From an uncultured Spirochaetota bacterium (lineage in GTDB: Bacteria > Spirochaetota > Spirochaetia > Treponematales > UBA12059): DNA of 44,140 nucleotides. A model generated the notes under the pieces. It searched no databases and was not told the DNA's origin. It was given only the letters and a program-made list of their open reading frames with translations. Shown here piece after piece: positions 1 through 44,140 of this stretch (positions within the stretch are counted from its first letter, which is position 1; the number at the start of each line of letters is the position of its first letter). Location: contig CALMRC010000130.1 in NCBI GenBank assembly GCA_937873275.1, forward strand, positions 1-44,140, given 5' to 3'. The position numbers and the translations under genes are program-made.

Positions 1-482
1 TGCTTCCGGTGGAAGTCCGCATCATGCCCACCTACAAGGTCATCTCGGACCTGGGCCTCATGAACACCTACGCCGGTCTCATCCTTCCGATGATCGTGTC
101 CGCCACCGCGGTGTTCCTGTTCCGGCAGTTCTTCCTCTCGGTCCCCCGGGAGATCGCGGAGGCCTCCCAGATCGACGGGGCCCACGCCATGCAGTTCTTC
201 CGCCGCATCCTGGTGCCCATGACCCGGACCCCCATCGCGGCCATGTTCGTCATCCAGTTCATCTACGGCTGGAACCAGTACCTCTGGCCCCTCCTGATCA
301 CGACCAAGCAGGAGTACTACACCCTCCTCATCGGCATCAACCGGATGATCCAGGGCGCGGACGTCCTCATCGAGTGGCAGATCGTCATGGCCACCACCAT
401 GCTGGCCCTGATCCCGCCGGCCCTGGTCGTGGTGGTCATGCAGAAGCAGTTCATCGCGGGGATGACGGATACCGAGAAGTAG
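1..482 (+). CDS. ugpE: sn-glycerol-3-phosphate ABC transporter permease, 3' part
   Basis: Inner-membrane permease of a binding-protein-dependent sugar-phosphate importer; it passes substrate from the periplasmic binding protein through the membrane, powered by a UgpC-type ATPase. The visible 159 residues run from a LPVEVRI segment typical of UgpE into the C-terminal half, so the gene starts before the window; the GTG at 9 is internal. A canonical EAA loop (EIAEASQIDGAHAMQFF) lies between two membrane segments, followed by the IYGWNQYLWPLL segment that closely matches enterobacterial UgpE and a last helix ending near MQKQFIAGM. The upstream ugp genes are outside the window. UgpE rather than another MalG-type permease is favoured by the near-identical FIYGWNQYLWPLL block; a related glycerophosphodiester or sugar substrate cannot be excluded. 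Confidence 0.93.
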   Translation, partial: LPVEVRIMPTYKVISDLGLMNTYAGLILPMIVSATAVFLFRQFFLSVPREIAEASQIDGAHAMQFFRRILVPMTRTPIAAMFVIQFIYGWNQYLWPLLITTKQEYYTLLIGINRMIQGADVLIEWQIVMATTMLALIPPALVVVVMQKQFIAGMTDTEK

Positions 483-912
483 GGGGAGCACCCGCGAGGG
501 TACGCGGGAAGCGCCAATATCCCCGATCGACGCGGGGCCTGCTGCGGGAACCCACGGCTCGCTACGTCCTCGGCTTCGCCTGCGGAACCGCGAGCCGTGG
601 GTTCCCTCCGCACCCGCGCGTTGCTGGGGGTGAAGCGGCGCTTCCCGCCTATAACCGCGGGTGCGCCCGACTCCAGCGCAATAGAAAGGATAGGCTGCGG
701 TCACGGTTTTATGTCGCGCCGGAGTCGGGGTTCTCAGGCGCGGCTCCCCCTGAGGCCGAGCCTCCTCGACGCTTGCGCGTCTGCGGGGTCTCGGCCTACC
801 CCCTTGTAGGTTATAGCCACAAGACTCGACAAAGCCGCAGGGCTTCGTTGCAAGCCAGAAGGCGATCCACGGAGCTTCCGTATTCCCCTCTAACGAGAAC
901 CGGGATTTCGGG
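483..912. repeat. Palindrome-rich intergenic block without a convincing gene
   Basis: Besides the 546-606 hairpin, this stretch holds nested inverted repeats: CTATAACC (649-656) pairs with GGTTATAG (809-816), CCCGACTCC (666-674) with GGAGTCGGG (721-729), AGGCCGAG (753-760) with CTCGGCCT (790-797), and inside the last one GACGC (768-772) with GCGTC (777-781). Open frames through it have arginine-rich, low-information translations and no usable ribosome site. It looks like a mosaic of mobile palindromic repeats. Confidence 0.6.
546..606. repeat. 17-bp perfect inverted repeat (long hairpin)
   Basis: Arms GGGAACCCACGGCTCGC (546-562) and its exact complement (590-606) enclose a 27-nt loop. It lies 60 bp after ugpE. 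There is no T-run after it, so it is more a palindromic intergenic repeat than an intrinsic terminator, although it could end or protect the ugp transcript. Confidence 0.8.
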
Positions 913-918
913 TATACT
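913..918 (+). promoter_or_regulatory. Putative -10 box of the mntA-hepT operon
   Basis: TATACT lies 34 bp before the chosen mntA start. No good -35 is seen at 16-18 bp spacing. The preceding sequence is locally less GC-rich than its surroundings. Confidence 0.4.
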
Positions 919-951
919 ATAAGCAAGGATGGGATGAGGAGGAGTCCGGGC

Positions 952-1251
952 ATGAAAGCTGTAAGCCGGGATACGGTGTTAGCCAGCCTCCACCGGCACA
1001 AGGCCGGTTTCGAACGGGAATACGGTGTCACGCGGATCGGGATATTCGGATCCATCGCCCGGGATGAGGCCGTGGATTCCAGCGATGTCGATATCGTCGT
1101 GGAACTGCGGGAACCCGACTTATTTTTTCTCGTCCACATCAAAGAAACACTGAGCCGGGAGCTGGACCGGCCCGTCGACATCGTCAACCTGCGGGAGTCC
1201 ATGAACGAGTACCTCAAGGAGCGAATCCGGAGCGAGGCCGTTTATGCCTGA
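952..1251 (+). CDS. mntA: MntA-type nucleotidyltransferase antitoxin
   Basis: Minimal nucleotidyltransferase of the MNT/HEPN toxin-antitoxin class; in characterised systems MntA blocks its partner HepT by transferring AMP groups to a tyrosine near the HEPN active site. The 99-residue product shows the diagnostic G-S-x10-D-x-D motif (GSIARDEAVDSSDVDIVVEL), followed by the usual helix and PVDIVNL strand. I chose ATG 952 over ATG 934 because AGGAGG (937-942) is 9 bp upstream of it; the 934 start would place that ribosome site inside the gene. It overlaps the next gene by 8 bp, implying translational coupling. Family assignment is firm; AMPylation by this copy is inferred. Confidence 0.9.
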   Translation: MKAVSRDTVLASLHRHKAGFEREYGVTRIGIFGSIARDEAVDSSDVDIVVELREPDLFFLVHIKETLSRELDRPVDIVNLRESMNEYLKERIRSEAVYA

Positions 1252-1576
1252 ACCCGAACTGATCAGGAACATCCTGAAGCAGAACCTCGAAGCCATCGGC
1301 AGGATCGAACGCCGGTTCGCGGGCATCGCCTGTGCGAATGATTTTGTCTCGAGCGATGAAGGGTTAGATAGGCTTGACGCCATCTGCATGATGCTGATCG
1401 CGCTCGGCGAAAGCTGCAAGCACCTCGACAAGATCACGGATGGCGGCCTCTTGTCACGATATCCTTCCGTTGACTGGAAAGGGGTCAAGGGGATGCGAGA
1501 CGTTCTCAGCCATCAGTACTTCGACCTCGACGCGGAAGCCGTCTTTACGGTCTGTAAAAACATATTCCCGAACTGA
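1244..1576 (+). CDS. hepT: HepT-type HEPN ribonuclease toxin, C-terminus apparently frameshifted
   Basis: HEPN-domain toxin of the MntA/HepT pair, expected to act as an RNase when not neutralised. The 110-residue reading frame contains the catalytic and target motif R-x4-H-x-Y (RDVLSHQY, residues about 88-95). The last residues CKNIFPN are atypical: one frame over, directly after the AAAAAC run at about 1556-1561, the sequence reads IPELKRVFEAMLAVIRR up to TGA 1615-1617, which is the usual HepT C-terminal helix. A single-base loss near 1561-1563 would explain it, the intact protein being about 125 residues. The catalytic motif precedes the shift, so activity may be altered rather than lost. 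A sequencing error is possible. Confidence 0.85.
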   Translation: MPEPELIRNILKQNLEAIGRIERRFAGIACANDFVSSDEGLDRLDAICMMLIALGESCKHLDKITDGGLLSRYPSVDWKGVKGMRDVLSHQYFDLDAEAVFTVCKNIFPN

Positions 1577-1743
1577 AACGAGTCTTCGAAGCGATGCTCG
1601 CCGTTATACGGAGATGAATACCTTGAATCATGAAGAGCGAAATCAGCATCAATTCGGGCGGCACATGTAAAATCGATCCGGATTCGCGGAGATGGTGACG
1701 ACCCGGGGCATACGGATATTCCCCTGAGGCCTCGTGCGCGCTC

Positions 1744-3387
1744 CTACTCTTCGGACATGTAGGGGTAGCGCCAGTCGACGGGCGGATCGAAGTTCTCCTT
1801 GACCGACCCGGCGCTCGTCCAGCGGATCAGGTTGAGGATGGATCCGGCCTTGTCGTTGGTGCCCGAGGCCCGCATGCCGCCGAAGGGCTGGCTGCCGACG
1901 ATCGCGCCGGTGGGTTTGTCGTTGACGTAGAGGTTTCCCGCGGCGTTCTTCAGGCCCTCGAGGCCGGCCAGGATGGCCCGCCGGTCCCGGGCGAAGACGG
2001 CGCCGGTCAGGGCGTAGGGCGAGGTGCCGTCCACGAGGCGGTAGGCCGCCTCCATGTCCCGGTCGTCGTAGACGTAGGCGGAAAGGACCGGCCCGAAGAG
2101 CTCCTCCCTCAGGGTCTCGTAGTCCGGGGACTCGGCCAGGAGGAGGGTGGGCTCGATGAACCAGCCCTCCTCGGCCCTCCCGTGCCCCCCCGCCAGGAGC
2201 TCGAGCTCGCAGCGCGCCTGGCCCCTCGAGCAGGCGCGCTCGAGGTAGGGCAGGATGTTCCGGTAGGAGGCCTCGTCGATGACGGCGCACATAAAGGCGC
2301 GGAAGTCCGTCGGGGGGCCCACGGGGATCGAGCGCACGGCCTCGGCCAGGCGGTCGAGGAAAACCCTCCCCAGGGAGGCGGGCACGTAGAGCCGCGAGGC
2401 CGCGGAGCACTTCTGGCCCTGGTACTCGTACGCGCCCCGGACCAGGGCCGCAACGGCGGCGTCCGGATCGGCCGAGGGATCGAGGAAGACGAAATCCTTG
2501 CCCCCCGTCTCCCCCACCAGGCGGGGATAGGAGCGGTAGGAACCCAGGTTGGCGGCCGCTTGTTTCCAGAGCCCGTTGAAGACAGCCGTCGAGCCGGTGA
2601 AGTGGAGGCCGGCGAAGGAAGGATGGGCAAGGGCCACCGCCGATACGGCGGCGCCGCTCCCGGGAAGGAAGTTGATGACCCCGGGCGGGAGGCCGGCCTC
2701 CTCGTAGATCCGCGCCAGGATCCAGTTCGAGAGGACGGAGGTGGAAGCCGGCTTCCAGACCACGACGTTGCCCATCATGGCGGGGGCGGTCGCGAGGTTC
2801 GCGGCGATCGAGGTGAAGTTGAAGGGCGAGACGGCGTAGACGAACCCTTCCAGGGGGCGGTAGCGGACGCGGTTCCACTCCGAATCCGAGCTCCGCGGCT
2901 GGATGGAGTAGAGCTCCTCCATGAAGCGGGGATTGATCCGGAGGAAATCCGCGGTCTCGCAGACCGCGTCGATCTCGGCCTGGTGGACGGTCTTGGACTG
3001 GCCCAGCATGGTCGCGGCCAGGAGGCGGTAGCGGTACTTGCCGGCGACCAGGGCCGCGGCGCGGCGGAAGACGGCCGCCCGCTCCTCCCAGGGCAGGGCC
3101 TCCCAGGCGGGCTTGGCCGCAAGGGCCGCGTCGATGGCCAGGGCCGCCTCCGTCCCGCCGGCCAGGTGGAAGCGCCCGAGCGGGCGGCCGTGGTCGTGGG
3201 GCTGCGCGAGGGGGGCCGTGCGCCCCGTGCGCAGCTCCCGGCCGCCGATGATCAGGGGTATGTCGAAGCTCTCGGAAAGCAGGGACTCGAGCTCCGCCTT
3301 GAGGGCCGCCCGCTCGGGCGTGCCGGGGGCGTAGGAACGGACGGGTTCATTGCCCGCGGGCGGGGCGCTCAGGATGGCGTCGTTCAT
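1744..3387 (-). CDS. pruA: L-glutamate gamma-semialdehyde (1-pyrroline-5-carboxylate) dehydrogenase
   Basis: Cytoplasmic aldehyde dehydrogenase superfamily enzyme that oxidises glutamate semialdehyde, formed from pyrroline-5-carboxylate, to glutamate with NAD+; the second step of proline catabolism. The 547-residue length fits the stand-alone P5C dehydrogenase type. The cofactor-fold segment YAVSPFNFTSIAANL, general base Glu293 in VGETGGKD and nucleophile Cys327 in YQGQKCSAAS are all present, and the C-terminal IVGSQPFGGMRASGTNDKAG block is characteristic of this family. GGAGG lies 7 bp upstream of ATG, inside a 12-bp palindrome. No proline dehydrogenase is adjacent, so it may use P5C from arginine or ornithine, or a prodh elsewhere. 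It is transcribed alone, divergent from the kinase operon. Confidence 0.95.
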   Translation of the reverse strand: MNDAILSAPPAGNEPVRSYAPGTPERAALKAELESLLSESFDIPLIIGGRELRTGRTAPLAQPHDHGRPLGRFHLAGGTEAALAIDAALAAKPAWEALPWEERAAVFRRAAALVAGKYRYRLLAATMLGQSKTVHQAEIDAVCETADFLRINPRFMEELYSIQPRSSDSEWNRVRYRPLEGFVYAVSPFNFTSIAANLATAPAMMGNVVVWKPASTSVLSNWILARIYEEAGLPPGVINFLPGSGAAVSAVALAHPSFAGLHFTGSTAVFNGLWKQAAANLGSYRSYPRLVGETGGKDFVFLDPSADPDAAVAALVRGAYEYQGQKCSAASRLYVPASLGRVFLDRLAEAVRSIPVGPPTDFRAFMCAVIDEASYRNILPYLERACSRGQARCELELLAGGHGRAEEGWFIEPTLLLAESPDYETLREELFGPVLSAYVYDDRDMEAAYRLVDGTSPYALTGAVFARDRRAILAGLEGLKNAAGNLYVNDKPTGAIVGSQPFGGMRASGTNDKAGSILNLIRWTSAGSVKENFDPPVDWRYPYMSEE

Positions 3388-3399
3388 GGAGGTACCTCC
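3388..3399. repeat. 12-bp palindrome covering the pruA ribosome site
   Basis: GGAGGTACCTCC is a perfect palindrome abutting the pruA start codon; on the minus strand it contains the Shine-Dalgarno GGAGG and an exact anti-SD CCTCC between it and ATG. It could be a dimeric operator, or allow intermolecular or local masking of the ribosome site. Confidence 0.5.
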
Positions 3400-3474
3400 G
3401 AGAACAAATATACTCAGGGAAACGGCATCCGCGGCCGCACGGTCCCCTCCGCATCAAAAAGCGCATCCCCCACC

Positions 3475-3747
3475 CTCGGGAGTGTCTCGACGATACTCCG
3501 GAGTGTCTCGACGACCCTCGGGAGAGCCTCCGGGACCCTCGGGAGAGCCTCCGGGACCCTCGGGAGAGCCCCGGAGATCCTCGGGAGAGCCCCGGAGACC
3601 CTCGGGAGAGCCTCCGGGATCCTCGGGAGAGCCTCCGGGATCCTCGGGAGAGCCTCGGAGACTCTAAGGAATGTCCCGGAGACTCTCGGGAGAGCCTCCG
3701 AGATCCTCGGGAGAGCCTCGGAGACCCTCGGGAACGTCCCGGAGACG
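3475..3747. repeat. Thirteen tandem 21-bp repeats, intergenic
   Basis: Thirteen consecutive units, each exactly 21 bp, begin at 3475, 3496, 3517 and so on to 3727. The commonest unit is CTCGGGAGAGCCTCCGGGAC plus C. Units 3 and 4 are identical, as are 7 and 8; variation is concentrated in positions 9-21, and the CTCGGGAG head is conserved in ten of thirteen. The array lies between pruA and the promoter of the kinase operon. All six frames are open because 21 is a multiple of 3, giving heptad peptides such as LGRASGT, but no start and ribosome site supports translation. Twenty-one bp is two helical turns, so every unit presents the same DNA face. Confidence 0.9.
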
Positions 3748-3772
3748 CGCGGACCCCCCGAATCGGGGAAAT

Positions 3773-3801
3773 TTGACAGGCCCGGAGGGATATCCTATAG
3801 T
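3773..3801 (+). promoter_or_regulatory. Sigma70-type promoter of the kinase operon
   Basis: Perfect -35 TTGACA (3773-3778), 17-bp spacer and -10 TATAGT (3796-3801). It sits just after the 21-bp repeat array and gives a leader of about 50 nt before the GTG start at 3860. Confidence 0.8.
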
Positions 3802-3859
3802 TTCTCTAAAATATCCCCTTCAGTTGAATTCCCTTGCTCGAAGTGTAAGGAGCGTCTCG

Positions 3860-5500
3860 GTGGTACGACGCAGCCAGGGTCCGGGCACGAGCCGCTTGCT
3901 CCTCAACGCGCTCTTGGGAACAGCGTTCCTGGCGGCCGCGGGGGTCCTGGCTTTCGTGATCAGCTTCACGATGCGCCGGCAGGCGGCCGAGGAGGCCCAG
4001 GCCAAGGCCCAAATCCTCCTGGATAAGGCGCTGGCCGTGCATGCCTATTATTCCAAGGAATTGAAGCCCCGGCTCTTCGAGCTGACCGACCCGTTCCGCC
4101 CCGAAGGGTATTTCGATCCGAGCTGGATGTCCTCCTCCTATGCGGTACGGCGCCTGGACGAGTACTTCCACGGCTTCAATCCCATCGATTATTACTACAA
4201 GGACGCCGTGGTCAACGCCCGAAACCCGGGGAACGAGGCGGACGAGCCGGAGCGGGCCTTCCTGAGGGAGCTGAACGGCGATCCCGAGCTCGAATCCCGT
4301 TCGACGGTGCGGAAGGTGGGCGGGGAATCCTACTTCGTCTTCCTGCGCCGGGGAGAGATTCTGGAGGAGTCGTGCCTCCGCTGTCACGGAGACCCCTCGG
4401 ATGCGCCGGCGGACCTCCTGCGGGTTTACGGGACGAAGCGCGGTTTCCGCCGAGGCCCCGAGCTCGGTACGACGGTTTCGGTCGTCTCCATACGGATCCC
4501 CGTCACCCAGGCGTACCGCACGGCGGACCGCTTCGCGGCTTTGGTATCCGGGGTGATGCTGGCCGTCCTCGCCTCCCTGCTCGTCCTCCAGCACGAGCTT
4601 TCGGACCGGCTGTTCTTCCGGCCCCTGGCGTCGATCCGGGCGAAGGCCCTCGAGATCTCCGCGGACGATCACCACCTGGGGGAGACGATCCCCGTGCCTC
4701 GAAGCCGGGAGCTGGGCGGGATGGCGACGGCCTTCAACGCGATGTCCGCCGTCCTGCGCCGGGACCGGGACCTCATGGAGGAGCGGATCCGGACGCGCAC
4801 GTCCGAGCTCTCCGACGCCAACGGACGGCTTGAGACGGAACTGTCGGAGCGCCGGCGCGCGGAATCGGCCCTGCGGGAGGCTCTCGGGGCGAACGAGCAC
4901 CTGATGCGCGAGCTTCAACATCGGGCCAAGAACAGCTTCAACATGATCTCGGCCATGATCGACCTGGCCGCGGCGTCCTCGCCCGGCCGGGAGGCCCGGG
5001 AGGCCCTCTCCACACTCGACTCCCGGGTGCGCTCCGTCGCGGAGCTCTACTCCCTGCTGTATTCCTCCGGCAGCCCCGCCTCGATCCGGGTTGACGAGTA
5101 CTGCGTCCGCGTCGCGTCCTCCGTCGTCGCCCTGGCCGGGAACGTCACCCTGGAGACGGACCTGGATCCGGTCGTCCTTTCGGCCAAGGAGGCTGCCCCG
5201 ATCGGGTTGGTCGTCAACGAGCTGGTGACGAACGCCGTCAAGCACGCCTTCCCGGGGAACCGCCGCGGCACCATCCTCCTTTCCCTCCGCGACGCGGACG
5301 GCGGGGTCCGCCTCGAGGTCCGGGACGACGGGATCGGACTGCCCGAGGACTCCGGCAAGGCGCCGGAGGGCGGCGCCATGGGGCTCGGCCTGGTGCGGGG
5401 TCTTGCCGGCCAGCTCGGCGGAACCCTCACGATCGGCGCAGGATCGAAAGGAGCCCGATTCACCCTGGACGTTCCCGTCCGCCGGGAGGCTTCCCCGTGA
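3860..5500 (+). CDS. Membrane histidine kinase with haem-binding DUF3365-like sensor, HAMP and HisKA_2
   Basis: Sensor kinase of 546 residues. An N-terminal helix (13-37) and a second helix (about 225-245) flank a periplasmic domain resembling the Tll0287-like/DUF3365 family. It carries a single c-type haem motif, CLRCH at 172-176, so haem-based redox or gas sensing is the likely input. A HAMP linker (about 251-303) and coiled coil lead to a HisKA_2 box, ELQHRAKN, with phosphoacceptor His354. The ATPase domain has NELVTNAVKHAFP (N box), DDGIGLP (G1) and GLGLVRGL. GTG 3860 is chosen because TAAGGAG lies 7 bp before it; upstream codons run back into tandem repeats. It overlaps the next kinase by 4 bp. 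Haem attachment is inferred from the motif. Confidence 0.9.
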   Translation: MVRRSQGPGTSRLLLNALLGTAFLAAAGVLAFVISFTMRRQAAEEAQAKAQILLDKALAVHAYYSKELKPRLFELTDPFRPEGYFDPSWMSSSYAVRRLDEYFHGFNPIDYYYKDAVVNARNPGNEADEPERAFLRELNGDPELESRSTVRKVGGESYFVFLRRGEILEESCLRCHGDPSDAPADLLRVYGTKRGFRRGPELGTTVSVVSIRIPVTQAYRTADRFAALVSGVMLAVLASLLVLQHELSDRLFFRPLASIRAKALEISADDHHLGETIPVPRSRELGGMATAFNAMSAVLRRDRDLMEERIRTRTSELSDANGRLETELSERRRAESALREALGANEHLMRELQHRAKNSFNMISAMIDLAAASSPGREAREALSTLDSRVRSVAELYSLLYSSGSPASIRVDEYCVRVASSVVALAGNVTLETDLDPVVLSAKEAAPIGLVVNELVTNAVKHAFPGNRRGTILLSLRDADGGVRLEVRDDGIGLPEDSGKAPEGGAMGLGLVRGLAGQLGGTLTIGAGSKGARFTLDVPVRREASP

Positions 5501-7620
5501 GGCGCCCGTTCCTCGCGGCCGCGCTCCTGGCCGCGGCGCTGGCCATCGCCCGGGCCGCCGAGCCGGTCCGGGTCTCTCTCCAGCTTCGCTGGGACCACCA
5601 GTTCCAGTTCGCGGGGTATTACGCGGCGGACTGGATGGGCTATTACGAGGAGGAGGGGCTTTCCGTCGAAATCCGACCTTCGATCCGGAACGGCGAGATC
5701 CTTCAGGCGGTCCGGGAGGTGTCCGAGGGACGGGCCGATTTCGGCATCGGGGCGGCGGACGTCCTGGTGGGCATCGACCGGGGCGATCCCCTCGTGATCG
5801 TCTCCTCCTTCTTCCAGAAGAGCGGCGCCGCCTACTTCGCCCTGGAAAGCACCCCCCTGGAGTCCCTCGCCGATCTCGCACGACTCACCCTGGCCCGCCT
5901 TCCGAACGACCTCATCGACATCGAGTTCCAGGCAGCCTTCCGGGAGGAGGGAATCCGCATCGAGGGCCTCGCGTCCATCCCCCTCGAGGCCGGATTCGAG
6001 GACATGACCTCGGGACGGGCCGGGGCATTGCCCGGCTACGTGATCACGTTTCCCTTCGCCCTGGAACAAGCCGGTATCCGGTACCGGTACCTCACTCCGG
6101 CCCAGTTCGGGATCAACTTCTACGGCGACTCGGTCTTCACGACCTCCGCCTTCCTAGGCAAGCGGAGGGCGACGGTCGACGCCTTCGTTCGAGCCTCGAT
6201 CAAGGGCTGGGTCTACGCCCTGGAGCACCCCCGGGAGATCGCCGAGATAATCGCCCGGGACTTGCCGAACACGTCCTTCCGCGGAGATGTCGCGTCCTAC
6301 AACCGGTTCCAGGCCCGGGAGGTTCCCAAGCTCATGGAGTACCCGGTGGTGGAGCCGGGCCACGTCAATCCCGGACGCTGGCAGGCCATGTACGACCACC
6401 TCCTGCGCCTGGGGATCGTGGACCACCCCCGGAAGGCGGAATCCTTCGTGTACGTAGCCCAGACCTACAAGGCGGAGAGGCTACAACGGCTCACCCTCGC
6501 CGCCGCGGTCGCCGCGGTCGCCGCCCTGCTCTTGGGCGTCGCCTCCCTTCTTTGGGTTTTCGTCCTGCACCGGACGGTGGCCTTGAGGACGGCCGAGATC
6601 CGCCGGGCCAAGGAAAAGCTGGAGAAGGCCCAGCACTACTCCCGCATCGGGAGCTGGACCTGGGACATCAAGGCGGACCGCCTCGAATGGTCCGACGAGA
6701 TGTACAACATCTTCGGCATCGACCGATCCGGTTTCACCGGATCCCTGCCGGACGTCATCGCCCGGGCCATCCATCCGGACGACCGGGAAAAGGTCGAGGC
6801 CTCCAACGAATCGGTCGCGCGGAAGGGCGCCCCCATCCCGGTCGAGTACCGGATCATAAAGCCGGACGGCCGGATCCGCACGGTCTGGGCCGAGGCGGGG
6901 GAGCTGGTCCGGGACGAGCGGGGCCGGCCGGCGAGCCTTTCAGGCTTCGTGCAGGACATCACGGAGCGAAAGGCCGTCGAACAGGACTTGCAGAGAAGCC
7001 TGGCCGAGAAGGACGCTCTCCTGGCCGAGGTGCACCACCGGGTGAAGAACAACCTGAACGTCATCTCGAGCCTCCTCGACCTGCAGGCCCTTCGGCTCCG
7101 GACCCCCGACGAGGCCCTGGAGGCCTTCAAGGCCAGCCGGGACCGGATCAAGACCATGGCGGCCGTGCACGACGCGATCTACGCCTCCAAGGACTTCGCG
7201 TGCGTCGACCTGGCCGGCTACATCGAGTCTCTGGGTCTCCGGCTCCTGGGCTCCTTCGGGGCGGGGGATCGGGTGACCCTGGCGACCCGGGCCGACGAGA
7301 TCCTGCTGAGCGTCAACGAGTCCGTACCGCTTGCCCTGATCCTGCACGAGCTCATCACCAACGCCCTTCGGCACGCGTTCCCGGGCGAACGGCGGGGCCG
7401 GATCGACATCCGCGTGTCCCTGCTCCCGAATGCCCGCCGGGAGCTCACCGTGGCCGACGACGGGGTCGGCATCGCGGAGGAGCACCGGAACCCGCCCCGG
7501 GCCTCCCTGGGACTGACCATCGTCGACCTGCTCGTGAAACAGTTGGACGGAAGCCTCGAGATCGCCCGGGAGGAGGGCACCCGGGTCACCGTCCAGTTCC
7601 CGGGGAAGGGATGTCCGTGA
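5497..7620 (+). CDS. Hybrid sensor kinase: NMT1/THI5-like binding domain, PAS, HisKA_2, ATPase
   Basis: A 707-residue sensor whose signal peptide (about 1-21) is followed by a complete periplasmic-binding-protein-like NMT1/THI5 domain (RVSLQLRWDHQFQFAGYYAA to about residue 310). This fold normally binds thiamine-pyrimidine precursors or sulfonates in ABC systems. A membrane helix (about 331-354), a PAS domain (about 380-495, starting RIGSWTWD and ending DITERKAVE), the HisKA_2 box EVHHRVKNN with His514, and an ATPase domain with HELITNALRHAFP and DDGVGI complete it. It starts with GTG overlapping the stop of the preceding kinase and ends overlapping the receiver, so two kinases may feed one receiver. 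The ligand is unknown; a pyrimidine, amine or sulfonate is a guess from the family. Confidence 0.9.
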   Translation: MRRPFLAAALLAAALAIARAAEPVRVSLQLRWDHQFQFAGYYAADWMGYYEEEGLSVEIRPSIRNGEILQAVREVSEGRADFGIGAADVLVGIDRGDPLVIVSSFFQKSGAAYFALESTPLESLADLARLTLARLPNDLIDIEFQAAFREEGIRIEGLASIPLEAGFEDMTSGRAGALPGYVITFPFALEQAGIRYRYLTPAQFGINFYGDSVFTTSAFLGKRRATVDAFVRASIKGWVYALEHPREIAEIIARDLPNTSFRGDVASYNRFQAREVPKLMEYPVVEPGHVNPGRWQAMYDHLLRLGIVDHPRKAESFVYVAQTYKAERLQRLTLAAAVAAVAALLLGVASLLWVFVLHRTVALRTAEIRRAKEKLEKAQHYSRIGSWTWDIKADRLEWSDEMYNIFGIDRSGFTGSLPDVIARAIHPDDREKVEASNESVARKGAPIPVEYRIIKPDGRIRTVWAEAGELVRDERGRPASLSGFVQDITERKAVEQDLQRSLAEKDALLAEVHHRVKNNLNVISSLLDLQALRLRTPDEALEAFKASRDRIKTMAAVHDAIYASKDFACVDLAGYIESLGLRLLGSFGAGDRVTLATRADEILLSVNESVPLALILHELITNALRHAFPGERRGRIDIRVSLLPNARRELTVADDGVGIAEEHRNPPRASLGLTIVDLLVKQLDGSLEIAREEGTRVTVQFPGKGCP

Positions 7621-8012
7621 GCCCTCTGCGGATCCTCGTCGTGGAGGACGAGTTCATCATCGGCTATGCCCTCAAGGACCGGCTCGAGCTGTACGGTCAT
7701 CGCGTGTTGGACGTCGTGGCGAGCGCCGACGATGCGGTGGAGGCGGTCCGGACCGGGGCGCCGGACCTCGTCCTCCTGGACATCCTGCTGGACGGTCCCC
7801 GGACCGGGATCGACGCGGCCCTCGACATCCGGTCCTTCTCCGACGTGCCGATCGCCTACCTCAGCGGCAACATCCACCTGGTGAACGAGGCCGAGACCCG
7901 ATCGACGAGGCCCCTGGGGATCTATTCGAAGCCCCCCTCCGACGAGGAGCTGGTCGACCTGTGCGAGGCGGCGCAGGCCGCGCGGTCCGGATCCCTTTCG
8001 GCCGGGCCGTAG
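7611..8012 (+). CDS. Single-domain response regulator (receiver)
   Basis: Stand-alone receiver of 133 residues that should accept phosphate from the two upstream kinases. Visible signature residues are the acidic cluster VEDE (11-14), phosphoacceptor Asp57 in DLVLLDILLDG, and Lys107 in GIYSKPPS. There is no output domain, as is usual with HisKA_2 kinases in this group; it may act by protein contact or pass phosphate on. ATG 7611 follows GGGGAAGGG directly and overlaps the end of the kinase by 10 bp, so it is translationally coupled. It converges with the kinase gene at 8019 with only 6 bp between. Confidence 0.9.
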   Translation: MSVSPLRILVVEDEFIIGYALKDRLELYGHRVLDVVASADDAVEAVRTGAPDLVLLDILLDGPRTGIDAALDIRSFSDVPIAYLSGNIHLVNEAETRSTRPLGIYSKPPSDEELVDLCEAAQAARSGSLSAGP

Positions 8013-8018
8013 CGGCCG

Positions 8019-9497
8019 TCAGGGAAGGAGCAGGGTCCAGGTCACGCCGCCGCGTTCGCCGGTCGTGACGGTGAGCGTTCCCCCGATCTGGGCGGCCAGG
8101 GACTGGGCCATGCGGGTGCCGAAGCCGCCGGTGTCGAGGGTGTCCGGAACGCCGGCACCGTCGTCGGACACGGTCAGGATGTAGCCGCCTCCGGGCGCCC
8201 GGGAGGCTCCCACCCGGAGGGTCCCGGTCCGGCCTTCCGGAAAGGCGTATTTGTAGGCGTTGGTGACCAGCTCGTTCACCAGGAGGGCCAGGGGGAAGGC
8301 CGTGTCCATCGGCAGGGATATGTCCGGCTCGCAGTCCAGGACCCGAGCAATCCGCCCCTCGGGATCGTAGGTCCTTCCGATCGCCTCCAGCAGGGATCCG
8401 AGGTAGGGGCACACGTCCGCGGAGCCGTGCGGGGATCGCTGGTACAGCTGCTTGTGCAGGAGGGACATGGAGCGGACCCGGTCGGCGCAGTCCCGGAGGG
8501 TCCGGCCCGCCGAGGCGGGATCCGCCCCGGCCCGGGTCTCCCCGAGGGAAAGGATGCCGGACACGATGGCCAGGTTGTTCTTGATCCGGTGGTTCATCTC
8601 CCGGAACAAGGTGTCCTTGATCTCCAGTTCCCTCTGGAGTTCCGAGGCCTCCCGGGCCCGCCTCGCGGCCTTCCGGCCGTACAGGGCCAGGGCCAGGGCG
8701 ATGCCCGTGAAGGCCGCGCCCAGGAAGGCCTGCAGGTAGGCCCGTTCCCGCCACTCCCCCAGGATCTCGTCCCGGTTCCGCAGGACCCGGACCTTCAGGG
8801 GTTCCAGCCGGAACGCGGCCTCGGCGCTCAGCGCCGCTTTCGGCCGGGCGCCGTCCCGAGAACCGCCCCAGGTCTTGCGGTAGATCGCCTCGCCCCGGGG
8901 GTCGACCAGGGCGACCTCGGTGGTGCCCGCCGCCCGGACGAGGCCCAGCTGCTCGTCCAAGAGGCCGGAGGAAAAGAGGACGGCGAAGTGGAGCCGGCCG
9001 CCCCGCCCGTCCGGGGCCGGGCGCAGGACGACGACGACCTCGCCGCCCTCGGCGGGGGCGTCCGCGGTCTCGACGCCGCTCGATCGGGACAGGGGCCGGT
9101 CCGCCAGGGCGGGTCCCCGGAGGGTCAGGACGGGATCGTCCCTTCGGTAGGCGCTGGCGGCGACGGCTCCCCGGGCGTCCAGGAGGTAGACGTTCTCCGC
9201 CTCGGGAATACGGGCCGCCAGATCCGCCAGGGTCGAGGCGGGTTCGGCGATACGTCCGGCCTCAAGATCCCGGGCGGCCCCATCCAGGAGATGGTCCGCG
9301 GTACGGAAGACCCCTTCCAGGGTCCGTGCCAGGAGGTTCGCGTCGAAGGTCAGGTTGTCCTTCGCGGCGCTCAGGATGAGGTCCCGGTCCTCCACCAGGT
9401 CCTGGGCGGAGAAGACGATCAGGGCCAGGACGGTCCCCAGGACCACGAGGAAGCCCGGAAACTCGGACCGGCCGTCGCGGAGGGGCTTCCGGCTCAC
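8019..9497 (-). CDS. Membrane histidine kinase, Cache-like sensor and HisKA_2
   Basis: A 492-residue sensor kinase. Membrane helices at about 14-33 and 253-275 enclose an extracytoplasmic domain of about 220 residues. It begins with a long helix (AAKDNLTFDANLLARTLEGVFRTADHLLDG) and contains the ENVYLLDARGAVAAS strand pattern of dCache-type domains, followed by a second VALVDPRGEAIY half. The cytoplasmic part has a coiled coil, REMNHRIKNN with His303, NELVTNAYKYAFPEG and DDGAGVPD. Its start overlaps the stop of the upstream TRAP-type binding protein by 4 bp, so the binding protein is probably its ligand-presenting partner. Cache assignment is by pattern; kinase assignment is firm. Confidence 0.9.
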   Translation of the reverse strand: MSRKPLRDGRSEFPGFLVVLGTVLALIVFSAQDLVEDRDLILSAAKDNLTFDANLLARTLEGVFRTADHLLDGAARDLEAGRIAEPASTLADLAARIPEAENVYLLDARGAVAASAYRRDDPVLTLRGPALADRPLSRSSGVETADAPAEGGEVVVVLRPAPDGRGGRLHFAVLFSSGLLDEQLGLVRAAGTTEVALVDPRGEAIYRKTWGGSRDGARPKAALSAEAAFRLEPLKVRVLRNRDEILGEWRERAYLQAFLGAAFTGIALALALYGRKAARRAREASELQRELEIKDTLFREMNHRIKNNLAIVSGILSLGETRAGADPASAGRTLRDCADRVRSMSLLHKQLYQRSPHGSADVCPYLGSLLEAIGRTYDPEGRIARVLDCEPDISLPMDTAFPLALLVNELVTNAYKYAFPEGRTGTLRVGASRAPGGGYILTVSDDGAGVPDTLDTGGFGTRMAQSLAAQIGGTLTVTTGERGGVTWTLLLP

Positions 9498-10516
9498 GGC
9501 CCGGCTCCCCGGGTCTCCTCCCGCAGGAGCGCCAGGATTTCACCGGAAACCCCCAGGCGTCGGGCCGCATCCTCCTCGGTCCGGAGCAGGGAGTCCCGGA
9601 CCGCCGCGCGCTCGGCCTTGGAGGGAACCCGGATCCGCAGACCCCGGCCCGCCAGTCGGGCTTTGGCCGCCTCCTGGGCCCGCAGCGCCGTCTCCCGGGC
9701 GGCGGGAAGGAGGTCCTCCCAGGCGGCCTGTATCTCCCGGCGGATGTCCGGATCAAGTCCGTTCCAGAAGGCCTCGCCCGCGATGGGGACGTAGAAAGGA
9801 TAGTACTCGGCGTCCTCGTAGACCGCGGCGATCCCGGCGGAGTCCATCCCCGCGCTGTCCACGGTCTCGTAGGTGGTCAGGATGCCGTCCACCAGGCGGC
9901 GCCGCAGGTAGGAGTCCAGGTCCGGAGAGGGGATGGAGACCGGCACGGCCCCGAGGGTCCGGATCCGCTCCTCGTTCCCCCGTCCCCCGGCGACCCGTAC
10001 CCGCTTGCCCCGGAAATCGTCGATCCCCCGGAGGCGTCGGTCCAGGCTGAACAGGTGGGCATGCCCCAAATCCAACCAGCGTCCCAGGACCTTCCCGCGG
10101 GTCCCCGCTTCGATCCGGGCGTTCAAGGCCGCCCCGAGGGGACCGTCGGCCAGGCGTCGGGCCTGTTCGATGGAGAGTCCATAGGCCGAGGGAAGCATCA
10201 GGGCGGCGGTGTCCGGCACCATGCGGTCGAACTGCCAAATGCCGGGCAGGGCGATCTCGACCGCCCCCCGCGACACGGCCCCGATTACGTCGGTGTCCCG
10301 GAAGAGCCGCGCCCCGTCGTAGAACTCCACGGAGACCCGGTCCCCCAACCGGGCGGCCACGCGGTCCGCGAAGGTCCGGGCCACCTGGGCCTGGAAGTGA
10401 GTCGGGGGGTTTTCCACGGAGATCCGGATCCGGATTCGCGCTCCGGGGCCCGCCTGGGCCCCCGCGGTCGAGAGGAGGAGCAGGGACAGGGCTCCCGCGA
10501 GCAACCTTCGAACCAT
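9494..10516 (-). CDS. Orphan TRAP-type (DctP-like) periplasmic substrate-binding protein
   Basis: A 340-residue secreted binding protein with a signal peptide (about 1-21, cleavage near AGAQA). It has the DctP pattern: NPPTHFQAQVARTFADRVAARLGDRVSVEFYDGARLFRDTDVIGAVSRGAVEIA, then DFRGKRVRV and a LVDGILTTYETV segment where TRAP proteins contact carboxylate ligands. No TRAP permease (DctQ or DctM) is nearby. Instead it overlaps a histidine kinase by 4 bp, so it probably serves as a soluble sensor subunit. ATG at 10516 is chosen because GGGAGG lies 6 bp before it; an in-frame ATG 12 codons upstream lacks such a site. The classic ligand-binding Arg position could not be verified by eye. Confidence 0.85.
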   Translation of the reverse strand: MVRRLLAGALSLLLLSTAGAQAGPGARIRIRISVENPPTHFQAQVARTFADRVAARLGDRVSVEFYDGARLFRDTDVIGAVSRGAVEIALPGIWQFDRMVPDTAALMLPSAYGLSIEQARRLADGPLGAALNARIEAGTRGKVLGRWLDLGHAHLFSLDRRLRGIDDFRGKRVRVAGGRGNEERIRTLGAVPVSIPSPDLDSYLRRRLVDGILTTYETVDSAGMDSAGIAAVYEDAEYYPFYVPIAGEAFWNGLDPDIRREIQAAWEDLLPAARETALRAQEAAKARLAGRGLRIRVPSKAERAAVRDSLLRTEEDAARRLGVSGEILALLREETRGAGP

Positions 10517-10636
10517 ATACGGCCTCCCGAATCGAATGTAAAAAATGCACACGATCCGCGTCCTTCGTCAAGGGGAAAACCGGGGAACGGAATGTTCCCG
10601 GGGCGACTGTAGGTTTAACAAAATGGAGATTTTCCG

Positions 10637-10665
10637 TTGCAAAAATCGATATTCTGTCCTACTAT
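10637..10665 (+). promoter_or_regulatory. Promoter of the truncated receiver gene
   Basis: TTGCAA (10637-10642), a 17-bp spacer and TACTAT (10660-10665) lie in an AT-rich island unlike the surrounding DNA. A GCCGCC/GGCGGC hairpin follows in the leader (about 10687-10706), just before the start at 10720. Confidence 0.6.
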
Positions 10666-10719
10666 ATACGCATCAACCGATCCGGTGCCGCCGCTCCGCC
10701 GGCGGCGATCGAGGACAGC

Positions 10720-11085
10720 ATGGCCGACTCCCCGAACAAGACTACCCTGCTTCTCGTCGAGGACGAGGCGCTCATCGCGATACTGGAGGCGGAGCAGCTG
10801 GAGGCGGAGGGCTACTCGGTGATCGTCACCGGCGACGGGGAGGCGGCCATGGAGGCCGTCCGGACCGCCTCCCCGCCCGTCGACCTGGTTCTGATGGATA
10901 TTGACCTGGGTCCGGGCCGGATGGACGGAATCCGGGCCGCCCAGGCCATACTGGAGGTCCGGGACGTGCCCGTCGTCTTCCTGTCCTCCCACACGGAACG
11001 GGACATCGTGGCTCGGACCGAGGAGATCTCATCCTACGGCTACGTGGTGAAGGATCCGGGGATCGCGGTACATTCCGACAGGTAG
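10720..11085 (+). CDS. Response-regulator receiver, C-terminally truncated
   Basis: The 121-residue receiver contains LLVEDEALIAI, the Asp site in VDLVLMDIDLGPGRMDGI, PVVFLSSH and the conserved Lys in GYVVKDPG. After this the family normally continues with helix alpha-5 (about 20 residues) and often a kinase or PAS part. Here the frame changes to unrelated IAVHSDR and stops 14 bp before the end of a Y1-transposase gene on the other strand. It is therefore probably cut by insertion or rearrangement, and may not fold or dimerise normally. It is divergent from the TRAP-binding-protein/kinase pair and was presumably their partner. Confidence 0.8.
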   Translation: MADSPNKTTLLLVEDEALIAILEAEQLEAEGYSVIVTGDGEAAMEAVRTASPPVDLVLMDIDLGPGRMDGIRAAQAILEVRDVPVVFLSSHTERDIVARTEEISSYGYVVKDPGIAVHSDR

Positions 11086-11099
11086 GCTTTTCTGGTGTT

Positions 11100-11621
11100 T
11101 CAGCTCGTCAGAAGGAGTCGACTTCGTTCCGGGAAGGAGAGGAGCGTCCACGGGGGAGCATCCTCCACGAGGTCGCGGCAACCTGTACGACTATGCCATA
11201 ATCCCCCGAACATCCAAGCGCGACGATCCTCGACAAGGTTCGCCCGTACCGGGTTGTCGTCGATGTATGCGAATACCGCGAGCAGATCCCGGAATCCCGA
11301 AAGTATCCGGGAGAAGAACCTCTCTCCCCAGACATGGCCCGAATAACCGAATATCCGATTGTAGGCCATCGCGAAGACGCTCAGGATCCACTGCATGACC
11401 GCGGACAGGCTAACGCCCTTCCCCGGCACGATCACGAGATGGAAATGGTTTCCCATGATACAGAAATTCTCTATCCCGAAAGCATATTTTCTTTTTGCCC
11501 GTTTCACGACCGAAAGGAAAAGGTCCTTAATTGCTCCCGGGTCGAAGATCATCTCTTTCCGATTCGCCCGCGCCGTTACATGGTAGCGGGCGCCTTCGCG
11601 CAACTCTCTAGGCTTCCTCAT
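11100..11621 (-). mobile_element. Y1-family (REP-associated-type) transposase gene
   Basis: A 173-residue single-domain HUH transposase of the Y1/IS200-like, REP-associated group. It begins RKPRELREGARYHVTARANRKEMIF, has the HUH-type pair His59-Phe-His61 in MGNHFHL, and ends the core with YIDDNPVRANL, whose Tyr119 is the expected DNA-nicking residue. I prefer ATG 11621; the frame is open to ATG 11675, but that extension is encoded by the adjacent hairpin. Its 3' end abuts the truncated receiver. Such proteins usually occur once or a few times per genome and move small palindromic repeats rather than themselves. Confidence 0.9.
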
Positions 11622-11636
11622 GCTTCCAATACGCGC

Positions 11637-11670
11637 GACAGAGCTCGTCTTGATTGCATCGAGCTCTGTC
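11637..11670. repeat. 11-bp perfect hairpin next to the Y1 transposase
   Basis: GACAGAGCTCG (11637-11647) and its exact complement (11660-11670) flank a 12-nt loop, 16 bp upstream of the transposase start and 14 bp after the ABC ATPase gene. There is no T-run, so a REP-like recognition hairpin for the transposase is more likely than a terminator. Confidence 0.7.
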
Positions 11671-11683
11671 CCCATGAATTATT

Positions 11684-12784
11684 TTATTCCGTCTCCGGCG
11701 GCAGGACCCGGACCCGGGCCTCGTGGAAGGAGATGGACACCGCCTCCCCCTCCGCGGGGATGCGCTTGCCCGCGGGATCGTCCACCTGCACCAGGAGCTC
11801 CCCGTACTCGGTGGTCACGAAGGTCTCCACGCTGGAGCCCAGGTAGACGTTCTGCCGCACGGACCCGTCCACGACTCCCTTTCCGGGGGCGCCCAGGAGC
11901 AGGGACTCGGGTCGGGCCATGAGAACCGCGGGCTTGCCGGCGGTCACGCCCGAGGCGCGCTTGCCGGCCCGGACTTTCTTGCCGTGAAGGGTGCACACGC
12001 ACTCGGCCCCCTCGAAGCCCTCCACGGCCACGGGGAAGAAGGCCACCTTGCCCACGAAACCCGCCACGAAGACGGAATCCGGGTCCTCGTAGATCGCCGA
12101 GGGCGAGCCGATCTGCCGGATGCGGCCGTCCTTCATGACGATGACCCGGTCGGAGAGGCTCATGGCCTCGGTCCGGTCGTGGGTCACGTACACGGCGGTG
12201 ATGCCCAGGGATTTCTGGATGCGGCGGATCTCCACCCGCATCTGCTCCCGCAACAGGGCGTCCAGGTTGGACAAAGGCTCGTCCAGCAACAGGACCCCGG
12301 GCTCCACCACGAGGCTTCGGGACAGGGCCACCCGCTGCTGCTGTCCGCCGGAGAGGCGGCCGGGGGAGCGCTCGGCGTAGTCCGAAAGGCCCGTCAGGGC
12401 CAGGGCGCGGCGGACCCGCTCCTCCTGCTCGGCCTTGGGCACGTTCCGGACCCGGAGGCCGTAGGCCACGTTCTCCGCCACCGTCATGTGGGGAAAGAGT
12501 CCGTAGCTCTGGAACACCGTGGCGGTGTCCCGCTTGTTCGGGGGAAGGCTCGTCACGTCCTCGCCGCCGATCCGGATGAGGCCGGAGGTGGGCAGGTCGA
12601 AGCCCGCGATCATGCGGAGGGTCGTGGTCTTGCCGCATCCCGAGGGACCCAGGAGGGTCACGAGCTCCCCCGGGGCAACCTCGAAGGAGGCCTGGCGGAC
12701 GGCGACCACGTCGGGCCGTCCCTTCACGTTCTTGTACACCCGGGTAACGTCGTCCAGGGTCACCGCTACGGGCTGCTTGGCCAT
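11684..12784 (-). CDS. ABC transporter ATP-binding protein, Fe3+/spermidine-type
   Basis: The 366-residue ATPase of the importer encoded with the next two genes. Walker A GPSGCGKTT (46-54), Q-loop VFQSYGLFPHM, signature LSGGQQQR (144-151), Walker B VLLLDEP (164-170) and H-loop His202 are intact. A C-terminal regulatory TOBE-like region (about 240-366) follows. The family covers FbpC, PotA and PhnT-like ATPases. With the permease and binding protein here, ferric iron is the likeliest substrate, 2-aminoethylphosphonate the main alternative. It starts 18 bp after the permease stop. Confidence 0.92.
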   Translation of the reverse strand: MAKQPVAVTLDDVTRVYKNVKGRPDVVAVRQASFEVAPGELVTLLGPSGCGKTTTLRMIAGFDLPTSGLIRIGGEDVTSLPPNKRDTATVFQSYGLFPHMTVAENVAYGLRVRNVPKAEQEERVRRALALTGLSDYAERSPGRLSGGQQQRVALSRSLVVEPGVLLLDEPLSNLDALLREQMRVEIRRIQKSLGITAVYVTHDRTEAMSLSDRVIVMKDGRIRQIGSPSAIYEDPDSVFVAGFVGKVAFFPVAVEGFEGAECVCTLHGKKVRAGKRASGVTAGKPAVLMARPESLLLGAPGKGVVDGSVRQNVYLGSSVETFVTTEYGELLVQVDDPAGKRIPAEGEAVSISFHEARVRVLPPETE

Positions 12785-12802
12785 GTCGTATCCTTTCCTC
12801 CC

Positions 12803-15001
12803 CTACCGGGTGATGGTCTTTTCGAGGGCTCCGGTGTCCCGCACCAGGAGCCGCATGAGTCCGAAGGCGCCCATGACCAGGATGATGAGCACCGTGGCCA
12901 GCACGCTGGCAAGCCCGAACCGGAGGTTCTCCGAGAAGTTGTAGATCAGCACCGTCATGTGGTACCAGCGGGCGGAGATCAGGAAGATCACCGCGCTGAC
13001 CGCGGTCATGGACCGCACGAAGGTGTAGGACATGCTGGTGATGAAGGCCGGGCGCACCAGGGGCAGGACGATGGTCCGGAAGACGGTGCCCTCGTCGGCG
13101 CCGAGGTCCTTGGCCGCCTCCTCGATCGAGGGGTCGATCTGGCGCAGGGAGGCCACCCCGGACTCGATTCCGACCGGAAGCTCCCGGATCACGTAGTTGA
13201 TCACGATGATGGCCCCGGTGCCGACCAGGATCAGGGGAGCCTTGTTGAAGGCCAGGATGTAGGCGATGCCCAGGAGGGTCCCCGGCACGGCGAAGGGGGT
13301 CATCATCAGGGCTTCCAGGACCCGCTTGCCCGCGAAGGACTTGCGCACGAAGACCAGGGCCGCCGCCATGGCCAGGATGCCCGCCACGGGGGTGGCCGCA
13401 GCGGCCAGGGTCACGGTGGACCGGATGGCGTCCCGGCCCCGGGTCAGGGCCTCCGAGATGTTGGACAGGGTGAAGGAGTAGTCGATGCCCCAGTTCTTCA
13501 CGAAGCAGCCCGCCACGATGGTCCCGTACAGTCCCAGGATCGCGGCGACGCAGATCCACACCCCGGCCGCCAGCGCCCGGCGCACCCGGGGGGAGGTGAT
13601 CTCCACGAGCTTGGCGTTGGGCTTGCCCGTCACGGTCACGAAGGATCGCTTGGCCACCCAGTTCCTCTGGAGGAAGAAGGCCGTCAGGGTGGGAAGGAGC
13701 AACAAGAGGGACAGAGCTGCGCCTCCGCCCAGGTCGTTCCGGCCGGTCACCTGGATGTAGGCCTCCACCGAGAGGACCCGGTAGTTTCCCGCCAACAAAA
13801 GGGGGTTCGCGAAGTCCGCCAGGGAGTTCGTGAAGACCAATAGCCAGGCGGACAGGATGCCCGGGACCGCCAGGGGAAGGGTGACGGTCCGGAAGGCCCG
13901 CCACCGTCCCGCGTTCAGGTCCAGGGCCGCTTCCTCGAGCGTGGAGTCCATGGCCTGCAGGACCCCCGCTAGGGTCAGGTAGGCGATGGGGAACATCCCG
14001 ACGGTCTGGACGATCACGAGCCCCGGAAGGCCGTAGATGGAGAAGTTCGAAAGGCCCAAAAGCTGCCGGGTGATGAGGCCGTTGTTCCCGGCCAGTAGGA
14101 TCACCGAGAGGGTCAGGGAGAAGGGCGGGGAGATCACCGGGAGCTGGGCGATCGTGGACAGGAACTTCTTTCCCCCCATCCCGGTCCGGTGGATCGCGAA
14201 GGCGAAGACGAAGCCGATGACCGTGGATACCGAGGCTGTCCAGATTCCCAGGCGGACCGAGCCCCAGAGTGCCTGGAGGTGGGCACCCGAGAGGACCCCC
14301 CTCCAGATCTCCAGGGAGAACCTCCCCTCCTTCAGGAAGGACAAGCGGAGGGCCTCCGCCAGGGGATAGGCGATGAAGATCCCGGCGATGCCGGCCAGGA
14401 CCAGGACCGCGTAGCCCACCGTGGGGTCCCGGGTGAACCGGGAGATCCCGGTGAGGGCCGCGAAGAGGACGAAGGCCCCGACGGCGAAGAGGGCGAAGAG
14501 CCGCTCCAAGGTACGGTCCCCGCCCTCGGGGGCCAGGAAGACCGCGATCCCCAGGAGCTCGGACTGGCTTTCGTCCAGGACCGGGGCGTAGAAGAGGCGG
14601 ACCCGGCCGCCGCCGTAGTTCAGCCGGACCGTGGAGGCGTAGTTCTCGAAGTAGTACGCCGACTCCAGTCCCTTGGCGGCGTCCTCGTCTCCGGACACGG
14701 ATTCCCAGAGGGAGGCCGCCTCCGGGTCGGCGGTCCGGACGTCGTAGACCTCCGGATCCTCCGTGGGCACGAGGTAGACCGCCGCCCCGCCGGGAAGGCT
14801 CTCCGGCACGGAGGCCAGCCAGGGATCCAGGTTCTCCGGGTCCGAGGGGGCGCTCCGGGCCAGGAGGGTCAGGCGACTCTCGGAGTCCCGGGCTTCGGTG
14901 GTCCGGAGGGTCCCCCGAAGGGTCAGGAAGATCCAGCCGTCCACGGCCGCGAACACGGCCAGGGCCGCGAGATATCTATAGAGGGTCGAAGGTTTGGGCA
15001 T
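12803..15001 (-). CDS. Fe3+-type ABC permease (FbpB/AfuB-like) with extra N-terminal extracytoplasmic domain
   Basis: A fused-duplicate permease of 732 residues with two transport halves. Each half has its own EAA loop: TLEEAALDLNAGRWRAFRTVTLPL in the first and SIEEAAKDLGADEGTVFRTIVLPL in the second. Twelve or so membrane helices are expected. Typical FbpB permeases are about 500-560 residues. Here a helix at about 8-28, a soluble segment of about 135 residues (SESRLTLLARSAPSDPENLDPWL to VRLFYAPVLDESQSELLGIAVFL) and another helix precede the first half. That layout resembles a single-Cache or chemoreceptor-like extracytoplasmic module. It could sense the substrate or dock the binding protein. 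Confidence 0.9.
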   Translation of the reverse strand: MPKPSTLYRYLAALAVFAAVDGWIFLTLRGTLRTTEARDSESRLTLLARSAPSDPENLDPWLASVPESLPGGAAVYLVPTEDPEVYDVRTADPEAASLWESVSGDEDAAKGLESAYYFENYASTVRLNYGGGRVRLFYAPVLDESQSELLGIAVFLAPEGGDRTLERLFALFAVGAFVLFAALTGISRFTRDPTVGYAVLVLAGIAGIFIAYPLAEALRLSFLKEGRFSLEIWRGVLSGAHLQALWGSVRLGIWTASVSTVIGFVFAFAIHRTGMGGKKFLSTIAQLPVISPPFSLTLSVILLAGNNGLITRQLLGLSNFSIYGLPGLVIVQTVGMFPIAYLTLAGVLQAMDSTLEEAALDLNAGRWRAFRTVTLPLAVPGILSAWLLVFTNSLADFANPLLLAGNYRVLSVEAYIQVTGRNDLGGGAALSLLLLLPTLTAFFLQRNWVAKRSFVTVTGKPNAKLVEITSPRVRRALAAGVWICVAAILGLYGTIVAGCFVKNWGIDYSFTLSNISEALTRGRDAIRSTVTLAAAATPVAGILAMAAALVFVRKSFAGKRVLEALMMTPFAVPGTLLGIAYILAFNKAPLILVGTGAIIVINYVIRELPVGIESGVASLRQIDPSIEEAAKDLGADEGTVFRTIVLPLVRPAFITSMSYTFVRSMTAVSAVIFLISARWYHMTVLIYNFSENLRFGLASVLATVLIILVMGAFGLMRLLVRDTGALEKTITR

Positions 15002-15071
15002 CGGGCTCTCCCGTCCGGCGGGTTCGGCGCGGCGGCCGGGAGCGGCCGCCGGCCGCTAAGGAAACCGGAAG

Positions 15072-15092
15072 GCCCGTCCCCGGGGGACGGGC
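15072..15092. terminator. Hairpin between binding-protein and permease genes
   Basis: Arms GCCCGTCCC (15072-15080) and GGGACGGGC (15084-15092) with a 3-nt loop, flanked by imperfect TTCCGGTTTCC-like outer arms. There is no T-run. In this position such hairpins commonly leave the binding-protein mRNA more abundant than the downstream permease/ATPase part. Confidence 0.55.
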
Positions 15093-15118
15093 GGTCCGGT
15101 TCCGGGTGAACGCGGGTG

Positions 15119-16123
15119 TTACCGCTTGGATCCGATCTCGTCGGTCCAGCGCTTCAGGAGGCGGGCCCGGTTGTCCTTGTTCCCGTCCCAGAGCAGGTCC
15201 TGCTTCACGGTCTTGATCTGCTTGATGGACAGGGCGTCCGGGTGGGAGGGGGCTCCGGTGGCCACGAGGACCAGGTACCACTTCACGAAGAGGTCCTGGG
15301 CGGACTTGGAGGAAAGCACCCAGTCGTAGAGTTTCTTGGCGTTGACCGCGTCCTTGCCCCCCTTGATCAGGGACATGGAGGCCAGCTCGTAGCCGGTTCC
15401 CTCGGAGGGGGCGTTGATCACGACCGGGGCGCCCTCGACCTTGAGCTTCACCTGGTCGTGGGCGTAGCCGATGGCGATGGGGATCTCGCCGATCGCGACG
15501 CTCTTGCCGGGGGCGGAGCCGGACCGGGTGTACTGGTCGATGTTGGCGTCCAGCTTCTTCATGTAGTCGAAGACCTTCTCCTCGTCGCCCTTGTAGACGT
15601 ACCGGAGGGTGGTGATGACGTTGTAGGCCGTACCGGAGGTGTTCGGGTTGGCCATGCGGATCTGGCCCTTGTACTCGGGCTTCAGGAGGTCCGCCCAGCT
15701 CTTCGGCGGGGTGAGGCCCAGCTCGGCGGCGCGCTTGGTGTTGGTCACGAAGGTGAGGGGGCCGACGTACAGGCCGATCCAGTACCCGTCCTTGTCCTTG
15801 AACTCCGCGGCGGTCTTGCCGGCGTACCGGGACTTGTAGGGGGTGGTGAGACCCTTGTCCTTGGCGGTGATGTGGTCCAGGCCGACGCCGCCCAGCCAGA
15901 TGGACGCCTGGGGATTGGCGGCCTCCGCCTCCATCCGGGCGATGGCCTCGCCGCCGGACAGGCGCACGAAACTCGTCTTGATCCCGGTCTCGGCCTCAAA
16001 CTTCTCCAGGATCGCCTTGGCCAGCGGCTCCTCCAGGGTCGTGTACACGCTCAAGGAGCCTTGGGCGGCCGCGAAGGAAACGGCGGCCAGCAGGATGGCC
16101 GCGACTGCGATAATGCGTTTCAT
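15119..16123 (-). CDS. Fe3+-type ABC transporter periplasmic binding protein
   Basis: A 334-residue secreted binding protein with a signal peptide (about 1-20, ending SFAAA). LSVYTTLEEPLAKAILEKFEAETGIKTSFVRLSGGEAIARMEAE is the start of the ferric-binding (FbpA/AfuA/IdiA) fold. KSWADLLKPEYKGQIRMANPNTSGTAYNVI and IPIAIGYAHDQ follow, as in that family. The usual paired C-terminal tyrosines of FbpA are not obvious, so the metal-binding mode, or ferric iron itself, is uncertain. AGGGAGGAG lies just before ATG. First gene of the operon with the permease and ATPase. Confidence 0.9.
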   Translation of the reverse strand: MKRIIAVAAILLAAVSFAAAQGSLSVYTTLEEPLAKAILEKFEAETGIKTSFVRLSGGEAIARMEAEAANPQASIWLGGVGLDHITAKDKGLTTPYKSRYAGKTAAEFKDKDGYWIGLYVGPLTFVTNTKRAAELGLTPPKSWADLLKPEYKGQIRMANPNTSGTAYNVITTLRYVYKGDEEKVFDYMKKLDANIDQYTRSGSAPGKSVAIGEIPIAIGYAHDQVKLKVEGAPVVINAPSEGTGYELASMSLIKGGKDAVNAKKLYDWVLSSKSAQDLFVKWYLVLVATGAPSHPDALSIKQIKTVKQDLLWDGNKDNRARLLKRWTDEIGSKR

Positions 16124-16149
16124 AGGTACTCCTCCCTATTCTGCCCACG

Positions 16150-16203
16150 CGATTTGAATCGATGGGAAATGATATTCTAACCTAGTTTTCACGGAATGTA
16201 CAA
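16150..16203 (-). promoter_or_regulatory. Promoter and possible operator of the iron-type importer operon
   Basis: On the minus strand TTGTAC (16203-16198), an 18-bp spacer and TAGAAT (16179-16174) form a promoter whose -35 overlaps the 3' end of the nuclease gene. A small inverted repeat CGATT-TG-AATCG (16150-16161) lies in the leader. I see no convincing 19-bp Fur box. Confidence 0.6.
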
Positions 16204-16857
16204 TTCCGAGAAGAGTCCGAGCCGGGCCGCCCGGGCTTCCCGCTCCGCCGCGGCGAAGGCGGAGGAGAAGGCGAAGGGATACTTCAGCAGGGCCGGGGCC
16301 GCCCCGGTGGCCACCAGCCGGAGATTGAGGCAATCCGCCCCCGGGGCGTACAGGTAGGCCAGGACCCGGCCGTACCGGTCCCGGAGCTCCCGGTCGAAGG
16401 CCAGGAGGACATCCCGGCCCTGCAGGAGAGCCCGGGCGGCCTCCGCGGACTGGGGTCCTCCGGCATCCGCGGGCCGGCTCCCGCGCCCCAATTCCGGAGC
16501 GTCCACCCCGATCAGGCGCACCCTCTCCCGGGATCCGAGGCCCTCGGGCGGACGGGGGATCTCGACGACCACGGTGTCCCCGTCCACCACCCGGACGACC
16601 CGGGCGGCGGTCATCCGGGAACGGTCCGCGGCTGCGGGATCCCGGAGGCCCTCGGCGTGGACGCTGTACGGGACCGGCGCTCCCGGCGCCGCGGGAGCGC
16701 CGGGGACGGCGGAGCCCGGGGAGGCCGCGCCCGTGAAAACGTCCAGCAGGGACCGGCAGGCGACGGGGATGTCCGCGGCCAGGAAGGCCGCGGCCCCGGC
16801 CGCGCAGGCGAAGACGATTACCGCGGGAAGGAGAGGCCTTCGGGAGACCGGTCTCAT
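16189..16857 (-). CDS. Thermonuclease (staphylococcal nuclease family), membrane-anchored or secreted
   Basis: A 222-residue protein with an N-terminal hydrophobic helix (about 9-29), a Pro/Ala/Gly linker and an SNase domain (about 84-222). The Ca2+-dependent phosphodiesterase residues known from the staphylococcal enzyme are present: Asp in VVDGDT (91-95), Arg114 and Asp119/Glu122 in RLIGVDAPE, and Arg164 in RYGRVLAY. It should cut DNA or RNA outside the cytoplasm, for nutrition or defence. ATG overlaps the stop of the putative glycosyltransferase by 4 bp. An insert of about 13 residues follows APE, richer in Gly/Pro than the family. Confidence 0.9.
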   Translation of the reverse strand: MRPVSRRPLLPAVIVFACAAGAAAFLAADIPVACRSLLDVFTGAASPGSAVPGAPAAPGAPVPYSVHAEGLRDPAAADRSRMTAARVVRVVDGDTVVVEIPRPPEGLGSRERVRLIGVDAPELGRGSRPADAGGPQSAEAARALLQGRDVLLAFDRELRDRYGRVLAYLYAPGADCLNLRLVATGAAPALLKYPFAFSSAFAAAEREARAARLGLFSELYIP

Positions 16858-18092
16858 GTCGCGGGGTTCGCCCGGGCCCAGACCACCGCCTTCCGCCAAG
16901 CCGTCTTGGTCCTCTCGAAGGATTCGAAGTGCCTCGGCGCATTCTTGGCGTAGGCGTCCAGTTCCGCCCCGATACGGTCGAACTCGGTAGTGCCGAAGTG
17001 GGCCCGGAGGGCGGGCACGGCCCGTCGGAAGGCCGCGCGCATGGACTCGACCGTGGCCTCGAAGTCCCCGCGCCGGGTGATGTAGGTCAGCAGGGGCTTG
17101 TACCGGGTCCAGCCCACGGCGGCCCGGGCGAACCGGGAGATCGTCGGCCGGGAATCCGCCAGCACGGGCTGGAGCTCCCGGGGCAGGACCCCGTGGAGGA
17201 GGTTCTGGTAGGTCAGAAAACCGTCGTGGAAGGTGTAGCAGGGCACCCGCAGCACGGTGTTGTCCGAGAGGCAGGTGGCCAGGAAGGTGTCCTCTCCCCG
17301 GGCGCCCGGGGGATTGTAGAAGGGGGCGATCCGCTCGATCCGCGCCAGGTTGAAGCAGAGGTTGGCACCGGAGATGAACTTCATTCCCCCCTCCTCGGGC
17401 ACCTCCACCACCGGGCGGTCCCGGAGCACCCCGCGGTCCGCCCAGGTGATCCCACGGTTCCCCAGGACCGTGCGGCGGATCTTCTCCCAGCTGATGATGT
17501 CGTTGGAGAGGGCCTCCACGAACTCCCCGAAGAGCTCCTCCGTCAGGGTGCCGTCGAAGCGGACGAAGGGTATGGGGGAGATGTACCCGCAGTGGCGGCC
17601 GTGGGTCAGGTCGGCCCGGCCGATGCTCTCCAGATGGGCGCTGGCGACCCCCTGGCCCGTCCAGGAAACGAGGCCGTCCTCCTCGGACACGGCCATGGGG
17701 TACTCGTCGTCGTCGATAAAGAGGAGGGCGTCCATCCGGTTCCGGACCGCGGCGTAGACCACGGCGTTGCGCTTCCTTCCGTACCCTTCCCCGAAGAGGA
17801 GCTCCGCCTCCCGGGCGTCCAGCACTCCCTCCCGTACGAGGAGCCGGGATTCCTCCCGGATCCGCGTCCTGCCGTAATAGTCGACCCCCTGGAGGTGGGC
17901 GGCTAAGGCGGGATCCAGGCCCTTGTAGTCCCGGACGCTGGTATTGAAATAGGCAAGGTCGTAGGCCACGAAGAGCCGGAGCTCCGTGGACCGGTCCGTC
18001 ACGAGGCCGTGCTCGTTCCAATTGTTGATGTACGTCCGCAGGAGGTTCCGGAACCCCCGGCGCCCCGTGACGAATCCGATCCCGAGTTTCAT
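16854..18092 (-). CDS. Putative glycosyltransferase (GT-A-like), uncharacterised
   Basis: A 412-residue protein with no signal peptide. It begins with a KLGIGFVTGRRGFRNLL strand/helix and the long AVVYAAVRNRMDALLFIDDDEYPM segment, where Asp127-129 match the metal-binding DxD of GT-A glycosyltransferases. A later GANLCFNLARIERIAPFYNPPGARGEDTFLATCLSD block resembles the acceptor-side E-D motif of family-2-like enzymes. I recognise no specific family or substrate. GGAGGGGG precedes ATG. It lies 13 bp after the M29 peptidase gene and is coupled to the nuclease gene, although no functional link among the three is apparent. Confidence 0.65.
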   Translation of the reverse strand: MKLGIGFVTGRRGFRNLLRTYINNWNEHGLVTDRSTELRLFVAYDLAYFNTSVRDYKGLDPALAAHLQGVDYYGRTRIREESRLLVREGVLDAREAELLFGEGYGRKRNAVVYAAVRNRMDALLFIDDDEYPMAVSEEDGLVSWTGQGVASAHLESIGRADLTHGRHCGYISPIPFVRFDGTLTEELFGEFVEALSNDIISWEKIRRTVLGNRGITWADRGVLRDRPVVEVPEEGGMKFISGANLCFNLARIERIAPFYNPPGARGEDTFLATCLSDNTVLRVPCYTFHDGFLTYQNLLHGVLPRELQPVLADSRPTISRFARAAVGWTRYKPLLTYITRRGDFEATVESMRAAFRRAVPALRAHFGTTEFDRIGAELDAYAKNAPRHFESFERTKTAWRKAVVWARANPAT

Positions 18093-18105
18093 CGGCCCCC
18101 TCCGT

Positions 18106-19221
18106 CTACTTCAGGTTTTCCGGATTCAGGCCCTCCAGCTCGGGCACCACGAAGCGGCCGTCCTTGCGGACAAGGCGCCCGTCCATCCAGATCTCACCGC
18201 CCCCGTGCTCGGGGGTCTGGATCAGGACCATGTCCCAGTGCACCGCGGACCGGTTGCCGTTGAAGCAGTCGTCGTAGCTGTTCCCGGGTGTGAAGTGGAT
18301 GGAGCCCGCGATCTTCTCGTCGAAGAGGGTCTCCTTCATGGCCCGGGTGATGTAGGGATTGACCCCCAGGGCGAACTCGCCCACGTACCGGGCGCCGGGG
18401 TCCGTGTCCAGGATGGCGTTTATCCGGTCTGTGTCGTTGGCCGTCGCCTTCACGATCTTCCCGTCCTTGAACTCCAGCCGGACGTCCTCGAAGGTGAACC
18501 CGTCCCGCTCGCTGGGGGTGTTGTAGGCCAGGACCCCGTTCACGGAATCCTTGACCGGGGCGGTGTAGACCTCCCCGTCGGGGATGTTCATCTTGCCGTC
18601 GCACTTGACCGGCGGCAGGCCCTTGATCGAGAAGGACAGGTCGGTGCCCGGGGCCACGATGCGGACCCGGTCCGTGCGGGCCAGCAGGTCCACCAGGGGA
18701 TCCATGGCCTTGGACATTTTCGCGTAGTCCAGGGTGCAGACGGAGAAGTAGAAGTCCTCGAAGGCCTCCTCGCTCATCCCCGCCAGCTGGGCCATCCCGG
18801 GGGTCGGATAGCGCAGCACCACCCAGCGGGTGTCCGGCACCCGGCACTCCATGTGCACCTTCCGGTTCAGGATGTCGTTGTAGAGCTTCAGCTTGTCCGG
18901 GGGGATGTCGGACCAGGCGCTGATATTGCGGTTGGCGGTGAATCCGATGAAGCAGTCCATCTCCTTCATGCGGGTCACCTCGTACCGGGCCTGGGCCTCC
19001 ATCTGCTCCGGGGTGCATCGGCGGACCAGGGCGCGGTCCACCGTCTTGTCCCGGAGGGTGACGAAGGGCAGGGCTCCGGCGCCGTGGACCGCGTCCACCA
19101 GGGCGGTCACGAAGGGCGCCTCCGCGTTGGTCGCCTGGATCAGGACCTTCTCCCCGGGCTTCGCGGCCACGGAGAAATTCACGAGAATCTCGGCCAGTCG
19201 GGTCAGTCGGGCGTCGATCAT
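18106..19221 (-). CDS. M29 family aminopeptidase (AmpS/AmpT-like)
   Basis: A 371-residue cytoplasmic metallo-aminopeptidase that removes N-terminal residues from peptides. The two-metal ligands of the M29 family can be traced as Glu217 (DGEVYTAPV), Glu282 (GEFALGVN), His309 (GSIHFTPG), His328 and Asp330 (AVHWDMV). The N-terminal domain has the PGEKVLIQATNAEAPFVTALVDA pattern. The length is slightly below the usual 400-410 residues. A ribosome site GAGGAAGG lies 5 bp before ATG, and a TATACT promoter element is about 40 bp upstream. First gene of a three-gene minus-strand group. Confidence 0.92.
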   Translation of the reverse strand: MIDARLTRLAEILVNFSVAAKPGEKVLIQATNAEAPFVTALVDAVHGAGALPFVTLRDKTVDRALVRRCTPEQMEAQARYEVTRMKEMDCFIGFTANRNISAWSDIPPDKLKLYNDILNRKVHMECRVPDTRWVVLRYPTPGMAQLAGMSEEAFEDFYFSVCTLDYAKMSKAMDPLVDLLARTDRVRIVAPGTDLSFSIKGLPPVKCDGKMNIPDGEVYTAPVKDSVNGVLAYNTPSERDGFTFEDVRLEFKDGKIVKATANDTDRINAILDTDPGARYVGEFALGVNPYITRAMKETLFDEKIAGSIHFTPGNSYDDCFNGNRSAVHWDMVLIQTPEHGGGEIWMDGRLVRKDGRFVVPELEGLNPENLK

Positions 19222-19236
19222 GGGGCCTTCCTCGGG

Positions 19237-19288
19237 TCGGGATCGGGGATTCGGGATCGAGTATACCAGGGACGGCCCCGGGAGGGAA
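19237..19288 (-). promoter_or_regulatory. Promoter region of the M29 peptidase gene
   Basis: On the minus strand TATACT (19265-19260) is a consensus -10, with a weak -35 TTCCCT at 17-bp spacing. Just downstream, two direct copies of TCGGGATCG (19237-19245 and 19251-19259) start 14 bp apart and could bind a regulator. Confidence 0.45.
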
Positions 19289-19314
19289 GGCGAAGGACAG
19301 CCCGAATCCTTCCT

Positions 19315-20304
19315 TTAATATCCTCCGCGCTCCCGGAGCCCCCGGACCGTCCGGTCCAGGGCTGCGTCCAGGGGGGTGATCCGGTACCCCAGCTCCTCCT
19401 CGGCCCGGGCCGAGGATACCCGCCAGTCGTAGAGGAAGCGCTTGACCCAGGCGGGCGTGATGAGGGGGCGGCCCCCGGTCAGGCGGGCTGCCGCCCCGGC
19501 CAGGCCCGCGGCGGCGTAGAGGACCGGGGCGGGGACCGTCGGAAGCCGGCGATCCACCCCGGAGGCCCGGGCCAGGGCCGCGAAGAAGTCCCGATAGGAC
19601 AGGTCGTGGCCGCCCAGGAGGTAGCGCCGTCCGGACTTCCCCCGCTCCAGGGCCGCCCGGTGCCCCGAGACCACGTCGTCCAGGAAGACGTAGTTCCCCA
19701 CGCTCCGCCCGTTCCCCGGGAGGAGCAGGAACCTCCTCCGGAGGTACCGGTCGATCATGGCCGTGTACGGGGGCAGGTCGGGTCCGACGGGACATCCGAA
19801 GACCCGGGTGGGATTGACCGTGACGATCTCGAGCCCCCGGTCCAGGAAGCCCGGGACCAGGGTCTCCGCCTCCGCCTTGGTCCGCTCGTAGTCGTTCAAA
19901 AAGCCGATCCTCCGGGGCGAATCCTCCGTGACAGGATCTCCGTCCAGGGCCGGGCCCAGGACCCCCGCGGAGGAGGTGAAGACCACCCGCCGGACCCCCG
20001 CCCGGACGGCGGCCTCGAAGACCCGGCGGGCCCCGGCCACGTTGGCCTCCTCGTAGTCGGACGGAGACCCCGAGGCTTTCACCCAGCCGGCCAGGTGGAA
20101 TCCCGCCTCGGTCCCCTCGCAGAGCCGGTCCAGGGACGCCGGATCCCCCAGGTCGCCCGGGATCACCCGGGCCCCCCGGGCCTCCAGGAAGGCTCCCCGG
20201 TCCCGGCTCCGGGCCAGGACCGCGACCTCGTGCCCGGCCTTCCGCAGGGACAGAGCTAAGGCGGATCCGATGTAGCCGGTCGCTCCCGTGACGAATACCC
20301 TCAT
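19315..20304 (-). CDS. NAD(P)-dependent epimerase/dehydratase (extended SDR)
   Basis: A 329-residue Rossmann-fold enzyme of the extended short-chain dehydrogenase class, close in style to dihydroflavonol-4-reductase-like and nucleoside-sugar epimerases. The cofactor loop GATGYIGS (7-14), VFTSSAGVLG with the catalytic Ser, and Tyr139-x3-Lys143 (NDYERTKAEAE) are intact, and NPTRVFGCPVGPD follows as in this family. Substrate cannot be read from sequence. A TTTACG-N17-TATACT promoter lies upstream. It is divergent from the SrkA-like gene. Confidence 0.88.
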   Translation of the reverse strand: MRVFVTGATGYIGSALALSLRKAGHEVAVLARSRDRGAFLEARGARVIPGDLGDPASLDRLCEGTEAGFHLAGWVKASGSPSDYEEANVAGARRVFEAAVRAGVRRVVFTSSAGVLGPALDGDPVTEDSPRRIGFLNDYERTKAEAETLVPGFLDRGLEIVTVNPTRVFGCPVGPDLPPYTAMIDRYLRRRFLLLPGNGRSVGNYVFLDDVVSGHRAALERGKSGRRYLLGGHDLSYRDFFAALARASGVDRRLPTVPAPVLYAAAGLAGAAARLTGGRPLITPAWVKRFLYDWRVSSARAEEELGYRITPLDAALDRTVRGLRERGGY

Positions 20305-20342
20305 CCGACGCCCCCGTTTCCAGAAATCAATACGCGCCGGCC

Positions 20343-20371
20343 AGTATAGGGTCCATGGCGTCGGTCGTAAA
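20343..20371 (-). promoter_or_regulatory. Promoter of the epimerase gene
   Basis: On the minus strand TTTACG (20371-20366), a 17-bp spacer and TATACT (20348-20343) predict a leader of about 30 nt. Confidence 0.55.
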
Positions 20372-20402
20372 GCCGGAGTATCCGGCGGGCCCCCGGCCGG
20401 TC

Positions 20403-20432
20403 TTGCGGTGGACGTACCCCCTGCCGTACAGT
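20403..20432 (+). promoter_or_regulatory. Promoter placing transcription start at the srkA ATG (leaderless)
   Basis: TTGCGG (20403-20408), an 18-bp spacer and TACAGT (20427-20432) end 6 bp before ATG 20439. No Shine-Dalgarno sequence fits between, so a leaderless mRNA is predicted. Confidence 0.4.
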
Positions 20433-20438
20433 GGATCC

Positions 20439-21428
20439 ATGACAGCCCCCTTCGACGTCCTGACCCCCGACCTCGCGATGGAGGCCGTACGGGAAGCCTT
20501 CGCCCTGGACCTCGAGGGGATCTGGGTGCCCTATCCCAGCTACATCAACCGGGTCTATGGCCTGCGATCCTCGGACGGCCGGGACTTCGTGGCCAAGTTC
20601 TACCGGCCGGGCCGATGGAGCCCGGAGGCCGTACGGGAGGAGCACGCCTTTTTGTCGGAACTGGCCGCCGCGGAGATCCCCGTCGCCGTCCCCCTGCCCG
20701 ACACGGACGGGGATACCCTGCCGGGTCTGGCCCTGGAAACGCCGGACGGCGGGGAAGTCCTCTATCCCTTCGCACTCTTCCCCCGTCGGGGAGGCAGGCT
20801 CTTCGACGCGGAGACGGACGAGGATTGGCTGCGCCTGGGCCGCCTGGCCGGACGCGTCCACTCCGTCGGCGCCCTCCGTTCCGCGGAGCACAGGACCGCC
20901 CTGCGCCCGGGGCTTCTGTCGGCCCATGCCGGGGAACTGGAGCGGGAGGGCTTCCCCCATCCGGAATGCCGCGCGGAATTCCGCGAAGTCGTCGAGAGAG
21001 CCCGGGAGATATTGGATCCCCTCCTCGCGGAAGCACGGCTCCTCCGGATCCACGGGGACTTCCACCGGGGCAACATCCTGGACCGCCCCGGGGAGGGCTT
21101 GCTGCTCATGGACTTCGACGACATGGTCCAGGGTCCCGCGGTCCAGGACCTGTGGCTTCTGCTCCCCGGCCCCTCGGACGAGTGCGCAAGGGAGTTCGCC
21201 TTGATCCTGGAAGGGTACGAGGAATTCCGGCCCTTCGACCCGACGGAGGGCGCCCTGATAGAACCCCTCCGCTTCCTCCGCATGCTTCATTACCTGGCTT
21301 GGCAGGCCCGCCAGAGGGGGGACTCAGGTTTTCTCCGGCACTTCCCGGACTGGGGAACCCGGGCCTTCTGGATCAAGGAAACCGAGGATTTGAGGGATCA
21401 GCTGAGAAGAGTGGACGGTGGACTGTGA
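20439..21428 (+). CDS. srkA: SrkA/YihE-like stress-response protein kinase
   Basis: A 329-residue aminoglycoside-phosphotransferase-fold kinase. E. coli SrkA is a Ser/Thr kinase that protects against stress-induced cell death. The sequence follows that family from PYPSYINRVYGLRSSDGRDFVAKFYRPGRWS through the catalytic HGDFHRGNIL (Asp207, Asn212) and metal-binding LMDFDDMVQGPAVQDLW (Asp225, Asp227). ATG 20439 begins TAPFDVLTPD, the usual N-terminus; an earlier ATG at 20355 adds a low-information stretch. The last codons (RRVDGGL) are made of a GGTGGAC-type repeat, so the natural C-terminus may have been replaced. Confidence 0.88.
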   Translation: MTAPFDVLTPDLAMEAVREAFALDLEGIWVPYPSYINRVYGLRSSDGRDFVAKFYRPGRWSPEAVREEHAFLSELAAAEIPVAVPLPDTDGDTLPGLALETPDGGEVLYPFALFPRRGGRLFDAETDEDWLRLGRLAGRVHSVGALRSAEHRTALRPGLLSAHAGELEREGFPHPECRAEFREVVERAREILDPLLAEARLLRIHGDFHRGNILDRPGEGLLLMDFDDMVQGPAVQDLWLLLPGPSDECAREFALILEGYEEFRPFDPTEGALIEPLRFLRMLHYLAWQARQRGDSGFLRHFPDWGTRAFWIKETEDLRDQLRRVDGGL

Positions 21429-21439
21429 ACAGTGGACGG
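21411..21439 (+). repeat. GGTGGAC/AGTGGAC short repeat at the 3' end of srkA
   Basis: Three imperfect copies of a GTGGACG-type word span the stop codon of srkA. A similar array in the opposite orientation ends the converging HD-domain gene (21511-21549). Confidence 0.6.
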
Positions 21440-21503
21440 AGTGAAGCAGCAGCGGACCGCCTGCGTCAACGCTAGGGTGATTTCCGGTGACCGCGCGGTC
21501 GCC

Positions 21504-22184
21504 TCATTTCCGTCCTCTGTCCACCGGCCACTGCCCACCTTCCACCGCCTTTTCCAGCACATCCCCCGGCAAGCCCCCTCCCGCCGCCTTCCGGGCGCTC
21601 TCGAGGAACTCCCCCATGCGGGGGAACCCCTCGGACGCGTAGACGGCGGCCTGGATGCCCATCTCCAGGCGGTCCAGGCGGCGCAGGAGCCGGGCCTCGG
21701 GGCTGACGCCTTCCTCGAATTCCTCCCAGAGGTCCCGGATCTCCACGGCGCCCGGAAGCCCCTCGAGGACCCGGAGGAGGGACTCCCGTTCCAACCCGTA
21801 CTTCTCCTCCTTGGAGATCCCGTCCACGGGGGTGATGTCCCCGGCGTAGACCTCCCCGAGCTCGTGGGCCAGGGCCATGCGGCAGGTCTTCCCGGGGTCC
21901 GCGTCCTCGAAGGGTTTCCGGCCCGCCAGGAACAGGGCGAGCACGGCGGTGCCGAAGCTGTGGTCCGCCACGGATTCGCAGGCCCCCTCCGGGACGCCCC
22001 GCTTGAGCCAGCCCTGGCGGTAGAGCCGCTTGAGGGCCAGGACCCGCAGGTAGGCCCGGAGGATGGCCTCCTCCGGCGCAGGTCCGACGGAGGTCTCCGA
22101 ATCCGAGCCGGAGGCGGTTCCGCCGTCCGGGCGCGCGGGAGGTCCGAGCAGAAGGTCTTCGGGAAAGCCGGCCTTGCGCTTCAT
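21504..22184 (-). CDS. HD-domain phosphohydrolase (HDDC2/YfbR-like 5'-deoxynucleotidase)
   Basis: A 226-residue protein of the HD superfamily; relatives dephosphorylate deoxynucleoside monophosphates. The family signature is clear: ESVADHSFGTA with His75, ALAHELGEVYAGDITP with His107-Glu108, and RRLDRLEMGIQAA with Asp171. The central His-Asp pair is His-Glu here, a variant seen in some bacterial members as I recall. The first 35 residues are a disordered-looking Gly/Ser/Pro extension, and the C-terminal 13 come from a short DNA repeat. ATG lies 6 bp after a TAGGAT -10 box with no room for a ribosome site, suggesting leaderless translation. Confidence 0.85.
   Translation of the reverse strand: MKRKAGFPEDLLLGPPARPDGGTASGSDSETSVGPAPEEAILRAYLRVLALKRLYRQGWLKRGVPEGACESVADHSFGTAVLALFLAGRKPFEDADPGKTCRMALAHELGEVYAGDITPVDGISKEEKYGLERESLLRVLEGLPGAVEIRDLWEEFEEGVSPEARLLRRLDRLEMGIQAAVYASEGFPRMGEFLESARKAAGGGLPGDVLEKAVEGGQWPVDRGRK
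21511..21549 (-). repeat. GTGGA-type short repeat at the 3' end of the HD-domain gene
   Basis: Read on the minus strand the copies are GGTGGAAGG, GGGCAGTGG, CCGGTGGAC and AGAGGACGG, encoding the C-terminal VEGGQWPVDRGRK. It is a loose inverted partner of the 21411-21439 array. Confidence 0.55.
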
Positions 22185-22190
22185 GCGGCC

Positions 22191-22219
22191 ATCCTAGCGA
22201 CCCGGGCGGGAACGGGCAA
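22191..22219 (-). promoter_or_regulatory. Leaderless promoter of the HD-domain gene
   Basis: On the minus strand TTGCCC (22219-22214), an exact 17-bp spacer and TAGGAT (22196-22191) are followed by 6 bp and then ATG 22184. Confidence 0.6.
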
Positions 22220-22241
22220 GCCGTTCGCGCAGGTTCCGGAT

Positions 22242-22257
22242 CCGTCCCAAGCTTCGT
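22242..22257 (+). repeat. Left copy of a 16-bp inverted repeat flanking a four-gene block
   Basis: CCGTCCCAAGCTTCGT is the exact reverse complement of 25734-25749. Both copies also have CAAGCCG on the same outer side (22217-22223; complement at 25751-25757), at different spacing. Confidence 0.7.
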
Positions 22258-22299
22258 ACCACGAGTGGCCTTGTGCCCCGCCGGGGCTCGTGGTATGTT
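22257..22299 (+). promoter_or_regulatory. Promoter with overlapping 9-bp inverted repeat, upstream of the cNMP-binding gene
   Basis: TTGTGC (22271-22276), a 17-bp spacer and TATGTT (22294-22299) form a promoter. Arms TACCACGAG (22257-22265) and CTCGTGGTA (22287-22295) bracket the -35 and end at the -10, a typical operator placement. A second hairpin, CCCGGGAG/CTCCCGGG (22334-22351), stands in the leader just before the ribosome site. Confidence 0.6.
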
Positions 22300-22370
22300 G
22301 AATCCGGTATGACCGTGGTTGACCGGAGACCGGCCCGGGAGTCCTCCCGGGGGCCCGTCAGGAGGCGTCC

Positions 22371-22883
22371 GTGATCGACACCGCCTCCCTCCAGAAGTAT
22401 TCCCTCTTCGGGGGGATGATCCCGGAGCAGGTCGAGCGGATCCGCCCCCTCCTGATCCAGTCGGTCTACTCGAAGGGCCAGGCCGTCCTCCGGGAAGGGG
22501 ATCCCAACGACAGCATCTACTTCATCCTCGACGGCCGCGTCCAGATCGTGAAGGGGGTCCGGGTCCTGTCCGAACTCGGGGAGGGTGATACCTTCGGGGA
22601 GATGGAGCTCCTGGACGTCCAGCCCTCGGCGGCCACGGTCCGCGCCCTGAGTCCCCTGAGCGTGGCCGCCATCTCGAACCGGGCGGTCCGCCAGATCTAT
22701 TGCCTGGACCCCAAGATCTTCGCCCTCCTGGTCATGAACCTGGCCCGGGACCTCTCCCGGAAACTGAGACGGATGGACGAGCTGATCGCGGCCCTCGCCG
22801 CCGGCGATTCGGCCACCGCGGCGGCCCCCTCCGCCCCGGTGGTCCCCGATCCCGCCGCGCGGCCCGGCGGCCTGGACTGCTGA
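22371..22883 (+). CDS. Cyclic-nucleotide-binding-domain protein
   Basis: A 170-residue protein made of one cNMP-binding domain (about 1-125: LQKYSLFGGMIPEQVERI, GQAVLREGDPNDSIYFILDGRVQI, LGEGDTFGEMELL) and a Pro/Ala-rich tail. There is no helix-turn-helix, so it is not a complete Crp/Fnr regulator. The phosphate-binding cassette reads FGEMELLDVQPSAATVRA; the Arg of the canonical R-S/T-A-A pair is Pro-Ser here, so cyclic-nucleotide binding is doubtful. GTG is the start, with GGAGG 6 bp before it. It probably forms an operon with the next three genes. Its role may be a protein-protein adaptor or ligand sensor. Confidence 0.82.
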   Translation: MIDTASLQKYSLFGGMIPEQVERIRPLLIQSVYSKGQAVLREGDPNDSIYFILDGRVQIVKGVRVLSELGEGDTFGEMELLDVQPSAATVRALSPLSVAAISNRAVRQIYCLDPKIFALLVMNLARDLSRKLRRMDELIAALAAGDSATAAAPSAPVVPDPAARPGGLDC

Positions 22884-22897
22884 ACCGGAGGTACTGG

Positions 22898-23974
22898 ATG
22901 TTCGAGGAGATCAAGCGGCCGACCCTGGTCGTGGACACGGACAAGGTCCGGCGGAACGTGCTCCGGATGAAGGAACGGGCGGACCGGAACGGGGTCGCCC
23001 TCCGGCCCCACCTAAAGACCCACCAGTCCCGGGTCGTCGGCCGCCTGTTCCGGGACCTGGGAATCCGGACCGGCACGGTCTCCTCCGTGGGGATGGCCCG
23101 GTTCTTCGCGGACGACGGCTGGGACGACCTGACCATCGCCTTCCCGGCGAACCTCCGGGAGATCCGGGAGATGGACGAGCTGGCGGGCCGGATCCGCCTG
23201 GGCCTCCTGGCGGACAACCCGGACACGGTTCGGGCCCTCTCCGCGGGGCTCTCCCGACCCGTGGATCTCTGGATCAAGATCGACACGGGATCCCGGCGTT
23301 GCGGGATCGAGGCCGGGGACGAGGCGGGCCTCCGGGCGATGTCGGAGGCGGTCCGGAAATCCCCGCGCCTCCGCCTGGCGGGGGTCCTGAGCCACGACTC
23401 CCGGACCTACCAGGTCCGGGGCCCGGAAGCCGTCGCCGCGCTGTACCGGGAGGGACGAGACGCCCTCCTTTCCGCCGAGGCCTTCCTGGCCGCCGAGGGC
23501 TGGCCGGACCTTCGGGCTTCCTTCGGGGACACCCCTTCCATGAGCCTGGTGGAGGACTGGTCCGGCCTGGACGAGGCCCGGCCCGGCAACTTCGCGTACT
23601 ACGACCTCCAACAGTTCGTGACGGGTTCCTGCTCTGCGGGGGACATCGCCGCGGCGGTGGCCTGCCCCGTCGTCGGGGTCTATCCCCGACGCGGGGAGGC
23701 CGTGGTCTACGGCGGGGCCGTGCACCTTTCCAAGCAATCCCAGACCCTGCCGGACGGGGAGGTCTCCTACGGGGCCCTGTTCGAGATGCGGGACGGTCGG
23801 TGGACGGGCTTCCGGGAGGGAGCCCGGGTCCGGGGGGTGACCCAGGAGCACGGGATCCTCCGACTGCCCCCGGAGCTTGCGGAATCCCTCCGGGTCGGGG
23901 ACCTGGCCTTCGTCTGCCCGGTGCATTCCTGCCTGGCCGCGGACCTGCTTCGCCCGGACACGATCTACATCTGA
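22898..23974 (+). CDS. PLP-dependent D-threonine aldolase / D-serine dehydratase-like enzyme
   Basis: A fold-type III PLP enzyme of 358 residues (alanine-racemase barrel plus beta domain). The PLP lysine is Lys40 in RPHLKTHQS. KIDTGSRRCGIEAGD and the C-terminal metal pair His343/Cys345 in CPVHSCLAAD match the D-serine dehydratase-like/D-threonine aldolase group, where these residues bind a metal beside PLP. It should cleave or dehydrate a D-hydroxyamino acid; which one is not decidable by eye. ATG has GGAGG 6 bp upstream and lies 14 bp after the preceding gene. Confidence 0.9.
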   Translation: MFEEIKRPTLVVDTDKVRRNVLRMKERADRNGVALRPHLKTHQSRVVGRLFRDLGIRTGTVSSVGMARFFADDGWDDLTIAFPANLREIREMDELAGRIRLGLLADNPDTVRALSAGLSRPVDLWIKIDTGSRRCGIEAGDEAGLRAMSEAVRKSPRLRLAGVLSHDSRTYQVRGPEAVAALYREGRDALLSAEAFLAAEGWPDLRASFGDTPSMSLVEDWSGLDEARPGNFAYYDLQQFVTGSCSAGDIAAAVACPVVGVYPRRGEAVVYGGAVHLSKQSQTLPDGEVSYGALFEMRDGRWTGFREGARVRGVTQEHGILRLPPELAESLRVGDLAFVCPVHSCLAADLLRPDTIYI

Positions 23975-24028
23975 CGAATCGCCCGGGCGCCCGGAACAAC
24001 TCCCGGAACGCCCGGAAAGGATGATTGT

Positions 24029-24841
24029 ATGTTCGAGAGTTTCACCCGGCTGCCCCACACTCTCCAGGCCCTGCTGGCCACCCTCTTCACCTGGGCGGTC
24101 ACCGCACTGGGCGCCGGCATGGTCTTCTTCTTCAAGAAGATCGACCGGAAGGTCCTGGACGCCATGCTCGGCTTCGCCGGAGGGGTCATGACCGCCGCGT
24201 CCTTCTGGTCCCTCCTGGCCCCGGGCATCGAGATGGCCGAGACCATGGGCATGGTCCCCTGGATACCCGCGGTGGTCGGCTTCCTCGCGGGGGGGCTGTT
24301 CCTGAAACTGGTGGACAAGATCCTGCCCCACCTCCACATCGAGGCGAAGATGGAGGACGCCGAGGGCCCCAAGACGTCGTGGCAGAGATCCATCCTCCTG
24401 GTGTTCGCCATCACCCTGCACAATATCCCGGAAGGCCTGGCCGTAGGCGTGGCCTTCGGCGCCCTGGCGGCGGGCATCCCGGGGGCCAGCCTGGCGGGAG
24501 CCGCGGCCTTGGCTTTGGGCATCGGGCTCCAGAACTTTCCGGAGGGCGCCGCGGTCTCCATCCCCCTCCGCCGGGAGGGCATGAGCCGGTTCAAGAGCTT
24601 CTGGTACGGCCAGGCCTCGGGCCTCGTGGAGCCCGTGGCGGGCGTCCTCGGAGCCGCCCTGGTCGTGGCCGTCCAGCCCCTCCTGCCCTACGCCCTTTCG
24701 TTCGCGGCGGGAGCCATGATCTACGTGGTCGTGGAGGAGGTCATCCCGGAGTCCCAGGGATCGGGGAACTCGGACATCTCCACCCTGGGAGCCCTGGGGG
24801 GCTTCGCCCTGATGATGCTCCTGGACGTGGCCCTGGGCTGA
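24029..24841 (+). CDS. ZIP family divalent metal transporter (GufA-like)
   Basis: A 270-residue inner-membrane transporter with about eight helices that brings Zn2+ or a related metal into the cytoplasm. Both signature helices are intact: [14 protein letters not shown] (His131, Asn132, Glu135) and [10 protein letters not shown] (Asn169, Glu172). A Glu201-Pro pair ([11 protein letters not shown]) follows, and the loop with [10 protein letters not shown] between helices 3 and 4 may bind metal. It is co-directional, 54 bp after the PLP enzyme, whose family needs a metal cofactor, which offers a possible functional link. Confidence 0.92.
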
Positions 24842-24862
24842 GCGGGATCGGAGGGAGGAAGC

Positions 24863-25729
24863 ATGGACCGGAGGAAGAGAATCCTGGCCGCCGCGGCGGC
24901 CCTGTTCGTCGCCCTGTTCGCGGCCCGGCTCGCCTGGGAGCTGACCCGGGACCGGACGGCGCCGGTGCCCTTCGGCGGGTTCGGGGCGGGGGAGCTGGCC
25001 CAGTCCTACTCCCCTCCCCAGGAGCGCAGGAACTTCGCCAGCGCCAAGATCGCCGTGGACCAGGCTCCCTCGGGCGCCCAGGTGGTGGAGCAGAAGTACG
25101 AGAGGGTCTCCCAGATCGAGTCGAGGACCGAACACTGGGATTCCGACGTCGCGGCGGTCAAGCTGGCCATCGACGGCGCCAAGGCCCTGGTCCAGAGGGA
25201 GAACTCCTACGGTCTTCCGGGCTCCCGGGTCCTGTCCCTTTCCCTGGGGGTCATCCCGGAGGCCTTCGACCCGACCGTGGAAACCCTGAAGGCCATCGGG
25301 GAACTACGGTCCGCCAACGTCGTGAAGACCGACCGGACCTCCGATTTCCGGGCCCTGGAAGCCCGGCGGCTCTCCCTGGAAAAAACCCGGGACGGGCTGG
25401 CCCGCCTGCGGGATTCCGGGGCCTCCCTGGCGGACCGGATCGACCTGGAGACCCGGATCCTGGAAATCGAGGGACAGATCCAGGAGCTGGGCGTATCCCT
25501 GGGGGACTTCAGCGAGCTCAATTCCTTCTGTACCGTGCACTTCACCCTCCGGGAGACCCCTCCGGGGGCCTCGGGATCCCGGATCCTGGGCGCCGTCCTC
25601 TCGGCCCTGGGCTGGACGGTCCTGGTCTACCTGGGACTGGGAGTCTGCATCCTGGCCATCCTGGGGGCGGCTACGCTCGCGCTCCGCCTTGCGGACCGGC
25701 TGAAGGACGGCAGGGATCGCCGATCCTAG
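24863..25729 (+). CDS. DUF4349-type membrane protein
   Basis: A 288-residue protein with an N-terminal helix (about 7-24) and a C-terminal helix (about 243-270), the region between being extracytoplasmic. The core has the DUF4349 pattern: SLSLGVIPEAFDPTVETLKAIGELRSANVVKTDRTSDFRALEARRLSLEKTRDGLARL, then a coiled coil (ETRILEIEGQIQEL) and a strand before the last helix. The molecular function of the family is unknown to me. A typical lipobox Cys is absent. GGAGGGAGGAAG lies directly before ATG. Last gene of the block. Confidence 0.85.
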   Translation: MDRRKRILAAAAALFVALFAARLAWELTRDRTAPVPFGGFGAGELAQSYSPPQERRNFASAKIAVDQAPSGAQVVEQKYERVSQIESRTEHWDSDVAAVKLAIDGAKALVQRENSYGLPGSRVLSLSLGVIPEAFDPTVETLKAIGELRSANVVKTDRTSDFRALEARRLSLEKTRDGLARLRDSGASLADRIDLETRILEIEGQIQELGVSLGDFSELNSFCTVHFTLRETPPGASGSRILGAVLSALGWTVLVYLGLGVCILAILGAATLALRLADRLKDGRDRRS

Positions 25730-25733
25730 TGTC

Positions 25734-25749
25734 ACGAAGCTTGGGACGG
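25734..25749 (-). repeat. Right copy of the 16-bp inverted repeat
   Basis: ACGAAGCTTGGGACGG, exact reverse complement of 22242-22257, lies 5 bp after the DUF4349 stop codon. Confidence 0.7.
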
Positions 25750-25754
25750 GCGGC

Positions 25755-25806
25755 TTGTCGTTTTTCCGTTTTCCCTCTATCTTAGCGGGAAGGCCTGCTT
25801 CAGGCC
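25755..25806 (+). promoter_or_regulatory. Promoter and leader hairpin of the FKBP gene
   Basis: TTGTCG (25755-25760), a 17-bp spacer and TATCTT (25778-25783). Around the predicted start of transcription a small hairpin GGCCTG-CTT-CAGGCC (25792-25806) begins the leader. Confidence 0.6.
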
Positions 25807-25846
25807 CCGGACGCCGGTCGTCCCATCTCACGAAATTGGACAGGTT

Positions 25847-26536
25847 ATGAAGAAGCTAATTCTTGCCGCGCTTATCGCCTCGTCGATCCTCCTTTCTTGC
25901 AAGGGCCAGGACAAACCCGCCGATGGGGAGGCGCCCAAGGCCTCCAAGAAGGACGTGAGCTACGCCTTCGGGGTCGCCATCGGGAACAGCCTGAAGGAAG
26001 CCTACGTCGCCCTGGACTACTCCTCCTTCCTCAAGGGCATCAAGGACGTCCTGGACAAGGACAAGCCCGAGATCGACATGGAAAAGGCCCAGGAGCTTAT
26101 CCAGACGGCGGTCATGGAAGCCCAGGAGAAGAAAAACGCCGAGAGCGCCGAGAAGGAAAAGACCTTCCTGGCGGAAAACGGCAAGAAGGAAGGGGTCAAG
26201 ACCACCGAGAGCGGCCTGCAGTACGTGGTGCTGACCGAAGGTACCGGCGAGAAGCCCAAGGCCACGGACACCGTCAAGGTCCACTACACCGGCACCTTCA
26301 CGGACGGGAAGACCTTCGACTCCTCGGTGGAGCGCGGCGAGCCGGCCGAATTCGTGGTGGAGGAAGTCATTCCCGGCTGGGTGGAAGCCCTCCAGCTCAT
26401 GCCCGTGGGCAGCAAGTTCAAGCTCTTCATCCCCTCCTCCCTGGCCTACGGGGCGGAGGGTGCCGGCGGGGTCATTCCCCCGAACACCCCCCTCGTATTC
26501 GAGGTCGAGCTCCTCTCCATCGAAAAGGCCAAGTAA
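25847..26536 (+). CDS. FKBP-type peptidyl-prolyl isomerase lipoprotein
   Basis: A 229-residue extracytoplasmic folding catalyst. The lipobox LLSC gives lipidated Cys18. An N-terminal dimerisation region like FkpA/Mip (about 36-115, DVSYAFGVAIGNSLKEAYVALDYSSFLKGIKDVL) precedes the FKBP domain (about 116-228), which has VKVHYTGTFTDGKTFDSS, IPGWVEALQLMPVGSKFKLFIPSSLAYG and VIPPNTPLVFEVELLSI. All main active-site aromatic positions look conserved. It is transcribed alone from its own promoter and ends in a strong terminator. Confidence 0.95.
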   Translation: MKKLILAALIASSILLSCKGQDKPADGEAPKASKKDVSYAFGVAIGNSLKEAYVALDYSSFLKGIKDVLDKDKPEIDMEKAQELIQTAVMEAQEKKNAESAEKEKTFLAENGKKEGVKTTESGLQYVVLTEGTGEKPKATDTVKVHYTGTFTDGKTFDSSVERGEPAEFVVEEVIPGWVEALQLMPVGSKFKLFIPSSLAYGAEGAGGVIPPNTPLVFEVELLSIEKAK

Positions 26537-26554
26537 CCTCTCCCGTCTTCGGAA

Positions 26555-26588
26555 GGCCGCGGTCCCGGTCGGGGCCGCGGCCTTTTTT
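26555..26588 (+). terminator. Rho-independent terminator after the FKBP gene
   Basis: A GC-rich stem (GGCCGCGG paired with CCGCGGCC, extended by CCC/GGG) at 26555-26582 is followed directly by six Ts. Confidence 0.92.
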
Positions 26589-26604
26589 ACCCCGGCGGGA
26601 TTCC

Positions 26605-26633
26605 TTCCCTTCCGGCCGGTCCGGTTGTATCTT
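26605..26633 (+). promoter_or_regulatory. Likely promoter of the SDR gene
   Basis: TTCCCT (26605-26610), a 17-bp spacer and TATCTT (26628-26633), the latter extended by TG two bases upstream. Confidence 0.4.
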
Positions 26634-26655
26634 CTATACCATTCAAGGAGATGCC

Positions 26656-27429
26656 ATGGACCTTAAGGTGAAGGGATTGCGCGCCCTCGTGACGGGGGCT
26701 TCCAGCGGACTCGGCTTCGCGACCGCCCGGCTCCTGACGGCGGAGGGGGCCCGGGTCGTGGTGAACGGCCGGGACCCGGACAAGCTTGCCCGGGCGGCCC
26801 GCCAGATCGGCGCCGAGGGCGTGCCCGGAGACCTGTCCGAGGCGGGCGTTCCCGAGGCCGTCGTAGCCCGGGCCGCGGACCTCTTGGGCGGTCTCGATCT
26901 CCTGCTGGTGAACGCCGGGGGGCCGCCCCCGGGAGCCTTCGAATCCTTCGACGACGCCGCCTGGAGTCGGGCCGTGGACCTCTGCTTCCTGAGCGCCGTC
27001 CGCCTGATCCGGGCCGCCCTGCCCCACCTCCGCCGTTCCGAGGCGGCCAGCGTGCTCACGGTGACCTCCGTGTCGGTGAAGCAGCCCATAGCCAACCTGA
27101 TCCTCTCGAACTCGGTCCGGGCCGCCACGGTGGGATTGACCAAGTCCCTTGCCCTCGAGCTGGGCGGACAGGGGATACGGTTCAACTCGATCCTCCCCGG
27201 CTGGACGTCCACGGAACGGGCCACCAAGCTCGTGGCCTCCAGCGCCGCGGCCAAGGGAACCACCATGGAGGCCGAGCTGGCCGAGCGGGCCAAGGACTTC
27301 CCCCTGGGCCGCATGGCCACCCCGGAAGAGTTCGCGAACGTTGCCGCCTTCCTGTTGTCCCCGGCGGCCTCCTACGTCACGGGGTCCATGATCGCCGTGG
27401 ACGGCGGAGCCTACAAGGGAACCCTCTAG
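26656..27429 (+). CDS. SDR-family protein (BKR-like) lacking the YxxxK catalytic pair
   Basis: A 257-residue short-chain dehydrogenase fold. It has the cofactor loop TGASSGLG (13-20), VNAGGPPPG, and the C-terminal LGRMATPEEFANVAAFLLSPAASYVTGSMIAVDGG. In place of the catalytic Y-x3-K, the helix reads SNSVRAATVG, with Ser and Arg at the Tyr and Lys positions. This matches a recognised 3-oxoacyl-ACP-reductase-like subgroup with imperfect catalytic residues, so it may be a genuine variant rather than a dead enzyme. AAGGAG lies 5 bp before ATG 26656. An ATG at 26651 is out of frame. Confidence 0.88.
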   Translation: MDLKVKGLRALVTGASSGLGFATARLLTAEGARVVVNGRDPDKLARAARQIGAEGVPGDLSEAGVPEAVVARAADLLGGLDLLLVNAGGPPPGAFESFDDAAWSRAVDLCFLSAVRLIRAALPHLRRSEAASVLTVTSVSVKQPIANLILSNSVRAATVGLTKSLALELGGQGIRFNSILPGWTSTERATKLVASSAAAKGTTMEAELAERAKDFPLGRMATPEEFANVAAFLLSPAASYVTGSMIAVDGGAYKGTL

Positions 27430-27492
27430 GGACGAGCCGCCGACCGGTCTTGGACTTTACCCCGTCCCCGGCGCCGGTGTACCCTGGGGCCC

Positions 27493-27723
27493 ATGCTGGA
27501 CGATCCCGGTTTCCTCCTTCGACTCGCGAACTCCCGGATGCCCTTCGGGAAGTACGCGGGAACCCTGCTGATCGACCTGCCGGAAGCCTACGTGGTCTGG
27601 TTCGCCCGGTCGGGCTGGCCCGAGGGGGAGATCGGGGAACAGCTGGCGGCCCTGTACTCGATCAAGGAGAACGGCCAGGAGGGCCTGCTCCGTCCCTTTG
27701 TCCGGAAAGGAGTCGGGATTTAA
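27493..27723 (+). CDS. DUF3820 family small protein
   Basis: A 76-residue protein matching DUF3820: MPFGKYAGTLLIDLPEAYVVWFARSGWPEGEIGEQLAALYSIKENG. The family includes proteins annotated as putative quorum-sensing-regulated factors; the biochemical role is not known to me. No clear Shine-Dalgarno is present, and a TACCCT hexamer ends 7 bp before ATG. The stop TAA overlaps the next ATG (TAATG), so the two are translationally coupled. Confidence 0.85.
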   Translation: MLDDPGFLLRLANSRMPFGKYAGTLLIDLPEAYVVWFARSGWPEGEIGEQLAALYSIKENGQEGLLRPFVRKGVGI

Positions 27724-28055
27724 TGTACTCCTTGACCTTCTTCGTCCCCCCGGACCATACGGAATCCGTCCTGGAAGCCCTCTTCGCCGCCGGGGCGGGG
27801 CGGATCGGGGAGTACGAGCGCTGCGCCTTCACGGTCCGGGGGGAGGGACGGTTCCGCCCCGGGGCCGGGTCCTCGCCCTTCCTCGGCGTCCCCGGCCGGG
27901 ACGAGAAGGTTCCCGAGGACCGGGTGGAGCTCGTCCTCGCAGACGGCCTCGTGGAGCCGGTCCTGGCGGCCCTCCGGTCGGCCCATCCCTACGAGGAGCC
28001 CGCGGTCTACCTGGTTCGGCTCGACGACCGCTGCGTCGGGGGCCGGCAAGCCTGA
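27723..28055 (+). CDS. NIF3/YqfO-insert-like (CutA-type fold) small protein
   Basis: A 110-residue protein. The pattern YSLTFFVPPDHTESVLEALFAAGAGRIGEYERCAFTVRGEGRFRPGAGSSPFLG and VLAALRSAHPYEEPAVYLVRL is that of the domain inserted in YqfO/NIF3-type proteins, which also occurs alone and resembles PII/CutA folds. It lacks the metal-binding NIF3 part. It is coupled to the DUF3820 gene by stop-start overlap. The role is unknown; a regulatory or metal-related function is only suggested by fold. Confidence 0.82.
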   Translation: MYSLTFFVPPDHTESVLEALFAAGAGRIGEYERCAFTVRGEGRFRPGAGSSPFLGVPGRDEKVPEDRVELVLADGLVEPVLAALRSAHPYEEPAVYLVRLDDRCVGGRQA

Positions 28056-28065
28056 AAAACGGCTA

Positions 28066-28108
28066 TTGACACGATCCCGGAATTGTGGCATTATGATACC
28101 ATAATGCC
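28066..28108 (+). promoter_or_regulatory. Rrf2 promoter with palindromic autoregulatory operator over the start codon
   Basis: TTGACA (28066-28071), a 17-bp spacer and CATTAT (28089-28094). A perfect inverted repeat, GGCATTATG (28087-28095), ATAC centre, CATAATGCC (28100-28108), covers the -10 region and the ATG itself (28104-28106). A dimeric repressor bound here would block both polymerase and ribosome access. Confidence 0.75.
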
Positions 28109-28655
28109 AGTTAACGGTATCATCCATCTTTCGGACGCCTCCTTGATCGCGGTGCACGCCCTGGCCGCCCTGGCCTCGGAACCGGACCGCCGGGTCCTGG
28201 GCAAGGATCTGGCCGCGGCCATGGGGGCCAGCGAGAACCACCTGGCCAAGGTAATGCAACGCCTGGTCCGGGCCGAGCTCGTCCTGTCCGTCAAGGGGCC
28301 CCACGGCGGGTTCCGGCTGGCCCGGGATCCCGGTTCCGTCACCTTCCGGGAGGCCATCGAGGCGGTCGACGGACCCTTGACCGGGGACTTCTGCCCCTTC
28401 AGCCCCGAGCACTGCGACCCCTCGGCCTGCATCTTCGGCCGGGAGGTGGCGCGCCAAGCCGAGGGCCTCGTGGAGTACCTGGGCCGGAGGACGATCGCGG
28501 ACATCCTGCGGGACGGGGTTCCCCGGTTCTTGTCCGGGGCCGGCGGCGGGAACCGGACGGGCGGCTCGCCGAAAGAAGCCCGAGGTGCGGCCGGAACCCG
28601 CGGCACCGGGACAAACCGGGAACGGGCGCGCCCGGGCAGGGCCGGACAATTGTAG
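28104..28655 (+). CDS. Rrf2-family transcription regulator, probably Fe-S sensing
   Basis: A 183-residue DNA-binding protein with a winged helix (about 8-80, GASENHLAKVMQRLVRAELVLSVKGPHGGFRLA). Cys97, Cys104 and Cys109 (FCPFSPEHCDPSACIFG) occupy the positions that hold an iron-sulfur cluster in IscR/NsrR-type relatives, although the spacing x6-x4 differs slightly from IscR. About 40 disordered Gly/Arg/Thr-rich residues follow the conserved region. ATG 28104 lies inside a perfect palindrome, implying autoregulation. An earlier ATG at 28083 would put the operator inside the gene. The next gene is a ferredoxin-like Fe-S protein, a plausible target. Confidence 0.9.
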   Translation: MPVNGIIHLSDASLIAVHALAALASEPDRRVLGKDLAAAMGASENHLAKVMQRLVRAELVLSVKGPHGGFRLARDPGSVTFREAIEAVDGPLTGDFCPFSPEHCDPSACIFGREVARQAEGLVEYLGRRTIADILRDGVPRFLSGAGGGNRTGGSPKEARGAAGTRGTGTNRERARPGRAGQL

Positions 28656-28742
28656 GCGGATGCCCCGGATCCTCGGGACGGGGTTCCTGGCGATCTTATT
28701 GAGGTATTTTAGTTCCAGTTTGCCTTTTATAAGGAGACGATC

Positions 28743-29720
28743 GTGGCGAAGCGTGCGGTGATCGAGATCGACGAGGAGAAGTGCGACGGCTGCGGGCTGT
28801 GCGCCGGGGGCTGCCACGAGGGAGCCCTGCGCATCATCGACGGGAAGGCCCGCCTCGTGGGGGAAAGCCTCTGCGACGGTCTGGGGGCCTGCATCGGCGA
28901 GTGCCCCCGGGGAGCCCTGCGGACCGTGGAGCGGGAGGTCGAAGAGTACGACGAGCGCCGGGTCCTGGAGAACATCCTGCCCAAGGGAATGAACACCGTC
29001 GCCGCCCACCTGGACCACCTGCGGAGCCACGGCCAGGACACCTGGCTGGCCCAGGCCCGGACCTACCTGGAGGAGCGGGGACTGTCCGTCCCGGAACCCG
29101 CGGCTCCCTCCTGCGGCTGCGACGCCTCGTTCCCCGAGCCCCGGGTCGCCGCGGCAGCCCGCCGGGAACCCCCGGCTCGGCCCGCGGTCCTCGCCCCCTT
29201 CGCGGCTCCCCGGATCGACAACGGGATGTCCGGGGGCTGCCCGGGATCCGCGGCCCGGTCCTTCTCCGCGGTCTCCGGATCCGCGGGACCGGCGGCCTCC
29301 CCCGCCGCCGGAAGGCCGGGAGGCGCGGCCGCGGGCAACCTGGCCTCCCGCCTGGAACAGTGGCCCGTCCAGCTCCACCTGGTGAATCCTCGGGCTCCCT
29401 ACTTCCGGGGCGCGGACCTCCTGATCGCCGCGGACTGCACCGCCTTCGCCTGCGGAGCCTTCCACCAGGCCTTGCTGGCCGGGCGTCGCCTGGTCATCGC
29501 GTGCCCCAAGCTGGACCACGGCCGGGAGGTCTACCTGGACAAGATCCGGGCCCTGATCGACGAATCCCAGGTCGCCTCCGTGACGGTGGCGATCATGGAG
29601 GTGCCCTGCTGCGGGGGCCTGTCCCGACTGGTCCAGGAGGCGGCCGGCTCCGCGTCCCGCACCGTCCCGGTCTCCACGGTGGTGGTGGGCATAGAAGGCG
29701 GCGGGCTCACCTGGATGTGA
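28743..29720 (+). CDS. 4Fe-4S ferredoxin-domain protein with C-terminal Cys-rich domain
   Basis: A 325-residue cytoplasmic electron-transfer protein. The N-terminal di-cluster ferredoxin has one complete set, CDGCGLCAGGC (Cys14, 17, 20, 24), and a second set with three cysteines, CDGLGACIGECP (44, 50, 54). An Ala/Pro/Gly linker (about 108-200) leads to a conserved C-terminal region containing ADCTAFACGAFHQ and PCCGGL. Families of this layout are annotated only as ferredoxin or Fe-S proteins. GTG is the start, with AAGGAGA 6 bp upstream. It follows the Rrf2 gene, which probably controls it. Confidence 0.85.
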   Translation: MAKRAVIEIDEEKCDGCGLCAGGCHEGALRIIDGKARLVGESLCDGLGACIGECPRGALRTVEREVEEYDERRVLENILPKGMNTVAAHLDHLRSHGQDTWLAQARTYLEERGLSVPEPAAPSCGCDASFPEPRVAAAARREPPARPAVLAPFAAPRIDNGMSGGCPGSAARSFSAVSGSAGPAASPAAGRPGGAAAGNLASRLEQWPVQLHLVNPRAPYFRGADLLIAADCTAFACGAFHQALLAGRRLVIACPKLDHGREVYLDKIRALIDESQVASVTVAIMEVPCCGGLSRLVQEAAGSASRTVPVSTVVVGIEGGGLTWM

Positions 29721-29732
29721 GCCCGGGACGGC

Positions 29733-30230
29733 TCAGACCGATCGCTTCTCCCGGAGACCCGGGACGCCCATGTTCCGGATCTGGGCCGCGTGGTACGCGT
29801 CGTGGTTCAGGAGCCACGCGACGGCCTTGCCGTAGGGCATGTCCCACCGGGGCATGGTTTCCGAGAATCGCTCGGGGCCCAGCTCCACCAGGGCTTCCAT
29901 GACGGCCCGGTGGATCTTCCGAAGGTACGCCCGCATCTCGGCCCAGGCTTCCGCGGTTACCTCCGGGGGATCTCCGAAGCCGTGCTTGTCCTTGGTGTAC
30001 GGGAACTCCCCCGCCGCGTCCTGTCCCCGGATCGCACGAACGAAGTAATACTTGTAGTACGCCACGTGGATGGCCACGTTCCAGGCGCTGTAGCCCTCCC
30101 AGGTATCCTTGCCGGCCGCCGTCGCGGCAGTCAGGCAGTCCAGGGTGGCCATGAGCGAAGGCCCGTTGAAGGATTCCCCGTCGAACTCCCCGTCCGCGTA
30201 ATCGAAGAAAAAGGATAGGTTCTTGCTCAT
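29733..30230 (-). CDS. DinB-like four-helix metal-binding protein
   Basis: A 165-residue protein of the DinB/YfiT superfamily, which includes thiol-dependent S-transferases and damage-inducible proteins. The presumed metal histidines are in WNVAIHVAYYKYY and in WLLNHDAYHAAQIRNM (two His, x3 apart). Substrate unknown; mycothiol- or bacillithiol-dependent transfer is a family possibility. It converges with the Fe-S protein gene (12 bp between). The start codon is 6 bp after a TATACT -10 box. Confidence 0.85.
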   Translation of the reverse strand: MSKNLSFFFDYADGEFDGESFNGPSLMATLDCLTAATAAGKDTWEGYSAWNVAIHVAYYKYYFVRAIRGQDAAGEFPYTKDKHGFGDPPEVTAEAWAEMRAYLRKIHRAVMEALVELGPERFSETMPRWDMPYGKAVAWLLNHDAYHAAQIRNMGVPGLREKRSV

Positions 30231-30236
30231 ACTTCC

Positions 30237-30264
30237 AGTATAACGCCTGGGGCCCCGGGCGCAA
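30237..30264 (-). promoter_or_regulatory. Leaderless promoter of the DinB-like gene
   Basis: On the minus strand TTGCGC (30264-30259), a 16-bp spacer and TATACT (30242-30237) are followed by GGAAGT and ATG. GGAAG is too close to ATG for a normal ribosome site. Confidence 0.55.
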
Positions 30265-30331
30265 CCGGGACTCGAGGGAAGGAATCGAGGGGCGGGTCCC
30301 GACCCGCGCTCCGGATCCCGGATCCCCTCGC

Positions 30332-30360
30332 TTCACCGTACTCCATCGCCGGGTTAGAAT
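30332..30360 (+). promoter_or_regulatory. Leaderless promoter of the WYL regulator at 30366
   Basis: TTCACC (30332-30337), an exact 17-bp spacer and TAGAAT (30355-30360) end 5 bp before ATG 30366. Confidence 0.6.
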
Positions 30361-30365
30361 AGACC

Positions 30366-31316
30366 ATGCCCCGGACCCGCGACGAACCGTCCCCGGACGC
30401 CCCGAGCCTCCGGGCCGAGAGGATCCTCTCGCTCTTCCTCCTCCTTGCGGGTGGCCGGCTCCACAGGGCCCCCGATCTGGCCCGGCGCTTCGGGGTATCG
30501 ACGAGGACCTTGTACCGGGACCTCGATCTCCTGTCCGCCTGGGGCTGCCCCGTCGAGGCCATCCCGGGCCGGGAGGGGGGCTTCCGGATCCTGCCGGGCT
30601 ACGCCCTGGACCGCTCGGTGCTGGACCGGTCGGAGCTGGCGGCCGCCTCCGCGGCCCTGACGGGAATCGAGGAGGCCGTCGGAGACCGGGGGCTGGAACG
30701 GGCGGCCGCCAAGATCGACGCCCTCCTGGGCCGGCCCCGGATCCGACGATCGTCCTGGCTCCGGATCTCCCTGGCTCCCGGCCGGGACGAGCATGCCCTG
30801 GTGGAACTCCTCCGGGATGCCATCGAGGACCGCCGCACAGTCCAGTTCGGGTACCGGGACGCGGAAGGGCGGCGGACCGAACGGACGGTGGAGCCCGCGG
30901 CGGTGGTCTACCTCTGGGAGGGCTGGTACCTCTGGGCCTGGTGCCTCATGCGGCGGGATTGGCGCCTCTTCAAGCTCGTCCGGATCGAGCGTCCGAAAAC
31001 CCGGATCGAGCGCTTCGAGCCCCGGCCGGAGCCTTCCGAAGACGCCTGGAGGTCCGGCGGGGGTGCCCGGAGGGATATCCGGATCCGGGTGGCTCCGGCC
31101 GCCCTGTCCCGGTTCGAGGAGGAGCTCGGCCGGGGGTTCGGGACCCCCGACGGCCGGGGAGGGCGGATCGCGGAGATCCGCATGCCGGCCGGGGAATGGC
31201 TGTTCGCCTTCCTGCTGGGCTTCGGGGACGCGGTCGAGGTCCTGGGTCCCCCGGAACTCCGGGCGGAGTTCGCGGCCCGGACGCGGAGGGTCGCGGAATT
31301 GTACGAAAAACCGTGA
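30366..31316 (+). CDS. WYL-domain transcription regulator (YafY type)
   Basis: A 316-residue regulator with an N-terminal HTH_11 winged helix (about 17-75: ERILSLFLLLAGGRLHRAPDLARRFGVSTRTLYRDLDLLSAWGCPVEAIPGREGGFRI), a WYL ligand domain (about 140-220) and a C-terminal WCX-like extension. The WYL motif itself reads GWYLWAWC. These proteins usually bind nucleic-acid or nucleotide ligands and regulate neighbouring genes. It lies just before a degraded DUF3795 gene, the sort of neighbour often found beside this regulator type. A GACA direct repeat between the two genes is its candidate operator. Confidence 0.88.
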   Translation: MPRTRDEPSPDAPSLRAERILSLFLLLAGGRLHRAPDLARRFGVSTRTLYRDLDLLSAWGCPVEAIPGREGGFRILPGYALDRSVLDRSELAAASAALTGIEEAVGDRGLERAAAKIDALLGRPRIRRSSWLRISLAPGRDEHALVELLRDAIEDRRTVQFGYRDAEGRRTERTVEPAAVVYLWEGWYLWAWCLMRRDWRLFKLVRIERPKTRIERFEPRPEPSEDAWRSGGGARRDIRIRVAPAALSRFEEELGRGFGTPDGRGGRIAEIRMPAGEWLFAFLLGFGDAVEVLGPPELRAEFAARTRRVAELYEKP

Positions 31317-31329
31317 ATTCCGGATAAAC

Positions 31330-31361
31330 CTTGACATGTTTCGACAGGGTTTCCCGATAGT
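31330..31361 (+). promoter_or_regulatory. Promoter and candidate WYL operator of the DUF3795 remnant
   Basis: TTGACA (31331-31336) is a consensus -35, with GATAGT 19 bp on as a weak -10. The sequence TTGACATGTTTCGACA carries two GACA words exactly 10 bp apart, the same arrangement as at 43332-43347 beside the other WYL gene. Confidence 0.45.
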
Positions 31362-31425
31362 CTTCCCAACAGGACGGCGGACGACCCGGAGGACCGAACC
31401 GGCGCGCCCCCTCCGAGGAGGCTGT

Positions 31426-31650
31426 ATGGAACCCTTCTTCTCTCCCTGCGGCATCGACTGCTCGGCGGCGCCGGCGGGCCTTACCCGCCCGGACAGGATC
31501 GCCGCACTTCGCGTCAGGCGGGGATGCCCGGCCGGGGCCTCCGGACGGCCGGGGCCGCGGGAACGGGCGGAATCCGGCCCGCGCGCCCGGCCGCTGTCCC
31601 TAGGGAGCGTACTTCACGACGACCGCGTTCTCGGAGCTGGTGTATCCTGA
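31426..31650 (+). pseudogene. Truncated DUF3795-like gene
   Basis: A 74-residue reading frame with a good ribosome site (GAGGAGG) begins MEPFFSPCGIDCSAAPAGL, recalling the Cys-rich start of DUF3795 (usually CGIDCxxCPAY). It then degenerates into an Arg/Gly/Pro-rich stretch without the further cysteines of that family (full length usually over 100 residues). Its 3' end overlaps the converging propeller lipoprotein gene by 51 bp. It has kept a promoter and start but lost its body, presumably by deletion. Confidence 0.55.
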
Positions 31651-34212
31651 GTACGGACCCACGGCGCTCACTCCCGCGGCGTAGGTGCAGCTCACGGCCG
31701 ACTGGTACCCGGCGGCCAGGACGCTCCCGTCCGCGTCCACCGCGCACCCGGCGAACTCGGTGTTCCCGGTTCCGCCGGCCAGGGCGCGCGCCCACTGAGC
31801 GGTCCCCGAGGCGTCGTACTTGACCAGGGCGACGTTTTTCTGGGGGCTCGATCCGGAGGAACTGACGCCCGTCCCGTACGTGTAGGCGGCCGTGTACTCC
31901 TGGTACCCCGCGGCGTAGACGTTCCCCGCGGCGTCCGAGGAAAGCGACCGGAATTCGGAGTTGTACGATCCCGAGCCTCCGGCCGTCCGGGCCCACCCGG
32001 CGGTTCCCGCGGAGTCGTACTTGACCAGCACGGAATTCTTTCCGGAGGCGGAGGCGCTCGCCGAGACGCTCGAGCCGTAGGTGTAGGCCGACGTGGACGT
32101 TTGGAAACCCGCCGCATAGACGCTTCCTCCCCGGACCGTCACGGCGTGGAATTGGGACGCGCCGATCCCCGCGCCGCCGACCGACCGGGCCCACCCGGCG
32201 GTTCCCGAGGAGTCGTACTTGACGAGGATCACGTTGTCGCCCGTAGTGCACCCTCCTGCCGCGCTGGCCGAGACGCCGTACTGGAACGTGCCTCCCCTGC
32301 TCTGGTATCCCGCGGCGTAGAGGTTGCCGGACGAATCCACGGCCGCGGCCCGGAATTCCGAGGCGTTCCCCGCCGCCGTCGTGGACCGGGCCCACAGCGC
32401 CGTCCCCGAGGAGTCGTACTTGACGACCACGGCGTTGGTTCCGCTAGCGTAGTATCCCGCGACGCTCACTCCGGTTCCGTAGGTGTACGTCCCCGCGTCC
32501 TGCTGACAGCCCACGGCGTAGACGTTGCCGTCGCCGTCGACGGCTAGGCCGAGGAACGCCGAGTTTCCCGTTCCGGCGGATGCGGTCCGTACCCACTGCT
32601 CCGCTCCCGAGGAACTGTACTTCACGATCATGGCCTTGTTGTCCCCGGAACCGTACTGATATCCCGCCGCGTAGACGTTGCCGGATCCGTCGACCGCCAC
32701 GGCGTTGAACCCGGATGCGAACCCGACGTACGGCATCCGGGCCCACAGGGCCGTCCCCGCCAGGGAATACTTCACGAGGACGGCGTTGTCCCCGCTGTAG
32801 GAGCCCGTAGCGCTCACCCCGGTTCCGTAGGTGAAGGGCGAGGTGCCCCTCTGGGTTCCCGCCGCGTACACGTTCCCCGAGCCGTCGACGGCCGCCGACT
32901 CGAACCGGGAAAGGTTCGGGCCTGTCGCGGGCGTCCGGGCCCAGGGGACCGGGGACCACCGGGCGTACAGGGTCTGGTTCGCCGTGATCGACACGGTCGT
33001 GCCTGCGCTCACCTGAGACCCCGTTCCGGCCGGCCCGGTCCACCAGCCCGCGAGGGCGTAGCCGCTGCGGGTCGCGGCGGCCAAGGTCCCGTACGGGGAC
33101 CCGTACGCCACGGTCTTGGAGGCGGGGTTCGGGGCCGAACCTCCCTGGGCGTCGAAGGTGACCGTGTAGGTGTTCGCGGTCCACTTGGCATACAGGGTCT
33201 GGTCCGCCGTGATCCACGCCGTCGAGGAGGCCGTCACCTCCGTCCCGGTCCCCCCGGCCCCGGTCCACCAGCCCGCGAGGGTGTACCCGGTGCGGCTCGT
33301 GGAGGCCAGGGTCCCGTAGGGGGATCCGTAGTTCACGGTCTTGGAGGAGGGGGAGGGGGCGGTCCCGCCCTGTGCGTCGAAGGTGACCGTGTGCTCGGGG
33401 CCCAGGGTCCGCACCGATTGCGGGGCGTAGAGGGCCTTGTTGCCGGAACCGTCCTTCACGAGGACCGCGAAATAGTGGAGCGTATAAACCCCCAGGCCGG
33501 TGACGTCCTTGGACAGGGCGCCGGCGGTCCAATCCAGGAGGAGGCCGGCACCGGAAACCGCGTCGGCCTCCTCGACCGTGTCGATCTCGGAGGCGCCGTC
33601 CGCCCGGACCAGCTTGTACTGGAGCGAGGCGGGCGGAGTCACGTCGTCGGACGCGGCGGTCCAGCCCACGGTCAGGGAGGTCTGGGTCACGGAGCCGAAG
33701 GAGGGGCCGCTTCCGGGCGCGGGCGCCGAGGCGTTCAGGGTGCGGGCGGACTTCGGGGCGTAGAGGGCCGTGTTCCCCGCCGCGTCCCGCACCAGGACGG
33801 CGAACCAGTAGTCCGTATCCGAACTCAAACCCGAGGCCGTACAGGAGACGGCCGCCGATGTCCAAGCCATCACCTCGGACTGCTGGACGGCGGACTCGGC
33901 GGACGCGAGCTCCCCCGCCGTGGAGGCCCGGACCACCCGGTAGCTCAGGTCCTCAGGCGCGGTCTGGTTGTCCGAGGCCGCTCCCCAGGAAAGCTGGACG
34001 GTCGTCGGGCCCACCGTCCCGACCGCCAAGGCCGCGCCGATGACCGGGTCGACGGAGTCGACCCCCGCGGCGGCGTCGGAGACCTGCTGCCGGATCTGCT
34101 CGAGGAGGCCGTTCTGGAGGTCGTTGGGGCACCCGGAAAAAAGGAGGGCCAGGGCGGCGGCCGCGAGGGCGGCGGATCCCCGGATCGATCGCGAAAACCT
34201 GCCCGTGCTCAT
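31600..34212 (-). CDS. Surface lipoprotein: FN3-like, InlB-type repeats and seven-bladed beta-propeller
   Basis: An 870-residue exported lipoprotein. The signal peptide ends in FSGC (lipid Cys28). In order: two fibronectin-III-like modules (about 55-165 and 166-275, each ending with FAVLV(R/K)D..GN.ALYAP and RTL), two InlB B-type repeats (about 276-345 and 346-418, HTVTFDAQGG to DQTLYAKW), and seven propeller units of the SBBP type. The propeller core is AVDGSGNVYAAGYQ, and the units end NAVLVKY...GTALWAR. Such proteins usually mediate adhesion or polysaccharide contact at the cell surface. It is coupled by a 4-bp overlap to the upstream outer-membrane protein gene. Confidence 0.88.
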   Translation of the reverse strand: MSTGRFSRSIRGSAALAAAALALLFSGCPNDLQNGLLEQIRQQVSDAAAGVDSVDPVIGAALAVGTVGPTTVQLSWGAASDNQTAPEDLSYRVVRASTAGELASAESAVQQSEVMAWTSAAVSCTASGLSSDTDYWFAVLVRDAAGNTALYAPKSARTLNASAPAPGSGPSFGSVTQTSLTVGWTAASDDVTPPASLQYKLVRADGASEIDTVEEADAVSGAGLLLDWTAGALSKDVTGLGVYTLHYFAVLVKDGSGNKALYAPQSVRTLGPEHTVTFDAQGGTAPSPSSKTVNYGSPYGTLASTSRTGYTLAGWWTGAGGTGTEVTASSTAWITADQTLYAKWTANTYTVTFDAQGGSAPNPASKTVAYGSPYGTLAAATRSGYALAGWWTGPAGTGSQVSAGTTVSITANQTLYARWSPVPWARTPATGPNLSRFESAAVDGSGNVYAAGTQRGTSPFTYGTGVSATGSYSGDNAVLVKYSLAGTALWARMPYVGFASGFNAVAVDGSGNVYAAGYQYGSGDNKAMIVKYSSSGAEQWVRTASAGTGNSAFLGLAVDGDGNVYAVGCQQDAGTYTYGTGVSVAGYYASGTNAVVVKYDSSGTALWARSTTAAGNASEFRAAAVDSSGNLYAAGYQSRGGTFQYGVSASAAGGCTTGDNVILVKYDSSGTAGWARSVGGAGIGASQFHAVTVRGGSVYAAGFQTSTSAYTYGSSVSASASASGKNSVLVKYDSAGTAGWARTAGGSGSYNSEFRSLSSDAAGNVYAAGYQEYTAAYTYGTGVSSSGSSPQKNVALVKYDASGTAQWARALAGGTGNTEFAGCAVDADGSVLAAGYQSAVSCTYAAGVSAVGPYSGYTSSENAVVVKYAP

Positions 34213-36434
34213 TCCTGGCCTCCCCAGAGAACGGCCGCGCGCCGGGCATCGAGGGCCGCGGCTCGCGTATCGGATGCGGTGTTGACCAGGTAGGCCAGGT
34301 CCCGGGCGATGTCGGGCGCCAGGCGCGCCAGCTTGTCATAGCTGGCCTTCGCCGGTCCGTACCGCTCCTGCTCGTAGTAGATTTTCACGAGGTTCCCGAG
34401 GACCGTCGGGTTGTTCGGCTCCAGCCGGATCGCGCGCTCGTACCACTCCTGGGCCTTCGGGTAGTCCTTGGCCAGGAAACGGAGGTTCCCGAGGTTAACC
34501 AGGGCGGGGACGTAGTTGCCCCGGCCGAGGGCCCGGGTGAATTCCTCCTCCGCCTTGTCCATCTTCCCGTACTTCGCGTACAGGATACCGAGCCGGTTAT
34601 GGGTGACCGCGGCATCTTTCCCGGCCTTCAGGTCCTCCTCGAGTCGGGCGACCTTAGGAAGCAGTTCCCGATCCGCCAGGCGCGCCGTCTCCCGGAGGAA
34701 GGCGTCGACGATCGACTCCGCCGGGGGCATCGATATCTCCGCGCCTCCCCCCGGAAGTCCCACGGGCTCGTATTCGAGCCAGGCGTCGTGCACGGGGTGG
34801 AAACCGGCGGCGTTCTTGGCGCTCGCCTCCCGCCACTGCCGGGCTCCTTCCTGCCAAGCGGACAGGAAGCCCCGACGTCGCTCCGTAAGCTCCACCGGCA
34901 CCCAGACCTTGCCGCCCCGGACGATCAAGTCCTGGGTTGTGGTGAAATCCTTGGCGACCCGGTCCGGGACCGTTTCCAGGGCGAAGGCCGCCAGAATGTG
35001 GCCCGGCACCGTGATGAAGGCGGTCTCGATTCCGACCGACTCCAGGAGCGCGCACCAGAGGATGGATAGATCGTCGCAATCTCCCGCCTTGAACTCCAGG
35101 GTCTGCCGGGGGAACTGGAGGTAGTCCACCTCGGTCCTCCGCTCGGACAGCTTGGCGAAGGGGGTCTTGGGATCCACCACGTAGGAGAGTCCGATCAGGT
35201 CCAGGGCCTTGAAGATTCCGATCCCGAACATCAGGTTCTGGTCCAGGGCCGCGGGTCCCTGGCCCCGGATCAGGCCGGTCACGGCCTTGGAGAGAGCGAG
35301 CACCTTCGGATCCTTGGCGGTCACGAAGGCGGCGGCGCGCCGGTCGTCCTCCCACGTCATGGCGTTGCGGTCGAATACCCGGACGCTCAGGGTCCGAACA
35401 TTCCGGTACAGTTCCTCGCCGAGCCGGTACTCCAGCACCACCTCGGCCTGGGCCTTCGTGCTCTCGGTGGACCCGAGGATCGTGTCGTTGATCAGGGCGA
35501 CCAGGTCCACCGCCAGCGATTCCCCGCGCCCCAGGGAGGCGGGCGCCGGGCAGACCTGGGGGGCGTCCATGAACTGCTTGAGGAAGAAGGTGAGCTTGAT
35601 GTCCCCCACGGTCTCCGGCTCCCGGTTGGAGATCAGGGCACGGCCGAGGGGATGGTCGTCGTAGTACTTGTGGAAGACTGGGAAGAGCTCCAGGACTTCG
35701 ATCTTCTCGATCTCGATGCCCCGGCCCGGTTTGTGGGGCCGCGCGTCCTGGAGGAACTCCGGACGGACCCGCCGGCTCGACTCGATCCGAGCCGCCCGTG
35801 CCTCCTCGCCCTGAAGGAAGACGGTCGTCCCGAGATTCAGGGCGATCCCGTGATAGAGGCCGAGATAGTTCCGGTACCCGACGCCCAAGGCCAGATCCAG
35901 GGAGGGGGACACCAGGAACCGCAAATCGGCTCCTACCGAGACCGCCGCTCCGGAGCCCGAAATCCCGCTGGAGTTGATGAGCCCGAAGTAGTACCCGGCG
36001 CCCATCGTCGCGCCCAAGAGGAAACGGGATCCCAGCGACAGCCGACCCCCTCCGCGGGCTTCCAGGTTCAGCAGGGATAGGGAGTCGTCCGCCCTAAACG
36101 GAAGCAGGCCGTAATCGAGGGAGACCCCCGCGATCGGAGCGAACCCGGCCCCTCCGAAGCCGTATTCGGCTCCCAGGCTCAGGGCGCCTCCGAACGTGAA
36201 GACTTCGGCCGAATCGAGGATCGGGACCATGCCGGACGGCCTGGCCGTTAGACTGAAGTCGTTCGTTATCACGGTGGACCGGGCTCCGGCCTGCGCCGAG
36301 ATTCCGGCGGCCGCGCCGAGCAGGGCGGCGAACGCGGCCAGGGCCCTACGGAACCTTCGATGGGGGGAAGCGTCGTCCGGAAATGCGCGGAACGAGGATA
36401 CGGCGCCCGCGGGTTGCACACGTTTCAAGTACAT
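34209..36434 (-). CDS. Outer-membrane beta-barrel / transglutaminase-like / TPR fusion protein
   Basis: A 741-residue exported protein. A long N-region precedes the hydrophobic signal (about 29-47, cleavage near SAQA). Residues about 50-210 alternate glycine-rich amphipathic strands like an 8-stranded barrel. A middle domain of unknown type (about 235-400) follows, then a transglutaminase-like cysteine-protease-fold core: Cys453 in AGDCDDLSILWCALL, His479 in VPGHILAAF and an acidic partner in HDAWLEYEPV. The C-terminus holds about three TPRs (AAVTHNRLGILYAKYGKMDKAEEEFTRAL and similar). The combination suggests an envelope enzyme or scaffold working with the downstream lipoprotein. GAGGG lies before ATG. 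I know no named family with this whole architecture. Confidence 0.8.
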   Translation of the reverse strand: MYLKRVQPAGAVSSFRAFPDDASPHRRFRRALAAFAALLGAAAGISAQAGARSTVITNDFSLTARPSGMVPILDSAEVFTFGGALSLGAEYGFGGAGFAPIAGVSLDYGLLPFRADDSLSLLNLEARGGGRLSLGSRFLLGATMGAGYYFGLINSSGISGSGAAVSVGADLRFLVSPSLDLALGVGYRNYLGLYHGIALNLGTTVFLQGEEARAARIESSRRVRPEFLQDARPHKPGRGIEIEKIEVLELFPVFHKYYDDHPLGRALISNREPETVGDIKLTFFLKQFMDAPQVCPAPASLGRGESLAVDLVALINDTILGSTESTKAQAEVVLEYRLGEELYRNVRTLSVRVFDRNAMTWEDDRRAAAFVTAKDPKVLALSKAVTGLIRGQGPAALDQNLMFGIGIFKALDLIGLSYVVDPKTPFAKLSERRTEVDYLQFPRQTLEFKAGDCDDLSILWCALLESVGIETAFITVPGHILAAFALETVPDRVAKDFTTTQDLIVRGGKVWVPVELTERRRGFLSAWQEGARQWREASAKNAAGFHPVHDAWLEYEPVGLPGGGAEISMPPAESIVDAFLRETARLADRELLPKVARLEEDLKAGKDAAVTHNRLGILYAKYGKMDKAEEEFTRALGRGNYVPALVNLGNLRFLAKDYPKAQEWYERAIRLEPNNPTVLGNLVKIYYEQERYGPAKASYDKLARLAPDIARDLAYLVNTASDTRAAALDARRAAVLWGGQE

Positions 36435-36450
36435 CGGTCCCTCGGATCGG

Positions 36451-36456
36451 AGTATA
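36451..36456 (-). promoter_or_regulatory. -10 box of the surface-protein operon
   Basis: On the minus strand ATTATACT ends 16 bp before ATG 36434; no good -35 is visible. The rest of 36457-36653 is unusually AT-rich at 36530-36590 and contains AGGTTTAACA (36557-36566) and the palindrome GGAAATTTCC (36569-36578). Confidence 0.4.
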
Positions 36457-36653
36457 ATCGGCGGTGCGGATTCCTGGATCCCCCGCCGGGATGACCGCCG
36501 GGAAAATGACGAACAGGACCGTATCGCTCAGTAGAATCCTTATACCACAAATAACCAGGTTTAACAGTGGAAATTTCCGGTATTTACCGCGAGTAGCCGT
36601 GTCCCCGAAGCCCGGTCGGGGCTCGCGAGTCTCCGGGGCGGGAAACCCGTCCT

Positions 36654-37649
36654 TCAGGAGTCCTCATCCGGGTTCGCGGAGGGTTCCACCTTCCGCGGAC
36701 TCTCCTTCCCAGCCTTCCTCCCGATAGCCCCGCCGTCCTTGCCGGGCTTCCCTTTCTTGGCGCCCTTGTCGGGTTTTTCCTTCTTCCCGTCCTTGCGAGG
36801 CTTCTCGGCCTTGCCGGTCTTCGTGGCCTTCGTGGCCTTCGCGCCCTTGCCCTTCGGCTCGGGATAGACCCGGGGTATCCACTTGAGGCCCTCGATGGGA
36901 GGTCTCTTGTAGTCGCCGCCCTCCTGCCGGGGGGGAAGCTCGATGGGTTCGGGGGTCAGATCCCCGTAGGGTATCTTTCCCAGGAAGTGGGCGATGGTGT
37001 TGAGCCGGGCGCAGTACTTGTCGTCCGCGTCCACCACGTGCCACGGCGAGTCCGGCAGGTCCGAGAACTCGAACAAGTCGTCCTTGGCCTTGGAGTACTC
37101 GATCCACTTGGACCGGGCGTCCATGTCCATGGGGCTCAGTTTCCAGCGCTTGGCGGGATCCCGGATACGGTCCCGGAACCGGGATTCCTGGACCTCGTCG
37201 CTCACGCTGAACCAGTACTTGATCAGGATGATTCCCGCCCGCTGGAGCATGCGCTCGAACTCGGGCACCGATCGGGCGAACTCCCGGTACTCCTCCTCGG
37301 TGCAGAAGCCCATGACCCGCTCCACCCCGGCCCGGTTGTACCAGGACCGGTCGAAGAAGACCATCTCGCCCCCCGTCGGGAGCTGGGCGACGTAGCGCTG
37401 GAAGTACCATTGGTTCCGCTCCCGCTCCGTGGGGGCAGCCAGGGCCACGATCCGGGCGAACCGGGGATTGAGCCCCCCGGTGATAGCCTTGATGACCCCG
37501 CCCTTCCCGGCCGCGTCCCGGCCCTCGAACAGCACCACCACCTTGAGTTTCTTGGCCTTGACCCATTCCTGGAGCTTCACGAGCTCCACGGTCAGTCGGT
37601 CCAATTCCTTCAGGTAGTCCTTCTTCTTCATCGCCGATTTCTCGCCCAC
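36654..37649 (-). CDS. ppk2: Polyphosphate kinase 2 (PPK2) with lysine-rich tail
   Basis: A 331-residue cytoplasmic kinase that transfers phosphate between polyphosphate and nucleotides. Walker A GRDAAGKGG (43-51), the NPRFARIVALAAPTERERNQWYFQRYV segment, Walker B FFDRSWYNRAGVERVMGF (98-115, Asp100) and the lid region define PPK2, class I by length and sequence. After about residue 250 there is a tail of some 75 residues rich in Lys, Gly and Pro, absent from ordinary PPK2. It could bind polyphosphate. GTG 37649 is chosen because GGAGG lies 6 bp upstream; Met7 is an alternative. Monocistronic. Confidence 0.92.
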   Translation of the reverse strand: MGEKSAMKKKDYLKELDRLTVELVKLQEWVKAKKLKVVVLFEGRDAAGKGGVIKAITGGLNPRFARIVALAAPTERERNQWYFQRYVAQLPTGGEMVFFDRSWYNRAGVERVMGFCTEEEYREFARSVPEFERMLQRAGIILIKYWFSVSDEVQESRFRDRIRDPAKRWKLSPMDMDARSKWIEYSKAKDDLFEFSDLPDSPWHVVDADDKYCARLNTIAHFLGKIPYGDLTPEPIELPPRQEGGDYKRPPIEGLKWIPRVYPEPKGKGAKATKATKTGKAEKPRKDGKKEKPDKGAKKGKPGKDGGAIGRKAGKESPRKVEPSANPDEDS

Positions 37650-37813
37650 GGAGTGCCTCCGGAAGAAAGTGTAGTGCATGCCGGGGAGGGATGCGAGGGG
37701 CGGGGATCCGACAGGCATCCGACCCGCCGAGGGATGGATCCCTGCAGAATTCCGTTCGGAGCGACCCTCCGGAGACGGTCGTCCATAATCGGGCGAAGAT
37801 GATGCGGAATGCC

Positions 37814-37841
37814 TTGACGCGGGGGCCGGAGGAGCTAGAAT
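37814..37841 (+). promoter_or_regulatory. Promoter of the PocR kinase operon
   Basis: TTGACG (37814-37819), a 16-bp spacer and TAGAAT (37836-37841), about 50 bp before ATG. GGGAGCAGGA immediately precedes the start codon. Confidence 0.72.
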
Positions 37842-37891
37842 TGTTACAAAACGGGTAGGATTTCCCGGCCGCCCGGGGATCGGGAGCAGGA

Positions 37892-39811
37892 ATGGCGTAC
37901 AAGCTCGCGGACCTGATCGACATCGAGCAATTCCAGCACCTCCAGGACCGGCTCAACGCCATATACTCCTTCCCGTCGGCCATCATCGACAACGACGGCG
38001 TCATCCTGACCGCCACGGCCTGGCAGGACGCCTGCACGAAATTCCACCGCAGGAACCCGGAATGCGAACAGGAATGCCTCAAGAGCGACCGGTACATCCT
38101 GGATCACCTCCACGAAGCCAATCCGGCGGTCAGCTATCGCTGCCCCCACGGGCTCGTCGACAACGCCACCCCCATCATCATCGAGGGAATCCACTACGGC
38201 AACTTCTTCACCGGCCAGTTCTTCCTCGAGCCGCCGGACCTGGGATTCTTCGCCCGGCAGGCCCGCCGATACGGCTTTGACGAGGAGGCCTACCTGGACG
38301 CCATCCGGAAGGTTCCGATCTGGACCCAGGACCAACTCGAGCATTACCTCTACTTCATCAAGGGACTCATCGAGATCATCACCGAGTCGGGCCTCAAGAA
38401 GCTGCGCGAAATCGAGGCGCGGAAGAAGATCGAAGCCAGCGAGGCCCGGGCCGATGCCGTCATCCAGAAGATGCTCGACGGATTCTGGATGGTGGCGGCG
38501 GATTCCGGACGCATCCTGGATGTGAACGACTCCATATGCGCGATGCTCGGATACACCCGGGAGGAACTGCTCGCCCTCTCGGTCCCGGACATCGACGCCT
38601 TCGACGATACGGATGCGGTCGCCCGCCGGATGGAGAAGATCGCGCGCGAAGGGTCGGCCCTCTTCGAGTCGCGCTTCCGGAGGAAGGACGGCTCGTTGAT
38701 CGACGTGGACATCAGCGTCACCTATATCCGGGACAAGAACCTGTTCTTCGGATTCCACCACGACAACACGGCCCGCAAGGCCGCCGAGACGTCTTTGCGA
38801 GAGAGCGAGGACCGGTACCGCACCCTGTTCGACCAAAGCCCCGACGGAATCGTGATCCTCGACCCCGCCACCGCCCGCCCCCTGGAGTTCAACGAGCAAG
38901 TCTGCCGTCAGCTCGGCTACGGCCGCGATGAATTCGCCCGCCTGTCCTTGGCCGATATCGAGGTCATCGAATCGCTGGAAGACAGCCTCACGCACATCAA
39001 AAAAATCATGGAGACGGGACATGACGAGTTCGAAACGAGGCAGCGGACGAAGCAGGGCGAGATCCGGGACGTGCTGGTGATCGCTCAGGTCATCCGATCC
39101 GGCGAAACCTTGATCTTTCACTGCATCTGGCGGGACATCACCGAGCGCAAGCGGACGGACGACCAGCTCAAGAGGTCCCTCGCCGAGAAGGACACCCTTC
39201 TCCGGGAGCTGTACCACAGGACGAAGAACAACATGAACGTGATCGGGGCCATGCTGGACCTGCAGGCGGCCTACTCCGGGGTTCCCGCGGTGGAGGCGAT
39301 GGCGAGGGACACGGAACGCCGCATCCGCGCCATGTCCCTGGTGCATCAGATGCTCTATCAGTCCAAGGACCTGTCGCACGTGAGCCTCAAGCAATACATA
39401 AACGAACTACTCGCGCTTCTGCTTCAAGGTTTCTCCGCCGACATGCGTAGAATCAATCTGGAACTGGAGGTGGAGGACATCGAGGCGGTCATCGATACCG
39501 CCATCCCCTGCGGGCTGATCCTGAACGAACTCGTGTCCAACAGCTTCAAGCACGCCTTTCCGGGAGGCCGCCCGGGTTCCGTGCGCATCCGCCTTTCCCG
39601 GGCGGATCCCCGTACCCTGGAGCTCGTCTTCTCCGACGACGGGGTGGGCGTGGCGACGGATTTCGACTATCGCAGGCAGAACTCCCTGGGGTTCCAGACG
39701 ATCCTGAGCCTGGCCGAGCATCAGCTCCAAGGTCACGCGGCCTTCGAGAACAAGAACGGCGTTACCTGGCGGATTCGCTTCAGCGATCAGCTGTACTTGG
39801 CGCGGGTGTGA
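37892..39811 (+). CDS. PocR-PAS-PAS-HisKA_2 sensor histidine kinase
   Basis: A 639-residue soluble (no membrane helix) kinase. The N-terminal PocR domain (about 5-165) begins LADLIDIEQFQHLQDRLNAIYSFPSAIIDNDGVILT. It holds the conserved Cys48, Cys58, Cys62, Cys84-x-His86 pattern (CTKFHRRNPECEQECLKSD, YRCPHGLVD); PocR domains are known or predicted to sense small hydrocarbon-derived ligands such as 1,2-propanediol. Two PAS domains (about 192-300 and 310-427) lead to ELYHRTKNN with phosphoacceptor His442 and an ATPase domain with NELVSNSFKHAFPGG and DDGVGVATDF. The Cys set suggests metal or redox involvement. It is followed 4 bp later by its receiver. Confidence 0.92.
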   Translation: MAYKLADLIDIEQFQHLQDRLNAIYSFPSAIIDNDGVILTATAWQDACTKFHRRNPECEQECLKSDRYILDHLHEANPAVSYRCPHGLVDNATPIIIEGIHYGNFFTGQFFLEPPDLGFFARQARRYGFDEEAYLDAIRKVPIWTQDQLEHYLYFIKGLIEIITESGLKKLREIEARKKIEASEARADAVIQKMLDGFWMVAADSGRILDVNDSICAMLGYTREELLALSVPDIDAFDDTDAVARRMEKIAREGSALFESRFRRKDGSLIDVDISVTYIRDKNLFFGFHHDNTARKAAETSLRESEDRYRTLFDQSPDGIVILDPATARPLEFNEQVCRQLGYGRDEFARLSLADIEVIESLEDSLTHIKKIMETGHDEFETRQRTKQGEIRDVLVIAQVIRSGETLIFHCIWRDITERKRTDDQLKRSLAEKDTLLRELYHRTKNNMNVIGAMLDLQAAYSGVPAVEAMARDTERRIRAMSLVHQMLYQSKDLSHVSLKQYINELLALLLQGFSADMRRINLELEVEDIEAVIDTAIPCGLILNELVSNSFKHAFPGGRPGSVRIRLSRADPRTLELVFSDDGVGVATDFDYRRQNSLGFQTILSLAEHQLQGHAAFENKNGVTWRIRFSDQLYLARV

Positions 39812-39815
39812 TATC

Positions 39816-40184
39816 GTGGGCAGACCCCGTTCCCTGATCCTGGTGGAGGACGAGGCGTTCATCGCCTTGAACCTGAAGCTCGGCCTGGAGCGGGCCGGGT
39901 ACGTAGTGAAAGCCATCCTGGCGACCGGCGAGAAGGCCGTCGAGCGGATGGACCTGGAGCCGACGGACGTCGTCGTCATGGACATCCGACTGGCCGGCAC
40001 GATGACGGGCATCGAGGCCGCGACACGGATCCGGGAACGTCACGCCGTGCCGATCATCTTCATGACCGGCTTCACCCGGGAGGAGTACGGCCGGGAGGTC
40101 GACGAGCTCATGCCGAGCATGCTGCTGAACAAGCCGGTCACGTCGGAGGCCCTCGCGGAGGCCCTGGAGGAGATCTGCGGCTGA
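39816..40184 (+). CDS. Single-domain response regulator
   Basis: A 122-residue receiver with LVEDEAFIAL (acidic Glu11-Asp12), phospho-Asp56 in DVVVMDIRLAGTMTG, IIFMTGFT and Lys106 in LLNKPVTS: all residues required for phosphotransfer. GTG is the start, 4 bp after the kinase stop. No output domain. It is probably the direct acceptor from the PocR kinase, and can be compared residue by residue with the altered receivers of the next gene. Confidence 0.92.
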   Translation: MGRPRSLILVEDEAFIALNLKLGLERAGYVVKAILATGEKAVERMDLEPTDVVVMDIRLAGTMTGIEAATRIRERHAVPIIFMTGFTREEYGREVDELMPSMLLNKPVTSEALAEALEEICG

Positions 40185-40279
40185 AGACCGGGAGAACCCC
40201 GGTCCGATCCGAAAGGATTGAGTTACCCGCCCGGACTCCGCGACCAAGGATCGAAAACCATGAAGAATAGAGGTCCCGC

Positions 40280-42220
40280 ATGAGTCCATCCTTGCCGTCG
40301 TCGATGCGGATCCTGGTCGCCGAGCCCGAAACAATCGTGGCCGAGGACCTCCGCCGGCGCCTGGAGCGTTTCGGTTACACCGTGGCCGGAACGGTGCGCA
40401 GCGCCGGGGAACTCGGCCGCTTCCCGGCGGACTTCGACGTGCTGCTGAGCGAGGCCGTCCTCGAGGGCGGGGCCGACGGGATCGCGCCGGCCGTCCGGCT
40501 CGCCGCGGAGAGGAATGCCCCCCTCGTATTCCTCAGCAAGGATCCGGACGAGGAAACGGTCCGCCGGATGATCGAGGCCCGGCCCGAGGCGTTCATCCTG
40601 AAGCCCCTCAAGGAACGGGAGCTTATCACGACCCTGGGCCTGGCGGCGTGGTCCCGGCGTCCGGATCCCTTCGATCTTCCCTGCGGCCTCGAGCCCGGCG
40701 GGGAGGGCATCCTCATCATCGAGGACGAGAAGATCGTCGCCCTGGACGAACGGCGCCGCCTGGAACGGGCGGGATTCAAGGTGGTCGGGATGGCCCCAAG
40801 CGCCGAGGAGGGCATCGACTTGGCCCGGGAGCTGAGGCCGGCCCTCGTCACGACTTGCATAAATCTGGAAGGCCCCATGGACGGGATCGAAGGAGCCGCG
40901 GCGATCCGGGACATGTTAGACATCCCGATCGTTTTCCTCACGGCCTTTGCGGACGAGATAACCTTGGAGCGCGTCCGGGAGACGAGACCCGAAGCCTACA
41001 TCCTGAAGCCGTGTAAAGAAAAGGAACTTTTCCTTGCAATCCGCCTGGCGCTCGCCAAGTACGAAGCCAAGGTCCGTCCGCCCGACCCGGCGGGGATCTT
41101 CGCCGCGGCGCGCCGGGGGACTCCCGCGGATCTCCAGGCCGCCTTGGCGGGGCTCTCGTCCCCGGACGTCCGGGACCCCGGGGGCCGCACGCCCCTGATG
41201 TACGCCGCGGCGCGCTCCCGGGACCCGGAGACGGTCCGGACTCTCCTCCGGGCGGGCGCGGACCCGGACGTCGCGGACAGCCATGGGCGGACCGCCCTCT
41301 TCTACGCGGTGGCCGGAGAAACTCCCGGAATCCTCGAGGCCCTCCTCGCCCTGGACGCGGACCGGACCCGCCGGGACTCCGACGGATTCTCGGCCCTGGA
41401 CTATGAGCTGTTGGGACGGAGGAGGACCGCCTCCGTGGCTGCATTCCTGGCGGCGGGAGAGGACCCGAACCAAATCGGCCCGGACGGCCGGAGTCTCCCG
41501 GACAGGCTCCTGGAACCGAAACGGAGAGGGGACTCGGACGCGATGGGATCCCTGCGACTCCTCCTGGATGCGGGTATGGCGGTCGACCGGACCCGCTTCG
41601 GGGAAATCCGGGCCCGGGGCATCTGGCTTTTCACGGAAGCCGCGCCCGGTCGGCTCCCTTCCCTTCTCTCCCTGGGGGTGGAGATCGACCGCCGGGGCGA
41701 AGAGGGCCGCACCGCCCTGCACTGGTCCGCCGTCCACGGCTCCCCGGACGCCCTGGCAGCGCTCCTGGCATCGGGAGCCGATCCCGAAGTCCGGGACCAG
41801 GACGGCTCGACGCCCCTCATGCTCTGCGCCGAGCGGTACGGCGACGCCGGCAGGGAGCTCCAGGTCCTTCTGGAAGGGGGCAGTCTCCTGGAATCCCGGG
41901 ACGGGAAGGGCCGCACCGCCCTGATTCGGGCCTGTATCCATGGGCGTGATGAACATTGCGCGTTCCTCCTGGAGCGCGGCGCGGATCCGAACGCGCGGGA
42001 TGAAGACGGCAGGACAGCCCTGCATATTGCGGCAGGGTTCGGTTCGCCATCCGCGATAGAGACTCTTCTGGACGCCGGCGCGGATCCGAAGATCCGGGAC
42101 GCCCAGGGGGAAAAACCATACAACCTCGCCAAGGACTATGGATTTCTGGCCGACAATCCGGTCCTGGCGCGCCTCCGGGCGGCCGCGGAGGAAGCGGATG
42201 AGGAAAACGCCCCGCAATAG
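40280..42220 (+). CDS. Double pseudo-receiver fused to ankyrin repeats
   Basis: A 646-residue cytoplasmic protein. Receiver 1 (about 9-120) has AEPE in place of the usual E-D pair and Glu58 at the phospho-Asp position (FDVLLSEAVLEGG); Lys108 is kept. Receiver 2 (about 142-257) keeps the acidic pair Glu148-Asp149, Thr221 and Lys243, but has Cys193 instead of phospho-Asp (ALVTTCINLEGPMDG). Residues about 270-630 form eight or nine ankyrin repeats of the GRTPLMYAA...TLLRAGADPDVRD type, several degenerate in the middle. The fold is preserved while the chemistry is lost, so it probably binds the neighbouring kinase or receiver and recruits partners through the ankyrins. It lies 95 bp after the receiver gene. 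I know no described family of this kind. Confidence 0.88.
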   Translation: MSPSLPSSMRILVAEPETIVAEDLRRRLERFGYTVAGTVRSAGELGRFPADFDVLLSEAVLEGGADGIAPAVRLAAERNAPLVFLSKDPDEETVRRMIEARPEAFILKPLKERELITTLGLAAWSRRPDPFDLPCGLEPGGEGILIIEDEKIVALDERRRLERAGFKVVGMAPSAEEGIDLARELRPALVTTCINLEGPMDGIEGAAAIRDMLDIPIVFLTAFADEITLERVRETRPEAYILKPCKEKELFLAIRLALAKYEAKVRPPDPAGIFAAARRGTPADLQAALAGLSSPDVRDPGGRTPLMYAAARSRDPETVRTLLRAGADPDVADSHGRTALFYAVAGETPGILEALLALDADRTRRDSDGFSALDYELLGRRRTASVAAFLAAGEDPNQIGPDGRSLPDRLLEPKRRGDSDAMGSLRLLLDAGMAVDRTRFGEIRARGIWLFTEAAPGRLPSLLSLGVEIDRRGEEGRTALHWSAVHGSPDALAALLASGADPEVRDQDGSTPLMLCAERYGDAGRELQVLLEGGSLLESRDGKGRTALIRACIHGRDEHCAFLLERGADPNARDEDGRTALHIAAGFGSPSAIETLLDAGADPKIRDAQGEKPYNLAKDYGFLADNPVLARLRAAAEEADEENAPQ

Positions 42221-42294
42221 ACCGCCGATCGGGAGGGGGCGCCGGGATTGTCCGGGCCCATCCCGCTCACTCCCCGGCCTCCCGGATGTCGCCG

Positions 42295-43314
42295 TTACGA
42301 CCCCTCGTAGCGCTCCAACATCGCCCGCAGGTCCGCGGCCACCAAGGCCCTCCATTCGACCGGCTCCAGGAGTTCCGCGCCCGGGCCGAGCCAGCGGATG
42401 AGCTCCACGGCGGTCTCTGGATAGCGCTCCCCGTAGATCATGAGGGTCCGGCCGTCTTCGCCCGCTGCGAATTCCGCGGTTCCGTAATACCAATCCTTTT
42501 TCAAGAGATCGGCCTGGGCGGGGCTGAGGGCGATGCGGGCGGGATACCGCTCCGTCCAGCTTTTCATCGCCTCCCGCATCCACTTGCGCCCCAGGAGTTC
42601 CACCACGTCGTAGTCGTCCCGGGTGGGGTGCATCGAGGCTCCGCGGCGGAGGTCCGCGACCCGATCCGCTCGCCATAGACGGACTTCGCCTCCATCGCCG
42701 CCCTTCCTGCCCGCTAGGTACCATCGATCGCGGTCCCAGAGGATGGCGCAGGGCTCCACGTCCATGTAGGCCCCTTCTCCGGCCGCGCCGTACCGCAGGC
42801 GGAGCCTGGACCGTTCCAACAGCGCGCGGAGGAAGAGGCCCACGGAGGCTCCCTCGGCCGTCTCGGAGGCGGGATCCCGGCTCCGCAGGTCATTCGGCTC
42901 GCGATGAAAGAGATCCGCCGGCACCTCCTCGAATCCTATGAACTTGGCGGCCCGGGAAGCCCGGTCCCGCGTGGCGGCGGGCAGAACCGCCATGAGCTTG
43001 CGCTCCGCGTTCTCCGCCTCCTCCGGGAACGGCACCACCCGCAGGCGCTTCAGGAGCAGGAGTCCGAGCAGGAGGGTCGTGGCTTCCTCCATGCGGAGGG
43101 ATACGGGCGGAAGGAAGTATCCGTCCCGGAGCTTGAAGCCGCCCGACCTCCCCATCTCCGCGATCACCGGCACGCCCTGCAGACCGAGGGATTCGATGTC
43201 GCGGTAGACGGTACGGACGGAGACCTCGAAACGACGGGCGAGGCTCGCGGCCGAGACCGGGCGGCCGTCGCGGAGGAGGAGAACCATGCCGAAAAGGCGC
43301 TCGATTCGATTCAT
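42295..43314 (-). CDS. WYL-domain transcription regulator (YafY type)
   Basis: A 339-residue regulator: HTH_11 winged helix (about 1-65, RIERLFGMVLLLRDGRPVSAASLARRFEVSVRTVYRDIESLGLQGVPV), WYL domain with RDRWYLAGR (about 150-235), and a C-terminal extension (about 250-339). The ATG at 43314 starts MNRIERLF, the standard N-terminus; an earlier in-frame ATG at 43338 lies in the intergenic operator region. It is divergent from the DJ-1/PfpI gene, which it probably regulates. The same GACA repeat as in the other WYL locus lies between them. Confidence 0.9.
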   Translation of the reverse strand: MNRIERLFGMVLLLRDGRPVSAASLARRFEVSVRTVYRDIESLGLQGVPVIAEMGRSGGFKLRDGYFLPPVSLRMEEATTLLLGLLLLKRLRVVPFPEEAENAERKLMAVLPAATRDRASRAAKFIGFEEVPADLFHREPNDLRSRDPASETAEGASVGLFLRALLERSRLRLRYGAAGEGAYMDVEPCAILWDRDRWYLAGRKGGDGGEVRLWRADRVADLRRGASMHPTRDDYDVVELLGRKWMREAMKSWTERYPARIALSPAQADLLKKDWYYGTAEFAAGEDGRTLMIYGERYPETAVELIRWLGPGAELLEPVEWRALVAADLRAMLERYEGS

Positions 43315-43330
43315 GCGATTCCCGAGAAAG

Positions 43331-43347
43331 TATGACATAGGTTGACA
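43331..43347. promoter_or_regulatory. Candidate WYL operator between divergent genes
   Basis: TATGACATAGGTTGACA contains two GACA words 10 bp apart (full words TGACAT, N4, TGACAT). The second forms TTGACA (43342-43347), usable as a -35 toward the DJ-1 gene, so binding would block that promoter. Confidence 0.5.
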
Positions 43348-43406
43348 TGCGAGGGAAGTACGCTCGGTGCAGGACGGAGAACGACACCGTCCCCAGGAGG
43401 ATTTCG

Positions 43407-44051
43407 ATGAATAGGAGGATCGCGTACCTGTACACCTTCGATGGCTTGGCCGACTGGGAAATCGGCTATCTCGCCGCGGAACTCGCCTCGCGCCGCTATT
43501 TGAACGGGCCGGCCGAGGCTCCCGAACTTCGGACCTTCGGCAAGGACCGAGGGGAGATCGTGACGATGGGCGGACTCCGCGTCAGGAGGGACCTGAGCCT
43601 GGCCGAGGTCCGCGTGGAGGACGCCGCCCTCCTCGTCCTTCCCGGCGGCGACTCGTGGACCCAGGATCGCGCCCACGAAGGGATAGCCGAGCTCGCCGCG
43701 GCCTTCCTGGAGGCGGGGATACCCGTTGCGGCCATCTGCGGCGCCACCTTTTGCTTGGCCCGTGCCGGGCTCCTGGACGCGCGTCGACACACGAGCAACG
43801 ATCCGGGCTACCTCAAGGCGGTGGCGCCGGGCTATCGCGGCGAGAAGCTGTATCGGGAGGAGGGCGCCGTCGCGGACGGAAATCTCATCACCGCGTCCGG
43901 CCTGGCGAGCCTGGAATTCGCTCGTGAAACTCTCCGGGCGCTGGGGGTGATGAAGGCCGAGACCCTGGACGCGTGGTACGAGCTCAACCGGACGCGGTCC
44001 GGCGCCCAGTACTTCGCTCTCGAGGCTTCGCTACAGAAGGAAGGTGCTTGA
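43407..44051 (+). CDS. DJ-1/PfpI family protein
   Basis: A 214-residue protein of the class I glutamine-amidotransferase-like DJ-1/PfpI superfamily. The nucleophile Cys111 stands in the elbow AAICGATFCLA, and Glu18 (GLADWEIGYL) fills the usual partner position. Members include glyoxalase III-type deglycases, chaperones and proteases; this subgroup is commonly annotated only as putative intracellular protease/amidase. ATG 43407 has AGGAGG 6 bp upstream; an earlier ATG at 43347 overlaps the promoter. Divergent from the WYL regulator. Confidence 0.9.
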   Translation: MNRRIAYLYTFDGLADWEIGYLAAELASRRYLNGPAEAPELRTFGKDRGEIVTMGGLRVRRDLSLAEVRVEDAALLVLPGGDSWTQDRAHEGIAELAAAFLEAGIPVAAICGATFCLARAGLLDARRHTSNDPGYLKAVAPGYRGEKLYREEGAVADGNLITASGLASLEFARETLRALGVMKAETLDAWYELNRTRSGAQYFALEASLQKEGA

Positions 44052-44106
44052 TAGGCCCTCGTTCCGGCTCCAGCGTCGCCGGTCTCGCAAAGTACGTATT
44101 GTAGGA

Positions 44107-44123
44107 CGCCGCCCGAGGCGGCG
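44107..44123 (+). terminator. Hairpin after the DJ-1 gene
   Basis: CGCCGCC (44107-44113) and GGCGGCG (44117-44123) with a CGA loop, 55 bp after the DJ-1 stop. There is no T-run, so termination is uncertain; the window ends 17 bp later. Confidence 0.4.
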
Positions 44124-44140
44124 GGAGATACAAGTCCCCC

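Follow-up and report, generated by a model that had tools for sequence, protein, structure and literature searches.

In the 44,140-nucleotide stretch of DNA from an uncultured Spirochaetota bacterium that we analysed (the window), a dctP gene and the histidine kinase gene that overlaps it very probably make up a two-gene sensory module, in which the solute-binding protein (SBP) DctP binds a ligand, docks on the double Cache (dCache) domain of the kinase and thereby sets kinase activity. In the pathway envisioned, DctP would be exported and would then bind a small ligand, probably a carboxylate, in its two-lobed cleft; either its loaded or its empty form would dock on the periplasmic double Cache of the kinase; and docking would change the state of TM2 and, through it, autophosphorylation by the HisKA_2/HATPase part. 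The physical complex of DctP and kinase, the class of ligand, the direction of the response and the downstream receiver are the elements of this scheme that we infer.

The dctP gene and its overlapping kinase gene

The features that make up the pair are as follows.

9494..10516, minus strand: dctP-type secreted solute-binding protein (PF03480, AF2 model, tree placement)
9494..9497, minus strand: GTGA in which the dctP stop and the kinase start overlap (sequence)
8019..9497, minus strand: membrane histidine kinase with TM1, double Cache (~39-251), TM2, HisKA_2 and HATPase_c (Pfam and AF2)

The full open reading frame of dctP spans 9494-10552 on the minus strand, but the likely start is the ATG at 10516, which is preceded by GGGAGG and gives a product of 340 aa. 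The N-terminus, judged by eye, is a cleavable signal peptide, MVRRLLAGALSLLLLSTAGAQA, that ends in AQA. PF03480 matched the protein with 111 bits against a Pfam cut-off of 23.4, and this was the sole family over its cut-off in the binding protein, the sugar-type Peripla_BP family of LuxP not being found there. The AF2 model (pLDDT 90.6) has TRAP SBPs as its top PDB matches and shares their fold, with a Foldseek E of 1.7e-21 and TM scores of 0.79 (query) and 0.87 (target) against 8t9t. R174 is invariant in all rows of our alignment and is aligned with the Arg of the PDB TRAP SBPs, a position that we take to be that of the canonical arginine holding the ligand carboxylate; the ligand of the window DctP is probably of that class.

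The GTG start of the kinase gene sits inside the dctP stop, and this 4-bp overlap is likely to couple the translation of the two genes. In the kinase, HisKA_2 (PF07568) scored 60 bits against a cut-off of 22.3 and HATPase_c (PF02518) 40 bits against 26.4, placing it with the HisKA_2/HWE kinases, and the AF2 model of residues 1-290 (pLDDT 84) shows TM1, a double Cache and TM2 in that order. By Foldseek and VIA-align, the best solved matches of this sensor half are dCache domains of histidine kinases and chemoreceptors (rpHK1S-Z16, KinD, PctA/PctB and DctB), with a best VIA-align Z of 15.8 over 205 residues. The preliminary description of this DNA, which had reported a DctP-type secreted protein overlapping a Cache-like kinase by 4 bp, is thus confirmed, and the window has the arrangement expected of a LuxPQ-like sensor kinase, an SBP gene beside a dCache kinase gene without a permease.

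Search for a TRAP permease of the window DctP

In a TRAP transporter (DctPQM), dctQ and dctM are encoded with dctP, which is not the case here. The genes scanned by Pfam from 3.7 to 15 kb of the window encode kinases, receivers, a transposase and an ABC importer, and neither DctQ or DctM nor a DctA permease, as in the DctB-DctS-DctA system, was among them, which agrees with the earlier observation that no TRAP permease lies nearby. The search was extended to the draft genome (3.6 Mb, 97% complete), where seven DctP proteins are encoded and the six others adjoin DctQ/DctM. All 10 DctM domains adjoin other binding proteins, either these 6 DctPs or 3 TAXI proteins, the latter being adjacent to the last three DctM domains. 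Since all DctM and DctQ of the genome are accounted for by other SBPs, no free TRAP permease was found in the draft for the window DctP, and a dctQM pair elsewhere that depends on it, which would have spoken against the sensory role, did not turn up.

One could still argue that DctP feeds a TRAP permease encoded elsewhere, and that the co-transcribed kinase regulates this transporter and senses the ligand through its own dCache. Transporter SBPs are often encoded beside their regulators, dCache domains often bind small molecules directly (as in KinD, DctB and others among the structural matches), and a permease could be missing from a draft genome. However, the assignment of all the DctM domains to other binding proteins makes this reading unlikely, as do the comparisons across genomes described below.

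Conservation of the DctP-sensor pair

Of 99 relatives, only 3 have a close homologue of the window DctP (49-55% identity). Each time it is followed by the gene of a homologous kinase, the two overlapping by ATGA or GTGA, although the flanking genes differ. These relatives, together with a species-genome scan and with profile searches that covered 393 Spirochaetota genomes and 385 genomes from the class of one alphaproteobacterial member, yielded a set of 21 loci; the profile searches used an alignment in which one locus (L052) was in the wrong frame, so that weak members may be missed. In 20 of the 21, the gene directly downstream of dctP encodes a membrane protein whose N-terminal half is a periplasmic sensor. 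The resulting 20 pairs, 15 from Spirochaetota and 5 from Alphaproteobacteria, cover at least two phyla, the species-genome scan having used narrow peptide patterns. The 4-bp overlap is found in 14 of the pairs, that of the window included, and in the remainder the two genes are separated by 1 to 44 bp or share a longer overlap. Such recurrence of the linkage is far above chance.

None of the 20 pairs, in either phylum, had a dctQM next to it within the sequence read, which also weakens the case for an uptake function. The preliminary description had called for a search for conserved DctP-kinase pairs without dctQM and named loss of linkage in relatives as a result that would go against it: such pairs exist, and the linkage is kept. 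Its central proposal, that the binding protein was recruited as the ligand-presenting subunit of a sensor, is supported by this linkage and by the lack of a free permease, and the window DctP presumably plays that part.

Other searches gave different results. In the class of a Bordetella-named contig only permease-linked DctP relatives were found, and in the order of another genome (G440) no second case of the pair appeared at the threshold used. Three long apparent DctP fusions (L014, L027 and L032, frames of 548-691 aa) were discarded as frame artefacts; they are ordinary DctP genes beside a receiver-AraC type regulator. At one alphaproteobacterial locus (L059:5866-6345) the DctP is only 159 aa long and its ATGA overlap with the kinase gene is kept, pointing to a deletion or an assembly fault.

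A permease-free clade with its own residues

A maximum-likelihood tree was built from 44 DctPs, leaving out the 159-aa protein of L059. All 20 signalling-type DctPs fell into one clade (95/93), and all 15 close relatives linked to DctQM formed its sister clade (96/85); neither clade contained a protein of the other kind. The same division is seen at two positions, N36 and Q42 occurring in 17 of 17 signalling DctPs and T36 and R42 in 12 of 12 permease-linked ones. That the signalling proteins form a clade of their own and are set apart at positions 36 and 42 from those permease-linked relatives with which they were compared is a further argument against continued service to a TRAP transporter.

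The 21st locus (L080 in genome G291, ~6838-7959, the same gene as L071) encodes a DctP of the signalling clade without a partner gene. This protein has lost N36 and H40, and its terminal branch is 0.89, vs 0.18 in the sister that kept its GGDEF partner; its rapid change fits a lost constraint, as far as a single case can indicate. The gene lies near chromate-transporter-like genes, as it does in the sister genome.

These observations bear on the view that DctP is a passive relic with no function alongside the kinase, the overlap being due to compaction of the genome or to an arrangement inherited from a common ancestor. Nothing positive speaks for this view, apart from the fact that linkage is indirect evidence, and we regard it as very improbable: the pair has been kept while the paired DctPs diverged to 32-54% identity with the window DctP, in two phyla, in unrelated gene neighbourhoods and with three types of output, and the DctP that lost its partner is the one that changed faster.

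Partner sensors and their outputs

The partners carry HisKA_2 in the window and in 12 other Spirochaetota loci, by Pfam or direct sequence reading. In two further loci (L072:5531-7057 and L074:4892-6412, both minus strand) the partner is instead a diguanylate cyclase of the membrane, with a sensor half of the Cache type and a GGDEF domain that scores 139-140 bits. The alphaproteobacterial partners are of the HisKA type, some with PAS domains (that of L083 being read only up to its PAS). The AF2 model of a double Cache is that of the window kinase, the other partners being judged by Pfam or alignment; dCache_1 gave sub-threshold Pfam matches in some of them, and the sensor halves align among partners.

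In the clade of seven that contains the window, DctP sequences are on average 50% identical, whereas the transmitters reach 41% and the dCache halves 24%. A conserved DctP beside a fast-changing Cache suggests, from this comparison of sequences, that ligand specificity sits in DctP. DctP and sensor distances are correlated (r = 0.74), a value confounded by species history. Most likely the output of the sensor, be it a kinase or a cyclic-di-GMP enzyme, was swapped during evolution behind a conserved DctP-sensor pair. We further think it reasonably probable that a single recruitment of a TRAP SBP gave rise to a portable, transporter-free DctP-dCache cassette, present in Spirochaetota and Alphaproteobacteria with at least three outputs (HisKA_2, HisKA and GGDEF), and that residues 36 and 42 mark the switch from transport to signalling.

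Neighbouring genes and candidate receivers

The surroundings of the pair contain the following features.

5497..7620, plus strand: kinase with NMT1/THI5, PAS_3, HisKA_2 and HATPase in one chain (PF09084, 110 bits)
7614..8012, plus strand: stand-alone receiver overlapping the NMT1 kinase gene (PF00072, 46 bits)
10517..10719, no strand: divergent intergenic region between dctP and the probable receiver remnant (sequence)
10720..11085, plus strand: receiver domain of 121 residues (PF00072)
11100..11675, minus strand: Y1/IS200-type transposase gene, possibly REP-associated, abutting the probable receiver remnant (PF01797, 47 bits)

The homologues of the receiver at 10720-11085 are mostly parts of long REC-PAS-HisKA_2-like frames, in the same and in related genomes; nearly all of the matches end at or before residue 117, and the homology to one hybrid kinase runs beyond the stop codon to 11103. 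Because the homologues are long frames and homology passes the stop, this receiver is probably what is left of the N-terminus of a truncated REC-PAS-HisKA_2 hybrid kinase, a gene that has most likely decayed. The divergent receiver of the preliminary description is therefore a genuine PF00072 domain but probably a remnant and not a proven partner of the kinase, and its role as cognate regulator was dropped as unproven. The span first assigned to the system, 9494-11085, takes in DctP and this receiver and leaves the kinase (8019-9497) outside. Another candidate phospho-acceptor is the intact stand-alone receiver at 7614-8012, and the kinase next to it, with an NMT1/THI5 domain in the same chain, is as originally described.

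Some other genes nearby may be mentioned. A kinase with a Tll0287-like domain (HisKA_2 type, with CxxCH in its sequence) lies at 3671-5500, and kinases with such a domain, of the HisKA type, are directly downstream of the pair in two alphaproteobacterial loci (L056:9544-11139 and L059:8774-10471), a recurrence that may reflect chance or a shared redox input. ABC importer genes (an ATPase with TOBE_2 and a permease with two BPD_transp_1 stretches) occupy 11684-15001 beside the transposase gene. Additional kinase- and receiver-like stretches that resemble the hybrid kinase family by tblastn are found at 38438-41389.

Comparison with known systems

Binding proteins that act as activators of kinases or cyclases form a recognised class, and only about ten have been shown to activate sensor kinases according to a 2022 survey (PMC9602780). 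By analogy, LuxP-LuxQ and TorT-TorS would be the closest to the DctP-kinase pair in working principle. LuxP-LuxQ of Vibrio joins a periplasmic binding protein without a transporter to a histidine kinase (PMC5467912). The likeness lies in a transporter-free SBP working with a histidine kinase, but LuxP is of the sugar-binding (ribose-binding-like) family and not a DctP, LuxQ is a hybrid kinase, and the ligand is AI-2. The periplasmic domain of LuxQ is of the double PDC/dCache type; its absence among the 50 VIA-align matches listed for our kinase sensor half carries no weight. In E. coli, TorT is listed as the input of TorS (PMC8534201). It resembles the window DctP in being a dedicated periplasmic SBP presented to the sensor domain of a kinase. 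The sensor of TorS is all-helical, however, and TorT comes from another SBP family.

In B. subtilis, DctB is a DctP-family protein without dctQM, in a unit that is tripartite with the permease DctA and whose kinase, DctS, is of the DcuS/CitA type; the organism shows a PF03480 match. DctB acts there as a C4-dicarboxylate co-receptor together with DctS and DctA (PMC6978683). It is a precedent for an orphan DctP-type protein that signals through a kinase, whereas the window pair has no DctA neighbour and combines a double Cache with HisKA_2. In Bordetella pertussis, BctC, a carboxylate-binding SBP of a tripartite transporter (TTT family), interacts with the sensor kinase BctE (PMC5812351). BctC, a TctC-family protein, differs in that it also serves the BctBA permease and is encoded in a separate operon from the kinase. 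NspS-MbaA of Vibrio cholerae, where an SBP of another family regulates a c-di-GMP enzyme with a GGDEF-EAL output in response to a polyamine ligand, is comparable to the DctP-GGDEF pairs of L072 and L074.

The BctC-BctE precedent (PMC5812351) and the draft state of the genome could be taken to mean that the window DctP has a dual role, supplying both an unlinked permease and the kinase. This is rather improbable, given that no free permease was found in the genome and that no permease accompanies the DctPs of this clade at any of the loci read, across two phyla. The three alternatives considered here are less likely than a sensory module because the DctM domains are accounted for, the clade is free of permeases and has residues of its own, and the linkage extends over two phyla.

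Conclusions

The principle is already known, since DctP- and TctC-type proteins act on kinases in DctB-DctS and BctC-BctE. New elements are a clade of DctPs without permeases, the partnership of these proteins with Cache-type sensors across two phyla, and the exchange of outputs. No description of a DctP-dCache cassette, with either a kinase or a cyclase, was found in the open literature searched, a body of work without the main review of SBP signalling. SBPs that feed receptors are believed to be widespread, yet few have been characterised. The DctP clade provides a clean natural system for their study: its permease-free members can be compared with a permease-linked sister group, two residues tell the groups apart, and related input pairs are joined to kinases at some loci and to a diguanylate cyclase at others. 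In this clade, the conversion of a transport receptor into a sensor subunit becomes directly testable.
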